DNA of 64,000 nt. It comes from Paraburkholderia ginsengiterrae. Its GTDB lineage: Bacteria; Pseudomonadota; Gammaproteobacteria; Burkholderiales; Burkholderiaceae. How positions within the stretch are numbered: the stretch's first letter is position 1; the number at the start of each line of letters is the position of its first letter. Where the stretch lies: positions 1 through 64,000 of the forward strand of contig NZ_LXKA01000287.1 in assembly GCF_001645125.1 (NCBI RefSeq), written 5' to 3'. Of this stretch, positions 1 to 64,000 are shown one piece after another. The notes under the pieces are model-generated. The model was not told the DNA's origin. It searched no databases and saw only the letters and a program-made list of their open reading frames with translations. Made by a program: the position numbers and the translations under genes.

Positions 1-1952
1 GTCAGATACTCGACTTTCTCGATGATCGCGCGCGACTCGCCCTTGGGCCGATGATCGATCGCGATACGCAGCGGATCGAGATCGGCGTCGGCCAGCGTGT
101 CGTCCGCCTGTGGCGGGCTGACGCTCAGCACCGCGCCGAGCGTTTCGTTGGGGCGGTACGTGGCGAGACCTTTGAGGCCGTTTTTCCATGCGTCGAAATA
201 GAGGCTTTCGAACGCTTCGAACGGATAGTCGGCGGGCACGTTCACCGTCTTCGAGATCGACGTGTCCACGTAAGGCTGGACGGCGGCCATCATGTCGAGG
301 TGATCGCGCGCCGACATTTCCAGCGCGCTGACGAAATAATCCGGCAAGCGGGTCGTGTCGCCGCCGAGTTCGCGATAGAGGCGATACGCGTAGTCTTCGA
401 CATCGAACGATTCGCGGCCGCCGTCGGCCATCACCTTCATGCGTGTGTAAGTCCACGAGAAGGCCGGTTCGATGCCGTTCGACGCGTTGTCCGCGAAGGC
501 GAGGCTCACCGTGCCGGTCGGCGCGATAGAGAGCAGATGGCTGTTGCGGATCCCGTCGCTGCGGATGGCCTGCTGGATGTCCTCGGGCAGGCGCGAGGCG
601 AAGGTGCCCGGTTCGAGGTAGCGCGCGGCGTCGAATAGCGGAAACGCGCCGCGCTCGCGCGCCAGTTCCACGGACGCGCGATATGCCTCGTCGCGCATCA
701 GCTGCGCGATGCGCACCGCGAAGAAGCGGCCTTCCTGCGAGTTGTAGCGCAAGCCCATCATGACGAGCGTGTCGCCGAGTCCGGTAAAGCCCACGCCGAT
801 GCGCCGCTTGGCGCGCGACTCGTCGTATTGCTGCGGCAGCGGCCACAGCGTCACGTCGAGCACGTTGTCGAGAAAGCGCACTTGCGTGCGGGTGCGTTTG
901 GCAAGGCCGTCCCAGTCGAACGACGGCGTGCGGCCCTTCATCTGCGCGAACGGATCGATAACGAAACGGGTGAGGTTCAAGGGCCCGAGATTACAGCAGC
1001 CATAGGCCGGCAGCGGTTGTTCGCCGCACGGGTTGGTGGCGCGGATAGTTTCGACCGCGCGCAGATTGTTGTCCTCGTTCATGCGCGAGATGAACACGAT
1101 GCCGGGCTCCGCGACGTCGTAGGTGGAGCGCATGATGCGATCCCAGATCTCGCGGGCCGGGCGCTCGCTGTAGACCCACAAACCGTCTTCGCGTTGCCGC
1201 ACATCGCCCGCTGCGCGCTGCGCCGGCGCGGGTTCCGCGCGATGCACGAGTTGCCAGGGCTGATCTTCCTCGACCGCGTGCATGAACGCGTCGGTGACGC
1301 CGACCGAGACGTTGAAGTTGTTCCAGCGGCCTTTCGAGTGCTTGGCCTCGATGAACTCCAGCAGGTCGGGGTGATCGCAATCGAGCACGGCCATTTGCGC
1401 GCCGCGCCGCGAGCCGGCGCTTTCGACGGTGCGGCACGATGCGTCGAACACGTCCATGTAGCTGCACGGTCCGGACGCCGCCGAACTGGTGGTGCGTACC
1501 CGCGCGCCCTTGGGCCGGATCGCGGAGAAGTTGTAGCCGACGCCGCCGCCGCGGCGCATGGTTTCAGCCGCCTGCAGCAGGGCGACGTAGATGCCGGGAA
1601 GACCTTGCTCGTCGACGCCTTGAATCGCATCGCCGACCGGCTGCACGAAGCAGTTGATCAGCGTGGCCGCGATGCCGGTGCCCGCCGCGCTCATGATGCG
1701 GCCGGCACCGAGTGCGCCGTGCCGGAGGTTGTCGGCGAACAGCGCCTCGACCGATTCGCGCAGCGCCGGCGGTTCGGCCTCGGCGACGCCGCGCGCGACG
1801 CGTTGAAAAACATCGTCGGCGGATTGCTCGTCACCCTTCGCGTATTTCTCGAGCAGGACGTCCAGAGAGAATTGCTGCGGCGCGATGAGCGGTTCGACAA
1901 GGGGTGCGGGAGGCGCGGTGGCGGTGCGGGGTGCCGGCGTGTCTTCTGCCAT
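1..1952 (-). CDS. nrdJ: Adenosylcobalamin-dependent (class II) ribonucleotide reductase, C-terminus outside window
   Basis: Reduces ribonucleotides to deoxyribonucleotides with a B12-derived radical, so it works with or without oxygen in the cytosol. The frame is open from ATG 1952 to the left edge, about 650 residues; a C-terminal part is missing. A Pro/Ala-rich N-terminus is followed by NCFVQPVGDAI (first redox cysteine region), a glycine-rich TMRRGGGVGYNFS segment, NPCGEQPLPAYGCCNLG near residue 310 (the cysteine expected to carry the thiyl radical) and PTGTVSLAFADNASNGIEP near residue 480. These are class II hallmarks; no partner beta-subunit gene is adjacent, as expected for this class. 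I looked for a cobalamin riboswitch in the 280-base leader and saw no B12 box. Confidence 0.93.
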   Translation of the reverse strand, partial: MAEDTPAPRTATAPPAPLVEPLIAPQQFSLDVLLEKYAKGDEQSADDVFQRVARGVAEAEPPALRESVEALFADNLRHGALGAGRIMSAAGTGIAATLINCFVQPVGDAIQGVDEQGLPGIYVALLQAAETMRRGGGVGYNFSAIRPKGARVRTTSSAASGPCSYMDVFDASCRTVESAGSRRGAQMAVLDCDHPDLLEFIEAKHSKGRWNNFNVSVGVTDAFMHAVEEDQPWQLVHRAEPAPAQRAAGDVRQREDGLWVYSERPAREIWDRIMRSTYDVAEPGIVFISRMNEDNNLRAVETIRATNPCGEQPLPAYGCCNLGPLNLTRFVIDPFAQMKGRTPSFDWDGLAKRTRTQVRFLDNVLDVTLWPLPQQYDESRAKRRIGVGFTGLGDTLVMMGLRYNSQEGRFFAVRIAQLMRDEAYRASVELARERGAFPLFDAARYLEPGTFASRLPEDIQQAIRSDGIRNSHLLSIAPTGTVSLAFADNASNGIEPAFSWTYTRMKVMADGGRESFDVEDYAYRLYRELGGDTTRLPDYFVSALEMSARDHLDMMAAVQPYVDTSISKTVNVPADYPFEAFESLYFDAWKNGLKGLATYRPNETLGAVLSVSPPQADDTLADADLDPLRIAIDHRPKGESRAIIEKVEYL

Positions 1953-2132
1953 GGTAGGCCCTCAAACGGCGCCGCAACGGCACGGCGGGGTGGTTGGAAG
2001 TGCGGGGGTCACGACAGCGCCGGGTGTGGGGCCGGCAGAGTGACACGGCGCAACGAGATCCACCTTAACGCACGTGGCGCAGGGCCGCAATCAGAGGGAT
2101 TTTGCCCACGATGCCAGGCGGGTCACGCAATG

Positions 2133-2158
2133 TGTCCGGCATGATGGGGTGCCGGACA
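2133..2158. terminator. 9-bp hairpin between DUF3331 gene and nrdJ
   Basis: TGTCCGGCA and TGCCGGACA pair perfectly around an 8-base loop. The hairpin lies downstream of the DUF3331 gene and upstream of nrdJ, both on the minus strand. There is no T-run after it on either strand, so it may be a weak terminator, a processing site or a leader structure of nrdJ. Confidence 0.35.
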
Positions 2159-2233
2159 GACCAGCTGAGGGGGTGCCGTTGCAGCGGGCGTGGCGCGAGG
2201 CAAGCAGGGTAACCGGGGCGGCCGATTGAAGCC

Positions 2234-2518
2234 TCAGGCTTCGGCACAGTCCAGCAGTTCGGCGCAAATCATCGCGGACGCATTCGCGGGCGCCGGACGC
2301 TCGGCCGGTTTGAACACGGCGTCGCCGCGGCGGATCTTGCGGCGCGACACCGCGCAGGTTCCCGACGTATGAGCCGATCTGCGGCGCCAACGCTGTTCGC
2401 CGTAGTGACATCGTCCCGGCTCGACCCAGCGGATGACCAGTGTCGTGTCGGAGCGCTCGAGAATCTCGATGCGTACGCCATTCGTACCGTCAAGGGGGAT
2501 GGACTCTAGGGTCATCAT
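2234..2518 (-). CDS. DUF3331-family small protein
   Basis: A 94-residue protein whose pattern (RIEILERSD, VIRWVEPGRCHYGEQRWRR, GTCAVSRRKIRRGDAVFKP) matches the DUF3331 family as I recall it; that family is known mainly from Burkholderia relatives and has no assigned function. The start at 2518 (a double Met) is chosen because GGAG sits about eight bases upstream; a longer frame to 2626 lacks such a site. No signal peptide or membrane segment is visible and the charge is strongly basic. The short palindrome GAAGCC-TCA-GGCTTC spans the stop codon. Family call is from memory of the pattern, so moderate confidence. Confidence 0.6.
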   Translation of the reverse strand: MMTLESIPLDGTNGVRIEILERSDTTLVIRWVEPGRCHYGEQRWRRRSAHTSGTCAVSRRKIRRGDAVFKPAERPAPANASAMICAELLDCAEA

Positions 2519-2891
2519 TGTCGGCTCCGTATTGTGGAGTGCCGAATGTAGTCCTCCGCGCGGCTTAGAGCCATTGTGCCGCCGTTGAAACACTGTTCCC
2601 CAAATAGCAACAATAAAACTTGACATTCGCGTTATCCCTAAACTACGGGGCTTCGCGAGCGATAGTTAAAGTAAATTGGGGATAGCGCGGATTTTTGCAA
2701 CGCAGTGTTGCATCCAGCGCGACGGACGTAGCGCCAGTAAAGGACAGCGGCGCTTCCATTAAGATGTGGCGATCGACGAGCGGCCGACCGATGCAAGTGT
2801 AGCGGGTTTGCGCTTTTCCGGCCGTCTCGCGCGCAGTCCGCTGCAATGGAAGCCCTTCGGGGCACACCAGCATGAAACCAGAAGAGCTCAC
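2519..2891. other. Divergent intergenic region, DUF3331 / AI-2E exporter
   Basis: No gene seen. The first 130 bases are AT-rich, including TTGACA at 2620-2625, but no well-spaced -10 element follows on the plus strand. Open frames here are only upstream extensions of the flanking genes. Confidence 0.5.
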
Positions 2892-3992
2892 ATGACTTCA
2901 CGCCCACCTATCGCACCCCCTGAAGCGCAGCAAAATCCGGAGGAGCCGGATGATCCGGCTTGCCTGATAAGACAGAAGCGGGCGTCGGTTGCGCTGTACA
3001 TCGGACTGGTGCTGCTGGCGCTGTGGGTGGTGCGCGACTTCATCGTGGTGGTGGCCTGGGCCGGTGTGCTTGCCATTGCGCTGTGGCCGCTGCTGCGTAA
3101 AGTCGAAAGTCATCGCTGGTTCAGCGGCCGCGCGACCCTGATCGCCACGGCGCTGACGCTCGCGATCGCATTGCTGGTCGTGCTGCCGGTGGGCATCGGC
3201 ATCGCTCAGGCGTTTCGCGAGGCGCATGACATGAGCGAGTGGTTCAAGAATGCGCAGGAAAACGGTATCGCGGTGCCGGACTTCATTGCGCATCTGCCGT
3301 TCGGCACGCAGCAGATTTCTACGTGGTGGCAGGCCAACCTCGCGCAGCCGCTGCGCGACACGGCGGCCATGAAAGGACTGCACAGCGAGACGGTGATGAC
3401 GCTCGGCCGCCGCTTCGGTGCGCGTGCCGCGCATGCGGTGACGGTGTTCGGTTTCATGCTGGTCACGCTGTTCGTGATCTTCCAGGCGGGGCCGCGGCTT
3501 TCGGGCGCGTTGCTCAAAGGCGCGCGGCGCGGCTTCGGCGACGACGGCGCGCAGCTTCTTCAACACATGGCCACCGCCGTGCGCGGCACGGTGTCGGGAT
3601 TGGTGGTGGTCGGCCTCTGCGAAGGCGCGCTGCTGGGTGCCGCCTATTTCGTCACCGGCTTGCCGCATGTCGCGCTGCTCGCGTTCGTCACCGCGATTGC
3701 CGCGATGCTGCCGTTCTGCGCGCCGCTCACGTTCGGCCTTGCGGCTTTGTGGCTGCTCACGCAGGGCTCGGTGGCCGGCGCCATCGGGCTTGCCGTGTTC
3801 GGTTCCATCGTGGTGTTCGTCGCCGAGCATTTCGTGCGGCCGGTGCTGATCGGCAATTCGACGCGCTTGCCGTTCCTGCTCGTGCTGTTCGGCATTCTGG
3901 GCGGCGCGGAGACGTTCGGCCTGCTCGGCATTTTCATCGGACCGGCGCTGATGACCGTGCTGATGGTGCTGTGGACCGACATCGTGCGATAG
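2892..3992 (+). CDS. AI-2E family transporter (PerM/YdiK type)
   Basis: A 366-residue inner-membrane protein with about eight hydrophobic segments; the first pair lies near residues 32-70 and the last near 320-360. The C-terminal half contains VEHFVRP-like (AEHFVRPVLIG) and GIFIGPALM signatures typical of the AI-2E/PerM family, whose members export varied small molecules; the name does not prove autoinducer transport. The start at 2892 gives a hydrophilic 25-residue tail before the first membrane segment, with an AGAAGAG ribosome site; the longer frame from 2766 is less likely. It stands alone, convergent with the esterase gene 45 bases downstream. Confidence 0.85.
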   Translation: MTSRPPIAPPEAQQNPEEPDDPACLIRQKRASVALYIGLVLLALWVVRDFIVVVAWAGVLAIALWPLLRKVESHRWFSGRATLIATALTLAIALLVVLPVGIGIAQAFREAHDMSEWFKNAQENGIAVPDFIAHLPFGTQQISTWWQANLAQPLRDTAAMKGLHSETVMTLGRRFGARAAHAVTVFGFMLVTLFVIFQAGPRLSGALLKGARRGFGDDGAQLLQHMATAVRGTVSGLVVVGLCEGALLGAAYFVTGLPHVALLAFVTAIAAMLPFCAPLTFGLAALWLLTQGSVAGAIGLAVFGSIVVFVAEHFVRPVLIGNSTRLPFLLVLFGILGGAETFGLLGIFIGPALMTVLMVLWTDIVR

Positions 3993-4037
3993 CCGCACGG
4001 GTCTTTCAGATGTGTTTCCGACGCACGCGGCAGTCCG

Positions 4038-4910
4038 TCAGGGCCGCTGATTCGACGGATGCTCCTGGGCCGGCGGCTTCACGCAGCCCAGCGTGTATTT
4101 CAGCGCGGCGGGCAGCAGCGCGCTCCACACGTCCCACGTGTGGCCGCCGTCGATAATGCGCAACGCCGCCGGATTGCCCGCCAGCCGCAGGTGCGTGTAC
4201 AGCGAAGAGGCGTCGGCCTGGATCGCGAGGTCGTCGTCGCCGGCGGCGATGAAGACAGGCAGGCGATACGGCCGGCTCATGTAGCGGTCCCACTGTGCCG
4301 GATAGTTGAGCTCGTGCCAGACGCGCGGATCGAACTCGCGTTCGCCGAACACGCCGACGCGGCGCGCCGCCGAGGCACGCGGCGGTTCATTCGGATAGAT
4401 CGCGGGGCTCAGCAGCAGCGCGCCGCAAAAGCGCTCCGGCTGGGTCATCGCATAGCGCAGCGCGCCGAAGCCGCCCATCGACACGCCGCCGATCATGCGG
4501 CCGCCGCGTTGTGTCGAGACCGCGTAGCGCGCTTCGATCTCGGGCAGCAGATCGTCGAAGAACGCGGTCTCCATCTTTTCCTTGCGATCGACGTACCAGT
4601 CCGTGCCGCCTTGCGGCATCACGATCACGACGGGCGGCATGTCCTTGTGATCGATCAGCGCGTCGGCCGTGGCTTGCAGGTTGCCTTGCGAAATCCAGTC
4701 GTTGGCGTCGCCGTTGTTGCCGTGCAGGAGATAGAGCACCGGCAGACGGCCGGCGTCGTGGCGATAGCCGCTCGGCAGATAGATCGTGTAGGCCCAGTCG
4801 CGGCCGAGCGCCTCGGAGTAGAAACTGCGGTTGAAGACGCTGCTGGCGAGCGCCGGCACAGCCGTTGCGGCGCACAGAGCAACGAGCACGGATTGTCGAA
4901 ATAGACGCAT
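4038..4910 (-). CDS. Secreted esterase, alpha/beta hydrolase of the esterase D type
   Basis: A 290-residue protein with a Sec signal peptide (cleavage after PALA, about residue 22). The fold is alpha/beta hydrolase: LYLLHGNNGDANDW oxyanion-side loop near residue 60, nucleophile elbow GVSMGG near residue 143, acid candidate in GDDDLAIQ near 224 and histidine in GGHTWDVW near 256. Family members hydrolyse acyl esters, including acyl-sugars and S-formylglutathione, but an exported member next to an OpgC-type acyltransferase suggests a role in envelope ester turnover (inference). It is the second gene of a two-gene unit, 36 bases after the opgC-like gene. No clear ribosome site is visible before ATG 4910. 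Confidence 0.83.
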   Translation of the reverse strand: MRLFRQSVLVALCAATAVPALASSVFNRSFYSEALGRDWAYTIYLPSGYRHDAGRLPVLYLLHGNNGDANDWISQGNLQATADALIDHKDMPPVVIVMPQGGTDWYVDRKEKMETAFFDDLLPEIEARYAVSTQRGGRMIGGVSMGGFGALRYAMTQPERFCGALLLSPAIYPNEPPRASAARRVGVFGEREFDPRVWHELNYPAQWDRYMSRPYRLPVFIAAGDDDLAIQADASSLYTHLRLAGNPAALRIIDGGHTWDVWSALLPAALKYTLGCVKPPAQEHPSNQRP

Positions 4911-4946
4911 GTCAGATCAGGAGACGGTGTCCGGAGCGCGCACCGC

Positions 4947-6056
4947 TCATGGCGAGATGCGCAGATGCGCGTCATACAGGCGCGCAGCGAGGCGCTTGAG
5001 CGGTTCCGCGGCGAGCGCCACCGCGAATAGCGCACCGACCGCGATCGCATCGGCGAGCAACCCGAGCGGATAGTTCAGATAGCCCTCGGTCGCCGCGTAC
5101 AGCACTGAATCGACCACGAGCGAAATCACCGCGCCGGCAACGAAGCACAGCAGCCCTTGACGGCCGATCGCGCCGACCCAAGGCAGCCATTGCGCGAGCT
5201 TCTTCGCCCAGCCGAGCTGAATGAGATTCGCGACGAACCATGCGATGGCGAGGAAGTTGATCGCCCGCAAGTAGGAGAGGTTCTGCTTGAAGCTCCCATC
5301 GAGCGGCTCGCGCTCGATAGAGAGCTTGTAGTACGCCGCGGCCGCCACGACCGCAAACGCCAGCACGCTGACCAGCCAGCCCAACCGGTGCGCGCTGATG
5401 CGCTGATAGACCGGCTGGCAACGGGCCAGCACGCCGAGCACGAACAGCAGTTGCCAGGCGAACGGATTGAAATCCCAGTGCATGTCCGGCGCGGCGGGCA
5501 GATAGGCGTCGATGGCGGGCGCGCCCGCCCACAGCGCGACGCTGCCGGCGAGCAGCAGCCACGGCCGGGTGCGCGCGAGCGGCAGGATCATGGGCACCAG
5601 CAGGGCGAAAAACGCGTACATGGGCAGCACGGAGGCCAGATAGGGCTGCCGGCGGAACAGCAGGATGTCGCGCAGCGCCGCGACGGGGGTGTCCATCAGA
5701 TCGTCGAGATCGGTGACGGCGAGGTTCGGCCCGTCGATGCTGAACGCGGTGAGCACCGCGCTGACCAGTAGCATCAGGGCGGCGGTGACGAGGAACGCCC
5801 GGTAGATCTCCAGCGAGCGCCGCAGGAAGCGGCCGCGCGCGATCGTCTCATTGCGCCGTTCGGCCAGCGCGGCGTATGCCGTGGCGGTGGCAAAACCGCC
5901 GAGGAACACGAAAACTTCCGCGGCATCGCACAGCGCATAGGCGTGCAGCGTGACGCGCGACAGGATGCTGCCGCCAATGTGATCGACGACGATGATCAGA
6001 AGGACCAGTCCACGGAAAAAATCTAGCTCGATCAGGCGGGATTGCGACTTTTGCAT
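4947..6056 (-). CDS. opgC: OpgC-domain membrane protein
   Basis: A 369-residue integral membrane protein with roughly ten hydrophobic segments. The N-terminal RLIELDFFRGLVLLIIVVDH block and FVFLGGFATA match the OpgC family, which succinylates periplasmic osmoregulated glucans in enterobacteria and belongs to the wider acyltransferase-3 group. ATG 6056 is the first start and places the charged N-terminus in the cytoplasm. First gene of a unit with the esterase behind it; a glucan acyltransferase plus exported esterase is a sensible pair for modifying a periplasmic polymer, but the substrate cannot be read from sequence. No glucan synthase (opgGH) is in the window. Confidence 0.82.
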   Translation of the reverse strand: MQKSQSRLIELDFFRGLVLLIIVVDHIGGSILSRVTLHAYALCDAAEVFVFLGGFATATAYAALAERRNETIARGRFLRRSLEIYRAFLVTAALMLLVSAVLTAFSIDGPNLAVTDLDDLMDTPVAALRDILLFRRQPYLASVLPMYAFFALLVPMILPLARTRPWLLLAGSVALWAGAPAIDAYLPAAPDMHWDFNPFAWQLLFVLGVLARCQPVYQRISAHRLGWLVSVLAFAVVAAAAYYKLSIEREPLDGSFKQNLSYLRAINFLAIAWFVANLIQLGWAKKLAQWLPWVGAIGRQGLLCFVAGAVISLVVDSVLYAATEGYLNYPLGLLADAIAVGALFAVALAAEPLKRLAARLYDAHLRISP

Positions 6057-6595
6057 TGAGTGGTGCCAAAAGCAGCCCCGTGCGACGGCGCGCTGATGCA
6101 GCGCAGCTGGCGTCTCACCGGGCTTCTGGAAATGGGGTTGGGCGCTGCCGAACAGTGCTGTGCAGACGGCCCGCGTTGCCGCAATCGACCGGCCGGGTCG
6201 GGCGCGTTGTCAAGGGCAGTAAAAGTGACCCTCGTGGCGTCGTCGAGTTCCGCTGCAGCGCCGCAAAAGCTTTCAATTATATTTCATTCTGTGTCAAAGC
6301 CGCTTGCGACCGCGCAAGTCCGCGGCCGCTTGGCGGCCGATCAACGGCTGCCCGCTCAAGTCCTGGCGGCGCACCGCCGTTTACCTGAATGAGCGGCGCG
6401 ATAAAAGGGTCTGGCGCACCGAGTGGAGATTTAGCAACATTTTGGGATATCGGCGCGACACCCAATGGACGGCAGGCAAACGGCGTGTGAGGATTTCCTT
6501 AAAGCGCCTCGGGGTCGGTTAGCACCTTGTCGAAGCGCCAAAAAACAAAGCGGCCGGATCGAGTTGACCCATTGCTCGAGTGCAGGGAGATCTTC
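6057..6595. other. Divergent region upstream of opgC and porin genes
   Basis: No convincing gene; frames starting near 6060 have no ribosome site. An AT-rich island at 6271-6300 carries, on the minus strand, TTGACA (6292-6297) and a perfect TATAAT (6276-6281), but only 10 bases apart, too close for a normal sigma-70 pair. The porin leader proximal to 6596 is likely long, as is common for porin mRNAs. Confidence 0.4.
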
Positions 6596-7756
6596 ATGAA
6601 CAAGCAAGTGTTCGCGCTGGCTGTCTCTGCCGCTGTCTCCTCCCTTTTTGCCGCGCCGGCCATGGCGCAGACGAGCGTGACGCTGTACGGCGTGCTCGAC
6701 GAAGGCATCAACTACACCAACAATGTCGGCCGCGGCCATGTCTATGAGCTGGCGAGCGGCTATGCACAAGGCAGCCGCTGGGGGCTGAAGGGCGCCGAGG
6801 AACTGGGCGGCGGCCTGAAAGCGATCTTCCAGCTCGAGAACGGTTTCGACCTGAATACCGGGCGGCTCAACCAGGGCGGACGGATGTTCGGCCGTCAGGC
6901 TTTCGTCGGCTTGAGCGCCGAGCGCTACGGCACGTTGACGTTTGGCCGGCAGTATGACTCGGTGGTCGACTTTCTGGCGCAGACCACGGCCAACGGCAAC
7001 TGGGCCGGCTACCTCTTCTCGCATCCGTACGACAACGACAACACGGACAACTCGTTTCGCCTCGACAACGCCGTCAAGTACACCAGTCCGTCGCTTTCCG
7101 GCTTCCAGTTCGGCGGCGTCTACAGCTTCAGCAACGACACCAACTTCGCGAACAATCGCGCCTACAGTTTTGGTGGCCAGTATGCGTATGGCGGCTTGCT
7201 GGTGGCCGCCGCTTACCTGCAGGCTGACAATCCCGGCAATGGATCTAATGGCGCGATCACGGCGAACGACGCCAGTTTCATCGCCGCGCGCATGCGCGTG
7301 TTCGGCGGCGGCATCACCTATACGTTCGGCCCGGCGACGGCCGGCTTTGTCTACACCAATTCGAACTATCTGGACCCGACCGGCAACGGCTATCTCGGCG
7401 TGACGCCGCTCGTGCCGCCGGGTGTGCTGCTGAACTCGCTGAAGTATCAGAACTTCGAGGTGAACGGCAAGTACCAGATTTCGCCGATGCTGTTTGTCGG
7501 CGCGCAATACGTGTACACGATGGAAACGTACGACGCTTCGAGCGGCGGCGTGAAGCCGAAAATTCACTCTTTCGGCCTGATGGCGGACTACAACCTGTCC
7601 AAACGCACCGACGTCTACATTCAGGGCGAGTATCAGCAGGTGACCGGCGATTCGACTTATTCCATTCTGGATGACGCCTTCACGCCCGGCACCCAGGCAC
7701 CTTCATCCACGTCGAAGCAGGTCGTGGTGCGGGCGGCGATACGGCATAAGTTCTAG
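6596..7756 (+). CDS. Outer-membrane general porin (trimeric beta-barrel, porin_4 type)
   Basis: A 386-residue outer-membrane channel for small hydrophilic solutes. The signal peptide MNKQVFALAVSAAVSS ends at AMAQ (about residue 22), and the mature protein begins TSVTLYGVLDEGINY, the usual first strand of Burkholderia porins. The conserved loop-3 region (RQAFVGLSAERYGTLTFGRQYDSV) follows, and the chain ends with alternating hydrophobic residues and a terminal Phe (RAAIRHKF), the sorting signal for the BAM complex. The start at 6596 has GGGAGA seven bases upstream. Monocistronic, with a GC-rich hairpin just after the stop. Confidence 0.95.
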   Translation: MNKQVFALAVSAAVSSLFAAPAMAQTSVTLYGVLDEGINYTNNVGRGHVYELASGYAQGSRWGLKGAEELGGGLKAIFQLENGFDLNTGRLNQGGRMFGRQAFVGLSAERYGTLTFGRQYDSVVDFLAQTTANGNWAGYLFSHPYDNDNTDNSFRLDNAVKYTSPSLSGFQFGGVYSFSNDTNFANNRAYSFGGQYAYGGLLVAAAYLQADNPGNGSNGAITANDASFIAARMRVFGGGITYTFGPATAGFVYTNSNYLDPTGNGYLGVTPLVPPGVLLNSLKYQNFEVNGKYQISPMLFVGAQYVYTMETYDASSGGVKPKIHSFGLMADYNLSKRTDVYIQGEYQQVTGDSTYSILDDAFTPGTQAPSSTSKQVVVRAAIRHKF

Positions 7757-7771
7757 ACACGTTTCGCGTGA

Positions 7772-7786
7772 CCGGGCCTGGCCCGG
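7772..7786. terminator. GC-rich hairpin after porin gene
   Basis: CCGGGCC-T-GGCCCGG, 7-bp arms with a minimal loop, in the 49 bases between the porin stop and the convergent small membrane-protein gene. No T-run follows, so it could be Rho-independent only weakly. Confidence 0.35.
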
Positions 7787-7805
7787 CCCGGCCCAGCCGG
7801 CACGC

Positions 7806-8135
7806 TCAGTTCATCACGTAGTTCTGAATCAGAATTCCGACGATCACGCCGAACGGAATGCCGAAGGTCCGGCCGCGAAGCGTCGCGTTGATGTCTTCAT
7901 CGAGCACGAAGCTGCAGCGGCGCTCGCGCCAGACGGTTTTATAGGCCAGGGGCTTCGCATCGACGATCACGATGGAAACTAGCACGGTCACGATGACCTG
8001 TTGCAATGCATGAAGTTTGGCAACAAACGGCGAAAATTGGCCGGCGTTGCACAACAGCACCATGATGACAGCGGCAATCAGGGTGCCGAAGAAAAAGCCA
8101 CTCATGAATCGACTGGCTGAAGTATTTGAATCCAC
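7806..8135 (-). CDS. Small membrane protein of unknown function
   Basis: I do not recognise this family. The C-terminal part has three hydrophobic stretches: MSGFFFGTLIAAVIMVLLC, VIVTVLVSIVIVDA and FGIPFGVIVGILIQNYV, with a polar loop (ERRCSFVLDEDINATLRG) between the last two. I place the start at GTG 8135, giving 109 residues, because GAGG lies five bases upstream; ATG 8105 and ATG 8252 have no ribosome site. The leader is AT-rich and strongly structured (see separate entries). Convergent with the porin; nudK lies upstream on the same strand, 211 bases away. Confidence 0.55.
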   Translation of the reverse strand: MDSNTSASRFMSGFFFGTLIAAVIMVLLCNAGQFSPFVAKLHALQQVIVTVLVSIVIVDAKPLAYKTVWRERRCSFVLDEDINATLRGRTFGIPFGVIVGILIQNYVMN

Positions 8136-8151
8136 TGGAACCTCGGCTTGG

Positions 8152-8177
8152 TTCGCCACTTTGATAAGGGTGGCGAA
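8152..8177 (-). promoter_or_regulatory. Leader hairpin of the small membrane-protein gene
   Basis: TTCGCCAC (8152-8159) and GTGGCGAA (8170-8177) pair perfectly around 10 bases, ending 17 bases from the chosen GTG start, close enough to affect ribosome access. Confidence 0.4.
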
Positions 8178-8281
8178 ATAAAAAATATTCAAAGGGGAAG
8201 GGCGTGCCACGTGAAGAGCCGGTGCCGTTTTGAATGCGGCACCGATCTTCATTCAGGGAACACGTAAGAATATTTTTTATT
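8177..8281. repeat. 14-bp perfect AT-rich inverted repeat
   Basis: AATAAAAAATATTC (8177-8190) is repeated inverted as GAATATTTTTTATT (8268-8281), 77 bases apart, upstream of the small membrane-protein gene. The AT content is far below local GC, so this is a likely protein-binding or promoter region. Confidence 0.6.
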
Positions 8282-8359
8282 GCCTGTCGCGGCCTATCGT
8301 CCTTTTCCTAATGCGAGATAGGATGCGTCCTAAAAACGTGGAAACTCGCCGCTCGCCGT

Positions 8360-8947
8360 TCAGGTAGTGAACAGATTCAATTTGGCGTATTGCAACAGCA
8401 TGATGGTCTTGCCGTCGACGATCTCGCCGCGCTCGATCATGGCGAGCGCCTCGTCCAGCCTCAGTTCCAGCACCTCGATATCTTCGCCTTCATCGGCAAG
8501 GCCGCCGCCGGCGCCGACCTTGGCGACCGCATCGTATTCAGCGACGAAAAAGTGCAGCTTTTCCGTGACCGAACCCGGGCTCATGAAGGCTTCGAATACC
8601 TTGCGCACGTCGTGCACGCGATAGCCGGTTTCCTCCTCGACTTCCGCGCGAATCCGTTCTTCCGGCGAGGCGGCCTCCAGCAGGCCGGCCGGCGCCTCGA
8701 TCAGCATGCCGTGATGACCGTTGACGAACGCCGGCAGCCGAAATTGCCGCGTCAGCACGACCGTGCGACGGCGCGGATCGTAAAGCAGCAGTGTCGCGCC
8801 GTTGCCGCGGTCATAGGTTTCGCGGCTCTGGCGCTGCCAGTTGCCGTCGGCGCGCCGGTAGTCGAATGTGGTTTTCTTCAGCACGTACCAGTCGTCCGAC
8901 AGCACCTCGACGTCGAGAATTTTTACGCGCCCGGCGGTTTCGTTCAT
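8360..8947 (-). CDS. nudK: Nudix hydrolase, GDP-mannose pyrophosphatase (NudK/YffH type)
   Basis: A cytosolic pyrophosphatase that in E. coli NudK cleaves GDP-mannose and related nucleotide sugars. The chain aligns by eye along its whole length with NudK: REVYDRGNGATILLY-like segment (RETYDRGNGATLLLYDP), RQFRLPAFVNGHHGMLIEA, Nudix box GLLEAASPEERIRAEVEEETGY with the metal-binding EEET core, then FMSPGSVTEKLHFFVAEY and DGKTIMLLQYAKL. Length (195 residues) fits the family (about 191). ATG 8947 is preferred because AGG lies about nine bases upstream; ATG 8956 would add three residues. Divergent from the DeoR gene at 9070, sharing its operator-like repeats. Confidence 0.9.
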   Translation of the reverse strand: MNETAGRVKILDVEVLSDDWYVLKKTTFDYRRADGNWQRQSRETYDRGNGATLLLYDPRRRTVVLTRQFRLPAFVNGHHGMLIEAPAGLLEAASPEERIRAEVEEETGYRVHDVRKVFEAFMSPGSVTEKLHFFVAEYDAVAKVGAGGGLADEGEDIEVLELRLDEALAMIERGEIVDGKTIMLLQYAKLNLFTT

Positions 8948-9000
8948 CGCTCGCATCCTGTTCCGTTGGCAAAAGCGGTCTGCACCGCATGCGAATCATG

Positions 9001-9040
9001 GTATCGTGCAGTATCGTGCAAAAACAAGTAATTTCGTGCA
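9001..9040. promoter_or_regulatory. Phased direct repeats, likely DeoR-type operator
   Basis: GTATCGTGCA occurs twice in tandem (9001-9010, 9011-9020) and again as ATTTCGTGCA at 9031-9040, so all three lie on one face of the helix. They sit between divergent nudK and the DeoR-family gene, 30 bases before the GTG start of the latter. Confidence 0.55.
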
Positions 9041-9069
9041 ATTCGCCGAACCCGCGTAGGAGCGCCGCC

Positions 9070-9825
9070 GTGCTGACGTCACAAAGAAAACAGCTGATCC
9101 TCGAAGCGCTCAAGCGCGACGGGCAAGTCGTCGCCAAAACCTTGAGTGTGGAATTCGACGTCTCCGAAGACACCATTCGCCGCGATCTGCGCGAACTCGC
9201 CGCCGAGGGGCAACTGCAGCGTGTGCATGGCGGCGCGTTGCCGGCGTCGGCGGCGGTGGTGGATCTTGCCGGGCGCGAGCAGATTGAATCGGCGTCGAAG
9301 GCGGCAATCGGCCGGGCGGCGGCGGGCATGATCGCGCGTGGCCAGATCGCGTTTGTCGACGGCGGCACGACGGCCGTGCAGATGGTGCGTCATCTGCCGC
9401 TCGACTTGCGCGCGACGATCGTCACGCATAGCCCGAGCGTGGCCGTCGCGCTTGCGAATCACGCGGAACTCGAAGTAGTGATGATCGGCGGCCGCCTGTT
9501 CAGGCATTCAATGGTCAATGTGGGCGCAGCCGCTATCGAAGCGCTCAGCCACATTCGCGCCGACCTGTATTTCATGGGCGTGACCGGCGTGCATCCGCAA
9601 GCGGGTCTGAGCACCGGCGACAGGGAAGAGGCTTACGTGAAACGCGCGTTGGTGGAGCACGCGGCGGAGACGGTGGTGCTGGCGTCGGCGGAGAAACTCA
9701 ACGCGGCGTCGCCCTACAAGATCGCGGATGTGACCGCGGCCGGCACGATCGTCGTCGAACGGAATACGGCCGAGGCACTGACCGCGCCGTTCGACGCATT
9801 GGGTATCACGATAGTGCGGGCGTAG
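9070..9825 (+). CDS. DeoR-family transcriptional repressor
   Basis: A 251-residue regulator. Residues 1-60 form the DeoR helix-turn-helix (RKQLILEALKRDG, LSVEFDVSEDTIRRDLRELA, then the LQRVHGGAL hinge). The rest is the sugar-phosphate-sensing DeoRC domain with the FVDGGTTAVQMVRHL substrate loop near residue 100 and GVTGVHPQAGLSTGD near 180. The GTG start at 9070 is chosen from AGGAG nine bases upstream; longer frames run into the nudK region. It probably represses itself and perhaps nudK through the repeats at 9001-9040. No sugar-catabolic operon is next to it, so its effector is unknown. Confidence 0.9.
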   Translation: MLTSQRKQLILEALKRDGQVVAKTLSVEFDVSEDTIRRDLRELAAEGQLQRVHGGALPASAAVVDLAGREQIESASKAAIGRAAAGMIARGQIAFVDGGTTAVQMVRHLPLDLRATIVTHSPSVAVALANHAELEVVMIGGRLFRHSMVNVGAAAIEALSHIRADLYFMGVTGVHPQAGLSTGDREEAYVKRALVEHAAETVVLASAEKLNAASPYKIADVTAAGTIVVERNTAEALTAPFDALGITIVRA

Positions 9826-10231
9826 CTGAGGCTGCTGAAAAACGAACTGACAAGCGAGCTGTGGAACCCGCTACCGTAACCACACATATCGAATCCGTTA
9901 TTTGCGATATAGAGTACAAAATTTGACGCACCCTGCGGCAAATCAGCGCCATAATTTCGGCCCTTGCTCTCTAGAGGGCAGGGAGAAGGGCAACTCATGG
10001 CAGTTCAAGGTCACTCAGATCGACTGCGGCATAACCGAAGTGACGGTCGTCGCAGATCGCCGGTACGCCCCGGGCGCCTAACAGCGTCCGCGGATCGAAC
10101 ACCTCCCTCGTGGTTCCAGCCGTCCCGCTCAGGATCGCCGCTTGTCAGCGCGCAGGCGGCATGCGCGTGCCGGCCGGTGTCCGCGTCTGTCCTGCCGATG
10201 GTTGCCGCCGTGTTCATTAAAGGAGAAGTCC
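9826..10231 (+). other. Long leader region of the first molybdenum-hydroxylase operon
   Basis: Contains an AT-rich patch (9880-9960) and, at 9997, an ATG with a strong GGGAGAAGGG ribosome site that opens an 87-codon frame running to 10260, overlapping the real start at 10232. GCCCTT and AAGGGC flank the palindrome CTCTAGAG at about 9960-9990. No recognised riboswitch is apparent. Confidence 0.4.
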
Positions 10232-13060
10232 ATGGGGAAACTCGACCTTTCGCGTCGTAGTTTTCTGAAGGCCAGCGTGTTGGCGGGTGTGTCGGTGTAT
10301 ATCGCGCCGATGGGCAGCCGCGCATTCGCTGCGTTGTTCGAAGAAAAAATTCTGACGCCGGTCCAATGGGATGCCGCCAACGGTCAGCCCAAATTCCGTA
10401 TCGACGGGATTGCCAAGGTGACGGGCTCGAAAGTGTTCGCGCGCGACATTCGCGCCACCGACATGCCGCACTGGCCGCAGCAGCAGTCGCACGCGTTCAT
10501 CCTGCGCGCGACTCAAGCCGACCGCAGCTATGAAGGTTTCGACCTGTCGCTGCTCGGCGACGATCTGCAACCGGACCGCGTGGTCACCGCCGCCGATCTG
10601 GCGCGCGACGGCCTGATCTTCCCGGCCTTCTACGGCGACGACATGCTGCTGCCGCAGGGCAAGACCCCCGCGTATCTCGGGCACGCGGTCGCGATCCTGA
10701 TCTATCACGACTTCGCACGCTTCCGTTTCGCGAAAGACGCGCTCAAGTTCCAGGATCAGATCATTCGTTACGGCGCGCCAACCGGCCCGCTCGAGCGCGA
10801 TCCGTGGGGCTCGTTCCGCTTCGTGCGCGTGGGCGGCAAGACGCCGTACGACGACGACACCTTCTCCAGCCTGAAAGACGCACCGGTGTTTCCGAGCATG
10901 ATGAGGAAGCACCAGCCGGTATGGCCCGACGGCGTCGAACACGGCAAGCTCGGCGAGCAGGGCATGTTCCATGCCGCGCAGATCCAGCAGGAGCTGGATC
11001 ATCCGTCGGCGGACTGGCTCGTGATGGAGCGCGAGTACAACACGCAGTCGATCGACACAGCCGCGCTTGAGCCCGACAACGCGAACTGCTGGTACGACGC
11101 CGCGACACAGTCGATGCATATGGTGGTGCCGACTCAGGCGCCATCCGAGGTCGGGGACAGCGCGGCCGAGATGGTCGCCAAGTGCGCGTTCCCGGTGAAG
11201 AAGCTGTTCATTCACCCGTGCTACACGGTCGGCTATGGGTCGAAGGATCACTTCAACGTGCCGTTCTACGGCCTCGTCTGCGCGATGTATTCGAACGGCC
11301 GGCCGGTGCGCCTCGCCAACGATCGCTACGAGCAGTTCCAGACCTCGTTGAAGCGGCACGCGTTCAAGATGAACTATCGGATCGCTGTCGACCGCAAGAC
11401 CGGTTTGCTGCAATCGTTCAAGGCTGAGATGGAAGCGAACGGCGGCGGGCGCTGCAACTTTTCGCCGTCGGTGGCGATGGTGGGGGCGACGGCCGCGCAG
11501 TCGGTCTACTACTTCCCGAAGAACGATCTGTCCGCGGTCGCGATCGCATCGCGCGCCATCGACGCCGGTTCGGCGCGCGGCTACGGCACGCTGCAGAGCA
11601 TGGCCGCGACCGAAATGATGGTCGACGAAATCGCCGCGCAACTCGAAGTCGATCCGATCGATTTCCGTCTGAAGAACGCATTGCGCTCGGGCATGAAAAA
11701 TACGCAAGGCGCGGTGCCGGCCGGCGCGATTCGCGTGGACGACGTATTGAACAAGGCCAAGGTGCATCCGCTGTGGGTGAACCGCGCGAAGCGCAAGGCC
11801 GAGTTCGAAGCCGCGCATCCGGGCAAGCGTTACGGCGTGGGTTTCGCGTGCGTGCAGAAGGACTTCGGCACCGGCGCAGAGACCTCGTTCGCGAAGGTCG
11901 AGTTCAGCGCCGACGGCAAGATCAGCCTGCAACATACGGCCGCTGAAATCGGCACCGGCATGTCGACCTCGCAGGCCATCGCGGTCGCGAAGTGGCTCGG
12001 CAAGCCGGCCACCGACGTGCACGTTGCGATCACCGACTGGCCGGATCTGCCGGTCGTGACGAGCGGCGATCCGTACATGATGTCGCAAGCGGATCAGGAC
12101 AAGCTCGCGGCGAACCCGCGCTGGTCGCCCGGTTACGCGTCGCCTTCCAGCGCGACGAATTCGGCTTACTACTTCACGCACAGCACGCGCGAAGCAGCGC
12201 GCGTCGTGTTCACGCACGGCTTGTGGCCGGCTGCCATGGCGATCTGGAGCCAGGGCACGGGCGGCGGTCAGGCTGCCCCGCTGGTGGTGCGTATCGAAGA
12301 CGCGCGCTGGGTCGATGGCAAGCTCTCCGCGGCGGGCCTCGAAGCGCTGCCGTTCGAACAGCTCGCGAAAAAAGCGCACGACCTCGGCCTCGTGACCGGC
12401 GCGACCGTGCACGTGTTCAATCGCTGGCAATGGACCGAAGCGGACTTCGAGCTCGACGGCGGTGTCGAGCGTTTGCCGCTCGACGGTCTGGCGGTGCGCT
12501 ACGGCGATAGCGCGCCCGACGAGCGCAAGAAACTGCAGACCACGCCGAATCACTACCGCGTGCTGGATCGTCAGCGCGTGTTCATTCCGCCGGTCCAGCG
12601 CAACAACGCGGCCGTGACGTACTACAGCGCGGTCGGCACGCTGGTCGAGCTGTCGGTGCATGAAGCGAGCGGCAAGGTGGACCTGCTGGCGCATCACTCG
12701 ATCATGGAATGCGGCAATCAGATTTCGCCGCAGCTCGTGTCCGGCCAGTTGCAAGGCGGTTTGGCGATGGGCATCGGCCATGCGCTGCACGAGTATCTGC
12801 CGCTCTACGAAGACGGTCCCGGCAACGGCACCTGGAACTTCAACCGCTACCACGTGCCGCGCGCGGCGGACGTCGCCGTCTGGACCCAGACCGGTGAAGT
12901 GCTGCCGCCGCTGACCGAGACCGATCCGCCGAAGGGTATCGCCGAAGTGGTGATGATTCCGGTGGTCGGCGCCATTGTGAACGGGATCGCGCATGCGATC
13001 GGACATCGCTTTACCGATTTGCCCGTCACCCCGCAACGTATTCAGGAGGTGCTCGCATGA
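10232..13060 (+). CDS. Molybdopterin-binding subunit, xanthine dehydrogenase/aldehyde oxidase family, Tat-exported
   Basis: Catalytic subunit of a periplasmic molybdenum hydroxylase; such enzymes oxidise aldehydes or N-heterocycles with water as oxygen donor. The 942-residue chain starts with a twin-arginine signal (LSRRSFLKASVLAG, residues 5-18), so the cofactor is inserted before export. Family blocks include FRIDGIAKVTGSKVFARDI, the cofactor-binding GGGRCNFS and ARGYGTLQSMAATEMMVDE segments, EIGTGMSTSQAIA, and a C-terminal KGIAEVVMIPVVGAIVNGIA where the Glu fits the catalytic base. It is longer than the 730-780 residues usual for two-subunit enzymes. Start 10232 follows AAGGAGAAG. The next gene overlaps by 4 bases, and a cytochrome follows as electron acceptor. 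Substrate not predictable. Confidence 0.88.
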   Translation: MGKLDLSRRSFLKASVLAGVSVYIAPMGSRAFAALFEEKILTPVQWDAANGQPKFRIDGIAKVTGSKVFARDIRATDMPHWPQQQSHAFILRATQADRSYEGFDLSLLGDDLQPDRVVTAADLARDGLIFPAFYGDDMLLPQGKTPAYLGHAVAILIYHDFARFRFAKDALKFQDQIIRYGAPTGPLERDPWGSFRFVRVGGKTPYDDDTFSSLKDAPVFPSMMRKHQPVWPDGVEHGKLGEQGMFHAAQIQQELDHPSADWLVMEREYNTQSIDTAALEPDNANCWYDAATQSMHMVVPTQAPSEVGDSAAEMVAKCAFPVKKLFIHPCYTVGYGSKDHFNVPFYGLVCAMYSNGRPVRLANDRYEQFQTSLKRHAFKMNYRIAVDRKTGLLQSFKAEMEANGGGRCNFSPSVAMVGATAAQSVYYFPKNDLSAVAIASRAIDAGSARGYGTLQSMAATEMMVDEIAAQLEVDPIDFRLKNALRSGMKNTQGAVPAGAIRVDDVLNKAKVHPLWVNRAKRKAEFEAAHPGKRYGVGFACVQKDFGTGAETSFAKVEFSADGKISLQHTAAEIGTGMSTSQAIAVAKWLGKPATDVHVAITDWPDLPVVTSGDPYMMSQADQDKLAANPRWSPGYASPSSATNSAYYFTHSTREAARVVFTHGLWPAAMAIWSQGTGGGQAAPLVVRIEDARWVDGKLSAAGLEALPFEQLAKKAHDLGLVTGATVHVFNRWQWTEADFELDGGVERLPLDGLAVRYGDSAPDERKKLQTTPNHYRVLDRQRVFIPPVQRNNAAVTYYSAVGTLVELSVHEASGKVDLLAHHSIMECGNQISPQLVSGQLQGGLAMGIGHALHEYLPLYEDGPGNGTWNFNRYHVPRAADVAVWTQTGEVLPPLTETDPPKGIAEVVMIPVVGAIVNGIAHAIGHRFTDLPVTPQRIQEVLA

Positions 13061-13782
13061 CGGCCCCCACTCAAGCTTCTTCAGCGCAAGCGGCGAGCGA
13101 CGCGCCCAGCGCCGCTGTTTCCGCGCAAGCGTCCGCTTCCACTGCTGCCTCCGCGGGCGTGCCCGCCAGCGCGCCGGCTGCCGCCGTGGTCGAGCGTCCG
13201 CTGACGCATTTCCGCACGCTGCCGCTGTCGATCAAGGTGAACGGCGAGATCGTCGGGCCGACCGACGTGCCCGCCGGTCTGATGATGATCGATTATCTGC
13301 ACGAGTACCTGCACCTGACCGGCTCGCGCCTCGGCTGCGGCCAGGGCATCTGCCACGCGTGCGTGGTGATCGTCGACAAGCCGGACGGCACCAGCGAAGA
13401 AGTGCGCACCTGCATCACCGGCGCGAATTTCTTTAACGGCAAATCCATTCGCACGATCGAAGGACACGCGAAGCGCAACGAAGCGGGCGAGGTCGTCGAA
13501 CTGTCGGCGATCCAGCAGAAGTTTCTCGAGCACTTCAGTTTTCAGTGCGGCTACTGCACGCCCGGTTTCGTCAACGCGGCCACCGTGCTGATCGAACGGC
13601 TGAAGCGTCAACCGGTTGCCAAAGACAAGGTCGAGGCGACCATTACCGAAGCGCTGAACGATCACATCTGCCGCTGCACCGGCTACGTGCGCTACTACGA
13701 GGCCGTGAAGGAAGTCGTGCTGAGCACGCCGGGTCTGGTCAAAGACGCGTCGGCGGACGTCCCCGTGGGGGCCGCCGCATGA
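13057..13782 (+). CDS. 2Fe-2S subunit of the first molybdenum hydroxylase
   Basis: Carries electrons from the molybdenum centre to the cytochrome. An unusual N-terminal extension of about 50 residues, mostly Ala, Ser, Pro and Gln, precedes the plant-ferredoxin-like domain (LGCGQGICHACVVIVDK, with a further Cys at RTCITG) and the helical domain with the second cluster (FQCGYCTPGFVNAA and HICRCTGYVRYYEAV). No export signal is seen, so it probably rides out with the Tat-tagged partner. Length 241 against about 155-170 for typical members, the excess being the N-terminal extension. CAGGAGG precedes the start and both ends overlap the neighbours by 4 bases, so translation is coupled. Confidence 0.9.
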   Translation: MTAPTQASSAQAASDAPSAAVSAQASASTAASAGVPASAPAAAVVERPLTHFRTLPLSIKVNGEIVGPTDVPAGLMMIDYLHEYLHLTGSRLGCGQGICHACVVIVDKPDGTSEEVRTCITGANFFNGKSIRTIEGHAKRNEAGEVVELSAIQQKFLEHFSFQCGYCTPGFVNAATVLIERLKRQPVAKDKVEATITEALNDHICRCTGYVRYYEAVKEVVLSTPGLVKDASADVPVGAAA

Positions 13783-15035
13783 TGAACCGTCCGATGATCT
13801 TGCGCCGCGCGCTGTTGCTGCTCGGCACCGCGCTCGCGCTGAGCGCGTGCGGCAAGCACGACGACGGCGCGTTGGCGGCCGCCGCCGCGATGGGGCCGCA
13901 GTCCACCGCTGCCGATCCGCTCGCGCGCGGCCGCTACCTCGTCAAAGCCGCTGACTGCGCCGCGTGCCACACCACCGCCGACGGCGCGCCGTTCGCCGGC
14001 GGCGTGAAGCTGGCATCGCCGTTCGGCACCTTCTACGGCACTAACATCACGCCGGACAAGGAGCACGGCATCGGCAATTGGAGCGCTGACGATCTGTACA
14101 AGGCGCTGCATGACGGCGTCGCTCCGAACAAGCAGCTGTATCCGGCGATGCCGTACACGTCGTACCGGCTGTTGTCGCGCGCGGACAGCGACGCGATCTA
14201 CGCCTATCTGATGGCGCAGAAACCGGCCGCGGTGGCGAACCACGAGCCCGAACTGAAGTTTCCGTTCAACATGCGTTTCGGCGTGCGCTTCTGGAACTGG
14301 GTGTTCCTGAAGGATGCGTTGCCGGATGCCTCGCAGGGTCAATCCGCGGACTGGAATCGCGGACGGTATCTCGCGAGCGCGCTTGGCCACTGCGCCGAGT
14401 GTCATACGGGGCGCGGCGCGTTCGGTCAGCTCGACGGCGGCAAACCGCTGACAGGCGCGGCGCTCGGACGGATCGCGGCGCCGGATATCACGCCGCACGG
14501 TCTCGCTGCGCGTGGCTGGACGGCTGCCGACCTGCAGACGTTCTTCGCCACCGGCATTGCGCCGCAGGGTTCGGCATTCGGCGAGATGTATCCGGTGGTG
14601 CATCTGAGCAGCCAGTACCTGACCCACGACGACCTGCGCGCCATGTCGACCTATCTGCTCGGCGATCAGGCGCCCGCGCCGCAACCGCTGCAACAGGTTT
14701 CCGCCGATGCCGCGCAACTCGAAGCGGGGCGGAACGTGTATCTCGCGGTGTGCGCCGGGTGTCACGGGCTGAACGGCGCAGGCAAGCCGCACGTTGCGGT
14801 GCCGATGCACGCCAACTCGACGGTGCGTCAAAGCGATGCGCACAATCTGATCGTGGCGATGCTCGACGGCATCGGTGCGCAGGATTTTCCGGGCATCGAG
14901 CGGATGCAGGACATGCCGGGCTTCGCGTCGCAACTCAGCGATGCGGAGCTCGCGCAGCTCGCGAACTATCTGCGTGCAACGTATGGCGGGCAACCTGCCG
15001 ACGTGACCGCGGACGCGGTGAAGGCGTTGCGTTGA
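13779..15035 (+). CDS. Tri-haem cytochrome c lipoprotein of the first molybdenum hydroxylase
   Basis: Accepts electrons from the hydroxylase and hands them to the respiratory chain. A lipoprotein signal ends at ALSAC (residues about 20-24), so the mature protein is lipid-anchored. Three CxxCH haem sites are visible: CAACH (about residue 65), CAECH (about 205) and CAGCH (about 325), each in its own domain with downstream Met ligand candidates such as PAMPYTSY. This is the gluconate/alcohol-dehydrogenase-type tri-haem cytochrome layout. 418 residues. Starts at 13779 with a double Met and 4-base overlap; an 11-bp hairpin follows the stop. Paralogue of the gene at 20780. Confidence 0.9.
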   Translation: MMNRPMILRRALLLLGTALALSACGKHDDGALAAAAAMGPQSTAADPLARGRYLVKAADCAACHTTADGAPFAGGVKLASPFGTFYGTNITPDKEHGIGNWSADDLYKALHDGVAPNKQLYPAMPYTSYRLLSRADSDAIYAYLMAQKPAAVANHEPELKFPFNMRFGVRFWNWVFLKDALPDASQGQSADWNRGRYLASALGHCAECHTGRGAFGQLDGGKPLTGAALGRIAAPDITPHGLAARGWTAADLQTFFATGIAPQGSAFGEMYPVVHLSSQYLTHDDLRAMSTYLLGDQAPAPQPLQQVSADAAQLEAGRNVYLAVCAGCHGLNGAGKPHVAVPMHANSTVRQSDAHNLIVAMLDGIGAQDFPGIERMQDMPGFASQLSDAELAQLANYLRATYGGQPADVTADAVKALR

Positions 15036-15057
15036 AAGTGGATCAGCGTTGAAAGGA

Positions 15058-15086
15058 CACGGCGCGCGATGAACTCGCGCGCCGTG
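15058..15086 (+). terminator. 11-bp hairpin ending the first hydroxylase operon
   Basis: CACGGCGCGCG and CGCGCGCCGTG pair perfectly around ATGAACT, 22 bases after the cytochrome stop. No T-run follows. Confidence 0.55.
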
Positions 15087-15175
15087 CGTTGCTCAAACGG
15101 CTTCGCGCCGCTACGGCCAGGCGGCGCGCCGTACGTCTTGCCGCCGGCAAGACAGAATCTTTTCGCGGAGACTTC

Positions 15176-15592
15176 ATGAGCAATCGCGCGACGCAAATCC
15201 TTCCCCATCATAGTTACGTTCATTCGCTGGGCGCGCCGCTGGCCTGTGTGCAAGGCACGATCACCAAGGTGTTCGCCAGCCCCGAGAATCATAACGGCGC
15301 CAATCACCAGCACTTCATCATCAAGATCGACACGGTTCTGAAATTCGAGGGTGGCACGCAGAACCTCGTCGGCACCGAGGTGTTCGTCGCCGTGCGATTC
15401 GGAGACAACGAAGGTCTCGCGCACGAAATCACCGGGTTGCAGGCCGGGCAGCCGATCGAAGCCCAAGGCGAATACATTCCCGATGCCAGCGCCTATCCGA
15501 CCGAAGACAATTCTAATCCCGTTCTGCCGGTGCTGCACTTCACGCATCATCCGGTGGGCTATGTGAAGTACCAGGGGCAGTATTACAGCTGA
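15176..15592 (+). CDS. DUF3465-like protein
   Basis: A 138-residue protein without signal peptide or membrane segment. The blocks GTITKVFA, HQHFIIKIDTVL, QPIEAQGEYIPDA and VLHFTHHPVGYVKYQGQYY resemble DUF3465 proteins (HQRFILKL ... WTHHDP ... G-Y), which look like small OB/nucleic-acid-binding-fold proteins with a conserved HH pair; function is unknown. Most family members I recall are exported, whereas this one is not. ATG 15176 follows CGGAG. Transcribed in the same direction as the hydroxylase operon but after its terminator hairpin. Confidence 0.6.
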   Translation: MSNRATQILPHHSYVHSLGAPLACVQGTITKVFASPENHNGANHQHFIIKIDTVLKFEGGTQNLVGTEVFVAVRFGDNEGLAHEITGLQAGQPIEAQGEYIPDASAYPTEDNSNPVLPVLHFTHHPVGYVKYQGQYYS

Positions 15593-16085
15593 CCCGCGTT
15601 TGATCGAACCGGACGGACGCCAGTCCGTCCCGGCCTCCATGCTTTTCCTTCCATCTTCGCCGCGGTGGCTTGCGGCGATTCAAGTTTTGTTGGCGCTCTG
15701 CCGTTAAAGCAAACGTTATCGTGCGATAACCTGGGCGGAGCGCTGCGCGCGCAACGAATTTCGCACAGCCGTGCGTAACGTTTGTATCAGTGTGTGTGGG
15801 ATAAGGCGTTTTCAATAAAACGCACTTTACAATTCCGCGTGAAATTGAATCGGTAATCTGACCCTTTTCGCGGACGTTCGACGAACTTGAAGGGTTCGGC
15901 GGCCGGGCTGCAGGCTTTCCGGCGGCTGCGCGGGCGAAGGGTCAGGTTGGTCGGCAGGGCATGGGTGAGCGCCATACGAGGCGGCCTCGCCCTGTCGCGA
16001 AGAAAGCAGCGCGGCGTTCGACCGCGCGCATCGCGCGACAGGGTGGCACCCGGCTTGCCAATGAACAAGGCAGGAGTCGAACAAG
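15593..16085. other. Intergenic region with a terminator-like hairpin at its left end
   Basis: GGACGGAC (15611-15618) and GTCCGTCC (15623-15630) form an 8-bp stem with a GCCA loop, a likely terminator of the DUF3465-like gene. The stretch 15700-15860 is AT-rich and probably holds the promoter of the lipoprotein gene at 16086. No gene seen. Confidence 0.45.
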
Positions 16086-17018
16086 ATGGGAAAGCGTTTC
16101 GACAGAACAATGATGGCCAGTCTGGCTGGCGTGTGGGTCGCGCTGGCAGTCAGCGGTTGTGCGAATGTGGGCCAGCAGGGCGCGCAAACCGGCGCGGCAA
16201 CGGACGCGTCCGCTGCTTCCGGCGTGCCGGCGGCTAGCGCGCCCATCGCGGCGTCGGCCACGATCGTTGCAGATCAGGGCGCGCCGCTCAAAAAATCGCC
16301 GCCGCTCGTGTATCGCGTCAGGCGCGGCGACACGCTCGCGCACGTCGCGCAGCTTAATCACTGCAGTGTCAGGCAGTTGCAGGCGTGGAACGGGCTCAAA
16401 TCCTCCGCGCGCCTGAAAAAGGGGCAGGTGCTGCACGTCGCGTCGCCGGAAACGGTGCGGGCTGTGAATGCCGCCAATGCGGCCGCCAAGGCCGCGGCGG
16501 CATCCGCGCCGGCAACGCCGCCAGCGTCGGTTGCGGCTCAGCAGGCCGCGGCGCTCACAACGACGGCAGCACAGCTGGCGCAGTCACCCGCGCCCAGTGC
16601 CGCTGCAGCACGCGAAGTCGCGCAGGAAACAAAGCGGCACGCGAACGGCGTGTCGCTGACGTGGCCCGCGGGCGGCCGGGTGGTCGAAGGATTCCAGCCG
16701 GGGGAAACGCGCGGCATCGAAATCGGCGGCAAACCCGGCGATCCGGTGCGGGCCGCCGCCGACGGCAAGGTGATGTACGCAGGCACGGGGCTGAACAGCT
16801 ACGGCAGCCTGATCATCGTCCAGCACAACAAGGACTTTCTGACCGCCTACTCGCACAACCGCAAGCTGCTGGTCAAAACTGGCGATATCGTTGTGCAGGG
16901 TCAGCAGATCGCCGAGATGGGCGACGAGAACAACTCGCGGGTTTCGGTGGGCTTCGAATTGCGCGGCGACGGCAAGCCGGTCGATCCGATGCCGTATCTG
17001 CCGCAAGGGCGCGGCTAG
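16086..17018 (+). CDS. LysM-LytM lipoprotein, NlpD-like amidase activator
   Basis: Envelope protein likely to activate cell-separation amidases rather than cut peptidoglycan. Order: lipoprotein signal ending VSGC (about residue 24), Ala-rich spacer, LysM domain (VYRVRRGDTLAHVAQLN ... KKGQVLHVA, residues 77-122), a long Ala/Gln/Pro linker, and an M23/LytM domain (residues about 185-310). The zinc ligands of active M23 enzymes are altered: GIEIGGKPGD replaces the HxGxD site and VGFELRGDG replaces the LHFE-type site, while TAYSHN keeps one His. That pattern fits NlpD/EnvC-type degenerate domains. 310 residues. A related gene lies at 58150. Confidence 0.85.
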   Translation: MGKRFDRTMMASLAGVWVALAVSGCANVGQQGAQTGAATDASAASGVPAASAPIAASATIVADQGAPLKKSPPLVYRVRRGDTLAHVAQLNHCSVRQLQAWNGLKSSARLKKGQVLHVASPETVRAVNAANAAAKAAAASAPATPPASVAAQQAAALTTTAAQLAQSPAPSAAAAREVAQETKRHANGVSLTWPAGGRVVEGFQPGETRGIEIGGKPGDPVRAAADGKVMYAGTGLNSYGSLIIVQHNKDFLTAYSHNRKLLVKTGDIVVQGQQIAEMGDENNSRVSVGFELRGDGKPVDPMPYLPQGRG

Positions 17019-17221
17019 GGCGATAGGGCTGCGGTGCGCTACCGCGCGCCGCGCCCGCCAGGTGATAGCCGTGCAATTCGCTTGCGGCGGATCGCACGGC
17101 TGACTTCCCTTCACGGCCGCTCAACGAGTCGACTCGGCTGCCGGTTCAGATCCGCCGGCAGACGCCGATCAATCTGCTTAGGATTGCTTATGCAATCCGC
17201 TGCGGACCCCGGTACAACCGG

Positions 17222-17620
17222 CTACTTCGCTGCCATGCCCCGCAACAGTTGCGACACCTGCCCGTGCAGATGCAGGATTGCCGGATCGGCCTGCAACAGC
17301 GGCAGGTACTGCGGCAGGAAGTTATTGTTCGGCGTATCCGCGGAGAAGAGTCCGGTGACCGCTTCCGCCGCGGCGCAACGATCCTCGACGTCGGCTTCCT
17401 TATCGTCGAGAATTTCGTCGACGCTCGCAATGACCGTCGAGAGCGGCGTGAGCCAGCGGAATGCCGACCCGTTGATCAGCACCTGCAGGAACGCCGCCGG
17501 GCTCACCGGGCCGAATTCCTTTTCGTAGACGGCGCGCTCGTGATCGAGAATGGCTTTGTGCAGCGCCAATAGCGGTTTGCGAATGTCCGAGAGGAACTGG
17601 GTGCATTGCTGGTCATTCAT
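17222..17620 (-). CDS. Unknown cytosolic protein, all-helical
   Basis: A 132-residue protein I do not recognise. It starts MNDQQCTQFLSDIRKPLLAL and is predicted helical, with a Trp-containing central segment (INGSAFRWLTPLSTVIASVDEIL), an acidic patch (DDKEADVEDR) and a C-terminal HLHGQVSQLLRG. Several His and Asp/Glu residues could bind metal, but no known motif is complete. ATG 17620 is chosen because AAGGAG lies seven bases upstream; the longer frame begins without a ribosome site. A sigma-70-like promoter is placed upstream. Alone between the lipoprotein gene and the second hydroxylase operon. Confidence 0.65.
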   Translation of the reverse strand: MNDQQCTQFLSDIRKPLLALHKAILDHERAVYEKEFGPVSPAAFLQVLINGSAFRWLTPLSTVIASVDEILDDKEADVEDRCAAAEAVTGLFSADTPNNNFLPQYLPLLQADPAILHLHGQVSQLLRGMAAK

Positions 17621-18066
17621 TGTGATGCTCCTTCGGATAATCAAGCCGGGTTAACGCATCATTAGATGGGGCGCGATAACAATAAATCAAGCATTGACCA
17701 TGCTAACAACATCGCCTCGCATTCGGTCGACAACATTCATTAAGCGCGCACCGTCAGCCGGCATCGAGTCAATACGCCGACGGTAACGCCACATTTTGGC
17801 TCCCTTTTCAACAACGCAACGGGTGTCGTCCCGCATCACAACGCAGGAAGGGCACCCTCCAGGCGTTTTTTCTGAAGCGCGGCTACAATCGGCCGATCGT
17901 CCCCCAACATGTTCGCGTCGTGCGTTATTCGCCGTTTCGGCTGACAGGCAAACCGTATTGCACATTAGTCCCGCTTGTCGAATAAACGCAGCGGGTCTTT
18001 CTATTTTGGTTTGATGTTGCAGTCTAAACAGCCGGATAAACAATAAACCTTACTCGGAACCGCTCA
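17621..18066. other. Divergent region upstream of the second hydroxylase operon
   Basis: AT-rich compared with its surroundings, no gene seen. A weak TTGCAC / AATAAA pair with a 17-base spacer occurs near 17957-17985 on the plus strand. A 118-codon minus-strand frame at 17687-18043 lacks a ribosome site and family likeness and is not called. Confidence 0.4.
17661..17690 (-). promoter_or_regulatory. Candidate sigma-70 promoter of the 17620 gene
   Basis: On the minus strand TTGATT (17690-17685), an 18-base spacer, and TCTAAT (17666-17661), ending about 40 bases before the ATG. Confidence 0.4.
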
Positions 18067-18522
18067 ATGACAACGCTCAATATCAACGGTCAGACGCATA
18101 CCGTCGACGCCCCGCCCGACATGCCCCTTCTGTGGGTCTTGCGCGATCTGGTCGGCCTGACCGGGACGAAGTTCGGCTGCGGCATTGCCCAGTGCGGCGC
18201 GTGCACCGTGCATCTCGACGGCGTGGCGGTGCGCTCGTGCGTCTTGCCGGCCGCGGCCGTCGGCGACCGGAAAATCACCACGATCGAAGCGGTCGGCAGC
18301 ACCCCGGCCGGGCAGAAAGTGCAGCAGGCCTGGCGGCAACTGGACGTGGTGCAGTGCGGCTACTGTCAGTCGGGGCAGGTGATGTCGGCGGCCTCGCTGC
18401 TTGCCAGCAATCCCAACCCGACAGACGCGGACATCGACGCGGCCATGGCCGGCAACATCTGCCGCTGCGGGACCTACAACCGCATCCGCGCGGCGATCAA
18501 GCAAGCCGCGAAGGGGGCCTGA
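18067..18522 (+). CDS. iorA: 2Fe-2S subunit, isoquinoline 1-oxidoreductase alpha type
   Basis: Small electron-transfer subunit of a two-subunit periplasmic molybdenum hydroxylase. The 151 residues hold both clusters: [17 protein letters not shown] with the fourth Cys at RSCVLP, then [17 protein letters not shown] and [19 protein letters not shown]. Length matches IorA. ATG 18067 begins directly at the ferredoxin domain, without the Ala-rich extension of the paralogue at 13057. The molybdopterin subunit follows after one base. The gene symbol marks the closest family; the true substrate may be another aldehyde or N-heterocycle. Confidence 0.88.
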
Positions 18523-18523
18523 C

Positions 18524-20767
18524 ATGTCCCAAGGATTGCTCGATGCACAGAATGGCGCACGGCAGCCGTTGCATGGCGCGGGTGGCGTGTCGCGCCGCAC
18601 CTTTTTGAAATTCGGCGTGACGGTGGGCGCGGCGGCGGGTGGCGCGTTGCTGCTCGGCTTCAGCATGCCGGCTGCCAGCCAGGATCAGAAAGCCGGCAAG
18701 TCGGTAATCGGTGGCGACGGTGTCGAGACGCCGCAAAGCGGCGTGTTCGCGCCGAACGCATTTGTTCAGATCGATACCGCAGGCAAGGTCACGCTCGTGA
18801 TTCCGAAGGTCGAGATGGGCCAGGGGGTCTATACGTCGATTCCGATGCTGATCGCCGAAGAACTCGAAGTGCCGCTCGACTCGGTCACGCTCGACCATGC
18901 ACCGCCAAATGAAAAGCTCTTCATGGACCCGCTGCTCGGCGGCCAGCTCACTGGCGGCTCGACTTCGATCCGCTATGCGTGGGAGCCGATGCGCCGCGCC
19001 GGCGCGACCGCTCGCATCCTGTTGATCAGCGCGGCGGCGCAGCAATGGCAGGTCGATCCGGCAAGCTGCACGGCGCAGGCCGGGCAGGTGATTCACGCGG
19101 CCAGCAACCGCCGCATCGGCTACGGTCAACTGGCGGATGCCGCGTCCCGATTGCCCGCTCCGCAAAACGTCCCACTCAAGGACCCGAAGGACTTCAAGCT
19201 GATCGGCACTGCCGTGAAGCGCCTCGATTCGCCCGAAAAAGTGGACGGCACGGCGATGTTTGGCCTCGACGTGCGGCTGCCCGGCATGGTCTACGCGGCG
19301 ATCGCGAATTGCCCGGTGTTCGGCGGCACGCTCGCCAGCGTGGACGACACCAACGCGAAGAAGATTCCCGGTGTGCGCCAGGTCGTCAAGGTCGACAATG
19401 CGGTGGCCGTGATCGGCGATCATACGTGGGCCGCCAAGCGCGGCGTGCAGGCGCTCGACATCAAGTGGAACGAAGGCGCGGGCGCGAACCTGTCGACGAA
19501 GCAGATCGTCGCCGATCTCGCCGACGCGTCGCAGCGCAACGGCGCGGTGGCGCGCAAGGACGGCGACGTCGGCACGGCGTTCGGCAATGCGAAGACGCGC
19601 ATCGACGCGGTGTATCAGCAGCCGTTTCTCGCGCACGCCACCATGGAGCCGGTCAACTGCACGGTGCATGTTCGCCCGGACGGCTGCGACATATGGCTCG
19701 GCTCGCAGGTGCCGACGCGCGTGGTGGATGCCGCCGTGGCCGTCACCGGCTTGCCCGCCGAGAAGATCGTGGTGCACAACCATCTGCTCGGCGGCGGCTT
19801 TGGCCGGCGGCTGGAATTCGACATGGTCACGCAGGCCGTCAAGGTCGCCAAACAGGTGCCGGCGCCGGTGAAGGTGGTATGGACCCGCGAAGAAGACATT
19901 CAGCACGACATGTACCGCCCGTACTACTACGACAAGATCGCCGCGGGGCTCGATGCGAACGGCAAGCCGATCGCGTGGCAGCATCGGATTGTCGGTTCGT
20001 CGATTCTGGCCCGTTTCGCCCCGCCCGCATTCAAGAATGGTTTGGACCCCGATGCAGTGGAAGTGGCCGCGGATCTGCCGTATGACCTGCCCAATCAGCT
20101 GGTCGACTACGTGCGCCAGGAGCCGCACGCGGTGCCCACCGCCTTCTGGCGCGGCGTGGGGCCGACGCGCAGCACTTTCGTGGTGGAGAGCTTCATCGAC
20201 GAACTCGCGGCGCAGGCCAAAGTCGATCCGGTCAAATATCGTCAGGATCTGCTCGGCAAAACCCCGCGTGCGCTGAACGTGCTCAACACCGCCGCACAGG
20301 CCGCGAACTGGGGCAGCGCGCTGCCGAAGGGGCAAGGGCGCGGCGTGTCGGTCATGCACGCGTTCGGCAGCTTCTTTGCGATCGTCGTCGATGTCGCGGT
20401 GGATCAGGGCGAGGTGGCGGTGAAGCGTGTGGTGTGCGCGGTCGACTGCGGCATGACGGTCAATCCGAACACGATCGAGGCGCAGGTGCAGGGCGGCATC
20501 ATCTTCGGCATCACGGCGGTGCTCTACAGCGAGATCACGATCAAGGACGGCCGTGTCGAGCAGAACAACTTCACGGACTACCGGATGCTGCGAATCGATC
20601 AGGCGCCGCCTATCGACGTGCATATCGTGAAGAGCGGCGAGGCGCCCGGCGGCATCGGCGAGCCCGGCACGGCGGCGCTCGCGCCCGCGGTCACCAACGC
20701 AATTTACGCCGCCACCGGCAAGCGGCTGCGGCAATTGCCGGTTGGCAACCAACTGCAAAGCGCTTAA
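18524..20767 (+). CDS. iorB: Molybdopterin subunit, isoquinoline 1-oxidoreductase beta type, Tat-exported
   Basis: Catalytic subunit (747 residues) of the second hydroxylase. Tat signal VSRRTFLKFGVTVGAAAGG (about residues 22-40) precedes KVEMGQGVYTSIPMLIAEEL, LGGQLTGGSTSIR, HATMEPVNCTV and LLGGGFGRRLEFD, all typical of the IorB branch, where two tandem molybdopterin-binding halves are present. The C-terminal GGIGEPGTAALAPAVTNAI carries the catalytic Glu. ATG 18524 is one base after the iorA stop; a cytochrome gene follows after 12 bases. No XdhC-type cofactor chaperone is nearby in either operon, so insertion must rely on a gene elsewhere. Confidence 0.9.
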   Translation: MSQGLLDAQNGARQPLHGAGGVSRRTFLKFGVTVGAAAGGALLLGFSMPAASQDQKAGKSVIGGDGVETPQSGVFAPNAFVQIDTAGKVTLVIPKVEMGQGVYTSIPMLIAEELEVPLDSVTLDHAPPNEKLFMDPLLGGQLTGGSTSIRYAWEPMRRAGATARILLISAAAQQWQVDPASCTAQAGQVIHAASNRRIGYGQLADAASRLPAPQNVPLKDPKDFKLIGTAVKRLDSPEKVDGTAMFGLDVRLPGMVYAAIANCPVFGGTLASVDDTNAKKIPGVRQVVKVDNAVAVIGDHTWAAKRGVQALDIKWNEGAGANLSTKQIVADLADASQRNGAVARKDGDVGTAFGNAKTRIDAVYQQPFLAHATMEPVNCTVHVRPDGCDIWLGSQVPTRVVDAAVAVTGLPAEKIVVHNHLLGGGFGRRLEFDMVTQAVKVAKQVPAPVKVVWTREEDIQHDMYRPYYYDKIAAGLDANGKPIAWQHRIVGSSILARFAPPAFKNGLDPDAVEVAADLPYDLPNQLVDYVRQEPHAVPTAFWRGVGPTRSTFVVESFIDELAAQAKVDPVKYRQDLLGKTPRALNVLNTAAQAANWGSALPKGQGRGVSVMHAFGSFFAIVVDVAVDQGEVAVKRVVCAVDCGMTVNPNTIEAQVQGGIIFGITAVLYSEITIKDGRVEQNNFTDYRMLRIDQAPPIDVHIVKSGEAPGGIGEPGTAALAPAVTNAIYAATGKRLRQLPVGNQLQSA

Positions 20768-20779
20768 CGGGAGCCCGAC

Positions 20780-22063
20780 ATGAACAGCACACTGAAGGGT
20801 TTCGGTGCGGCATTGTGCGTGATGCTGCCGTTGCTCGCGCAGGCTCCGGCGCGGGCGGCCGCGCAGGCAGCCGACCCGGCGCTGGTGCAACGCGGCGCCT
20901 ATCTGGCGAAAGCCGGCGATTGCGCGGCCTGTCATACGGCGCCGAAGGGCAAACCGTTCGCGGGTGGCCTGCCGATGACCACGCCGATGGGCAAGATCTA
21001 CACCACCAACATCACGCCCGACCCGCAGACCGGCATCGGCGGTTATACGGAAGAGGACTTCGCGCGGGCGATGCGCGAAGGCGTGGCGAAAGACGGCCAC
21101 AACCTCTACCCGGCGATGCCGTATCCGTCGTACGCCAAGGTCAACGACGACGACGTGAAAGCGCTCTACGCGTTTTTTATGAGCGGCGTGGCGCCGGTGC
21201 AGCAAGCGAACCGCGAGCCGGATATCCAGTGGCCGTTGAACATGCGCTGGCCGTTGAAGTTCTGGAACATGGTCTTTCTGGAGAAGGGCGTCTATCAGGA
21301 CAAGACGGGCAAAGACGTGGCATGGAATCGCGGCGCCTATCTGATCCAGGGGCTGGGGCACTGCGGTTCGTGCCACACGCCGCGTGGCATTGCGTTCCAG
21401 GAGAAGGCGCTGGATGAAAGCGGCAGCGCGTTCCTGACCGGTGCCGCGCTCGACGGCTGGTTCGCGGCGAACCTGACCGGCGAGCACAACGTTGGCCTCG
21501 GCCGCTGGAGCGATCAGGATCTGCAGGCGTTCCTGAAGACCGGCGCGAATCGCCATGCCTCGGCGTTCGGCTCGATGACCAGCGTGATCAACAACAGCAC
21601 GCAGGCCATGAACGACACCGACATCGCGGCCATGTCGACGTACCTGAAGTCGCTGCCGCCGGCAGGCGGCAGCGGTGCGCCGCCGTATACGTTCGATCCG
21701 CAAGCCACCAGGGTGTCGTTGAACCGTCCGGCGAACGATGCCGGTGCGCGCGTGTACACGGCGTATTGCATGCACTGCCATGGCGTCGACGGACGCGGCT
21801 TCGCGCCGATGCTGGCACCGTTGTCCGGGAATCCGAACGTGCTCGAGAAGGACCCGTCGTCGTTGATCAACGTAACGCTGAACGGCACTGAAGACCTGGT
21901 GATTGGCGGCATCCCCGCGCCGTATCCGATGCCGAAGTACGGGCCTGTGCTCAACGACCGGCAGATCGCCGACGTGCTGACCTTCGTACGGGCCGGATGG
22001 AACAACGGCGCGCCGGCGGTGACGGCGGCGGACGTGGCGAAGCTGCGCCAGGCCGCGCGATAA
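20780..22063 (+). CDS. Tri-haem cytochrome c of the second molybdenum hydroxylase
   Basis: Electron acceptor for the IorAB-type enzyme. A cleavable Sec signal (to about residue 27) rather than a lipobox, then three haem domains with CAACH (about residue 51), CGSCH (about 197) and CMHCH (about 330), the same layout as the paralogue at 13779. PAMPYPSYAKV and similar loops supply Met ligands. 427 residues; start follows GGGAG. In the first operon the order is large, small, cytochrome; here it is small, large, cytochrome, so the two operons are not a simple tandem duplication. Confidence 0.9.
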   Translation: MNSTLKGFGAALCVMLPLLAQAPARAAAQAADPALVQRGAYLAKAGDCAACHTAPKGKPFAGGLPMTTPMGKIYTTNITPDPQTGIGGYTEEDFARAMREGVAKDGHNLYPAMPYPSYAKVNDDDVKALYAFFMSGVAPVQQANREPDIQWPLNMRWPLKFWNMVFLEKGVYQDKTGKDVAWNRGAYLIQGLGHCGSCHTPRGIAFQEKALDESGSAFLTGAALDGWFAANLTGEHNVGLGRWSDQDLQAFLKTGANRHASAFGSMTSVINNSTQAMNDTDIAAMSTYLKSLPPAGGSGAPPYTFDPQATRVSLNRPANDAGARVYTAYCMHCHGVDGRGFAPMLAPLSGNPNVLEKDPSSLINVTLNGTEDLVIGGIPAPYPMPKYGPVLNDRQIADVLTFVRAGWNNGAPAVTAADVAKLRQAAR

Positions 22064-22064
22064 A

Positions 22065-22130
22065 ACGAAGTGCCTGTGGCCGAAGAAGACCGCTGCCATT
22101 GCGGTCTTCTCCGTCCTCCAGGCACTTCGT
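22065..22130. terminator. Two nested perfect hairpins between convergent genes
   Basis: Outer arms ACGAAGTGCCTG (22065-22076) and CAGGCACTTCGT (22119-22130) enclose inner arms AGAAGACCGC (22084-22093) and GCGGTCTTCT (22101-22110). Lies between the cytochrome and glycosidase-like genes, so it can end transcripts from both sides; TATTTTG follows on the plus strand. Confidence 0.75.
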
Positions 22131-22159
22131 ATTTTGCGAATCGCCCGATGCAGGGTTCG

Positions 22160-24442
22160 TTACTGACCGGTATAGCCCACCGGCACCGTCGAGTTGGATT
22201 TGGCTATCGACGCGTTGGTTGAGACCACATACAACGGCGACTCGGTAAGCGTCAGCGGCACCTGGCCGTTGCTATAAGCCACGGTGGAAGGGTTGCCCAT
22301 CACGTCGAGTACCGTGACTTTTCCGCTCGTTCCCGGCGCATCGACCTGCAGGGAATAGCTCACGGAATAGCTCTGTGAGTACGCGCCGTTGATGGGCCAC
22401 TGCGCGTTGTTATGCGTCCACATCGCCGTGATGACCTTGCCGCCGCCCAATTGCTGGAAAGCGTAGCCGTACACGTACAGCGGCAGATTGTTGAGCGGCC
22501 CCAGCGTGTTCGTGCCGTCGAGCACATGGGTCATGGCCGCGAATACCATGCCCTCGGGTTTCGGGCTCAGATTGGTCGCGCTGTACGAGCCTTGACTATC
22601 CACGAGGTCGAAGAACGACCCATAGCCCGCCGGCGAACCCGGGAAGTCGGGGCCAAAGAAGAAGGTGGTCATCTGCGCGCCCTGACCAAGGATGATGATG
22701 TGCGCGCGGGCCGCCACCACCGCCTGGGCGTACAGCTGGTTCGCGTTGATGGCCGTTGATCCGTAGCCGATGCCACTGTCGTAGCTGATCCCCAGCTCGG
22801 TCATCCATAGCAGCATATTGGGCTTGCACGACTGCATGGTCGCCCGCAACGCCGCCATCTCATTGTCGAGCGCATTGGCCGCAGTGGCCGGATCGGCCCC
22901 GTCCTGCAACTCAGGCGGATTCGACGGCGTGGTCGGCGCGTTGTAGTAACCATGGGTGGACACACCGTCCAGGTAGTTGCACAAACCGCTCGACTGATAT
23001 TGCTGCAGCCAGTTGCCGGTCGCCTGATCGTTGTTGTTGGGGAATGAATTGGCGACGCCCATCACCATGGCCTTGTTGTCCGTCAGGTGCAGCGCGCCGT
23101 AAACCGTCTGATAAAGCTTCACGAAGTTGGCGCTGGGATACACCCAGCCGAGCGACGGCTCCCATGTGACCTGATAGTAGTTGTAGCGCTGGTTCGGGTA
23201 ATACTGCGCGCCGATCGACGCCGAGTCGGTGCCCACTTTCTGCATGTAACCCGAGTACTCGGACAGGTTTTTCGGCAACGAGTAGCTGTCATTGAACTGA
23301 CCTGTGGACGAGTCCCACGCCGGGATGCCGTCGAGCCGGATCAGGCGCATGATCTGCGGATTCGCGGCGTAGAACGGATCGAGATCGCTGACGTTCGGCG
23401 TATAGGTGTTCGGTCCGTTCGGCTCGCCCCAGGACTGCTCGCGGTCGTCGATCGTCCACGAAATGCCGAGGGCAGAGAGTGCGGGGCCGTTGTCGTTGAA
23501 ACCCTGCATGCCAAAGCGGTGCTGGTCCGGGTAGCTGTAATTCACCGCGGGGACCACCGAGGGCGCGGGCTCGATCCCGAACGTCGCGATTCCCGCCGGC
23601 CGGGTGCCCGCCGCGGGCAGGCTGCCGCCTGCCTTGGACAGCGACGCGCCCACTGCGAAATAGCCGGCCTGCGTGCCGCTGCACGACAGTGTGTTCGTCT
23701 GGGTGCCGGGTGCGGCCGTGAAACTGTTCCGCGCGACCGTATTGCCCTGGTAATCGGTGATTGTCCAGTTGACGATATCGGTGGCGCCGGTTTGGGTGGT
23801 GAACACCAGCGTGAACGTCTGGCCGTTCGCGAAGACTCGCAGGCCGTTACTGTCGGTTGCTTCGGCAGTCACTATTCCGTTGGCGGTGCCACCGCTGGTC
23901 GTTGATGGCGACCTGCAGGAAATCGCACTTGGAGTGGGCGTTGGGGTTGGCGTTGGGGTTGGTGTTGGTGTTGGAGTCGGGGTTGGCGTCGGCGTCGGCG
24001 TCGGCGTTGGCGTCGGTGTCGGTGTTGGTGTTGGTGTTGGTGTTGGTGTTGGTGTTGGTGTTGGTGTCGGTGTTGGTGTTGGTGTTGGTGTTGGAGTCGG
24101 CGTAGGCGTAGGCGTAGGCGTAGGCGTAGGCGTAGGCGTAGGCGTAGGCGTAGGCGTCGCCACAGCTGCCCAACAATGCTTCGTATACCCAGGTGCCGGA
24201 TCAACCCCGAATGCACTGACATTGCAGCGCGCGCTGTTGACGAACTGTTTAGTCGTGTACCTCAGTGTGGGGCTCGTGATGCCAAAGATCACGTTCTCAG
24301 TTTTGCCCCTGAACGAGCACGTGCCGCCCTGGTCGGCGCACCAGATGTAAGTCACTCCGCCGATGACCAGATTCGGCTGTCTGGCTTGTGCAACGCCAGC
24401 CAATAACGCAGAAGCCGCTAATGCCAGAGGGGTGATCTTCAT
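22160..24442 (-). CDS. Secreted glycoside-hydrolase-like protein with Thr-Pro linker
   Basis: A 760-residue exported protein. Sec signal to about residue 20 (GVAQA); a Cys-rich module at about 20-92 ([12 protein letters not shown] ... [13 protein letters not shown]) resembling carbohydrate-binding modules seen on other secreted glycosidases; a linker of about 38 Thr-Pro pairs (about 95-170); a beta-rich domain; and from about 300 a TIM-barrel-like region with VTWEPSLGW (Glu about 427) and [10 protein letters not shown] (Glu about 549), placed as acid/base and nucleophile of a clan GH-A enzyme. A beta-sandwich tail ends the chain. I cannot assign a GH family; polysaccharide is the likely target. 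GGAG precedes ATG 24442. Confidence 0.65.
23931..24158. repeat. Hexanucleotide repeat tract encoding Thr-Pro linker
   Basis: Thirty-eight contiguous hexamers in frame with the gene above. They fall in homogenised blocks: seven GGTGTT units at 24021-24062, four more at 24069-24092, nine GGCGTA units at 24099-24152, with mixed GGCGTC/GGGGTT units to the left. Gain or loss of a unit keeps the frame. Confidence 0.95.
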
Positions 24443-24951
24443 TTTTCTTCACTCCGGTGAGCCCTGATGATCTCAAGCCGGGGGATGCGGCCGTCGATCT
24501 GGAGGCCTCTGGAAGGTGCAACCAGGGGAGCCTCACAGCGTTCTGCGAACCCGCGCAATGTCAAAGCAAGCCGAGGTACGAACGCGCGTGGACGCAGGTA
24601 CGTCGAAACAGTGGTTTAAAGCGGGTGTCTGGATCGATGAGAGCGCAGTTCCATCTTTGCGAACTCGGCCGTCGGCATCCTCATCAACAGAGGATTGCTA
24701 AATTTTTATCCAGATTGCCTGAAGCGGCATTGGCGGATGCAGTCATTCATGCGACCGTCACGTGAAAGACTCTAGCCGCGACAGACGGGCGCACGGTGCC
24801 ATTATCAAGTTGAATATCGCCATCGCACGAACTTTTAATTGGTCTAACCGTGCGGGGCGGAATGATGCGACGAATCGTCATGCGATTCGCCGGGACGTGC
24901 AGTAAGCGCGTGAAGAACACGCGGCAAGCGTCGCGCTTGCCGCCTGCCTGA
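24443..24951. other. Intergenic region between glycosidase-like and ABC-transport genes
   Basis: Both flanking genes are on the minus strand. The sequence is moderately AT-rich around 24690-24720 and 24800-24845 and should contain the promoter of the glycosidase-like gene. Short plus-strand frames here have no ribosome sites. The ABC operon terminator lies at the right end. Confidence 0.4.
24921..24943 (-). terminator. Intrinsic terminator of the ABC-transport operon
   Basis: On the minus strand GCGGCAAGCG, loop CGA, CGCTTGCCGC, followed by GTGTTCTT; the stem is 10 bp and perfect, beginning 9 bases after the last stop codon. Confidence 0.7.
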
Positions 24952-25608
24952 TCAGCGGTGCTGCCCGACCTTCTGACGGCGTTCGAGCACGCGGGCGTAC
25001 CACGTCAGCGGGAAGCACATGGCGAAGTAAATCATCGCGACCATGCCGTAGATCGGAAAGGGGCGGAACGCGGCGTTGGTGATCATCGTGCCGGTCTTGG
25101 TCAACTCCGTGAAGCCGATGATCGACGCGAGCGCCGTGCTTTTCACCACCTGCACGAGAAAGCCGACCGTCGGCGCCACCGCGATTTTCAGCGCCTGCGG
25201 CCACACGATATAGCGCAACTGCTGGCCGAACGTCATGCCGAGACTTGCGCCCGCGGCCCACTGGCCGCGTGGCACGGCCTCGACGCAACCGCGCCAGATG
25301 TCGACCAGATACGCGCTCGTGTAGAGCGTCAGGGTAACGGCGGCCGCCACCCACGGCGATACGTCCACGCCGAGCAGCGGTAAGCCAAAAAACGCGAGAA
25401 ACAGCTGCATCAGGAGCGGCGTGCCCTGAAACACTTCCACATACAGCACGACGATGCGCCGCAGCCAGGCGATCGGCGACACGCGCATGGCGAGCAGGAT
25501 CAGCCCGACGAGGCCTCCGCCGACAAAAGCGATCAACGACAGCAACACCGTCCAGCGGGCGGCGAGCAACAGATTGCGGGCAATGTCCCACAGCGTGAAT
25601 TCGACCAT
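24952..25608 (-). CDS. Polar amino-acid ABC transporter permease (HisM/GlnP type), second of pair
   Basis: Inner-membrane permease of 218 residues with about five membrane segments. QGTPLLMQLFLAFFGLPLLG and the EAVPRGQWAAGASLGMT loop (the EAA motif that docks on the ATPase) are diagnostic of the polar amino-acid uptake family. ATG 25608 lies two bases after the upstream permease stop and has GGAG; the frame extends further but without a ribosome site. Last gene of the co-directional series, followed by a terminator. Confidence 0.9.
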   Translation of the reverse strand: MVEFTLWDIARNLLLAARWTVLLSLIAFVGGGLVGLILLAMRVSPIAWLRRIVVLYVEVFQGTPLLMQLFLAFFGLPLLGVDVSPWVAAAVTLTLYTSAYLVDIWRGCVEAVPRGQWAAGASLGMTFGQQLRYIVWPQALKIAVAPTVGFLVQVVKSTALASIIGFTELTKTGTMITNAAFRPFPIYGMVAMIYFAMCFPLTWYARVLERRQKVGQHR

Positions 25609-25610
25609 GA

Positions 25611-26357
25611 TCAGCGCTCCGTGGGCAGGGTGCGGGCGGCGCGCCACGCGAGGCGGGTGCGCCATGGGCGCGGCGCGCTGTCGCTGCCGCGTGTTGCGCG
25701 GCCCGCGAACAGGCCGCGTCCGAGCCGGTTGAGGAGTTGCCGTAAGACGATCGACAGCAACAGATACGTTGCGGTAATGATCACGTAGCTCTCGAACGAA
25801 CGGAAGTTGCGCGACTGGATGAAGTTGGCCGCATAGGTGAGGTCAGGGACCGAGATCTGCGAGACCACGGCCGAACCGAGCATCACGATCAGCACCTGGC
25901 TGAGCAGCGCGGGAAACACATTCGCGACCGCCTGCGGCAGCACGACGAAGCGGAACACCTGGCCCTTGTGCAAACCAAGCGCCTGGGCCGCCTGCACCTG
26001 CCCACGCGGAATCGAATCGATGCCGGCGCGCACAATCTCGATCGCGTAGGCGCCGAGATTGACCGTCATGGCGAGAATCGCGGCCTGGATTTCGTCGATA
26101 TGAATGCCGAGGCTCGGCAAGCCGAAGAACACGAAGAACAACTGGACGATGAACGGCGTATTGCGGATCAGCTCCACATAGCTCGCCACCACCCAGCGTG
26201 CCCATTTCGGCCCCGCCACCGCCACGCTCGCGCCGGCAATGCCGACGATGCCGCCGAGCGCGGTCGAAACGGCGGTAAGCCCGAGTGTCACGCCAACGCC
26301 GCGCGCCAGCATCCCCGCATAAAGGCCGAAGCCGCTGAAATCAAAGGCATACGTCAT
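25611..26357 (-). CDS. Polar amino-acid ABC transporter permease (HisQ/GlnP type), first of pair
   Basis: A 248-residue permease with RNTPFIVQLFFVFFGLPSLG, and the ATPase-contact loop DSIPRGQVQAAQALGLHKGQ, both typical of the amino-acid 3-TM permease family. A basic C-terminal tail of about 25 residues (RATRGSDSAPRPWRTR) is longer than usual. ATG 26357 begins MTYAFDFSGFGLYAGML; the ribosome site is weak. Forms a heterodimer with the product of the next gene. No matching ATPase gene is in this cluster. Confidence 0.9.
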   Translation of the reverse strand: MTYAFDFSGFGLYAGMLARGVGVTLGLTAVSTALGGIVGIAGASVAVAGPKWARWVVASYVELIRNTPFIVQLFFVFFGLPSLGIHIDEIQAAILAMTVNLGAYAIEIVRAGIDSIPRGQVQAAQALGLHKGQVFRFVVLPQAVANVFPALLSQVLIVMLGSAVVSQISVPDLTYAANFIQSRNFRSFESYVIITATYLLLSIVLRQLLNRLGRGLFAGRATRGSDSAPRPWRTRLAWRAARTLPTER

Positions 26358-26377
26358 GACGGTCCGCAAAAAAAAGT

Positions 26378-27211
26378 TCAGAGATCGGCCGGTAGCGGCG
26401 CGCGCAGCCACTTCTGCGAAATCGCGTTCATGGTGCCGTCCTTGCGGGCCTTGGCAATCGTTTCATCCACCTTCTGCTTCAGGCGCGGCTCGTTCTTGTT
26501 CAAACCGACGTGATCCGGCGAGCTGAACAGCGAGAACTTCTGTTCCGGATCATTCGCGGGATGCCGCGCAAGAATGGTGGCGCCGACGTCGTTGCCGACG
26601 ACCATCAACTGTACCTGACCAGAAAGAAACGCCGAAATTGCGCCGTTAGGATCGTCGAAACGTTTGATGGTCGCCGTGGGCGGCGCGATTTTGCTCACGC
26701 TCAGGTCTTCCAGCGTGCCGCGCGCAACGGAAATCGACTTGCCGGCGAGGTCGGCGGCACTCTTCACCGGCAGGGCTTTCGGACCGAACACGGCGAGGTA
26801 ATAGGGTGCGTAGGGCTGGGAAAAGTCGATGACTTTTTCGCGTTCCGGCGTCTGGCCGACGGATAGCAGCATGTCGGCCTTATGGTCGGCGAGATAGGCC
26901 ATGCGGTTGTCGCCCGTGACCTGCACCAGTTCGACCTTGGCGTTGAGCGCCTTGCCGATCAGATTGGCGACGTCGATGTCGTAGCCCATCGGCTTCATGT
27001 CCGGGCCGATCGAGCCGAACGGCGGATAGTCCTCGAACACGCCGATGCGCACCGTGCCCGACTTGGCGATGTTGTCGAGCGCGTCCGCATGCGCGGAGGA
27101 CGGCAACGCGCACAGCGCGCCGAGGCCGGTGAAGGCGAGCGTCGCCGCGAGCGTGGCGAGGACACCGCGGGCGCGGCGGGTGTTGGATGAGGCAAGGTGG
27201 CGCTGGTTCAT
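26378..27211 (-). CDS. Periplasmic amino-acid-binding protein of an ABC transporter
   Basis: A 277-residue type II solute-binding protein. The Sec signal ends at SAHA (about residue 41). The mature start DNIAKSGTVRIGVFEDYPPFG and MKPMGYDIDVANLIGKALNAKVELVQV are the SBP_bac_3 pattern; ATG 27211 has AGAGGAAC upstream. The acidic pocket residues suggest a polar amino acid or opine, not further specified. It begins the second transport set, 65 bases after the polyamine-type ATPase gene, so it may share that operon's transcript. Confidence 0.9.
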   Translation of the reverse strand: MNQRHLASSNTRRARGVLATLAATLAFTGLGALCALPSSAHADALDNIAKSGTVRIGVFEDYPPFGSIGPDMKPMGYDIDVANLIGKALNAKVELVQVTGDNRMAYLADHKADMLLSVGQTPEREKVIDFSQPYAPYYLAVFGPKALPVKSAADLAGKSISVARGTLEDLSVSKIAPPTATIKRFDDPNGAISAFLSGQVQLMVVGNDVGATILARHPANDPEQKFSLFSSPDHVGLNKNEPRLKQKVDETIAKARKDGTMNAISQKWLRAPLPADL

Positions 27212-27276
27212 GGTCGTTCCTCTGTCGAAAATGCCGCTATTGGAATGGTGTGGTGGCGTAAGTCGGGTGGCGAAAC

Positions 27277-28350
27277 TCAGTGCGCGGCGCGCGCCGCGAT
27301 CAGTTTGCACGCGTGCGGTGGCAATTCCGCGAGCACCGGCATGCCGAGCGCGAGCCCGGGTGTTTCGCGCGGCGTGGTCGCGGCGGTCAGCGTGAACCCG
27401 GCGCAATCGATGGTGGCTTCGAGCGAGGCGCCCACGTCGCGAATGAAGGTGACGGTGCCCGTCAGCCGGTTCGGGCCGGCCGTGTCGGAGGCCGCTTTCA
27501 CGCACACGTCCTCGGGACGGATCAGGAGGCGGATGTCGCTGCCGGACTCCGGCACGCGCGCCGCTTGCGCGACCGCGATACGGCGGCCGCCCGGCAGGCT
27601 TACGCCGCCCGCGCCGTCGTAAGTGACCGGCAGGATATTGCCGAGGCCGATGAAGTCGGCCACGAACTCGCTAACCGGATCGCGATAGATATCGAGCGGC
27701 TTGCCGACCTGGGCGATGCGGCCTTTCTCCATCACCACGATCTCGTCGGCCATCGTCATGGCTTCGCGCTGGTCGTGCGTGACCATGATCGTCGTGATGC
27801 CGAGGCGTTGCTGCAGCAGGCGGATTTCAACCTGCATCGCCTCGCGCAGCTTGGCGTCGAGCGCGGAGAGCGGTTCATCGAGCAGCAGCAGTTTCGGTTG
27901 CGACGCGATCGCGCGCGCGATCGCCACGCGCTGGCGCTGGCCGCCGGAAAGTTGCGTGACCGGCCGGTTCGCCATATGCGGCAGCTGGATCAGTTCGAGC
28001 AATTCGGCGACGCGGCGGCCTTGCGCTGCCTTGTCCGTTTTGCGCAGTCGCAGCGGATACGCGACGTTCTCCGCCACCGTCAAGTGCGGAAACAGCGCGA
28101 GCGACTGGAACACCATGCCGAAATCGCGCCGGTTGGCCGGCACGCGTGTGATGTCGCGGTCGGCGAAATGGATGTTGCCGGAAGTCGGCGTCTCCAGCCC
28201 GGCGATCATCCGCAGCAGCGTGGTCTTGCCGCAGCCGGACGGGCCGAGGAAGCACACCAGCTTGCCGTCGGGCACGTTCAGATCGACGCTGTCGACGGCG
28301 TGGGCGGCGCCGAAGCGGCGGGTCACGGCTTGCAAGGTGAGATGGGTCAT
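27277..28350 (-). CDS. ABC transporter ATPase with TOBE domain (PotA type)
   Basis: A 357-residue ATPase that powers the polyamine/opine-type importer encoded upstream. Walker A GPSGCGKTTL (about residue 39), signature LSGGQRQRVAIARA (about 135), Walker B LLLLDEPLSALDAKLRE (about 155) and the H-loop TIMVTHDQREAMTMAD are intact; the C-terminal third is a TOBE domain (RPEDVCVKA ... GASLEATIDCAGF). ATG 28350 has GGAG eight bases upstream. Being the only ATPase in the seven-gene series, it is the obvious candidate to be shared with the downstream amino-acid permeases, though these usually use a GlnQ-type ATPase. Confidence 0.9.
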   Translation of the reverse strand: MTHLTLQAVTRRFGAAHAVDSVDLNVPDGKLVCFLGPSGCGKTTLLRMIAGLETPTSGNIHFADRDITRVPANRRDFGMVFQSLALFPHLTVAENVAYPLRLRKTDKAAQGRRVAELLELIQLPHMANRPVTQLSGGQRQRVAIARAIASQPKLLLLDEPLSALDAKLREAMQVEIRLLQQRLGITTIMVTHDQREAMTMADEIVVMEKGRIAQVGKPLDIYRDPVSEFVADFIGLGNILPVTYDGAGGVSLPGGRRIAVAQAARVPESGSDIRLLIRPEDVCVKAASDTAGPNRLTGTVTFIRDVGASLEATIDCAGFTLTAATTPRETPGLALGMPVLAELPPHACKLIAARAAH

Positions 28351-28401
28351 CGAATGCTCCAGCAAATGGGTGTCGTGAACGCGCGTATGCAAAAGATGCG
28401 C

Positions 28402-29295
28402 TCAGAGCGCCACGCCTTCGTCGCCGATCAGCTTTTCGAGCAGCCAGATCAGCGCGAAGTCGATCGCGACAATGAAAACGGCGAAACAGAACACGGTCGG
28501 ATCGAGCGACGACACCGTGCGGCTGTAGAGCCATACCGGCAGCGTCATCGTGTCGATGCTGTAGAGAAAGAAGGTCACCGTGAACTCGTTGAACGAGACG
28601 ATGAACGCGAACAGCATGCCGGCCAGAATGCCGGGGCGCATGAGCGGCAGGATCACGTCGACGAGCGCGCGGCCTGGACTTGCACCCATCACACACGCGG
28701 CTTCCTCGAACTCCGGACCGATCGAGGCGACCGACGCCGCGCAGTTCTTCACGGTAAACGGCAACGCCAGAATCACGTGCGCGATGATCAGGCGGAACAC
28801 GCCGAGTTCGACCGGCAGCACGTTGAACACCAGCAGCAGCGACAAGCCGAGCATGACGAGCGGGTAGACGAGCGGCAACGCCACCAGTTGTTCGACCGCC
28901 GGCTTGCCACGGAAGCGGTAGCGGCTGAGCGCATAGGCGGCGGGCACCGAGACGAGCGTGGCAATCACCATGGTGGAGAGCGCAACAATCAGACTCGTGC
29001 TCAATGCGGCGCCCATCGAGAGCGTGTCGCTTGCGTCCGGTGAGACGAAGCTGTGCCACGCGGCGCGATACCAGTGAAGGCCGTACGCGTGCGGCGGAAA
29101 TTCGAGCGTGTCGGCCGCGCTGAACGACATGGTGATCATCGTCAGGATCGGCAGCGCGGCGAGGAACAACACGACCGCCGCGAGCAGCGCGGTGGCCTTG
29201 CCGAGCTGGCCCGGCATCGTGACCGGCCAGCGTTGCGGCGAGGACGAGCGGGGCGGCCGCGACGGCAGGCGCGAGGTTTGAATGGGCGTACTCAT
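28402..29295 (-). CDS. ABC transporter permease, PotC type
   Basis: A 297-residue inner-membrane permease with six membrane segments. The N-terminal basic tail is followed by the first segment (ALLAAVVLFLAALPILTMITM) and a periplasmic loop; EEAACVMGASPGRALVDVILPLM is the ATPase-docking EAA loop. It begins four bases inside the upstream permease gene (29292-29295), so the two are translationally coupled. Similarity is to permeases for spermidine, putrescine or 2-aminoethylphosphonate. Confidence 0.88.
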   Translation of the reverse strand: MSTPIQTSRLPSRPPRSSSPQRWPVTMPGQLGKATALLAAVVLFLAALPILTMITMSFSAADTLEFPPHAYGLHWYRAAWHSFVSPDASDTLSMGAALSTSLIVALSTMVIATLVSVPAAYALSRYRFRGKPAVEQLVALPLVYPLVMLGLSLLLVFNVLPVELGVFRLIIAHVILALPFTVKNCAASVASIGPEFEEAACVMGASPGRALVDVILPLMRPGILAGMLFAFIVSFNEFTVTFFLYSIDTMTLPVWLYSRTVSSLDPTVFCFAVFIVAIDFALIWLLEKLIGDEGVAL

Positions 29296-30245
29296 GCGTG
29301 AGGTTCCTCGGCAAGACGCTGCGTACGGCGCACGAGGCGCTGCGACAGCGCCATCACCGTGAGCGTGGCGATCATCAACACGACGCCTGATGCGGAGGCC
29401 GCCGGCCAGTTGAGCAAGGGCGCCACCTGATCGTGGACCAGCACCGCGAGCATCGGCACGCGGCGTCCGCCGAGCAGCAGCGGCACGGCGAACGCGCTCG
29501 CGTTGTAGGCGAACACCAGCAACGCGCCCGATACCAGGCCGGGCATGGCGAGCGGCAACAGCACGTGGCGCAGGGTTTGCCAGCGCGTCGCGCCGAGCGT
29601 CGCGGCGGCTTCCTCATACGAGCTTGACACCGCGCGCATCGCGCTCGAGAGCGGCAGCACGGCGAGCGGAAACGCCGTCTGGATCAGACCGAGCAACACG
29701 CCATGCTCGCGATACAGCCACATCACCGGACGCTGGACGAGGCCGCTGCCGAGCAGCGCATGATTGAGCAAGCCCGCCGGCCCGAGAATGATCAGCCAGC
29801 CGTAGCCTTGCAGCAGCAGATTGACGAGCAGCGGCAGCAGCACGCCGGCGAGCAATAGCCGCCGCGCGAGCCGCGACTTGGTGCGCGCCATGGCCAGCGC
29901 GACCGGAATCGCAAGCAGCACCGCGCTGATCATGCTTTGAAACGCGAGCTTCAACGTAAGCCACAACGACTTCATGAAGTAGCCGTCGAGCAGGTCCGTG
30001 TAGTTCTGCAGCGTGAAGCCGTGCCATTCGTTGCCTTGCGCGCCGAAACTCATGCGCAGCACGACCAGCGCCGCCGCGCCCAGCACGGCGAGAAACAGCA
30101 GGATGGGCGCGAGCAGCAGCCACGGACGCGCCTTGGCCATCGCCGTGGCGGGCGGCGCGTCCGGGCCGGGTGTGCGTGCGTTGTCCGCCGCCGCGCGTGC
30201 GCTCGACGGAGCTCGCCGTGAAAAGCGCGCAAGCATCGTACTCAT
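29292..30245 (-). CDS. ABC transporter permease, PotB type
   Basis: A 317-residue permease with a basic Ala/Arg-rich cytosolic tail of about 35 residues before the first membrane segment (PWLLLAPILLFLAVLGAAALVVL). EEAAATLGATRWQTLRHVLLPLA is the EAA loop. ATG 30245 overlaps the binding-protein stop by four bases; the longer frame to 30278 has no ribosome site. Partner of the PotC-type protein. Confidence 0.88.
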   Translation of the reverse strand: MSTMLARFSRRAPSSARAAADNARTPGPDAPPATAMAKARPWLLLAPILLFLAVLGAAALVVLRMSFGAQGNEWHGFTLQNYTDLLDGYFMKSLWLTLKLAFQSMISAVLLAIPVALAMARTKSRLARRLLLAGVLLPLLVNLLLQGYGWLIILGPAGLLNHALLGSGLVQRPVMWLYREHGVLLGLIQTAFPLAVLPLSSAMRAVSSSYEEAAATLGATRWQTLRHVLLPLAMPGLVSGALLVFAYNASAFAVPLLLGGRRVPMLAVLVHDQVAPLLNWPAASASGVVLMIATLTVMALSQRLVRRTQRLAEEPHA

Positions 30246-31336
30246 GCCGCGAAGATTTCGGTGTAGCGCTTGATCCACGCCGGCTGCACGGCCGCGAGCG
30301 CCTTGTCGTCATGCAACACGGCCTTCTCGGCGATCTGCTGCGGGCTCGGCACGAACGCGCGGCTTTCGGCGGGAATCACCGCTTTCGAATTGACCGGGCC
30401 GTTCAGCACGTCGGCGGCCATGCGGCCCTGCACGCCGGCATCGAGCGAATGATTGATGAAGGCATGGATCAGGTCGCTGTCGCCCGGATGCGACTTCGGG
30501 ATGACCGTGAACATCAGCTGCGTGGCGAAGCCTTCCTTCATGCCGTAGGTCACGCCCATCTTGTACTCGGGCTTGCGGATCTGATCGGGGAAGAAGGCCG
30601 GCGAATAGATGCCGCCGATATCGAGCGAACCGGTGCGGAACAGGTCGGCCACCTGGTTCGGGTTCTCGCCGAGCGTCATCACGTGATCTTTCAATTCCAT
30701 CAGCTTCTTGAAGCCCGGCTCGATGTTCTGCTGCGAGCCGCCGTTCATCTTCGCGGCGATGATCGCGAGGTCCACCGCTTCGGCCCACTCGGGCGGCGGC
30801 AGAAAGAGGCGCCCGGCGTATTTGCTGTCCCACAGCGCTTCGTACGAGGACGGCGCGGTCTTGACCGTCGACGTGTTGTAGATCAATCCGTCCGACCACA
30901 GCAGATAGCCGATGCCAAAGCCGTTCGCGCCGGTGCGGTACTGCGGCGCCACGTCTTTCAGGTTCGGCAGCTTGTCCAGATCGGGCTTCATCAGCAAACC
31001 GGCATCGCCGAGGCCCGAGGCCCCGACGCCGGCCAGCGTGATGACGTCGTAGGTGGGACGGTCGCCCGCGGCCTTGACCTTGGCGACCATGCCCGAGGTG
31101 CCGTCGGCGCGATCGGCGATCACTTTGGCGCCGGTCTTTGCCGTGAACGTGGCGGCGATGTTGCGCAGCGCGGCGGCGCCGGTGTCGTCCGACCAGGTGA
31201 GCAGGCGCAGCGTCTTGCCGCTGAAGTTATGTTCCTGCGCGCGCAGATTGATGAACGGCATCGGCAAAGTGGACGCCGCGAGTGCCGCACCGATCGTCTT
31301 GATGGCCTGCCTTCTACCCCGTTTGATCTCTTGCAT
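30242..31336 (-). CDS. Periplasmic substrate-binding protein, spermidine/putrescine type
   Basis: First gene of the operon, 364 residues. The N-terminus KRGRRQAIKTIGAALAAS has an RRxxIK twin-arginine-like pattern, so export may be by Tat or Sec. The mature part starts FSGKTLRLLTWSDDTG and contains GDRPTYDVITLAG, GFGIGYLLWSDGLIYN and GSLDIGGIYSPAFFPDQ, the SBP_bac_8/PotD pattern. Exact ligand not readable. ATG 31336 has GGAGACC upstream; the leader contains an 8-bp dyad 32 bases before it. Confidence 0.88.
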   Translation of the reverse strand: MQEIKRGRRQAIKTIGAALAASTLPMPFINLRAQEHNFSGKTLRLLTWSDDTGAAALRNIAATFTAKTGAKVIADRADGTSGMVAKVKAAGDRPTYDVITLAGVGASGLGDAGLLMKPDLDKLPNLKDVAPQYRTGANGFGIGYLLWSDGLIYNTSTVKTAPSSYEALWDSKYAGRLFLPPPEWAEAVDLAIIAAKMNGGSQQNIEPGFKKLMELKDHVMTLGENPNQVADLFRTGSLDIGGIYSPAFFPDQIRKPEYKMGVTYGMKEGFATQLMFTVIPKSHPGDSDLIHAFINHSLDAGVQGRMAADVLNGPVNSKAVIPAESRAFVPSPQQIAEKAVLHDDKALAAVQPAWIKRYTEIFAA

Positions 31337-31849
31337 GGCGGTCTCCCATATTGAACGCCTGTTGCCTGCTTGCCGTGGCGGCAAGCTTTGCCGGATGTGC
31401 TGCGTGTGATGCACTCTAGGTTTGCCAAAATCCCCCAACAAACGAAATATGCGCATGGCCGGCATGACGTAATCTCATGCATGGGCCCGCGAACGACCTG
31501 CGCGGCGGATGCCGGTCAGCCGGCGGGAGTACCGGCACGGTGGCGTATGCGGGTTAACGTCCATGTTTTGCCGGTCGTCGAAGGGTCGTGGGAGGTATGA
31601 GGAAAGCTCGGTTCTGGTGCGGTTGCCGGCGTGTTTGCCCCGCCGTGGTGCGGCGTAGTGCCGACGCAGTGCGGTTTCGGGCGACGCCATGAGCCGAATG
31701 CATGAGCGCCGTCGCGGCTCGCCTCTCGTGCCGCGTTTTCTGATGGCGTATGCTGTCGGCGTGGCAGGTGTATCGGAAATATGTCAGCGTGTCTGAAGAC
31801 CTGGGCCGCCATGCCTGCGTAATGATTTTTTCTAATCCCGGATATCCCG
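31337..31849. other. Divergent control region of the ABC operon and LysR gene
   Basis: No gene seen over 513 bases. It holds the dyad at 31368-31386 and a dense patch of ATGC/GCAT motifs at 31449-31482. Weak frames within it have no ribosome sites. Confidence 0.5.
31368..31386. promoter_or_regulatory. Candidate LysR-type operator
   Basis: GCTTGCCG-TGG-CGGCAAGC is a perfect 8-bp dyad that contains the LysR-family signature T-N11-A (T at 31371, A at 31383), between the divergent LysR gene and the ABC operon. It could instead be a leader hairpin of the operon mRNA. Confidence 0.5.
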
Positions 31850-32743
31850 ATGCGACGCCTCCCGCCGCTCAACGCGCTGCAGATTTTCGAAACGGTCGCG
31901 CGCCATCGCAGTTTCACGCGCGCAGCCGACCATCTGTGCCTGACCCAGGGCGCGGTCAGCCGGCAAATCATCGCGCTCGAGGACTACTACAAATTTCCGC
32001 TTTTCAAGCGCCACGCCAAAGGATTGACGCTGACCGCCGAGGGGGAATTGCTGCTGCCTGCCGTGAAGGAGAGCTTCGCGCGAATCGAGGAGATTTCACT
32101 GCGTCTCACCCGGCAGCGTACCGATCTCGCGCTGAAGGTGCCGACCTGCGTGATGCGCTGGATGCTGCCGAAGATCATGCGCTTTCAGACCGAGTATCCC
32201 GAGTTGCACGTGCAGATCACGACGACCTGGCAGCACGACGTCGATTTCCAGCTCGAACCGTTCGACGCGGCGATCATCTACGGTTCGTCGCCGGGGGCGG
32301 ACGTGCAGGCGGTGCCGTTGTTCGAGGAGCGTCTGACGCCGGTGTGCGCGCCCGATCTGCTGAAGGACAAGCCGCTCGCCAAGGTGGCGGATCTGGCGCG
32401 CCATACGCTGCTGCATCCCACGCGCGATCATCGCGACTGGAAGATGTGGCTCGCCAAAGTGAGCGCCGAGGAAGCGGCGCAAGCGCCGGAGATCGACGCC
32501 GGCCACGGCCCGAGCTTCGACACGCTCGACATGGCGACCAATGCCGCGTTACAGGGCTTTGGCGTTGCGATCAGCGACCTTGCTCTGATTGACGAAGACG
32601 TCGCGGCGAAGCGGCTGGTGCGGCCGTTCGATACGGTGCTCAAGACCGGCTGGCGGTATTACTTCGTGTATCCGGACTCGGTTGCGCATCAGCAGAAGCT
32701 GAATCTGTTTCGCGACTGGATTGCCGCGCATTGGGAGGAGTAG
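31850..32743 (+). CDS. LysR-family transcriptional regulator (GcvA-like)
   Basis: A 297-residue regulator. The N-terminal winged helix (LPPLNALQIFETVARHRSFTRAADHLCLTQGAVSRQI split over residues 4-40) is typical of the GcvA/AmpR branch, followed by the type II periplasmic-binding-like effector domain (DVDFQLEPFDAAIIYG ... HTLLHPTRDHRDW ... GVAISDLALI). Divergent from the seven ABC-transport genes, so it probably controls them in response to the imported compound. A terminator-like hairpin follows its stop. Confidence 0.92.
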   Translation: MRRLPPLNALQIFETVARHRSFTRAADHLCLTQGAVSRQIIALEDYYKFPLFKRHAKGLTLTAEGELLLPAVKESFARIEEISLRLTRQRTDLALKVPTCVMRWMLPKIMRFQTEYPELHVQITTTWQHDVDFQLEPFDAAIIYGSSPGADVQAVPLFEERLTPVCAPDLLKDKPLAKVADLARHTLLHPTRDHRDWKMWLAKVSAEEAAQAPEIDAGHGPSFDTLDMATNAALQGFGVAISDLALIDEDVAAKRLVRPFDTVLKTGWRYYFVYPDSVAHQQKLNLFRDWIAAHWEE

Positions 32744-32745
32744 GG

Positions 32746-32769
32746 CGGGCCGAGCGTGTCATCGGCCCG
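32746..32769. terminator. Hairpin between convergent LysR and small secreted-protein genes
   Basis: CGGGCCGA (32746-32753) and TCGGCCCG (32762-32769), perfect 8-bp arms, 8-base loop, three bases after the LysR stop. Confidence 0.5.
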
Positions 32770-32790
32770 CTCGGGCCGAATTGATCGTTG

Positions 32791-33081
32791 TTATTGCGCA
32801 GCCGGTGACACAGTGCTCGGCGTCGCTAACGTGTTGTGACTCCCGGGAGGGTTGGTGAGGGACGTCGAGCTATTGTTCGTGGTATTCGGCAAACCCGTGT
32901 TAGCTGCCCCGGCGCTCATGCCGCTTTCCGAACTGGTGGCGCCAGGCGTGCCGTAGCCGCTCGTTGGCGCGGCCGGTGACCTGGTGGTCGGGGTCGCCAG
33001 CGTATTGTTGCTCTGTGCATACGCCCCAGCCGACAGCGTGATTGCGGCGATTGCCGCGACTAATGTGCTGGTTGCCTTCAT
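32791..33081 (-). CDS. Small secreted Ser/Thr/Asn-rich protein
   Basis: A 96-residue exported protein of unknown function. Signal peptide MKATSTLVAAIAAITLS ends at AYA (about residue 22). The mature 74 residues are low-complexity, rich in Ser, Thr, Asn, Gly and Pro, and begin and end with nearly the same motif: NNTLATPTTRSPAAP and HNTLATPSTVSPAAQ. The start at 33081 has AAGGAGGAG upstream, an excellent ribosome site, so expression is likely. No Cys and no obvious binding motif. Convergent with the LysR gene. Confidence 0.75.
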   Translation of the reverse strand: MKATSTLVAAIAAITLSAGAYAQSNNTLATPTTRSPAAPTSGYGTPGATSSESGMSAGAANTGLPNTTNNSSTSLTNPPGSHNTLATPSTVSPAAQ

Positions 33082-33327
33082 GACTCGCTCCTCCTTATTG
33101 GATTGGAATTGCAACGCAAACGATCCATCGTCCATCAAGTTTATGAAAGCGATTGCGAATAATTAAGCACCTTATTCGCAAGGATGAATTTCGGTTTTAG
33201 AAATAGCCCTTCAGCACGCGCGCATTCCGACGCAACCGGGGAAGCGGATTAATTTCGCTATTGTTTTCGATTTTTGTCGTGTCCAGCGGAGGCAGAATCG
33301 TCACAGACAGAATATGAGGGAGACAAG

Positions 33328-34476
33328 ATGGCATCCATATCGAATCCGTTAGCGCCTTCAAATCTCAAGAAGTCTCTCAAGCTGGATGCCATCCGGTTTC
33401 TCGCGGCTTTCTGGGTTTTGATGTACCACTTTCGACCGCCCGCATTCAAAGAACTGCTGCCGCATCGGCTGGCCTTTCTGGGCAGCGCATTATGGTCGGG
33501 ATCGACAGCGCTATTTGCAGGCCCCGCCGCCGTCATCGTTTTCTTTGTCATTTCCGGTTATTGCATTCACAGCGCATATCAAAGGGACGTCACGCTTAAA
33601 CCGATCAGCTATTACGCGTCCAGATTTGTCCGCATCGGGTTGCCGTTGGTTATCCTGCTGTGCCTCGTCCAACCTCTGCCCACCGGGCAAAACTATCTCG
33701 AGTCCGTGCTGTGGTCGCTCTACTGCGAGATGGTCTATTACGCCGTATATCCGCTCTTGCGCGCGCATTTCCGGTACATCGGCGAAATGATCGTTGGCTG
33801 TGCGATTGTCGCCGGCGTGATGGTGGCAGTGGTCCGTCTCATTGGGCACCCGGCATGTCACAGCTGTGTGTACGAGACGTATGGCGTTCCGGGTACAGCT
33901 TTGCTGTATGCGGCCGGCTGGATTTCCGGTTGCCTGATCGCGGAAACGCAGCGCAACTCGACGCGATTCAACGTTCGCAGCGCCTATTCGCCGCTCACCA
34001 TGCTCATCCGTCGCGGCCTTGATATGAGCACGCGGTTCCTCTCGCACCACCTCGTCGCGTTAAGGGTGACCGTTGTTATGGCAGGCGCGGCCATCATGAT
34101 TCTGCTATCCGGGTCGAGTCTCAAACCGGCGTTCGTGCCGCTCGTCACGCCGGACATCACGCTTCCGCTTTTCCAGTTCCTCGCGGCAATCTGGATCGCG
34201 ACGGAGACAGTCACGCCTTCCGCGTCGAGCATATGGTCCAAACTCGCTGCCTTGGGCGCATGGTCCTACAGCCTCTATCTTTGTCACAAGATGGCGCTCG
34301 CACTGCTGGAGATGACGCAATTTGACGCTACGTCCCGATTCGCGTGGTTCGTGCAGGTCGCCCTGGCGTTCGTCATCAGCTACGCATTTTATCGGCTGGT
34401 CGAGAGGCCGTCCCATGGGGTTTCGCAGCGCCTGCGCAAGTACACATCGGACGCCCCGCCCGCGCCCGCTGCGTGA
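33328..34476 (+). CDS. Acyltransferase-3 family membrane protein
   Basis: A 382-residue membrane protein with about ten membrane segments. KLDAIRFLAAFWVLMYHF (His near residue 34, the conserved motif residue) and FFVISGYCIH are the acyltransferase-3 hallmark; WSLYCEMVYYAVYP and WSYSLYLCH complete it. Family members O-acetylate or otherwise acylate surface polysaccharides, lipids or macrolides. ATG 33328 follows GGGAGA; the track upstream to 33274 lacks a ribosome site. No polysaccharide cluster is adjacent, so the acceptor is unknown. Confidence 0.88.
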   Translation: MASISNPLAPSNLKKSLKLDAIRFLAAFWVLMYHFRPPAFKELLPHRLAFLGSALWSGSTALFAGPAAVIVFFVISGYCIHSAYQRDVTLKPISYYASRFVRIGLPLVILLCLVQPLPTGQNYLESVLWSLYCEMVYYAVYPLLRAHFRYIGEMIVGCAIVAGVMVAVVRLIGHPACHSCVYETYGVPGTALLYAAGWISGCLIAETQRNSTRFNVRSAYSPLTMLIRRGLDMSTRFLSHHLVALRVTVVMAGAAIMILLSGSSLKPAFVPLVTPDITLPLFQFLAAIWIATETVTPSASSIWSKLAALGAWSYSLYLCHKMALALLEMTQFDATSRFAWFVQVALAFVISYAFYRLVERPSHGVSQRLRKYTSDAPPAPAA

Positions 34477-34553
34477 CGATTTGACTTCCCTAACCCCTGC
34501 CATACACTAGATTCGAAGCACGCTACTCGTCGCGGAGTACAAGGAGAACAACC

Positions 34554-35198
34554 ATGACTCCCTGGGAAATCGAAGGCACGGAACTCATGACCTGCAATTG
34601 CTCATACGGTTGCCCGTGCCAATTCAACGCACTGCCGACTCATGGTTTCTGCGAAGCGATGGGCGCCATATCGATCGGCAGCGGGTACTACGGCGACGTG
34701 CGACTCGACGGCGTCAAGATCGCGGTCGTGTTTCAATGGCCGGGACCGGTCCACGAAGGCAAGGGCAAGTGCCAGCCGATCGTCGACGAACGCGCCAGCC
34801 CGGAGCAACGCGAAGCCATTCTGAAAATCATGACGGGGCAGGACACCGAGCCGTTCGCCACGATGTTCGCCGTGTACGCATCGACCCTCGAGCAGGCATT
34901 TGATCCGATCTTCACGAAGATCGACTTCGATGTCGATGTCGATGCCCGACGCGGTCGGATTCATGTCGAGGGCGTATTCGACGCCGTCGGCGAGCCGATC
35001 CGCAATCCGGTGACGGGCGACGAGCATCGCGTTCGAATCGACTTGCCGCACGGTTTCGAATACGAGCTTGCCGAAATCGGCTCGGGCACCAGCCGCTCGC
35101 AAGGAAACATTGCACTGGACCTCAAGGGCACCTACGCGCAGTTCGCGCGACTGCATCTGAATAACAAAGGACTGGTCCGGCATCGCGCTGCCGCATGA
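34554..35198 (+). CDS. DUF1326-domain protein
   Basis: A 214-residue soluble protein. The N-terminal ELMTCNCSYGCPCQFNALPT (cysteines at about 14, 16, 20 and 22) is the conserved DUF1326 Cys cluster and looks metal-binding. The rest is beta-rich (DVDVDARRGRIHVEGVFDA). Function is not established for the family. It overlaps the following DUF2182 gene by four bases; I recall this pairing from many proteobacteria, and it implies a joint role. Start has AAGGAG. Confidence 0.88.
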   Translation: MTPWEIEGTELMTCNCSYGCPCQFNALPTHGFCEAMGAISIGSGYYGDVRLDGVKIAVVFQWPGPVHEGKGKCQPIVDERASPEQREAILKIMTGQDTEPFATMFAVYASTLEQAFDPIFTKIDFDVDVDARRGRIHVEGVFDAVGEPIRNPVTGDEHRVRIDLPHGFEYELAEIGSGTSRSQGNIALDLKGTYAQFARLHLNNKGLVRHRAAA

Positions 35199-35986
35199 GC
35201 AGCATCGAATCTCTCCTCGGACGCGAGCGCGTCATCACCGCGCTCGGCATCGTCGCGGTCGTCGTGTTCTCGTGGGCCTACTTGTGGACGGGCGCCGGAG
35301 TCGGCATGTCCGCACTCGACATGACGGCCGTCGCGCTGTTCCCGCATCGGTTGGCAGACGGTGGCGGGGAAATGGATCCGTCGCTGCTGACCGTGATCCT
35401 GATGTGGTGGGTGATGATGATCGCGATGATGACGCCCAGCGCGGCGCCGCTCATCCTGTTGTATCGGCGCGTATTGCGTCACCACGACGCAATCGAGGCT
35501 CGGTCGGCCATTGCGTCGCTGTGTCTGCTGGCCGGTTACCTGATTGCCTGGCTGGCTTTCTCGATCTGCGCGGCGCTGCTGCAAAAGGGGCTGCAACCGA
35601 CCGGCCTCATTTCTGAAATGATGCTGTGGTCGAAGAGCGCGCTCCTTTCCGCGATCGTGCTGGCCGCGGCGGGCGTCTATCAGTTCTCGCCGCTCAAGCG
35701 CGCCTGCCTGGCGCAGTGCCGTTCGCCCGTGAATTTCCTTACCGCGCACTGGCGTCCAGGCGTCGCGGGCAGCTTCCTGCTCGGGATGCGTCATGGCATT
35801 TACTGTGTGGGCTGCTGCTGGCTGCTGATGGCGTTGCTGTTTGTCGGCGGCGTCATGAATCTCGTCTGGATCGCCGCGCTGTCGCTGCTCGTTTTCGTGG
35901 AAAAAATCCTGCCCGGCGGTGAAGTTGCCGGCCGCGTGCTGGGTGTTGCGCTGATCGCCTGGGCAGGTGTCACCCTGCTGGTGTGA
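35195..35986 (+). CDS. DUF2182-domain integral membrane protein
   Basis: A 263-residue protein with about seven membrane segments. The Met-rich MWWVMMIAMMTPSAAPL segment (about residue 70) and the Cys cluster YCVGCCWLLMALL (about 205) suggest binding of a soft metal such as copper in the membrane; the family is described as a predicted metal-binding membrane protein without proven function. Coupled to the DUF1326 gene. The C-terminus EKILPGGEVAGRVLGVALIAWAG is the usual family ending. Confidence 0.88.
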   Translation: MSSIESLLGRERVITALGIVAVVVFSWAYLWTGAGVGMSALDMTAVALFPHRLADGGGEMDPSLLTVILMWWVMMIAMMTPSAAPLILLYRRVLRHHDAIEARSAIASLCLLAGYLIAWLAFSICAALLQKGLQPTGLISEMMLWSKSALLSAIVLAAAGVYQFSPLKRACLAQCRSPVNFLTAHWRPGVAGSFLLGMRHGIYCVGCCWLLMALLFVGGVMNLVWIAALSLLVFVEKILPGGEVAGRVLGVALIAWAGVTLLV

Positions 35987-36039
35987 TCGGCTTCACTGTT
36001 CTCACGCGGTCATCGAAAAAATTCTGTTGGAGTCTCAGG

Positions 36040-37122
36040 TCAAGGCGCGAACGACAGAAACAGATATGCCGCGAACAGCGACAGATGCACGGCGCCTTGG
36101 AGAATGGTGGTCCGGCCCGAGCTGAGCGTGAGCGTGCCGACTACTAGCGTGAGCATTAGCAGCACGGTTTCCTTGCCGTCGATCCCGAGCACGAGCGGCT
36201 GGCCCGTGTACAGAAACACTGCGGCGACAGTCGGAATGGTCAGGCCGATACTGGCGAGCGCCGAACCGAGCGCGAGATTCAGGCTGTTCTGCAGCCGATC
36301 GGCACGCGCCGCGCGCACGGCGGCGAGCCCCTCGGGCAGCAGCACCAGCGCGGCGATCACGATACCGACCACGGCTGGCGGCGCGCCCGCGTTCTGTACC
36401 GCGGTTTCGACCACCGGCGAGAGCACCTTGGCGAGCAACACCACGGAGACGAGGCACACCAGCAGCAGGCCACCGGCGATCACCGCCTCGGTCGCGCTCG
36501 GCGGCGCGGCGTGAACGTCTTCATCGGGCACGCCGGCGAGAAAGTAATCGCGATGGCGCACGGTCTGAACGAACACGAACACGCCGTAGAGCACCAGCGA
36601 CGACACGCCGGCGAACGCCAGTTGCGACGGCGACAGCATGGGACCCACGTTGGTGGTCGTGTAGTTCGGCATGACCAGCGTCAGCACGGACAAGGATGCG
36701 AGCACCGCCAGCGCCGCAGCCGCGCCACGGCTTTGGAAATCCTGCTCGCGATGCCGGATGCCGCCCACCAGCAGGCAAATGCCGACAATGCCATTGCAGA
36801 CGATCATCACGGCGGCGAACACGGTGTCGCGCGCGAGCCCGGCTTTTTCCGGCCCGGACGTCAGCATGACCGAGACGATCAACGCGACTTCGATCACGGT
36901 GACGGCGATCGCTAGCACCAGCGTGCCGAACGGCTCGCCGACGCGATGCGCGACCACTTCCGCGTGGTGCACCGCCGTGAAGACGGCCGCGCACAGCGTA
37001 AGGCCGACCAGCACCAGCAGGAGCGCGTTGCCCGGCAGGGCGTACGCGGCACCGAGCACGATCCAGGCGACGAACGGCGCGGCGAGGGTCCAGCGGGGCA
37101 AGGCGTTCGCGGTTGAGCTCAT
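36040..37122 (-). CDS. chaA: Cation/proton antiporter, ChaA type (CaCA family)
   Basis: A 360-residue inner-membrane antiporter with about eleven membrane segments. It has the two alpha-repeat motifs of cation/Ca2+ exchangers: VTVIEVALIVSVML near residue 97 and LLPEGLAAVRAARADRLQNSLNLALGSALASIGL near 265-295 (written in parts in the sequence). E. coli ChaA exports Ca2+, Na+ and K+ in exchange for protons; here the ion is inferred. ATG 37122 has AAGGAAG upstream. Single gene. Confidence 0.87.
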   Translation of the reverse strand: MSSTANALPRWTLAAPFVAWIVLGAAYALPGNALLLVLVGLTLCAAVFTAVHHAEVVAHRVGEPFGTLVLAIAVTVIEVALIVSVMLTSGPEKAGLARDTVFAAVMIVCNGIVGICLLVGGIRHREQDFQSRGAAAALAVLASLSVLTLVMPNYTTTNVGPMLSPSQLAFAGVSSLVLYGVFVFVQTVRHRDYFLAGVPDEDVHAAPPSATEAVIAGGLLLVCLVSVVLLAKVLSPVVETAVQNAGAPPAVVGIVIAALVLLPEGLAAVRAARADRLQNSLNLALGSALASIGLTIPTVAAVFLYTGQPLVLGIDGKETVLLMLTLVVGTLTLSSGRTTILQGAVHLSLFAAYLFLSFAP

Positions 37123-37532
37123 GCGGGCTTCCTTTTCATGCGACTATTCGGGTGATCTGGCGGGCAAACAACATGCGGCGCCGTGCACGTTTGAGCAAGT
37201 GCAAATCTTAATGTGTCTTATCAGAATGGCGTTCTAACACATTAAATTATAAAGGATAATTGTAGGCGACCCCGTGTGTTTCAGTCCGTGAGGACGGGTG
37301 ACGATCGCGCGGCGTCCGGCAAACGGGTTGCGAACCGCGACTGGCTGTCAGATCGATCAGGTCGCACGGCATTGCGCGTTCTATGCGCAGCGAATGCGGT
37401 GAGTGGCGTGGATTGTGTTGCTTGAACAGCGGGTGATGTGTGCCGGGCAAACGACGGTGCGCCGCGTCAGGCGAACGGCTGAAATCGGTTCGGAGCGCCA
37501 ATGCCCCGTGACGAGGCATTGGCGTTCAACGA
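37123..37532. other. Intergenic region between BON-domain and ChaA-type genes
   Basis: Both neighbours are minus strand. An AT-rich segment at 37200-37265 includes TATAAT on the minus strand (37251-37246), a plausible -10 for chaA, without a good -35 partner. I see no yybP-ykoY riboswitch pattern. No gene called. Confidence 0.4.
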
Positions 37533-37892
37533 TTACTGACCGACCGGACGAATCGTCAGGGCGTTCTTGACCGACGTCACGCCGGCCACGCCTTGCGCTG
37601 CCTGCGTAGCGATGTCGACCTGGCTCTGCTCCGGCACGGTGCCGGCCAGCGTCACTGCGCCGCTGCGCGAACGCACAGTGATATTCGCGACGCTCAGGCC
37701 CTTGGTCTTGGACAGTGCGCTACGGACCTTGCGGCCCAAGGCACGGTCGGCTGCCTTGGTCGCTTTGGTCGACGTGGCCGCCGGCGCTGCCGGAGCCATT
37801 GCTGCGGCATCGCTGCTTTGCGCATAAGCCTGGATGGACGCCAGAACGATCAGCGCGCCGCCGATCACTTTGATTGCCGGGGATGCTTTCAT
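37533..37892 (-). CDS. Exported BON-domain protein
   Basis: A 119-residue protein with a Sec signal (to about residue 25, AYAQ), an Ala/Pro/Thr-rich spacer, and one BON domain from about residue 50 (ALGRKVRSALSKTKGLSVANITVRS ... GTVPEQSQVDIATQAAQGVAGVTSVKN). BON domains bind phospholipid or other envelope parts, as in OsmY, and such proteins often respond to osmotic or envelope stress. AGGAGAGAG precedes ATG 37892. The leader region has two hairpins. Confidence 0.87.
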   Translation of the reverse strand: MKASPAIKVIGGALIVLASIQAYAQSSDAAAMAPAAPAATSTKATKAADRALGRKVRSALSKTKGLSVANITVRSRSGAVTLAGTVPEQSQVDIATQAAQGVAGVTSVKNALTIRPVGQ

Positions 37893-38280
37893 TCAACTCT
37901 CTCCTGTTGTCATAGCTACAACGACCCTTGGGATGGGGCGGTGTCCCCCAAGGGGATTATTAGCAGGGTGTGCTACCCCTGCGGGTACAGCGGGATGAAA
38001 TCGGAATGGAACGATGCTGCGGGTGGTGCGAAAGCTTTCAAGCTGTATGCTGATGCGGCCGGGCCGAAGCCCCCGTGAGCCGGCAAAGGCTGTGCTGCAA
38101 GCCGGAAACACACGATACTCCAATTAGTGCCATGGTGAATGACGCAGTGCACAGAAATGAGGTTTTGGTACAACGAATGGGCCGATCGAAACAGGGCGAT
38201 GGCGCAGTACCACTCGGTGCCGGACTGCCAGGCACGCTTTGCGTCCATTCGCGCTGCACGGTTAAAACACGGACCCACCT
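37893..38280. other. Leader/promoter region between BON and glycosylase genes
   Basis: Divergent spacing of 388 bases with no gene seen. Two hairpin-forming repeats lie close to the BON gene: CCCTTGGG (37925-37932) with CCCAAGGG (37947-37954), and GCAGGG with CCCTGC near 37964-37982. Confidence 0.45.
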
Positions 38281-38922
38281 ATGCACGACGAACCGCTCCC
38301 TATTTTGCCACTGCTTCGTGACGAATTGCCACTCGATACCGTCGAGCTCGCGCGCTTCATGATCGGCAAGTACCTCGTGCACGACCTGCCCGAAGGGCGT
38401 ATGAGCGGGCGCATCGTAGAGACGGAGGCTTATCCGCTGGGCGATTCGACCAGCCATGCATTCGCCGGCCGCCGGCCCTATAACGGTTCGATGTTTCTCG
38501 CGCCAGGCCATGCCCACGTGCGGCTGACCTACGGATTGTCGTACATGCTCAACATGTCCGCGGAGGCGGAAGAGGTCGGCGCCGGCATTCTGATCCGGGC
38601 GATCGAGCCGCTCGAAGGGCGGCCCCTGATGGAGGCGCGGCGGCCCGGCGTGCCGCTGCGCGATCTCGCGCGCGGACCCGGCCGGCTGACCATGGCGCTT
38701 GGCATCGGCCCTGCGTTCGACGGCCGAGACCTTTGCGCGGGGCGCGGACTGTGGATCGGTGTCATCGAGCGAGGCGAAACGCCGGTGGGTGTGACGACAC
38801 GGATTGGGCTGTCCCGTGAAATGCATCGGCCGCTGCGCTTTTTCGAGCCTGGCAGCACCTTTGTCAGCGGCCCGCGCAAGCTTTTACAGGGGCCCTCAGC
38901 GGGTGCGCGAAAGAAGGCGTGA
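38281..38922 (+). CDS. DNA-3-methyladenine glycosylase (AAG/MPG family)
   Basis: Base-excision repair enzyme that removes alkylated purines. The 213 residues show the family signature: [14 protein letters not shown], the catalytic [18 protein letters not shown] (Glu near residue 43), a variant [10 protein letters not shown] in place of the usual [36 protein letters not shown] and [11 protein letters not shown]. The start ATG 38281 lacks a clear ribosome site. Isolated gene; length fits bacterial members (about 190-210). Confidence 0.92.
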
Positions 38923-39205
38923 ATTTGACCGGCGATAGCGGGCGTCGCGACGAAACACGCTCAGATCAGACGGACGTCCTGAAACGTTCGCCAGCAAGAA
39001 TTACGAATCCGACAATTATTACGCAACGTATGCTGCTTGAATGACGCCACGCGGTAACTGCCGGAACATCCTTGCGAATTCAGCAATTATGTATCTCGGA
39101 ATTAAGGGTTTTCCCTCGACGATCCACTGACTAGACTGTGATCAATCGCTTCTCACATGGTGTGGCGGGCGACGCAAATAAGATCAGATCTGGAGGGAAA
39201 TCATC

Positions 39206-39550
39206 ATGAAATCGCTTCTCAAGGCAGTGGCCATTGCAGCGGTGCTCGCCGCACCGATCGCTTCGTTCGCCCAGTCGAGCCAGGCGCCCGTGACCCGCGC
39301 GGAAGTGCGCAACCAGTTGATCCAGCTCGAGCAGGCAGGCTATAACCCGGCAACCACCAACGATACGGATTATCCGGCCGACATTCAGGCGGCTGAACGC
39401 CGCGTGCAGGCGCAAAACCCGGCAGTCGCCCAGACCCAGGAACCGGTCGCCGACACTAGCGGTTATGGCGGTGCGACGAGTGGTTCGTCGCAAGCGGGTG
39501 GTGTGCTTCAGCCGCAGTCGGGTGCGAAGGCGGTGTATTTCGGTAACTGA
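39206..39550 (+). CDS. DUF4148-domain exported protein (first copy)
   Basis: A 114-residue periplasmic protein: signal peptide to ASFAQ (about residue 23), then the DUF4148 core VTRAEVRNQLIQLEQAGYNP and YPADIQAAERRVQAQN, then a Gly/Ser-rich tail. DUF4148 proteins are abundant in Burkholderia relatives and their function is unknown. GGAGGG lies upstream of ATG 39206. Related to the shorter copy at 48264, but its promoter lacks the GGGAATAAA motif found there. A strong terminator lies at 39725. Confidence 0.9.
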   Translation: MKSLLKAVAIAAVLAAPIASFAQSSQAPVTRAEVRNQLIQLEQAGYNPATTNDTDYPADIQAAERRVQAQNPAVAQTQEPVADTSGYGGATSGSSQAGGVLQPQSGAKAVYFGN

Positions 39551-39724
39551 TCCGCGTCGCCACGCAGCCGGGCTCAGGTTCGAAGCCGGCCTCGACGACA
39601 GGCCGCCGGCGTGGACGAATGCAGCCCGAGGCGGTAGATGCGGCGGTATCGCGCAGCGTCCACCACCTCGGCGATTCTCAAGACATCAGAATTGAAGGAA
39701 CCTCCGCTGCCGCAAGGTAGCTTC

Positions 39725-39757
39725 GCCCAACCGTTTGTGACGGATTGGGCTTTTTTT
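39725..39757. terminator. Rho-independent terminator
   Basis: GCCCAA-CCG loop CGG-A-TTGGGC followed by seven Ts on the plus strand; ends the DUF4148 transcript and lies just after the stop of the convergent CBS gene. Confidence 0.85.
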
Positions 39758-39788
39758 GCGGCCGCGCCGTCGCGGAGCGCAGCGAGCG

Positions 39789-40232
39789 TCAGGGCCGCTC
39801 GCCGTGAATATAGAACTCGAGTTGCTGGATGGTGAATTGCTGTTCGGCGATGATGTTCTTCACCAGGTCGCCGATCGACACCATGCCGACCAGCCGGTCA
39901 TTCTCGATCACCGGCAAGTGCCGCATGCGCCGCTCGGTCATCAGGGCCATGCAGTCTTCGGTGGTCTGATCGGGGCGGACAAAGCGCACGGCCTTGCTCA
40001 TGATCTCGCGCACCGGCGTGGCTTTCGACGAACGGTCCATCAGCACGATCTTGCGCGCGTAGTCGCGCTCCGTGACGATCCCGGCGATGCTGTCGCCATC
40101 GGTGACGACCAGCGCACCGATGCCTTTTTCGGCCATCAGCTTGATCGCCTCGTAGACAGAATCGTCGGCCCCGATAGTAAAGACGGCGGAGGAATTTGGT
40201 TTCGTTTTGAGAAGCTGTGCAACACTTGTCAT
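39789..40232 (-). CDS. CBS-pair protein
   Basis: A 147-residue cytosolic protein consisting of two CBS motifs: residues 8-65 (VFTIGADDSVYEAIKLMAEKGIGALVV ... GIVTERDYARKI, shown in parts) and 75-130 (FVRPDQTTEDCMALMTERRMRHLPVI, GMVSIGDLVKNII). Such stand-alone pairs bind adenosine nucleotides and act as energy or redox sensors; partner not known. A GGAG site precedes ATG 40232. Divergent from ribA. Confidence 0.92.
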   Translation of the reverse strand: MTSVAQLLKTKPNSSAVFTIGADDSVYEAIKLMAEKGIGALVVTDGDSIAGIVTERDYARKIVLMDRSSKATPVREIMSKAVRFVRPDQTTEDCMALMTERRMRHLPVIENDRLVGMVSIGDLVKNIIAEQQFTIQQLEFYIHGERP

Positions 40233-40462
40233 GGAGCGGCTCCGTTTCGCAGTGCAGCACGCCGGCGCGGCGCGCGGTCGTGGGGGACAGGCGCTTCAAG
40301 TATAGGCTTGGCGCGTACCCGTCGTACACCGGGAAAACCTGGAACGCGCGCCAGGTATCAAACAGGGGGCGGTTCCCGGTCGAGTGCAGGGGCATCCGGG
40401 TGCGCAACGCCGATTAGCGGTAAACTCCCAGTCCATACCTTATCCCCGGCTCGCCCGGGTTC

Positions 40463-41137
40463 ATGTCAGCAACACTGTCCAACGCCATGCTCACGTCTCA
40501 CGATCCGTCGCCCGCAGCAGACGGCGCAATCAACGGCGAATGCGTCATCCTCGACGCAACCGCCACCCTTCCCACGCGCTACGGCACGTTCACTTCCTAC
40601 GTGTTTCGCGTGTGCGAAAGCGGCGCGGAACATCTCGCGCTCGTGATGGGCGACGTCGCCAACAAGTCGTCCGTGCTGACGCGCCTGCATTCCGAGTGCC
40701 TGACGGGCGATGTGCTCGGCTCGTATCGCTGCGACTGCGGCGAGCAGCTCGACCTCGCGTTGCGTTATATCGCCGCTGAAGGCTGCGGCATCCTGCTGTA
40801 CCTGCGCGGGCATGAAGGGCGCGGCATTGGCCTGTCGAACAAGATTCGCGCGTATGCGCTGCAGGAGCAGGGGCGCGATACCGTCGAGGCCAACCTGGAT
40901 CTCGGCCTGCCGGACGACTCGCGCGAATACGACTCGGCCGCGGGCATTCTGCGCACGCTGAAGGTCACCTCGGTGCGCCTGATGAGCAACAATCCGGAGA
41001 AGTTCGACACGCTGTCCAAGCACGGCATTCCGGTGTGCGAGCGAGTTGCGCTGGCGATCCCGATGCGCGAAGAAAACGAGCGCTATATCCGCACCAAACA
41101 GGTGAAGTTCGGCCACTACTTCGACGAAAACGAATAA
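40463..41137 (+). CDS. ribA: GTP cyclohydrolase II
   Basis: First enzyme of riboflavin synthesis: opens GTP to 2,5-diamino-6-ribosylamino-pyrimidinone phosphate, formate and pyrophosphate. The 224 residues include the zinc site [20 protein letters not shown] (three Cys), the catalytic [16 protein letters not shown] with Arg, and the C-terminal [15 protein letters not shown] and [13 protein letters not shown] blocks. Stand-alone RibA, not fused to RibB. Start ATG 40463 (a second Met eight codons later is possible). No FMN riboswitch is visible in the 230-base upstream gap. Two hairpins follow. Confidence 0.95.
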
Positions 41138-41144
41138 CGCACGC

Positions 41145-41187
41145 GCGCCGGCCGCCGTTTGCACAGTCAGCAAACGGCGGCCGGCGC
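41145..41187 (+). terminator. 18-bp perfect hairpin after ribA
   Basis: Arms 41145-41162 and 41170-41187 pair over 18 bases around ACAGTCA, starting 8 bases after the ribA stop. Confidence 0.6.
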
Positions 41188-41214
41188 CGCGGCAGCAGAT
41201 TCATCAAGCGCTTG

Positions 41215-41237
41215 CGCCCGGAAATGCCGGGCGTTTT
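41215..41237 (+). terminator. Intrinsic terminator downstream of ribA
   Basis: CGCCCGG-AAATG-CCGGGCG followed by TTTT (and a second TTTT five bases later), 30 bases past the larger hairpin. Confidence 0.7.
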
Positions 41238-41271
41238 GCGTTTTATCAGCGCGACGCGCGCTCGCGACCAA

Positions 41272-41484
41272 TCAGAACAAACCGAAATCGTCGTTGCTGT
41301 CGGGAATCGCGTTCAGCACGTCTTGCAGCCCGCGCCACCCCATCCAGCCCAGCCATCCGGCAAGACTGGCCGCGAGCAAGGGCCCGCGGCGCCCGCCCGC
41401 GCTTACACGCGCAGGCGGCGTACGGCGCGCGTGAGCGGCCTTGTGGGGACGGGGCGTTGCGCGTAGCAAAGGGCAGGTATGCAT
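41272..41484 (-). CDS. Small hypothetical protein
   Basis: A 70-residue frame I do not recognise. The first 30 residues are basic (RATPRPHKAAHARR), then one hydrophobic stretch GPLLAASLAGWLGWMGWRGL that could span the membrane, and an acidic end LNAIPDSNDDFGLF. The ATG at 41484 is preceded by AAGGAG at ideal spacing, the main reason for calling it real. It lies 26 bases after the NmrA-like gene and may be co-transcribed. Confidence 0.5.
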   Translation of the reverse strand: MHTCPLLRATPRPHKAAHARRTPPARVSAGGRRGPLLAASLAGWLGWMGWRGLQDVLNAIPDSNDDFGLF

Positions 41485-41510
41485 AAAGTATCTCCTTGCG
41501 CGAGTGCGGT

Positions 41511-42425
41511 TCAGCGCGCCGCTTCGGCAGTCCTGGCAGCCGCGGCCACGCGCGGAAGGATCGCCGCCAACACGTCCGCCAGCTTCGTCGTACCGAAGCG
41601 CCGCTCGCTGCTCTGCGCTTCAACATCGATGCGGCCCGCGTTGTGCGCGTCGTAGAGGTCGGTAATCAGGCGCGCGTAAAGCTCGCCGAGCCCCGCGCCC
41701 TGCAGCATGGCGTTCCATTGGTCGCGCGGCACCTCGCGCGCGACGATCTCGCGCACCGCCAGATCGCCGATGGTGCGCGCCACGTCCAGCGCGCTGACGC
41801 GCTCATCGCCTTCGATGCTGACCACGCGCGGCGAGCCCTGTCGCGCGCCGTCGTCGAGCAGCAGGTCGGCGGCGAGCAGGCCCACATCCTGAGCGGCCAC
41901 GGTCGGAAACCGCTTGCTCAACGGATGATGCAGGCTCGGCAGCACGCCGCAGGCAAGCGCGGTCGGCAACGTGCGAGCCCAGTTATGCATGTGTTCGGCC
42001 GCTCGCAGAAACGTCAGCCGCGAGTCGACGGTTTGCAGTTGCGTTTCGAGGTAGTGGAACAGCGTGGTGATGCCCGTGCCGCTCTCGTGTTCCGCGCCAT
42101 AGTCGGACAGCGCGAGGACGTGCTGCGGCGGGGCCGCGCGCAGCGCAGCGACGCTTGCGTCGATCATGTGCCGCATCGCATCGGCAGGGTCGGTGTGCGC
42201 ATGCGGCACCGGACACAGTAGCTGCACGGCCTGCGCGCCTTCAATGGCCCGAGCCACAGCCGAGGTGTCGAACAGATCGGCGACGGCGATCTCGCAGCCG
42301 ATCCCGGCGAGGAATTCGCCCTGTTTTTCGTTGCGCACCACCGCGCGCACCGTGCGGCCCGCCCGGCGCAACGCCGCCGCGCTTGCTTTGCCGACATTGC
42401 CGGCAGCTCCAAAAATCACGAACAC
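41511..42425 (-). CDS. NmrA-like NAD(P)-binding protein
   Basis: A 304-residue protein of the atypical short-chain dehydrogenase group. It starts VFVIFGAAGNVGKASAAAL, with the GxxGNxG dinucleotide-binding turn right at the N-terminus, then VRAVVRNEKQ, and NmrA-type LSDYGAEHESGTGI. The catalytic YxxxK of classical dehydrogenases is not evident, so it may sense rather than convert. GTG 42425 is chosen because AAGGAG lies six bases upstream; ATG 42458 and longer options have no ribosome site. Divergent from the AraC gene. Confidence 0.85.
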   Translation of the reverse strand: MFVIFGAAGNVGKASAAALRRAGRTVRAVVRNEKQGEFLAGIGCEIAVADLFDTSAVARAIEGAQAVQLLCPVPHAHTDPADAMRHMIDASVAALRAAPPQHVLALSDYGAEHESGTGITTLFHYLETQLQTVDSRLTFLRAAEHMHNWARTLPTALACGVLPSLHHPLSKRFPTVAAQDVGLLAADLLLDDGARQGSPRVVSIEGDERVSALDVARTIGDLAVREIVAREVPRDQWNAMLQGAGLGELYARLITDLYDAHNAGRIDVEAQSSERRFGTTKLADVLAAILPRVAAAARTAEAAR

Positions 42426-42652
42426 GTTGTGCTCCTTGTTGGATCGGTATGGCGTCATCTTAGGGACGCAGCGATCCGCGAGCGCGCGGATACGGATGGT
42501 TCTCCACAGATTCGGATGATTGTTTTCAGGTAGCGCTGCAATAGGGGGGGGCAATACCGGCGTGGAATTTCGTAGAGTCCAGCAAAGGCGCGAAAAACGC
42601 CGCACAATGCACACACGCCATCCACGCTGTGCCGCCATCCACGAGGGAAGTC

Positions 42653-43591
42653 ATGAATGCCGTAACACCGTTGCCGCAACCGCACAGTGGCTCCCGCATT
42701 GCGTTGCGCTCCAGCAAGGGGCTCGGCTGGCGGGGTTTCGGCGCGGAACTGACGACCGTGTCAGCCGGGCTGCACCGCCTGCCGGCATTCAACTATCACC
42801 GGGTCGGCGTGCATGTCGGCGCGCCGGTCAGAGCACGCTGCCTGTGTAACGAGCAGCGCCACTCGCGCCTTCAGGCGCATGGCGACGCCGATGTGATTCC
42901 CGCGGGACTCGACGGCCAGTGGAGCGACGACGAGGCCTGCACGATATTTGGCGTGTGGTTCAGCGAGGACTTCGCGCTGCGGACCGTCGAGCAACTGGCG
43001 CTGAAATCGGCCGACGCGCAACTGCGCCCGCAGTTCCAGATGCGCGACCCGCGTTTTCAGCATCTCGTCTGGGCGTTGCACGCCGAACTCGAAGCGGACG
43101 ACGCATCCGATCCGCTCTACGCCGAGAGTCTGTGTACCGCGATGGTGGTGCGCCTGATCGGGGGGGCGCCGGCGCTCGAGAGCCGGCGGGGCACTCTCGC
43201 GCCGAAAATGGCCGCGCGCGTGATCGAGTTTATCGAGGCGCATCTCGACCAGCGTCTCACGCTAAGCGAACTGGCCGCGCTCGCCGGCTTGAGCGTGCCG
43301 CATTTCAAGGTGCTGTTTCGCGAGACGTTCGGCACGCCGGTGCATCAGTACGTGGTGCAGCGCCGGGTGGAGCGCGCGAAGACTCTGCTGCTGCAGGGCA
43401 AGCTGAGCGCAAGCCAGATTGCGCTGGATACCGGCTTCGCGCATCAGAGTCATATGGCCCACTGGATGGGGCGTCTGTTGGGCGTGACACCGCGCGAACT
43501 GATCAAGTCAGGCGCGGTGGCAGATTCGCCGTCAGGCAGCGTTGTCGAACTGGATCCTCGCAATGCGCGCCGCATTGCAACACCGCAATAA
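42653..43591 (+). CDS. AraC-family transcriptional regulator
   Basis: A 312-residue regulator: an N-terminal effector domain and a C-terminal pair of helix-turn-helix motifs (LDQRLTLSELAALAGLSVPHFKVLFRETFG, about residues 195-230, and KLSASQIALDTGFAHQSHMAHWMGRLLGVTPRE, about 245-280; both read in parts). ATG 42653 follows GAGGGAAG. It faces the NmrA-like gene, which it probably regulates; the lipase gene is 105 bases downstream on the same strand and is a second possible target. Confidence 0.9.
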   Translation: MNAVTPLPQPHSGSRIALRSSKGLGWRGFGAELTTVSAGLHRLPAFNYHRVGVHVGAPVRARCLCNEQRHSRLQAHGDADVIPAGLDGQWSDDEACTIFGVWFSEDFALRTVEQLALKSADAQLRPQFQMRDPRFQHLVWALHAELEADDASDPLYAESLCTAMVVRLIGGAPALESRRGTLAPKMAARVIEFIEAHLDQRLTLSELAALAGLSVPHFKVLFRETFGTPVHQYVVQRRVERAKTLLLQGKLSASQIALDTGFAHQSHMAHWMGRLLGVTPRELIKSGAVADSPSGSVVELDPRNARRIATPQ

Positions 43592-44791
<1,200 letters not shown>

Positions 44792-44795
44792 GCGG

Positions 44796-45866
44796 ATGCG
44801 GCGACTGAACGCGCGGCGGCAGCGGGGCAGTGCGCGAACTCAGTGGCTGGCGTTCGTGGCGGTTGGCGCGATATCGGCGGGCGGTGCGTGGTGGTTGAAC
44901 CTCGCGCCGTCATCGCACGAAGCGTCTACGGTCAGAGCACTCGATGCCGCGCGACAGGCACAAGCAGCGTCGGCTTCGGCCTCGGCCGTCAGCGTTGCTG
45001 CACGAGATATCTTGCCGGCATCGCTCGACGGCTCAACACCGCCGCGATTGCCGACCGATGGCCGCGGTCATCTGGCGCGCACGCGCGCGGTGCGCGACTT
45101 CTTCGACTATTTCCTGACGACTCAAGACGAAGTGTCGCCCGCGACGCTCGATGCATGGGTTCGCCGCCAAATCGCCGCGCAACTCGACGGCACCCCGGCC
45201 GCCGCCGAAGCGCTCGACGTCTGGCAGCGCTACAACGCCTATCGCACGGCACTCGGGCAGTTGCCGCAAGCCGCGTCGGCGCTCACGCAAAGCGGCGCAA
45301 AAATGGACGTCGACGCGCTGCAACTCGCGCTCGATCAACGTGACGCGCTGGGTGTCCGTCTGATGGGTGAATGGAACACGCCGTTTTTCGGCGCGCAATC
45401 GCAGCAGCAACATACCGATCTCGCGCGGCTGCGCATCGCGTCCGATCCCACTTTGAGCGACGCGCAGAAAACCGCCCGTCTGGCCGCGCTGGATGCGACG
45501 TTGCCCGCGCAGACCCGCGCGGCGCTCGAACGCACGCATGAGCAGCAGGCCGCGCTCGACGCTATCGGCGCGGCGCAACAACAGGCGCGCCAGCCCGGCG
45601 GTTCGCTCGATACGCTGCGTGCACAGATCACGCAGACGCTTGGGCCTGAAGCGGCGCAGCGCGCCGTGCAGATGCAGCAAGCAGACGATGCCTGGCAAGC
45701 CCGCTACGCCGACTATGCACGCCAGCGCGACCAGATCGGTCAGCAGGATCTGCCGCCGCAGCAGCGCGACGCGCAGATCGCGCAACTGCGTCAGCAGTTC
45801 TTCACCAATCCGGGCGAGGCTATGCGCGCGGCCTCGCTCGACCGTGGCCACGCGCCGGGAAGCTGA
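44796..45866 (+). CDS. lifO: Lipase-specific foldase (Lif)
   Basis: Membrane-anchored periplasmic chaperone for LipA. A single N-terminal membrane segment (QWLAFVAVGAISAGGAWWL), an Ala/Ser-rich hinge, then the folding domain that starts with RAVRDFFDYFLTTQDE, the RxxFDY(F/C)L motif essential in Lif proteins, and a long alpha-helical region rich in Gln and Ala. About 356 residues from ATG 44796; a GTG at 44784 would overlap the lipase end by 8 bases. Pair with lipA is standard in Burkholderia. Confidence 0.94.
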   Translation: MRRLNARRQRGSARTQWLAFVAVGAISAGGAWWLNLAPSSHEASTVRALDAARQAQAASASASAVSVAARDILPASLDGSTPPRLPTDGRGHLARTRAVRDFFDYFLTTQDEVSPATLDAWVRRQIAAQLDGTPAAAEALDVWQRYNAYRTALGQLPQAASALTQSGAKMDVDALQLALDQRDALGVRLMGEWNTPFFGAQSQQQHTDLARLRIASDPTLSDAQKTARLAALDATLPAQTRAALERTHEQQAALDAIGAAQQQARQPGGSLDTLRAQITQTLGPEAAQRAVQMQQADDAWQARYADYARQRDQIGQQDLPPQQRDAQIAQLRQQFFTNPGEAMRAASLDRGHAPGS

Positions 45867-45893
45867 GTCACCGCGCTGCGCCCGGTGCGGCGC

Positions 45894-46718
45894 TCAGCCC
45901 GGAGCCGCCCCCGTCAACTGCGCATACACGTCGTGCGACAGTTGCAGCAACTGAGCCCGTTCGATCCCGCCTGACACCGCATAGCCGAAGTCGCCGTCGA
46001 TCCAGTAGAACACGTTCACCGGCCCGTCCTGATACAGCTTGAACGCGGTCGTGTTGGCGTTCTGCTTGCGGCGCGAGATGCACAGCGTGACGCGTTCGCC
46101 GTTCGGTCCGCGATACATGAACTGCGCGGTTGGGCCGTCGGCGCCGGGCAGCAGGCGTCCGCCTGACAGAGCAAAGCCGCTCTTCGAAAGAATCGGCGGA
46201 TGAACGTTGGTGCCGAGCCGGTTCGAGAGCCACTGCACGAAATCCTGCTCGTGATCGGCGCGCATACCGGCCGGCCGGTCAATGGCGGGCATGTAGACCA
46301 CATGCGCCACCGCCGCCTGGTGCGCGAACATTTCGGTGCTGTCCGCACTGACGGGGCGCGTGGCGGAGTGACTGTCCGCGGCGGGCGCAATCACGTCCTG
46401 TCCCATATGCGTGCCGACGCCAATGCCCACGCCCAGCACCAACGCCGCCGCCATTCCCGCGAACTGCGGCCAGTTCGCGGCCATGCGCCAGCGGCGCGGC
46501 GCGGGCGCCAGCAGGCGCTTGGGCACGGGCTCGCTCAACACGCGGTCGTAGCGCTCGTGGAACATGCTGTTCAGCGAAAAATAATCGCTGATGCGCGCGG
46601 CAAGTTCGGGATTCTGTTCGAGTGCCCGCTCCACATCCGCACGGCGTGCGTCGGACAGCGTGCCGTCCACGTACGCGTGCAGTTCTTCTTCGCCGATCGG
46701 CAAGTGTTGGTCGCTCAT
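45894..46718 (-). CDS. Anti-sigma factor, membrane-anchored
   Basis: A 274-residue protein: an N-terminal anti-sigma domain (PIGEEELHAYVDGTLSDARRADVERALEQNP, read in parts, residues 7-37), a membrane segment near residue 88-105 (FAGMAAALVLGVGIGVG), and a periplasmic domain with VQWLSNRLGTNVHPPIL. It begins four bases inside the sigma gene and is thus translationally coupled, the usual arrangement for a sigma/anti-sigma pair. No Cys/His zinc motif in the N-terminal domain, so redox sensing by zinc release is unlikely. Confidence 0.88.
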   Translation of the reverse strand: MSDQHLPIGEEELHAYVDGTLSDARRADVERALEQNPELAARISDYFSLNSMFHERYDRVLSEPVPKRLLAPAPRRWRMAANWPQFAGMAAALVLGVGIGVGTHMGQDVIAPAADSHSATRPVSADSTEMFAHQAAVAHVVYMPAIDRPAGMRADHEQDFVQWLSNRLGTNVHPPILSKSGFALSGGRLLPGADGPTAQFMYRGPNGERVTLCISRRKQNANTTAFKLYQDGPVNVFYWIDGDFGYAVSGGIERAQLLQLSHDVYAQLTGAAPG

Positions 46719-47233
46719 CGCACCACCTTTAATTTTGCGCCGGGCTGCGAGCCCGCCATCAATGCCCGAAGCCGCTCGCGTCCCCGCGACAGGCGCGACA
46801 TCACCGTGCCGATCGGAATGTTCAGCGCGAGCGCCACGTCGGCATAGCTCATTTCCTCGAGACCCACCAGCAGCACGACCTCACGCTGTTCCATGGGCAG
46901 GCGCTGCAACGCGTAGTCGAGATCGCGCATTTCCAGCGAGCGGGTCTGCGCGGGCGGCACGGCGAATTCGCTTTCGTGCACGCTGTCGTCGTCGACCGCC
47001 ACGTGAATCGCGCGTGCCGAGGCCTTGCGCGCCTGATTGGCAAACACGTTGTGCATGATCGTAAACAGCCACGCGCGCAGGTCGGTGCCGGGCTGGAACA
47101 TGCCGGTGCGCCCGAGTGCGCGTTCGAGCGTGTCCTGCACGAGGTCGTCGGCGAGGTCGCGATTGTTGATCAGCGCGCGGGCATAGCGCCGCAGACGCGG
47201 CACGTGCTCCATCAGATCGTCACGGACATCCAT
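46715..47233 (-). CDS. ECF-type RNA polymerase sigma factor
   Basis: A 172-residue sigma-70-family factor with only region 2 (LRRYARALINNRDLADDLVQDTLERAL, DLRAWLFTIMHNVFANQ) and region 4 (LQRLPMEQREVVLLVGLEEMSYADVALALNIPIGTVMSRLSRGRERL), quoted in parts. ATG 47233 is preceded by GGGATG. Its own upstream region carries GGGAATAAA-N12-GTGTT, present twice more in the locus, which indicates positive autoregulation. Likely targets here include the DUF4148, peroxidase and cytochrome b561 genes. Confidence 0.94.
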   Translation of the reverse strand: MDVRDDLMEHVPRLRRYARALINNRDLADDLVQDTLERALGRTGMFQPGTDLRAWLFTIMHNVFANQARKASARAIHVAVDDDSVHESEFAVPPAQTRSLEMRDLDYALQRLPMEQREVVLLVGLEEMSYADVALALNIPIGTVMSRLSRGRERLRALMAGSQPGAKLKVVR

Positions 47234-47313
47234 TTTTCATCCCAATCGTGGGGCTCGTCGTGTGCACGAGGCGGGCGCCGGCTGGCGTGGCCAGCCGACG
47301 CATTCGAACTGCA

Positions 47314-47339
47314 AACACGCGTAGCTGCATTTTATTCCC
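47314..47339 (-). promoter_or_regulatory. Predicted ECF promoter P1 (sigma/anti-sigma operon)
   Basis: Minus strand GGGAATAAA (47339-47331), 12 bases, GTGTT (47318-47314); 80 bases lie between it and the sigma start codon. Same spacing as P2 and P3. Confidence 0.7.
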
Positions 47340-47374
47340 GTGGCTCGCATCAGATCGTGAAATACCGGCGCGGA

Positions 47375-48112
47375 TCAGCGCGTGGTCAGGGAGTCGGCCG
47401 CGCGCATCAGGCCGTGGGCGCGGGCGTCGCCGGCCACCACGAAGCGCTTCAGGCGCGCGCTCCAGAACAGCAGACGAATATCGCCGATACGGCGGGCGTA
47501 CCACTGCGGCTGCGCCCGCCCCCATTGCGCCCCCGCCGAAAGCAGCCCCACCGTCTCGTTGTCCCCGTTCATGTAGACAAATTCGTCGATGCGCTGAAGC
47601 GGGCCGGGCGACAGCATTTTCCGGTCCACGAGGCGCAGTCCGATCGACGCGAGATTCGGCGCGTCCAGGTCGGCCCGCGTCGGCGAAGCGGCGGAAAATC
47701 CCGCGGCGGCGGTCTCGGCCAGCGCCATGACGGCGGCGTTGTTGAGCGACTGGGCGGACACCTGGGCGGTTGCCAGCCAGCCGCTTGCCACTGCCAGCGT
47801 CAGGGCGAGCGCGGCCAGCGTGTTGACGAGCTTGCGGGTGCGCCGCGTGGCGCCGATCCGGCCGAACGTGCCGCGCCATGCACCGGCGCGGCCTGGCGCG
47901 GGTTCGTCGGTGGTTTGAAAGGCGGCCTGGACCTGCGCGTTCAGCCTGCCGTAGAACGCCACCCGGCGCGCCTCCGCCGGATCCTTGCTCAGATACGCGC
48001 GCAGAAACTCCGCGCGCTCGGGCATCAGCGTGCCGTCGGCGTAGGCCTGGATGTCAGCTTCGGAAATCGGCGAATCGGATGGGGTGTCGGTGGTCATGGC
48101 GTCGGCTTGCAT
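47375..48112 (-). CDS. Second anti-sigma-like membrane protein
   Basis: A 245-residue protein whose N-terminus (SEADIQAYADGTLMPERAEFLRAYLSKDP, read in parts) matches the anti-sigma domain of the 45894 gene in the same positions (LHAYVDGTLSDARRADVERAL), then a linker, one membrane segment (LAALALTLAVASGWLATAQV, about residue 100) and a periplasmic domain. So one sigma factor has two possible membrane regulators. ATG 48112 is chosen as closest to P2; ATG 48097 is possible, neither with a strong ribosome site. 141 bases before the sigma gene on the same strand. Confidence 0.78.
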   Translation of the reverse strand: MQADAMTTDTPSDSPISEADIQAYADGTLMPERAEFLRAYLSKDPAEARRVAFYGRLNAQVQAAFQTTDEPAPGRAGAWRGTFGRIGATRRTRKLVNTLAALALTLAVASGWLATAQVSAQSLNNAAVMALAETAAAGFSAASPTRADLDAPNLASIGLRLVDRKMLSPGPLQRIDEFVYMNGDNETVGLLSAGAQWGRAQPQWYARRIGDIRLLFWSARLKRFVVAGDARAHGLMRAADSLTTR

Positions 48113-48135
48113 CGGTTGTCCGCTATCGATGTGCG

Positions 48136-48161
48136 AACACACTCAGAGCTCGTTTATTCCC
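48136..48161 (-). promoter_or_regulatory. Predicted ECF promoter P2 (second anti-sigma-like gene)
   Basis: Minus strand GGGAATAAA (48161-48153), 12 bases, GTGTT (48140-48136), 23 bases before ATG 48112. Confidence 0.7.
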
Positions 48162-48195
48162 GCTTTCGACTATGTTTTTGCCGTGGCGCCGACGC

Positions 48196-48221
48196 AGGAA
48201 TAAAAGCCGCGAACCCGTGGT
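48196..48221 (+). promoter_or_regulatory. Predicted ECF promoter P3 (DUF4148/peroxidase unit)
   Basis: AGGAATAAA (48196-48204), 12 bases, GTGGT (48217-48221), 42 bases before ATG 48264. Back to back with P2, 34 bases apart. Confidence 0.65.
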
Positions 48222-48263
48222 TCTCCCTCATGCAAACCCGCACAAAACTCGCTGGAGTTCTTC

Positions 48264-48533
48264 ATGAAGAAAGTGGCTATTTCCGCATTGTCCGTCGTGG
48301 CGCTCTTTACGTTTGGCGTTTCTTCGAGCGCTTTTGCAGAGGGCAAGACGCGTGCTGAGGTGTACCAGGAATTGATTCAGGCTGAGCAGAACGGCTTGAA
48401 TTACGTCACCGATACCTCGTACCCGGATGTCAATCCGATCTTCGCGCAGCAGGTCGCGCAGCACAAGGAAGCGCTCGCCGCCGAAGCACGGATGGATCAC
48501 GTCGCGAGCGCGCCGGCGGTCAGCGCCAAGTGA
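48264..48533 (+). CDS. DUF4148-domain exported protein (second copy)
   Basis: An 89-residue exported protein: signal peptide to SSAFAE (about residue 26), then the DUF4148 core KTRAEVYQELIQAEQNGLNY and YPDVNPIFAQQVAQHKEAL. Shorter than the copy at 39206 and lacking its Gly/Ser tail. GGAG precedes ATG. Preceded by predicted ECF promoter P3 and followed by a 13-bp hairpin before the peroxidase gene. Function unknown; context suggests an envelope stress role. Confidence 0.9.
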   Translation: MKKVAISALSVVALFTFGVSSSAFAEGKTRAEVYQELIQAEQNGLNYVTDTSYPDVNPIFAQQVAQHKEALAAEARMDHVASAPAVSAK

Positions 48534-48539
48534 GGGCCG

Positions 48540-48580
48540 CGATAACCGGCGCGCCAGGGGAACGGGTGCGCCGGTTATCG
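48540..48580 (+). terminator. 13-bp hairpin between DUF4148 and peroxidase genes
   Basis: CGATAACCGGCGC (48540-48552) and GCGCCGGTTATCG (48568-48580), perfect arms, 15-base loop, no T-run. May partly stop or stabilise the P3 transcript. Confidence 0.55.
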
Positions 48581-48657
48581 GATGGAATAGATCGGCGATT
48601 GATGTGTTCGCCCCTATGTTTGCCCACCAGGCGCATCCATCCGAGAGAGGAGTTGTT

Positions 48658-49749
48658 GTGACCCAACCACCCGTTCCCCACGCCGCGCCGGTCTGCGTGC
48701 CATGCAGACTCGCCGCGATCGGCGCGGCCGTGCTGGCGCTCGCCGGCGGCTTTGCCTACACGGCAGGCTGGCTGACACCCGCGCGCCTTACTGCGCCGCG
48801 CATCATCGACACGTTCCAGACGGTAGCCGGTCAGCCGCATCCGGGCTACCGGCGCAACCATGCCAAGGGGCTGTGCATCGAGGGATATTTCGACAGCAAC
48901 GGCGCGGGCGCGGCCGTTTCGCGTGCGCTGGTATTCGCGCCCGGCCGCACGCCGGTCACGGGCCGGTTTGCGGTGCCCGGCGGCAACCCGTCCGCGCCGG
49001 ATACCAGCACGCCGGTGCGCAGCATGGCGTTGTTGTTCCAGTTGCCCGACGGCGAACAATGGCGCACGGGGATGAATTCGGCCCCCGTTTTCGCGGTGCA
49101 TACCCCGGAGCAGTTTTATCAGCAACTGGTCGCCGCCAAACCCGATCCGGCGACCGGCAAACCGGACCCCGCCAAACTCAAGGCGTTTTACGCCGCGAAT
49201 CCCGAAACCCGGCCGTTCCAGACCTGGGTGAAGGCGCACCCGCCGTCCTCGAGTCTGGCGAATGCCGCGTACTACGGCATCAACGCGTTCCGCTTTACGG
49301 ATGCCTCCGGCTCGACGCGCGCGGTGCGCTGGGCGATGGTGCCCGAGACACCTTATGCACCGGTCACCGACGCGGAAAAGGCCGAAAAGAATTTTCTCGC
49401 GGCCGACCTCGATCAGCGCCTGCAAAACGGACCGCTGCGCTGGCATCTGATCCTGACCGTCGCGCAGGCTGGCGACCCGACCGGCGACGCCACCTTGCAA
49501 TGGCCCGCCGACCGGCAGCAAATCGACGCGGGCACGCTGGTGATAGAACGCACGACGTCGCAGGAAGACGGCGCCTGCCGCGACGTCAACTTTGATCCAA
49601 CGATCCTGCCGGCAGGCATCCGGCCCTCGGACGATCCATTGCTTGCGGCGCGCTCGGCCGCCTATGCACAGTCGTATCAGCGCCGCACGCGTGAGGAAGC
49701 GCTGCATCCCGCGATTCATCAAGTCCCGTCGACCGGAGATCATTCATGA
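48658..49749 (+). CDS. Catalase-family peroxidase (SrpA type), membrane-anchored
   Basis: A 363-residue haem peroxidase of the small catalase-related group. One N-terminal membrane segment or signal (AAIGAAVLALAGGFAYTAG) directs it to the periplasm. Catalase-like blocks: NHAKGLCIEGYFDSNG (with the family's distal His in YRRNHAKG), PVRSMALLFQLPDGEQWR, SLANAAYYGINAFRFTD, and the C-terminal NFDPTILPAGIRPSDDPLLAARSAAYAQS with the Tyr that would ligate haem. GTG 48658 is selected from AGAGGAG five bases upstream. Ends four bases inside the cytochrome b561 gene, which may supply electrons. Confidence 0.87.
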   Translation: MTQPPVPHAAPVCVPCRLAAIGAAVLALAGGFAYTAGWLTPARLTAPRIIDTFQTVAGQPHPGYRRNHAKGLCIEGYFDSNGAGAAVSRALVFAPGRTPVTGRFAVPGGNPSAPDTSTPVRSMALLFQLPDGEQWRTGMNSAPVFAVHTPEQFYQQLVAAKPDPATGKPDPAKLKAFYAANPETRPFQTWVKAHPPSSSLANAAYYGINAFRFTDASGSTRAVRWAMVPETPYAPVTDAEKAEKNFLAADLDQRLQNGPLRWHLILTVAQAGDPTGDATLQWPADRQQIDAGTLVIERTTSQEDGACRDVNFDPTILPAGIRPSDDPLLAARSAAYAQSYQRRTREEALHPAIHQVPSTGDHS

Positions 49750-50285
49750 CGCCGACGCGTACCCATTTCAGTCCGCTCGCGCGTCTGCTGCATTGGACGA
49801 TGGCGCCGCTCATCATCGCGATGCTGTTTATCGGCGTGGGGATGGTGGCGACCGTCTCGCGCGCGCACGACACGCTGATTGCGATTCACCGCCCGCTTGG
49901 CATTGCACTGCTGCTGTTGGTGCTGCTGCGTGCGGGCGTGCGCCTCACACGCAGCAGCCCGCCGTTGCCTGCGGATATGTCCGCGCCGCAGCGCAGGGTG
50001 GCCAAGGCCTCGCACCTCGTGCTGTATGCGTTGATGGCGGCGATGCCGTTGATCGGCTGGGGCATGCTGTCTGCAGCGGGCTATCCGGTCACGCTATACG
50101 GTCCGCTGCATTTGCCGCCGATCGCGCCGCATGATGTCCGTCTGTTCGCGCTGCTGCGCGCGTTGCATACGTGGCTCGCGTTCGCCTTGTTCGCGACGGT
50201 CCTGCTGCATCTCGCGGCGGCGCTGTTTCACGGGCTGATCCGCCGCGACGGCGTGTTCTCCAGCATGGCGCGCGGCGGACGTTAG
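49746..50285 (+). CDS. Cytochrome b561-family membrane protein
   Basis: A 179-residue four-helix di-haem cytochrome. HFSPLARLLHWTMAPLIIAM supplies the first haem His, IAIHRPLGIALLLLVLLRAG the second, ASHLVLYALMAAMPLIGW the third and LHTWLAFALFATVLLHLAAALFHG the fourth set (segments quoted in parts). Such proteins pass quinol electrons across the membrane. The 4-base overlap with the peroxidase gene suggests the two form a quinol peroxidase. A 10-bp hairpin follows the stop. Confidence 0.92.
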   Translation: MTPTRTHFSPLARLLHWTMAPLIIAMLFIGVGMVATVSRAHDTLIAIHRPLGIALLLLVLLRAGVRLTRSSPPLPADMSAPQRRVAKASHLVLYALMAAMPLIGWGMLSAAGYPVTLYGPLHLPPIAPHDVRLFALLRALHTWLAFALFATVLLHLAAALFHGLIRRDGVFSSMARGGR

Positions 50286-50289
50286 CTCG

Positions 50290-50313
50290 GGCGTGACGTC
50301 TTCACGTCACGCC
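50290..50313. terminator. Bidirectional hairpin between convergent cytochrome b561 and dehydrogenase genes
   Basis: GGCGTGACGT-CTTC-ACGTCACGCC, 10-bp perfect arms with a tetraloop; the right arm contains the dehydrogenase stop codon. Confidence 0.65.
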
Positions 50314-52811
50314 TTGACGCGCGCCGAACGCGGATCGTAAGGCGCTTTCAGATGCACGGTGGCCGGCAGCAGGTCGCCGGCGACGTCGATCGCGTAGTGG
50401 CCGCTCGTCAGATACGCGGCATCCGCCACGCCGTCGGGATTGTTCACGTAGCCCATCGCGACCGGACAGCCGAGCGTGTGCCCGAATGCCGCCGAGCTCA
50501 CGAAGCCGACCGGTTTGCCATCGCGCAGAATCGCTTCGCCGCCCCACAGCATGCGGTCGCCGGCGCCGTCGGCGGTCAGCACGACCATGCGGCGGCGCAG
50601 CGGTTCGTCGCGCAGTTTGAGCAGCGCGTCGCGGCCGCGGAACGGGATGTTCTTGTCGAGCTTGCAGGCGAACGTCAGACCCGCTTCGAACGGATTCGTG
50701 TCCGGCGTGAGTTCGCGTCCCCAGGCACGATAGCCTTTCTCGATGCGCAAGGAGTCGATCGCGTAGTAGCCCGCGTTGACGAGGCCGAACGCTTTGCCCG
50801 CAACGTGCAGCGTCTCGTACACGCCAACCGCGAACTCAACCGGCACGTACAGCTCCCAGCCCAGTTCGCCGACATAGGTGAGGCGGGTGGCGCGCACGGT
50901 CGCATAGCCGAGATCGACCTCGCGGCTCTGGCCGAAGGCAAACGCTTCGTTGCTCCAGTCCGCCTTGGACACGCTCTGCAACAGCTCGCGTGAACGCGGG
51001 CCCATCACGGCGAGCACCGCATACTGCCCCGTGACGTCGACGAGCGTGCAGTGCCGGTCGAGCGGAATGGCTTTTTCGATGGTGTCGAAATCGCGCGTGG
51101 TTTGCGCGGTGCCTGTGACGAGCAGATATTGATCGTCGGCGAGACGCGTGAGCGTGAAGTCCGACTCGTAGGTGCCGCGCTCGTTGAGCATGCCGGTGTA
51201 GACGGTGGTGCCGGTGGGCACGTCCACGTCGTTGGCGACGATCTCCTGCAGCACGCTTTGCGCGTCGCGTCCCTTGACGAGAAATTTGGAGAACGACGTC
51301 ATGTCGAACAGCGCCACGCCTTCGCGGCAAGCGCGATGTTCGGCCCCGCTCCAGGGCAGCCAGTTCTGCTGGCCGAAGGCGTAGTCGATTTTGGCCTCGG
51401 CAGGCGAGGGCGCAAAAAAGTTGGCGCGCTCCCAGCCCATCTTGCTGCCGAAACAGGCGCCGTCGTCGCGCAGCAGCGAATACAGTGGCGAGCGGCGAAA
51501 CGGCCGTGCGCTGTCGAGCTCACGATTGGGCCACGGCATCGCGTAGTGCAGCCCGAGGGTTTCCTTCACGCGATCGTGCAGCCACGTGTCGTTACCGTTA
51601 AAGCGCGCGAAGCGGCGGATATCGACCGGCCACAGATCCATGGTCGGCTCGCCTGCGACGATCCATTCGGCGAGCGCCATGCCGGCGCCGCCCGCCGAGG
51701 CGATACCCATCGAATTGAAGCCCGCGCCGACGAAAAAGCGCCGCAGCTCGGGCGCTTCGCCGAGCATGAAGTTGTTGTCGGGCGTGAACGATTCCGGGCC
51801 GTTATAGAACTGCCGCACCTGCGCGGTTTCAAGCGCGGGCACGCGTTGCAGCGCATTTTCCATCAGGATTTCGAACTGATCCCAGTCGTCCGGCAGCAGT
51901 TGAAACTCGAAATTCTCCGGGATGCCGTTCATACCCCACGGCTTCGCATCCGGCTCGAAGCCGCCCATCACGAGTCCGCCCACTTCTTCCTTGAAGTAGA
52001 TGAAGCCATCCGGGTCGCGCATGACCGGCAGGTCCGGATGCACGCCGGCAATGCGCTCGGTGACGATGTAGTAATGCTCGGCCGAATGCAGCGGCACCGT
52101 GACGCCACACAGGCGCCCGACGGCTTTGGCCCACTGGCCCGCGCAATTCACCACGATGTCCGCGCCGATCGTGCCTTCTTCGCCGTCCTTGTTGCGCCAC
52201 GCGAGTCCGCTGACTTCGCGCGCGCCATGCGAACCGCCGGCCTTGCCGTCCTGTGCGGCGCGCGTGTGGATCGCGGTAACGCGGGTATTTTCGACGATGC
52301 GCGCGCCGCGCATGCGGGCGCCGCGCGCGAGGGCCTGGGTCAGGTCGGTGGGATTCGCCTTGCCGTCGCCGGGCAGCCAGACGGCGCCCAGCAGGTCGTC
52401 GGTGCGCATGACCGGCCACAGTTCGCCGGCTTCGCGCGGGCTGATCACGTCGCACGCCACACCGTAGGCGCGCGCGACGGCGGCGGTGCGTTTGAGTTGC
52501 GTCATCCGCTCGGCCGTGCGCGCCACCGAGAGCGAGCCGCATTGCTTCCAGCCGGTCGCAAGGCCGGTGTCGGCCTCGAGTTCGGCGTAGAGCGCAGTGG
52601 AATAGCGGATCAGTTTCGTCATGCTCTCCTGGGCGCGCAACTGGCCGACGAGCCCGGCTGCATGCCAGGTCGTGCCGCACGAGAGCTGGCCCTGTTCGAG
52701 CAGCACCACGTCGGTCCAACCCAGTTTCGTCAGATGATAGGCAACGGAGCAGCCAATGATCCCGCCACCAATGATGACGACGCGGGCATGGGTAGGAATG
52801 TGTGTGGACAT
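50307..52811 (-). CDS. FAD-dependent dimethylglycine/sarcosine dehydrogenase-like enzyme
   Basis: An 834-residue enzyme: N-terminal FAD-binding DAO domain (ARVVIIGGGIIGCSVAYHLT, residues 9-28; HAAGLVGQLRAQESMTKL covalent-flavin-type segment), a middle FAO_M domain around residue 390-440, and C-terminal glycine-cleavage T-protein domains (from about 450) that bind tetrahydrofolate. Family members demethylate dimethylglycine, sarcosine or similar N-methyl compounds and pass the one-carbon unit to folate. Single gene, divergent from the DeoR regulator at 53081. Exact substrate is an inference. Confidence 0.87.
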   Translation of the reverse strand: MSTHIPTHARVVIIGGGIIGCSVAYHLTKLGWTDVVLLEQGQLSCGTTWHAAGLVGQLRAQESMTKLIRYSTALYAELEADTGLATGWKQCGSLSVARTAERMTQLKRTAAVARAYGVACDVISPREAGELWPVMRTDDLLGAVWLPGDGKANPTDLTQALARGARMRGARIVENTRVTAIHTRAAQDGKAGGSHGAREVSGLAWRNKDGEEGTIGADIVVNCAGQWAKAVGRLCGVTVPLHSAEHYYIVTERIAGVHPDLPVMRDPDGFIYFKEEVGGLVMGGFEPDAKPWGMNGIPENFEFQLLPDDWDQFEILMENALQRVPALETAQVRQFYNGPESFTPDNNFMLGEAPELRRFFVGAGFNSMGIASAGGAGMALAEWIVAGEPTMDLWPVDIRRFARFNGNDTWLHDRVKETLGLHYAMPWPNRELDSARPFRRSPLYSLLRDDGACFGSKMGWERANFFAPSPAEAKIDYAFGQQNWLPWSGAEHRACREGVALFDMTSFSKFLVKGRDAQSVLQEIVANDVDVPTGTTVYTGMLNERGTYESDFTLTRLADDQYLLVTGTAQTTRDFDTIEKAIPLDRHCTLVDVTGQYAVLAVMGPRSRELLQSVSKADWSNEAFAFGQSREVDLGYATVRATRLTYVGELGWELYVPVEFAVGVYETLHVAGKAFGLVNAGYYAIDSLRIEKGYRAWGRELTPDTNPFEAGLTFACKLDKNIPFRGRDALLKLRDEPLRRRMVVLTADGAGDRMLWGGEAILRDGKPVGFVSSAAFGHTLGCPVAMGYVNNPDGVADAAYLTSGHYAIDVAGDLLPATVHLKAPYDPRSARVKA

Positions 52812-53017
52812 GTGTGGGAATGCGTGGAAAAAGTCTCCATAGATTGCCGCAAAAAAACACGAAATGCAACGAGTAGTGGGTGGTGTTGGAATTGCCGTTG
52901 TGTCATGCCGCCGTCACATTGAGGAATGCGTCACCGCGATTTGGCCAAGGTGTGTGGATGATCGCCGGCATCGCAAGCACTGCCGTGCGAGGTGTGGTTT
53001 TGGTTGGAAATGTGTGG
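52802..53017. repeat. GTGTGG repeats in 10-bp register
   Basis: GTGTGG at 52802, 52812, 52952, 52992 and 53012, and GCGTGG at 52822; every start is 2 modulo 10. The first three lie over the dehydrogenase start codon, the others in the divergent region next to the DeoR gene. Confidence 0.6.
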
Positions 53018-53044
53018 CTATTTAACCCGCCGAATCGTGACTTT

Positions 53045-53053
53045 TGCTAGACT
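53045..53053 (+). promoter_or_regulatory. Extended -10 promoter of the DeoR-family gene
   Basis: TGCTAGACT is a TGn-extended -10 element, 27 bases before ATG 53081; no consensus -35 is present and the last GTGTGG repeat lies 27 bases upstream. Confidence 0.45.
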
Positions 53054-53080
53054 CCGGCCAATCGTCACTCTTCCATTGCC

Positions 53081-53875
53081 ATGTTCTCCAGCCAGCGCCA
53101 AGCCGAGATCCTGCGGCTCGTTCGTGAGCAGCGCACCTGCACGATTACCGATCTGGCCGGCCGTTTCGGCGTGTCGGACGAGACCATCCGCCGCAATATC
53201 AAGCCGTTGATCGCGGACGGCCTGCTGATCAAGGTCCACGGCGGCATCATGTTGCCCGAGCGTCTCGACGAGCCGCCGTTCCAGCGGCGCATGGTGTCGA
53301 GCCAGGAGGGCAAGCAGGCGATCGGCGCGCGCATCGGCGAACTGGTGCGGGACGGCGATTCGCTGATCCTGGAGGGCGGCACGACCTGTCTGCACATTGC
53401 CCAGGCGCTCGCCGCGCGCTCGCGGCTCACGGTCGTGACCAACTCCATCGAGGTCGCCCGCGTACTGGCGTCGCGCAACGGCAACCGGGTATTTATCGCA
53501 GGCGGCGAGTTGCGGGCCGACGATTGCGCGGCGGTGGGCGACAGCGCGCTGGCTTTCCTGCGTCAATTCCACGTGCGCTATGCGATCGTGTCGGTCACCG
53601 CGATCGACATGCAGGGCCGGTTCATGGACGCGCTGCCCGCCGACGCGGCGTTTTCGCTGGCGGCCTTCGCGCAGGCCGAGCGGCGCGTCGTCGCGGCGGA
53701 TTGCGCGAAGTTCGGGCATAGCGCGCTGGTGCACGCGTTCGGCGCGGAAGGCGTCGATCTGCTGGTGACAGATCAGGCTCCGGCGCCCGCGCTTCAGCAA
53801 GTGTTCGCGGCCGCCGGGCTGGAGCTCATGGTGGGTACGCAGGCGCCGCCACAGCCCATTCCATCCAACGCGTAA
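53081..53875 (+). CDS. DeoR/GlpR-family transcriptional regulator
   Basis: A 264-residue repressor. Helix-turn-helix at residues 4-55 (QRQAEILRLVREQRTC, LAGRFGVSDETIRRNIKPL, then KVHGGIM), DeoRC effector domain with LILEGGTTCLHIAQAL near residue 95. In the recognition helix it has RRNIKPL where most members have RRDLxxL. Divergent from the dimethylglycine-dehydrogenase-like gene, which it likely represses via the GTGTGG repeats. No ribosome site is obvious before ATG 53081. Confidence 0.9.
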   Translation: MFSSQRQAEILRLVREQRTCTITDLAGRFGVSDETIRRNIKPLIADGLLIKVHGGIMLPERLDEPPFQRRMVSSQEGKQAIGARIGELVRDGDSLILEGGTTCLHIAQALAARSRLTVVTNSIEVARVLASRNGNRVFIAGGELRADDCAAVGDSALAFLRQFHVRYAIVSVTAIDMQGRFMDALPADAAFSLAAFAQAERRVVAADCAKFGHSALVHAFGAEGVDLLVTDQAPAPALQQVFAAAGLELMVGTQAPPQPIPSNA

Positions 53876-53998
53876 AATGGCCGGTTACCACAGGCATTTG
53901 ATGCCCGGCCGCCATGCGCCGGCAGACGCGTACCGTCTGCCGAACTGACTCCTTGCCCGGCCGGCTGCCTCCGCAGGCTTGAATAGGATTGGACGCCG

Positions 53999-56900
53999 AT
54001 GTCGTCAGTTTTCTTTGATCGGGAACGGATTGCAGACTGGCTTGGGGACCACACGGTCGCCAAGGCGCACGGGGTTGGCGCCGTGACTGACTTGAAATGG
54101 CAGGGCAACACGCTCAGCGGCAACGTGCAGGGTACGCAGCGGCTTCCCTATAAAACGCGGGTCCGTTTCCGTACCGACGGCGGTTCACCCTGGGCGCAGG
54201 GCGACTGCTCCTGCCCGGTCGGCGGTAACTGCAAGCACGTGGCCGCGCTGCTGCTCGCCGAACTCGAGTATCACGACGAGATGGATCACATCACGCCCGT
54301 CGCGATGGACGAGGACGAGCGTGCCGGCGAGTTCCTGCCCCAGCCCATGGCGGACGGGGAATCGCCGCAGGGCGTGCGGCCCGAACTGGTCAGTTGGCTC
54401 GAGCGCTTCCGCGCACGCGCCGAGGCCGCCGATGCGCAAGCCCAGAAAGCGAACTCGCCGCGCACCCAGACGCTCGCCTACCGGCTGAACTGGTCGGACT
54501 TTCACATGCGCCACGAGGTCGTGCTCTACCGCGCGCGCTGCGATGCGCAAGGTGCGATCGTCGAGGTCGACGAGCCGTGGGGCAATGTGGAAGCCGCGCT
54601 GCTCAAGCAGCCGAAGTTCGTCTCCGACGAAGATCTGTCGATCTTGCGCGGCCTGTGGCTTGGCCGTTCCCGCGAAGACTTCGGCCAGTTCATCCTGCGC
54701 GGCACGAGCGGCGCGGAAATGCTGCAGAAGCTGATCGCCACCGGGCGTCTGTTTGCCGATTTCCAGCCCGCGCCGGGTCGCGACGGACCGGTCCCGCTGT
54801 CGCGCGCGGCCGACCGGCCCGGCCGGATCGAGTGGGAGCCGCTCGCCGACCGGCGCCTGCGGCCGGTGCTGTGCACCGAGCCGCGCGCCAGTATGGTCCT
54901 GCCGACCGAGCCGGTCTGGTACGTGGACGGCGTGGCCAATGAAGCGGGCGTCGTGCAGCTGTCGCTGCCGTTCCAGCAGTTGCCCGACTACCTCGCCATG
55001 CCGCCGATCTCGCTCGCCGAAGCGCCGCTGGTGGCCTCGGTGCTGCGCGAGATCTCGCCCGAACTGCCGCTGCCGCCCACCCACGACGCGTCCGCGATTC
55101 GTGTGATCGACGTCGATCCCGTGCCGGTGCTCACGCTTAACAGCCATGCGCTACCGTCCACGGCGAGGGCGGGATTGCGCAAGTCGGAGGCGGTCGAGCT
55201 GGCCGGCGTGAGTTTCGCCTACGACGGCGTCAGCATCAACGCGGATAGCAGCGTCACGCTGGTGCCGCTCCCTGGCGGCGACGTAATCCATATTCGCCGC
55301 CGCTACGAGGCCGAGAAAAAGCGTCTGCTCGAACTGCGCAAGACCGGCTTGCAGAAAGTGCCGACCAGCCGGGTCTACGCCGCGCGGCTGCTGCCCGATA
55401 CGATGCTGGGGCTGCCCGATGCCGAGGCATGGTCCGCCTTCGTCAACGACGCCGTGCCGGAACTCGTGAGCCACGGCTGGCGCGTGACGATGGCGCCGGA
55501 ATTCCGCTACAACGTGATCGAGATCGACGCGATCGAGGGCACCGCGCATCAAGCCGGTGACGGCTGGTTCGATCTGGAGATGGGCATTCGTATCGGCGAG
55601 CGCAACGTGCGGCTCGAACCGCTGCTCGCGGACCTGTTCCGGCGCGACAAGCGCTGGTTGAGCGGCGCGCTCGAAGCGATTGCCGACGACGAGCCGATCG
55701 AGCTGAAGACGGAGGAGAACAAGCGCCTGCGCCTGCGCGCCGACCGGCTGAAACCCGTGGTGCGCGTGCTGGTCGATCTGTTCGACGCATTGGGCGGGTC
55801 GCTGGCCGTTGGTGTGCCGCTGCGCGTGGCCTCGGTCGACGCCGGCCGGCTGGAAGCGCTGGATGGCACGGGCCGCTGGCAATTCCGCGGCGAGGAGTCG
55901 ATCCGCCAGCTGGCGCAGCGTTTGCAAGCAGGCCCAGGCCTGCACGAAGTGCCGGTGCCGCGCGGCCTGAAGGCCGAACTGCGGGCCTACCAGCAGCAAG
56001 GTCTGAACTGGATGCAGTTTCTGCGCGAGCAGGATCTGGCCGGCGTGCTCGCCGACGACATGGGGCTCGGCAAGACCGTGCAGACGCTCGCGCATATTCT
56101 TGCCGAGAAAGAAGCGGGTCGTTTGAACCGGCCCGCGCTGATCGTGGTGCCGACCACGCTCGTGCACAACTGGCGCGAGGAAGCGCGCCGCTTTGCGCCC
56201 GAACTGAAAGTACTGGTCTTGAACGGCCCGCAGCGCAAGGAGCGTTTCGAGCAGATCGGCGAGCATGAACTGATCCTGACCACTTACGCGTTGCTGTGGC
56301 GCGATCAGAAGGTGCTGGGTGAACATGACTACCACCTGCTGATTCTAGACGAGGCGCAGTACGTCAAGAACGCCAGCACCAAAGCCGCACAAGCCATTCG
56401 CGGACTGCGCGCGCGGCATCGACTGTGTTTGACGGGCACGCCGCTGGAGAATCATCTCGGCGAACTGTGGTCGCAGTTCGATTTTCTGCTGCCGGGTTTT
56501 CTCGGCAGCCAGAAAGACTTCACGAAACGCTGGCGTCATCCGATCGAGAAGAATGGTGACGGCGTGCGCCGCGCGTTGCTGGCTCGCCGCATCCGGCCGT
56601 TCATGCTGCGCCGTCGCAAGGACGAGGTCGCGAAAGAGTTGCCGGCCAAGACCACCATTGTGTGCTCGGTCGATCTCGAAGGCGCGCAGCGCGATCTCTA
56701 CGAAACGGTGCGCACCGCGATGCAGGATAGAGTGCGCGCCGCAGTCAGCGCGCAGGGGCTCGCACGCAGCCATATCATCGTACTCGATGCACTGCTGAAG
56801 CTGCGCCAGGTCTGCTGCGACCCGCGTCTCGTTCGCACGCTCAAGGCGGGTAGCTCGGCGGACGAGCCGGGTGCTCGACACGGGGCGCCGGAGAAGGTGG

Positions 56901-57463
56901 AGAAGGCTGAGAAGGGCGCGCGCGCGATGCGTTCGGCCAAGCTCGATCTGCTGTTGTCGATGCTGCCGGAACTGATCGAGGAAGGGCGCCGCGTGCTGCT
57001 GTTCTCGCAGTTCACCGGCATGCTGGCGCTGATCGCAGAAGCGCTCGATGAAGCCGCGATTCCGTATGTGACACTCACCGGCGAGACGGGGGATCGGGCC
57101 ACGCCTGTCGAGCGTTTCCAGCAAGGCGAGGTGCCGCTATTCCTCATCAGCCTGAAGGCGGGCGGCGTGGGCCTGAACCTGACCGCCGCCGACACGGTGA
57201 TTCACTATGACCCGTGGTGGAACCCGGCCGCCGAGAATCAGGCGACCGACCGCGCGCATCGGCTGGGGCAGGACAAGCCGGTGTTCGTCTACAAGCTGAT
57301 TGCGGCCGGCAGCATCGAAGAGAAGATCGTGGAACTGCAGGAGCAGAAGGCGGGGCTCGCGGACAGTATTCTCTCCGAAGACGCAGCCGGCGCCACCAAG
57401 TTCTCCGATGACGACCTCGACGCGCTGTTCGCGCCGATGCCGGAGATCGAGGGCGGCAGATAA
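53999..57463 (+). CDS. SNF2-family ATPase with SWIM zinc finger
   Basis: A 1154-residue DNA-dependent ATPase. SWIM motif CSCPVGGNCKHVAALLL at about residue 70-85 (CxCx6CxH), a long middle part of unknown fold, then the helicase core: motif I DDMGLGKTVQ (about 687), Walker B LILDEAQYVKN (about 784), TGTPLENHLGELWSQFDF, and motifs V-VI SLKAGGVGLNLTAADTVIHY and TDRAHRLGQ (about 1060-1090). Bacterial homologues act in transcription recycling or DNA repair (HepA-like), but the role of the SWIM group is not settled. ATG 53999 with AGGATTGG upstream. Two hairpins follow. Confidence 0.93.
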   Translation: MSSVFFDRERIADWLGDHTVAKAHGVGAVTDLKWQGNTLSGNVQGTQRLPYKTRVRFRTDGGSPWAQGDCSCPVGGNCKHVAALLLAELEYHDEMDHITPVAMDEDERAGEFLPQPMADGESPQGVRPELVSWLERFRARAEAADAQAQKANSPRTQTLAYRLNWSDFHMRHEVVLYRARCDAQGAIVEVDEPWGNVEAALLKQPKFVSDEDLSILRGLWLGRSREDFGQFILRGTSGAEMLQKLIATGRLFADFQPAPGRDGPVPLSRAADRPGRIEWEPLADRRLRPVLCTEPRASMVLPTEPVWYVDGVANEAGVVQLSLPFQQLPDYLAMPPISLAEAPLVASVLREISPELPLPPTHDASAIRVIDVDPVPVLTLNSHALPSTARAGLRKSEAVELAGVSFAYDGVSINADSSVTLVPLPGGDVIHIRRRYEAEKKRLLELRKTGLQKVPTSRVYAARLLPDTMLGLPDAEAWSAFVNDAVPELVSHGWRVTMAPEFRYNVIEIDAIEGTAHQAGDGWFDLEMGIRIGERNVRLEPLLADLFRRDKRWLSGALEAIADDEPIELKTEENKRLRLRADRLKPVVRVLVDLFDALGGSLAVGVPLRVASVDAGRLEALDGTGRWQFRGEESIRQLAQRLQAGPGLHEVPVPRGLKAELRAYQQQGLNWMQFLREQDLAGVLADDMGLGKTVQTLAHILAEKEAGRLNRPALIVVPTTLVHNWREEARRFAPELKVLVLNGPQRKERFEQIGEHELILTTYALLWRDQKVLGEHDYHLLILDEAQYVKNASTKAAQAIRGLRARHRLCLTGTPLENHLGELWSQFDFLLPGFLGSQKDFTKRWRHPIEKNGDGVRRALLARRIRPFMLRRRKDEVAKELPAKTTIVCSVDLEGAQRDLYETVRTAMQDRVRAAVSAQGLARSHIIVLDALLKLRQVCCDPRLVRTLKAGSSADEPGARHGAPEKVEKAEKGARAMRSAKLDLLLSMLPELIEEGRRVLLFSQFTGMLALIAEALDEAAIPYVTLTGETGDRATPVERFQQGEVPLFLISLKAGGVGLNLTAADTVIHYDPWWNPAAENQATDRAHRLGQDKPVFVYKLIAAGSIEEKIVELQEQKAGLADSILSEDAAGATKFSDDDLDALFAPMPEIEGGR

Positions 57464-57522
57464 GCGCGGCAGATTGCGCCGCGCCGGAGCATGTCCGGCA
57501 TCCTGAAAAAAACATCTCAAAA

Positions 57523-57549
57523 CGGCTGGCGCGCATGCCGCGCCAGCCG
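57523..57549. terminator. 11-bp hairpin after the SNF2 gene
   Basis: CGGCTGGCGCG-CATGC-CGCGCCAGCCG, preceded by an A-rich tract (57506-57522), so it has terminator shape on the minus strand and may act in both directions. A smaller GCCGGA/TCCGGC hairpin lies at 57483-57499. Confidence 0.5.
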
Positions 57550-57733
57550 CCGCTGTGCCTCGATCCGTCGCGCGAAAATATCCCCAGATTTGACTGCTTG
57601 GTGCGCAAATGCGTGACGAATCGTCAAGGAATGCAGTATTCCTCACGATGCCGTCAACGCTTTCTCCTGACACTCGTTGAACACGCGACCATGAAAAGGT
57701 CAGTCAACGCAGAATGTTAAGGAAATGTCACTC

Positions 57734-57976
57734 ATGAACAAGCAAATTCTCGCTGCCACCGTCGCCGGTCTGTTCTCGATCGGCGCATTTGCCCAGGCGT
57801 CCACGCCGGTCGACGCGCCGGCGCCCGCTGCTGCCACGGAGCAGGCCTCCGCGCCCGCTGCCAAGCATCATCACACGAAGCATCACAAGCATGCACATCA
57901 TCACCACGCGGCGTCGGCTGCCGGTGATGCGCAAGCCGCTCCGTCGAATGGCGACGCAGCACCGGTCAAGCCGTAA
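57734..57976 (+). CDS. His-rich exported protein
   Basis: An 80-residue exported protein of unknown function. Signal peptide NKQILAATVAGLFSIGAFAQ (residues 2-21), then an Ala/Pro-rich stretch and a cluster KHHHTKHHKHAHHHH (about residues 47-61, ten His), then an Ala-rich end. The cluster suggests binding of Ni, Zn or Cu in the periplasm; there is no Cys or Met motif. ATG 57734 is preferred since AAGGAA lies nine bases before it; ATG 57725 touches that site directly. An AGGAAT/ATTCCT hairpin lies about 90 bases upstream. Neighbours give no metal link. Confidence 0.8.
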   Translation: MNKQILAATVAGLFSIGAFAQASTPVDAPAPAAATEQASAPAAKHHHTKHHKHAHHHHAASAAGDAQAAPSNGDAAPVKP

Positions 57977-58014
57977 CGATCGGCAAGCAAATTGACGCCG
58001 CGGGCCGGTGCGTG

Positions 58015-58128
58015 TCACCGGCCTGTCTGGTAGCCGTCAAGCCGCGAGACGAAAGTTTCGAGAATCGTGTGGCGATCGATGTCGCGCTCCAGTGCTGGAC
58101 TCCGTGCCACCAGTTCTGGGTTAATTAT
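58015..58128 (-). pseudogene. Possible 3' remnant of a minus-strand gene
   Basis: Minus-strand frame ending with TGA at 58015-58017 and reading NPELVARSPALERDIDRHT then ILETFVSRLDGYQTGR; it has protein-like composition but only about 37 codons, no start and no ribosome site, and ends in AT-rich sequence to the right. I cannot name the parent family. Confidence 0.35.
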
Positions 58129-58149
58129 TCAGTTATCTTAAATTAATTG

Positions 58150-58917
58150 ATGCTGTCCGGGCTGTTGCTTGCCGCGTCACTGACTGCTTGCTCGCTGTTC
58201 CCGCAAAACCCTTCAAGGGGCGCTTCCGCTGGCGCCGACACAGCCGGCATGCCGCTCGCGTCCGTGCCTGCGCCTGCTCCGGCTGTCCAGGCCGGCTTCT
58301 ATCGCGTCAATCCCGGCGATACGCAAATTAGCGTCGCGAAGGCGTTCGGCCGCGAGCCGCCGGCGATATCGCGATGGAACCATCTGTCGCCCGACGAGGG
58401 CCTGCTTGTCGGCCAGGTGCTGCGGGTCGCGCCGCCAACGAAGGCCGGCGACTCGATCACTTCAGGCGCGGCAGCCAATACGGCGTCCACTCCGCTCATT
58501 GACGCTGATGCGAGCGTCACGAACATGCCAAACGCGTCACCTGCAAGAAAGAGTCGCCTCGCGTGGCCGGTCGACGGTGCCGTGGCCGCGCCGTTCGTGC
58601 CGGGCAGCACGAAGGGAATCGTGCTGGATGGGCACGCCGGCGAGCCGGTGAGGGCGGCGGCGACCGGCCGGGTGGTGTACGCGGGTAACCAGATCGCGGC
58701 CTATGGCGGCCTGATCATCATCAAGCACGACGCGCGTCTGCTGAGCGCCTACGGCAACAACGGCGCGTTGCTCGTCAAGGAAGGCGCTGTCGTCAAACAA
58801 GGCGACGCAATCGCCGAAATGGGCACCGACGATAGCGGCCGGGCGTCGCTGCGCTTCGAGGTGCGTGCCGACGGCAAACCTGTCGATCCACTTCAGTACC
58901 TTCCGGCCCACCGGTAA
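58150..58917 (+). CDS. LysM-LytM lipoprotein, second NlpD-like copy, atypical start
   Basis: A 255-residue paralogue of the 16086 gene. A LysM domain (FYRVNPGDTQISVAKAF ... LLVGQVLRVA, about residues 48-95) is followed by an M23/LytM domain (LAWPVDGAVAAPFV to the end) whose metal site is degenerate (GIVLDGHAGEPV, LRFEVRADG), so it should activate amidases rather than hydrolyse. The lipobox LTAC is present at about residue 13-16, but the signal peptide starts MLSGLLLAAS with no basic residue, a TAA stop lies two codons upstream in frame, and no ribosome site is visible. It may be leaderless or 5'-truncated. RlpA follows. Confidence 0.75.
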   Translation: MLSGLLLAASLTACSLFPQNPSRGASAGADTAGMPLASVPAPAPAVQAGFYRVNPGDTQISVAKAFGREPPAISRWNHLSPDEGLLVGQVLRVAPPTKAGDSITSGAAANTASTPLIDADASVTNMPNASPARKSRLAWPVDGAVAAPFVPGSTKGIVLDGHAGEPVRAAATGRVVYAGNQIAAYGGLIIIKHDARLLSAYGNNGALLVKEGAVVKQGDAIAEMGTDDSGRASLRFEVRADGKPVDPLQYLPAHR

Positions 58918-59005
58918 CGCGATGCGCTTGCGGCTACGCCGCTGATCCTGATTGAAACGCAAGGCGACGCCTGCCGAAGGCAGTACGCCGCGCGGCCCGA
59001 TACTT

Positions 59006-59632
59006 ATGAACTCCTATATAAATTCCATTTCTGGTGCGAAGCGGCGCGTCTCGATCGTCGCTTTGTTTGGTTTAATGCTGGTGCTGGCTGGATGCGCGCA
59101 GCAAAGCGTTGAGCCCGCGTCGCTGAGCGACAGAGGCGCGGTGGCGCGTACCAGTCGGGATACGGCGGCACCGTCGGCCGACGATGACAGCACGTCGCGT
59201 CCGCTGGATGTATCGCGCGGCGAGCCAAAGCCCACACCGCCGGCAGACGATGGCGAGTTGTCGTCCATGGCGGCCTGTGCATGCGGCAAATCATTCGAAC
59301 AGACCGGAAGGGCAACCTGGTACGGCAATCTGTTCCACGGCCGCCGCACCGCGAGCGGCGAACGCTACGACATGCATGCGTTCACTGCCGCGCATCGCAC
59401 GTTGCCGCTAGGCGCATGCGTGCGCGTGACGGCGCTCGGCAGCGCGAGGTCGGTGATCGTTCGCATCAACGATCGTGGCCCATTCGTGCGCGGGCGGATC
59501 ATCGATCTGTCGTACGCCGCCGCGCAATCGCTCGGTATGGTGGCGGCGGGCAACGCGCAGGTCAAACTCGAACGCATTGCACCGCAGCGGCAAGCGTCTG
59601 CTGGGCGAGTCTGCAGCGAGCGCGGCACCTGA
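59006..59632 (+). CDS. rlpA: Septal-ring lytic transglycosylase RlpA-like lipoprotein
   Basis: A 208-residue lipoprotein: signal and lipobox VLAGC (about residue 28-32), a polar linker, and the double-psi beta-barrel RlpA domain from about residue 105 (GRATWYGNLFHGRRTASGERYDMHAFTAAHRTLPLG, read in parts; VIVRINDRGPFVRGRIIDLSYAAAQSLGM). The catalytic Asp of RNDRGP is retained. RlpA cleaves naked glycan strands at the septum; here there is no C-terminal SPOR domain, so septal targeting must differ. Follows the LysM-LytM gene, a related cell-separation role. Start ATG 59006; TTG 58952 less likely. Confidence 0.9.
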   Translation: MNSYINSISGAKRRVSIVALFGLMLVLAGCAQQSVEPASLSDRGAVARTSRDTAAPSADDDSTSRPLDVSRGEPKPTPPADDGELSSMAACACGKSFEQTGRATWYGNLFHGRRTASGERYDMHAFTAAHRTLPLGACVRVTALGSARSVIVRINDRGPFVRGRIIDLSYAAAQSLGMVAAGNAQVKLERIAPQRQASAGRVCSERGT

Positions 59633-60198
59633 CTGGCTGTTAGCGGCGGGCAGTGTCGATTCTGGCGGCCATCGTTCGACCAAGTCGGGACACGACTCAC
59701 CGAGCCATTTCAACTGTAACAAAACCTCTGTGTGTGTAAATTGACGATTTCTGACGCGTAAATTCAGACGATTTTTTATCGTAGACAGCGCAACGTTTCT
59801 AACCGGAATGGACTGCATCGGCCGCAATAAATACCTGGCGGCGAGTTACAAAAGCAGTTCTTTCATCTTGAGTCTGTTTTTCCTACGGGTTAATTTGAAG
59901 TCACTCGTGCGGTTGGATCTCCCCGCGAGCGTGTAGTGTTTTTTGAGCGGCGTTAGCCTCCCGTGTGGGGTGACGCCGTTTTTTTTGTCCAGGGAATTAT
60001 CGGCATCCGGCGAATACCTATACAGCGCGTTTTCCTGGCGAGGCAAATCTGCTGAGTGGCAAAGTGGTGGGGATCGAAGGCAGCGTGACAGCGATGGAGT
60101 TCGCGGGTGAGGGCATTGTTCTGCGAGTGGCGGTCAATCGCTGTCTACGGATTCGCAACACGTGTGAGTTTTTCGTGCGTCCGGGAAATGCGAGAGAC
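59633..60198. other. Gene-poor AT-rich region with an orphan terminator
   Basis: No convincing gene over 566 bases. Contains AT-rich stretches at 59730-59790 and 59850-59910 and the intrinsic terminator at 59948-59986. A 66-codon minus-strand frame at 59846-60046 has no ribosome site and no recognised domain. Confidence 0.45.
59948..59986 (+). terminator. Intrinsic terminator far from any called gene
   Basis: CGGCGT ... ACGCCG with an inner CCTC/GGGG pairing, followed by eight Ts. It lies 315 bases after rlpA and 212 bases before the convergent CLC gene ends. Confidence 0.8.
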
Positions 60199-61548
60199 TC
60201 AAGCGCTGGCGCGTTCGGCCTGTTTCGCCAGCACGTCAGCACTGGCGGGCAAGCACGCGGGCTTGGTCAGGCAAGCGAGAAGAACGGGACTCGCGCGGAA
60301 CGTCATGACTGAACCGCCCACGGCGACCAGCAACGGATACAGCACGTTGTGATTCGTGTGAGTGAACTCGGCGATGAGCACCACGGCAGTCAGCGGCATC
60401 TGCATGGACGCTGCGAGAAACGCGCCTGCGCCGATCAGTGCGCACGCGCCAGGCGTCACGGTGGGGAAAAAGTGGCTCCAAACCCCGCCGAGGACTACCG
60501 CGAGCAATGCGCCGTTGGTCAGTCCGGGAGTCAGCAAACCGCCTTCCGCACCTGCTCGCAGGCTGGACGCCTCGATTGCGACCTTCAGCGCGAGCAGCGC
60601 CGCGGCGAGTCCGATTGTGAGGTTCCCGCTGAATGAGAGCGCCGCGGCTCCCTTTCCGTTGCCGGCGAGTTGCGGGAAGACCATGACCAGCGCACCGATG
60701 GCCGCGAAGTTCAGGACGGACAGCGCGATAAGGCGAAGACCTCGTGGCGCATTGGCTCGGGCACTGGATGTGAGTTTGACGAAACCCCAGGCGGCGAGGC
60801 CAAAGAGCGGGCCACAGACCGCAGCCCAGATGAGCAGCGGGCCACTCGAGGCAAACACCGGCACAACGTATTGCTGCTCGTTGCCGAGGCCGCTCCACGC
60901 AACCAGCGCCGCAATGGTCGAAGTGATGAACGCCGCAATGAGCGCGCGAGGTGCAAAAGTACCGAGCAGCACTTCCAGCACGAAGACGGCACCGCCAAGC
61001 GGCACGTTGTAGACGGCCGCGAGACCTGCGCCTGCGCCGCATGCGACGAGGATGCGGGAGTCGTCACTCGTCAGACCCGCGCGGTGCGCGAGGCGGCCGG
61101 CAAACAGGGCGCCAATTTCGCGCGGCGCAACTTCGCGACCAAGCGGCGAGCCCAATGCAACCGTCACGATCTGAAGAAGCGCGTGAACAATCGTGCTTAC
61201 AAACGGCATGCGCGGGTCCGCGGAACCGACCGCCTTGCGGATGCTGACCAGCGGCCGGCCATAGCGATATAGCACCGACCAGCCCACGCCGGCTACCACG
61301 CCACAGAAGCTCAGAACAGCCAGCCGATGCAGAGGCGATGCGGCGCTGACTCCCTCGAGGAAGCTCTCGTGTCCAACCAGTTGCTCGAGGCTGTAGCCGA
61401 ATGCGACATGTTGGACAGCATGGAGCAGAAGGGCGAGTGCCATGCCGCCAAGGCCCGCGCCGACGCCTGTCAGTAGCGTGACGAGGGCAAAGGCCAAGGG
61501 TTTGCTGGGTGCGACGGAGGGCTGGCTCGACTTCATGGCGCTACTCAT
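60199..61548 (-). CDS. CLC-family chloride channel/antiporter
   Basis: A 449-residue membrane protein with about ten to twelve hydrophobic segments. The selectivity motifs are recognisable: GSPLGREVAPREIGA (the GREGP-like gate region with its Glu, here GREVAP), GAGAGLAAVYNVPLGGAVF (GxFxP-like), and GAEGGLLTPGL plus ASMQMPLTAVVLIAEFT in the second half. Members exchange Cl- for H+ or conduct Cl- or F-; the altered GREVAP gate makes ion choice uncertain. ATG 61548 or 61536 (M5), neither with a good ribosome site. Confidence 0.9.
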   Translation of the reverse strand: MSSAMKSSQPSVAPSKPLAFALVTLLTGVGAGLGGMALALLLHAVQHVAFGYSLEQLVGHESFLEGVSAASPLHRLAVLSFCGVVAGVGWSVLYRYGRPLVSIRKAVGSADPRMPFVSTIVHALLQIVTVALGSPLGREVAPREIGALFAGRLAHRAGLTSDDSRILVACGAGAGLAAVYNVPLGGAVFVLEVLLGTFAPRALIAAFITSTIAALVAWSGLGNEQQYVVPVFASSGPLLIWAAVCGPLFGLAAWGFVKLTSSARANAPRGLRLIALSVLNFAAIGALVMVFPQLAGNGKGAAALSFSGNLTIGLAAALLALKVAIEASSLRAGAEGGLLTPGLTNGALLAVVLGGVWSHFFPTVTPGACALIGAGAFLAASMQMPLTAVVLIAEFTHTNHNVLYPLLVAVGGSVMTFRASPVLLACLTKPACLPASADVLAKQAERASA

Positions 61549-62430
61549 GACTCATGCGTTAAGGGATTACCCGAATGATAGACTTGTCGATGTATGCGTT
61601 GGATGACATATTTCAATCGTTTAATGAGTACGCTGCATATGTTGGGTCGTCGGCGGCAATCCCCGTAGGCCGATCTTGTTGGACCAAGGTCGAATACAGC
61701 CGCCGGCAGGCGATCGCTATCAGGTGAAAAAATTCGGCGAAAATCATTACGCCAGGTTCGGGGTGTTGCAACGCGATAACGCACGTTGCTGTCACGTCGA
61801 TTGATCCGATCGATGTTTCAAGTTATTGTTTTTTTTGTTGATTTGTGGCGTTCATCTGTTTAAACCTATATCCGCGCCTGCAGTATCAAATCGATTTAAC
61901 AATGTTTAAACGATTTATTTTGAGACTGTTTCTATACTGAGTCGCAAATTGTCAAATCGTCGTTTCCCGAACGCGGGCGCGGCCAGCAGAAGACAACGGC
62001 GAACGGGGCCAACTACCGCGCGAGTGAGACCAACCGATCCGAACGGCAAACCCGGCGGATCGACACCCATAGCCGAGGCGGCCCAAGGCCGCCCGGGAAT
62101 ATGTGGCAGGCAACACCGAATCGAAGAGCCCGGCCTGATTGCGGGTTAATCGAATCCGGAAAAGAATTCCGGGAAAGAAACAGTCGTTTTTCGATTATGA
62201 TGATCTGTTCCTTCAATAACCGGTGCAGATAAAGCGAACAATGCGCACCAATTTTGAGATGGCGCGGCCGCTGGACAGAGCGGGGGGCAAGGCGAAGGAC
62301 CATTAGTCGGACAATGTGCGGCCTGAGAGAAACACGGGAGCCGGATCGTCGGTGCGAACACCGCCATCCCCGGTATCTGCCGGTTATCCGGCCACAAGTT
62401 ACGAAGGACGATGTCGCGTTGCGGGGTGTT
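61549..62430. other. Long AT-rich region upstream of the response-regulator gene
   Basis: 882 bases with no firm gene. Direct repeats TGTTTAAAC near 61857 and 61903, an AAATCG/CGATTT inverted pair around 61888-61916, and a TATACT at 61933-61938 that could serve as a -10. The low GC compared with flanks suggests foreign or strongly regulated DNA. Confidence 0.45.
61575..61727 (+). CDS. Possible small ORF, 50 residues
   Basis: ATG 61575 with AAGGGA about nine bases upstream opens a 50-codon frame beginning MIDLSMYALDDIFQSFNEYA and ending RRQAIAIR; mixed composition with Trp, Tyr and Phe. No family recognised; divergent from the CLC gene. Coding status is weak. Confidence 0.25.
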   Translation: MIDLSMYALDDIFQSFNEYAAYVGSSAAIPVGRSCWTKVEYSRRQAIAIR

Positions 62431-63168
62431 ATGAGAATTGCTGTTCTGGATGACGATTCGGCCCAGGCCGACCTTGTTTGCCAAACGCTGTCGGCGGCAG
62501 GCCATATTTGTCACGCATTCGTTGCGGGTCGCGAGCTCGTGCGGCAATTGCGGCGTCAGACTTTCGATCTGCTGGTGCTCGACGGGAACGTCCCCGATAT
62601 GTCGGGTGAGGAAGTGCTGCGCTGGGTACGGCAGAGTCTCTCCGAGCGTCTGCCGGTGCTGTTCATGACGAGCCGCGGCCGCGAAACCGACATCACGTCG
62701 ATTCTCAACACCGGCGCGGACGACTATGTGGTCAAGCCGGTTTCCTCCGCGGTGCTGCTGGCGCGCGTCGGCTCGCTGCTGCGTCGCGCGTATCACCTCA
62801 AGCCGGCGGCGGCAAAAGAAGTTTTCGGCGAAATCGAATTCGATCTGAGCGCCAAGCACGTAGTCGTGCGCGGCACGACGGTTGCCGTCACGCAGAAGGA
62901 GTTCGAGCTCGCGTTGCTGCTGTTCCAGCATCTAAGCCGGCCGTTGTCGCGCGCTCATATTCTCGACGTGATCTGGAAGCAGGCCACCGATATTCCATCG
63001 CGCACCATGGACACGCACGTCTCGATGCTGCGCAGCAAGCTCGGCCTGCGGCCGGAGCACGGCTACCGTCTGACGCCGATTTACGGCTACGGCTACCGGC
63101 TGGAGCGGATCGAGTCCGCCACGCCGCCGGCTATGGCCGACGAGCGCCCTGAAGCGGGGGATGCGTGA
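62431..63168 (+). CDS. OmpR/PhoB-family response regulator
   Basis: A 245-residue DNA-binding response regulator. Receiver domain residues 1-115 with the acidic pair in AVLDDDSAQA, phosphoryl-acceptor Asp in LLVLDGNVPDM (about residue 51), Thr/Ser in LFMTSRGRE and Lys in ADDYVVKPV. Winged-helix domain from about 130 (VAVTQKEFELALLLFQHL ... PSRTMDTHVSMLRSKLGL). ATG 62431 is the natural receiver start. The LysM-FecR gene starts four bases before its end, so they are co-translated; the kinase is presumably downstream of the window. Confidence 0.93.
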   Translation: MRIAVLDDDSAQADLVCQTLSAAGHICHAFVAGRELVRQLRRQTFDLLVLDGNVPDMSGEEVLRWVRQSLSERLPVLFMTSRGRETDITSILNTGADDYVVKPVSSAVLLARVGSLLRRAYHLKPAAAKEVFGEIEFDLSAKHVVVRGTTVAVTQKEFELALLLFQHLSRPLSRAHILDVIWKQATDIPSRTMDTHVSMLRSKLGLRPEHGYRLTPIYGYGYRLERIESATPPAMADERPEAGDA

Positions 63169-64000
63169 CGCTTTCCCTCAGTGTGGCGGTGCGCGGCTGC
63201 GCATCGCCGGGCCGCCGCACGGGCGCGTGGCTGGCGGCGGCGAGCCTGATCGCCATGGCCTGCTTCGGCCCGGCAGCGGCGCATGCACAAACGTCGCGTG
63301 GATCGAAGGCGCGCGCGAAGGTGCCGCCCCCGGTGTACGTTTCCTATGTGACTCACGAAGGCGATACGTTGTACGACATCGCCGGGCGCTATATGCGCGA
63401 CCCGGATGACTGGGCCTTGCTGAGCCGCCTCAATCATGTGCCCGCGCCGCGCCGCATGCCCGCCGGCATCGCCTTGCGTCTGCCGGCGGACAGGCTCAAA
63501 CAGGACCAGGAATCGGCGAGTGTGCTCGCAACCAGCGGACCGGCCGAGCATGCTTTCGGCAACCATCCGTTTCTTCCGCTCACGCAAGGGGCGACGCTCG
63601 GCGAGGGCGACCGCATCCGCACCGGGGACAACGGCTTTGTGACGCTGGGGCTGCCCGACGGCTCGCACGTTACGGTGTCGCAGAACGCCACGCTGGATAT
63701 CGACAAGCTGCGGCGCACCGCGCTGACCGGCAGCGGCGACCGCGTACTCCAACTGCGCCGTGGCGAAGTCGATAGCCAGGTCACGCATGCGACCAAAAAG
63801 GATGACCGCTTCCAGATCCGCTCGCCGTCGGTTGTCGCGGGCGTGCGCGGCACGCGGTTCAAGGTTGCCTATGACGGCGATGAGCGCACCACCGCGGTGG
63901 AAGTGCTGGACGGCGCGGTCGGCGTCGACCCGGCCGAGCGCGGCGGGCAGGCCTCGGCGCCGTTGCCCGGTGTGCCGTTGCAGGCATCCGCGCAGCTCGT
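63165..64000 (+). CDS. LysM-FecR domain protein, C-terminus outside window
   Basis: Open to the right edge, 278 residues visible. Signal peptide to AAHAQ (about residue 42), a LysM-like domain (VTHEGDTLYDIAGRYM ... PAGIALRLP, about 63-107) for peptidoglycan binding, and a FecR domain (ATLGEGDRIRTGDNGFVTLGL ... RRGEVDSQVTHATKKDDRFQI ... VAGVRGTRFKV, about 140-235, read in parts). Here FecR is the periplasmic beta-domain without the iron-signalling helix, so it is likely structural or sensory. Start GTG 63165 overlaps the regulator stop (GTGA). In related genomes such genes are followed by a CHASE2 sensor; not visible here. Confidence 0.88.
   Translation, partial: MTLSLSVAVRGCASPGRRTGAWLAAASLIAMACFGPAAAHAQTSRGSKARAKVPPPVYVSYVTHEGDTLYDIAGRYMRDPDDWALLSRLNHVPAPRRMPAGIALRLPADRLKQDQESASVLATSGPAEHAFGNHPFLPLTQGATLGEGDRIRTGDNGFVTLGLPDGSHVTVSQNATLDIDKLRRTALTGSGDRVLQLRRGEVDSQVTHATKKDDRFQIRSPSVVAGVRGTRFKVAYDGDERTTAVEVLDGAVGVDPAERGGQASAPLPGVPLQASAQL

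Follow-up and report, generated by a model that had tools for sequence, protein, structure and literature searches.

The locus around the ECF sigma factor gene in this DNA of Paraburkholderia ginsengiterrae is very probably an autoregulated ECF26-type regulon, with two membrane anti-sigma factors and an output consisting of a DUF4148 protein, a catalase-family heme protein and a cytochrome b561. Within the window, by which we mean the whole stretch of 64,000 nucleotides analysed, four predicted promoters (P1–P4) accompany these genes (Table 1), each oriented towards a gene and each with a spacer of 12 bases, which in P1–P3 follows GGAATAAA. Mismatches in the table are counted against the pattern of the original prediction, GGRAATAAA-N12-GTGKT. 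That prediction had placed three ECF promoters in the locus; P1–P3 lie where it put them, but it overlooked P4, whose core, TGGAATAGAT-N12-GTGTT, ends 52 bases 5' of the catalase start codon (GTG 48661). It had also set P3 ahead of a DUF4148 gene followed by peroxidase and cytochrome b561 genes. The link of P3 to DUF4148 holds, whereas the catalase–cytochrome b561 pair has a separate predicted promoter in P4.

Table 1. Predicted promoters and genes of the sigma factor locus, in window positions
Feature	Position	Strand	Placement or remarks
P1, GGGAATAAA-N12-GTGTT	47314..47339	-	5' of sigma/anti-sigma; exact match
P2, GGGAATAAA-N12-GTGTT	48136..48161	-	5' of p255; exact match
P3, AGGAATAAA-N12-GTGGT	48196..48221	+	5' of DUF4148 gene; 1 mismatch
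P4, TGGAATAGA-N12-GTGTT	48583..48608	+	5' of catalase-cytochrome b561; 2 mismatches
ECF sigma factor, 172 aa	46715..47233	-	Pfam Sigma70_r2 4.6e-14, Sigma70_r4_2 5.5e-16
Anti-sigma factor, 274 aa	45894..46718	-	4-base overlap with sigma gene
p255, second anti-sigma-like membrane protein	47375..48097	-	probably 240 aa (ATG 48097) or 245 aa (ATG 48112)
DUF4148 small protein, 89 aa	48264..48533	+	Pfam PF13663 2.5e-12; signal-like N-terminus
Catalase-family heme protein, 362 aa	48661..49749	+	Pfam PF00199 1.8e-25; N-terminal hydrophobic segment
Cytochrome b561, 179 aa	49746..50285	+	Pfam PF01292 1.5e-29

The Pfam matches of the sigma factor are confined to Sigma70_r2/PhyR_sigma2 and Sigma70_r4/r4_2, which is the ECF architecture. 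The heme protein is a short form of the catalase family, with its PF00199 match spanning residues 64–343; its closest solved relative by sequence is 3e4w (E 1.2e-35), and we take it to be SrpA-like. The start of the cytochrome b561 gene overlaps the catalase stop. For p255, either ATG in Table 1 is a probable start, and a GTG at 48142 was judged unlikely because it would overlap the −10 element of P2.

The likeness of three short sequences might be a matter of chance, and loose matching leaves room for that reading. With three mismatches allowed, the window contains 8 matches; its shuffles average 4.57, and 10 of 100 reach 8, so that the count is indistinguishable from shuffled sequence. Across the genome, the 63 sites with up to two mismatches are near background (49 for the reversed pattern), and the motif at this threshold therefore cannot by itself list the regulon. 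Strict matching behaves differently: the whole 8.53 Mb genome holds three exact matches and none to the reversed pattern, and 3 of its 10 sites with at most one mismatch fall inside the 908 bp of the locus, where simple proportion (10 × 908 / 8,533,041) gives an expectation of about 0.001. The genome scan suggested along with the original pattern is thus informative when strict and uninformative when loose.

We built a matrix from 119 orthologous sites, none of them in the window, and it placed P2, P1, P4 and P3 at the top of the 64 kb on both strands (24.1–27.7 of 27.7 bits), P4 ranking third. At 15 bits or more it returned 6 rows at 5 places in the window; the mean in 30 first-order Markov sequences was 0.17 and the maximum 1. 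The fifth place, GGCAATAAA-N12-GTGTT at 8259–8284 on the minus strand, lies directly 5' of a 148-aa reading frame (7806–8252, minus strand).

We then scored conservation at orthologous loci with up to two mismatches allowed, taking as denominators the loci where tblastn located the gene; the 80-locus Burkholderiaceae set and the 51-locus same-genus set have species in common and do not count as independent. P2 was kept in 78/78 Burkholderiaceae and 49/49 same-genus loci, P4 in 39/39 and 16/17, P1 in 65/80 and 37/51, and P3 in 46/56 and 17/22, while the reversed control gave 0 sites in every class of both sets. Among the loci of the 80-locus set that carry all four sites is that of P. xenovorans LB400 (L198). 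Losses therefore amount to 15/80 and 14/51 for P1, 10/56 and 5/22 for P3, and 1/17 for P4. Disappearance of the motif from loci that keep the genes, which had been named in advance as grounds for rejection, did not occur at P2 and occurred at P4 only in that one same-genus locus.

Among the matched sites of the 51-locus set, identity is 100% in the first six columns of the motif, 62–100% in the rest of the core and 29–93% in the spacer; the matching criterion itself partly determines the core figures, but not those of the spacer. Matches on the complementary strand of this set (P1 0/51, P2 12/49, P3 16/22, P4 3/17) would be accounted for by divergent partner sites. The P2 spacer of the orthologues is 12 bases in 22 loci and 13 in 27, so the identical spacing originally described is true of the four window sites but widens to 12 or 13 across orthologous loci.

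A wider set of 28 further loci, drawn from 60 genomes of the family and with 2/28 in the same genus, carried a site on one or the other strand, no more than 1.5 kb upstream, in 21/28 cases, against 1/28 for a reversed control that used one strand of the reversed locus. All 11 loci with a sigma at least 71% identical had the site, as did 10/17 of those at 36–53%; in the remaining 7/17 of the latter it was absent within 1.5 kb upstream. At two loci (L296 and L297), p255 is divergent from the sigma gene and each of the two genes has its own site. Another locus (L312) carries a palindromic element about 160–193 bases before the sigma match, reading GGAATAAA...GCGTT on both strands with one mismatch each, so that each −10 overlaps the −35 on the opposite strand; the element is a possible bidirectional ECF promoter.

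The strongest comparative evidence that the sigma factor may act in trans comes from genes that keep the promoter away from the regulator. Catalases resembling that of the window, at any similarity, are present in 97 of the 98 genomes searched. From these we took 32 close catalases (68–76% identity) located away from the best sigma match, 7 of them on the same contig at a distance of at least 0.78 Mb and 25 on other contigs; in genome G053, for example, the sigma lies at C1:20369 and the catalase at C1:1649745. Every one of the 32 has a site with up to two mismatches within about 400 bases upstream (29/32 with at most one), and the reversed control gave 0/32. None of eight distant catalase paralogues (48–50%), a small pick from many, had a site. 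By sequence comparison, then, the predicted target promoters persist independently of linkage to the sigma gene. Variation among the 32 sites counts against a strict motif: in many of them CTGTT or TTGTT replaces GTGTT, or the spacer is 13 bases long instead of 12.

On the complementary strand, 10/32 of these catalase loci also have a site, which faces a divergent DUF4148 gene in 4 loci read more widely. Such wider reading covered 12 trans loci (11 of the 32 plus one in genome G028) over 9–12 kb, or some 3–6 kb to each side: catalase and cytochrome b561 genes occur together in 12/12, a divergent DUF4148 gene, itself preceded by a site, is present in 4/12, and within these 9–12 kb no relative of sigma, anti-sigma or p255 was detected at E 1e-4. 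Six further close catalases (77% and 63–66%) all have exact sites, but they support action at a distance less strongly, since five of them lie 17–70 kb from a second sigma, 61–65% identical. Together these comparisons cover catalases of 63–66%, 68–76%, 77% and 48–50% identity. Two other loci (L417 and L418) contain a different catalase (~60%); after it, in the same orientation, come an exact GGAATAAA-N13-GTGTT site and a further sigma gene, which matches in pieces of 32–56% identity at L417 and at 37% at L418.

Conservation in four comparisons with reversed controls of 0, 0, 1/28 and 0 refutes coincidence, which we regard as improbable to the point of being negligible. The original argument that the sites are hard to explain by chance was borne out by strict matching, by matrix ranking and by conservation set against reversed controls.

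The arrangement of the sites bears on operon structure. Among same-genus loci, the gap between p255 and sigma matches is 128–309 bases in the 35 that have both P1 and a p255 match; in the 14 loci that lack P1 it is at most 133 bases in 13 and 158 in the fourteenth. From these short gaps in P1-less loci we conclude that a single p255–sigma–anti-sigma operon is probably transcribed mainly from P2, and that P1 is probably an internal, supplementary promoter found where there is room for it. P1 and P2 had been predicted to serve separate genes: their orientation was correctly read, but P2 probably drives the whole operon, with P1 (missing from 15/80 and 14/51 loci) inside it. Autoregulation through a common ECF-type promoter, the core of the original prediction, is strongly supported by conservation across the 80-, 51- and 28-locus sets.

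We assign the sigma factor to the ECF26 type by homology to Sinorhizobium meliloti RpoE6 and by promoter motif. The RpoE6 reading frame was identified in an unannotated pSymA record through the published ecfR6 promoter, which was found inside the end of the reading frame, and the window sigma is 43% identical to it over 157 aa. In the P. ginsengiterrae genome, the best matches of RpoE6 are the sigma factors on contig C339 (129 bits), in the window (115 bits) and on contig C46 (114 bits), with the next at 77 bits. The gene after RpoE6 resembles the window anti-sigma over its N-terminal 60 aa (33% identical, E 2e-5). P1–P4 and their orthologous sites fit the published ECF26 group consensus, −35 GGAATA and −10 GT, and near-identical promoters have been mapped in S. 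meliloti (PMC6180224; this and the other papers given by PMC number are cited from extracts). The homology, the rank among the top three RpoE6 matches and the shared promoter type underlie our assignment. The motif, from which the original prediction read the binding specificity of the sigma factor, thus agrees with the ECF26 consensus and reveals no new specificity, since this one is already published for ECF26.

The repeated element might instead be the operator of a conserved transcription factor and not a −35/−10 pair, and conservation of a pattern alone cannot separate a binding protein from polymerase. The sites are asymmetric, though, they face genes with a spacing of 12–13 bases, and they come close to the mapped ECF26 promoters of Table 1 in PMC6180224, as extracted. 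A consensus scan also found no sigma-70-like promoter in the locus, itself weak evidence. We consider an operator very improbable and treat the elements as predicted ECF26-type promoters.

The two membrane proteins of the operon are related. The anti-sigma has an HC2-like N-terminus, a hydrophobic segment and a C-terminal domain; its zf-HC2 match (E 2.6e-4, 21.4 bits) falls just under the cut-off of 22.2, and two NCBIfam anti-sigma profiles match at about 9e-7, both below their cut-offs. The hydrophobic segment was judged by eye in the alignment, and the predicted model is poor (pLDDT 56.8). No Pfam family matches p255. In hhalign, p255 aligns with the anti-sigma family over 220 columns (probability 98.8, E 4.3e-17), and on this profile comparison it is a paralogue of the anti-sigma. 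Its model, built from ATG 48112 with a mean pLDDT of 80.6, has predicted helices at 18–26, 31–43 and 45–66, a long helix at 90–115 and a C-terminal alpha/beta domain. As expected of a class I anti-sigma factor, p255 combines homology to a sigma-linked anti-sigma with a predicted N-terminal helical domain and a predicted membrane helix. We infer that it is a second anti-sigma that would restore the off state, giving a double brake made on induction. Alternatively, p255 could resemble RseB/MucB, which modulate RseA/MucA, and act as a sensor or co-regulator on the anti-sigma encoded downstream instead of being an anti-sigma itself. This would leave the promoters as described, and we think it unlikely.

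Exact GGAATAAA-N12/13-GTGTT sites number 223 in the 98 genomes, compared with 7 for the reversed pattern, and 81/98 genomes have at least one, sigma-locus sites included. We chose 20 sites outside the sigma locus blind to the genes, and scanned 10 products with Pfam: three were DUF4148 proteins, two catalases and one each a sigma factor, a YjgF, an AraC-type and a DUF305 protein. The tenth had no Pfam match and looked anti-sigma-like by eye. Another 20 regions were chosen partly by likeness of the site, and their seven DUF4148 genes are thus no fair sample. Of 34 DUF4148 genes, most (29) are without such a site. One further locus (L275) has a DUF4148 gene (from 1542) with two exact tandem sites, ending at 1417 and 1493 and thus 76 bases apart. 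Two genomes encode a 49-aa peptide behind an exact site (L277:1685-1834 and L278:1665-1814), with a signal-like N-terminus, two cysteines and the ending QCVGPAG.CTPYFGS.

Within the P. ginsengiterrae genome, a divergent ECF26-like pair of sites on contig C347 separates a DUF4148 gene from an unannotated reading frame of 63 aa (G000:C347:30319-30415; L062 3320-3416); one of its sites is the third exact match of the whole genome. On contig C46 (G000:C46; L061 9676-10191, minus strand, L186), a second sigma gene, its product 84% identical to the window sigma, adjoins a YncE-like beta-propeller gene, and no anti-sigma or p255 was detectable in the stretch read there. The neighbourhood also holds DUF4148 genes, of which one has a site with one mismatch, and, about 3 kb from the C46 sigma, a sulfite-oxidase-like gene within a series of genes that follows a divergent site pair. 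The C46 sites face genes that lead to this sulfite-oxidase-like protein.

These further sigma factors raise the possibility that the ECF26-type promoters are real but are read mainly or jointly by C46 or C339, as a shared regulon. The genome has three ECF26-type sigma factors; RpoE1, RpoE4 and RpoE6 of S. meliloti have targets in common (extracts of PMC3511301 and PMC6180224), and several of these sigma factors activate a heterologous ECF26 promoter (extract of PMC10880074). On the other side, P1 and P2 remain beside the window sigma gene in nearly all loci, as autoregulation predicts. We see such sharing as a real possibility that nevertheless falls on the less likely side. Because of the three sigma factors in the genome and the cross-activation in S. 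meliloti, we do not claim exclusive control by the window sigma, and the other two may share its sites.

In the autoregulatory mechanism that we favour, the sigma factor would bind P1–P4, recognising a −35 GGAATARA and a −10 (C)GTGTT across a spacer of 12–13 bases. An envelope signal would release it from the membrane-bound anti-sigma factor or factors. Once free, it would transcribe its own operon from P2, reinforced by P1, and would switch on DUF4148 from P3 and the catalase-type heme protein with cytochrome b561 from P4. Induction of P2 and P1 would at the same time resynthesise both putative brakes, the anti-sigma and p255. Cytochrome b561 may pass quinol electrons to the periplasmic heme protein in peroxide defence. 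The signal is perhaps an oxidant, for instance peroxide, in the periplasm or envelope, a guess that draws on the gene content and on H2O2 induction of the Burkholderia cenocepacia genes discussed below.

A bolder reading holds that the locus is a two-brake ECF26 switch, joined to a portable cassette wired in trans and to a role for DUF4148; the two membrane anti-sigma factors that flank the sigma would be diverged paralogues, and a sigma-dependent promoter would stand before each. We advance it tentatively, at somewhat less than even chances. If it holds, relief of two periplasmic inputs may be needed for activation, and both brakes would be rebuilt on induction; the DUF4148/catalase/cytochrome b561 cassette would move around Burkholderiaceae with its promoters, wired in trans to the sigma; and DUF4148 proteins would in part be ECF26-controlled envelope-oxidant proteins.

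The analysis provides a concrete predicted promoter and a small list of candidate targets for an uncharacterised Burkholderiaceae sigma factor, and ties part of the large DUF4148 family, of unknown function, and the catalase–b561 pair to an ECF26-type sigma. How a sigma is switched when it has two anti-sigma paralogues could be studied cleanly here by experiment, and the proposed regulon would widen ECF26 control from rhizobial sulfite metabolism towards probable peroxide defence. The promoter type is known from rhizobia, and we did not find this target gene set described in the literature searched.

The closest known systems are the ECF26 sigma factors RpoE1 and RpoE4 of S. meliloti, which, like the window sigma, are paired with anti-sigma factors (EcfR1 and EcfR4) and autoregulated; the rpoE1 operon promoter is GGGAATAAA-N13-GTGTC (extracts of PMC6180224 and PMC3511301). 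Their output is the sulfite oxidase SorT with its partners and their signal is sulfite, whereas the window locus has DUF4148, catalase and cytochrome b561 genes and, unlike them, a second anti-sigma-like gene. S. meliloti RpoE6 (SMa0143, also ECF26) shares with the window an anti-sigma gene directly downstream, but is divergent to a serine protease gene and has another regulon (extract of PMC6180224). Beyond ECF26, EcfB of B. cenocepacia (BCAL3478) is similar in having an anti-sigma gene nearby and a divergent catalase gene, BCAL3477, and both BCAL3478 and BCAL3477 are induced by H2O2 (extracts of PMC2830190 and PMC2194791); EcfB is called PrtI-like there, and we liken it to the window sigma by gene arrangement. 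Autoregulated sigma/anti-sigma pairs are also found in the RpoE–ChrR type (PSPTO_1043) and in EcfF–OsrA of Bradyrhizobium japonicum, both serving oxidative stress, but their promoters differ from those described here, being TGATCC-N16-CGTA for PSPTO_1043 (extract of PMC5507510) and GTAAC(g,a)-N14/15-(c,t)CG(t,a) for EcfF–OsrA (extract of PMC3420878).
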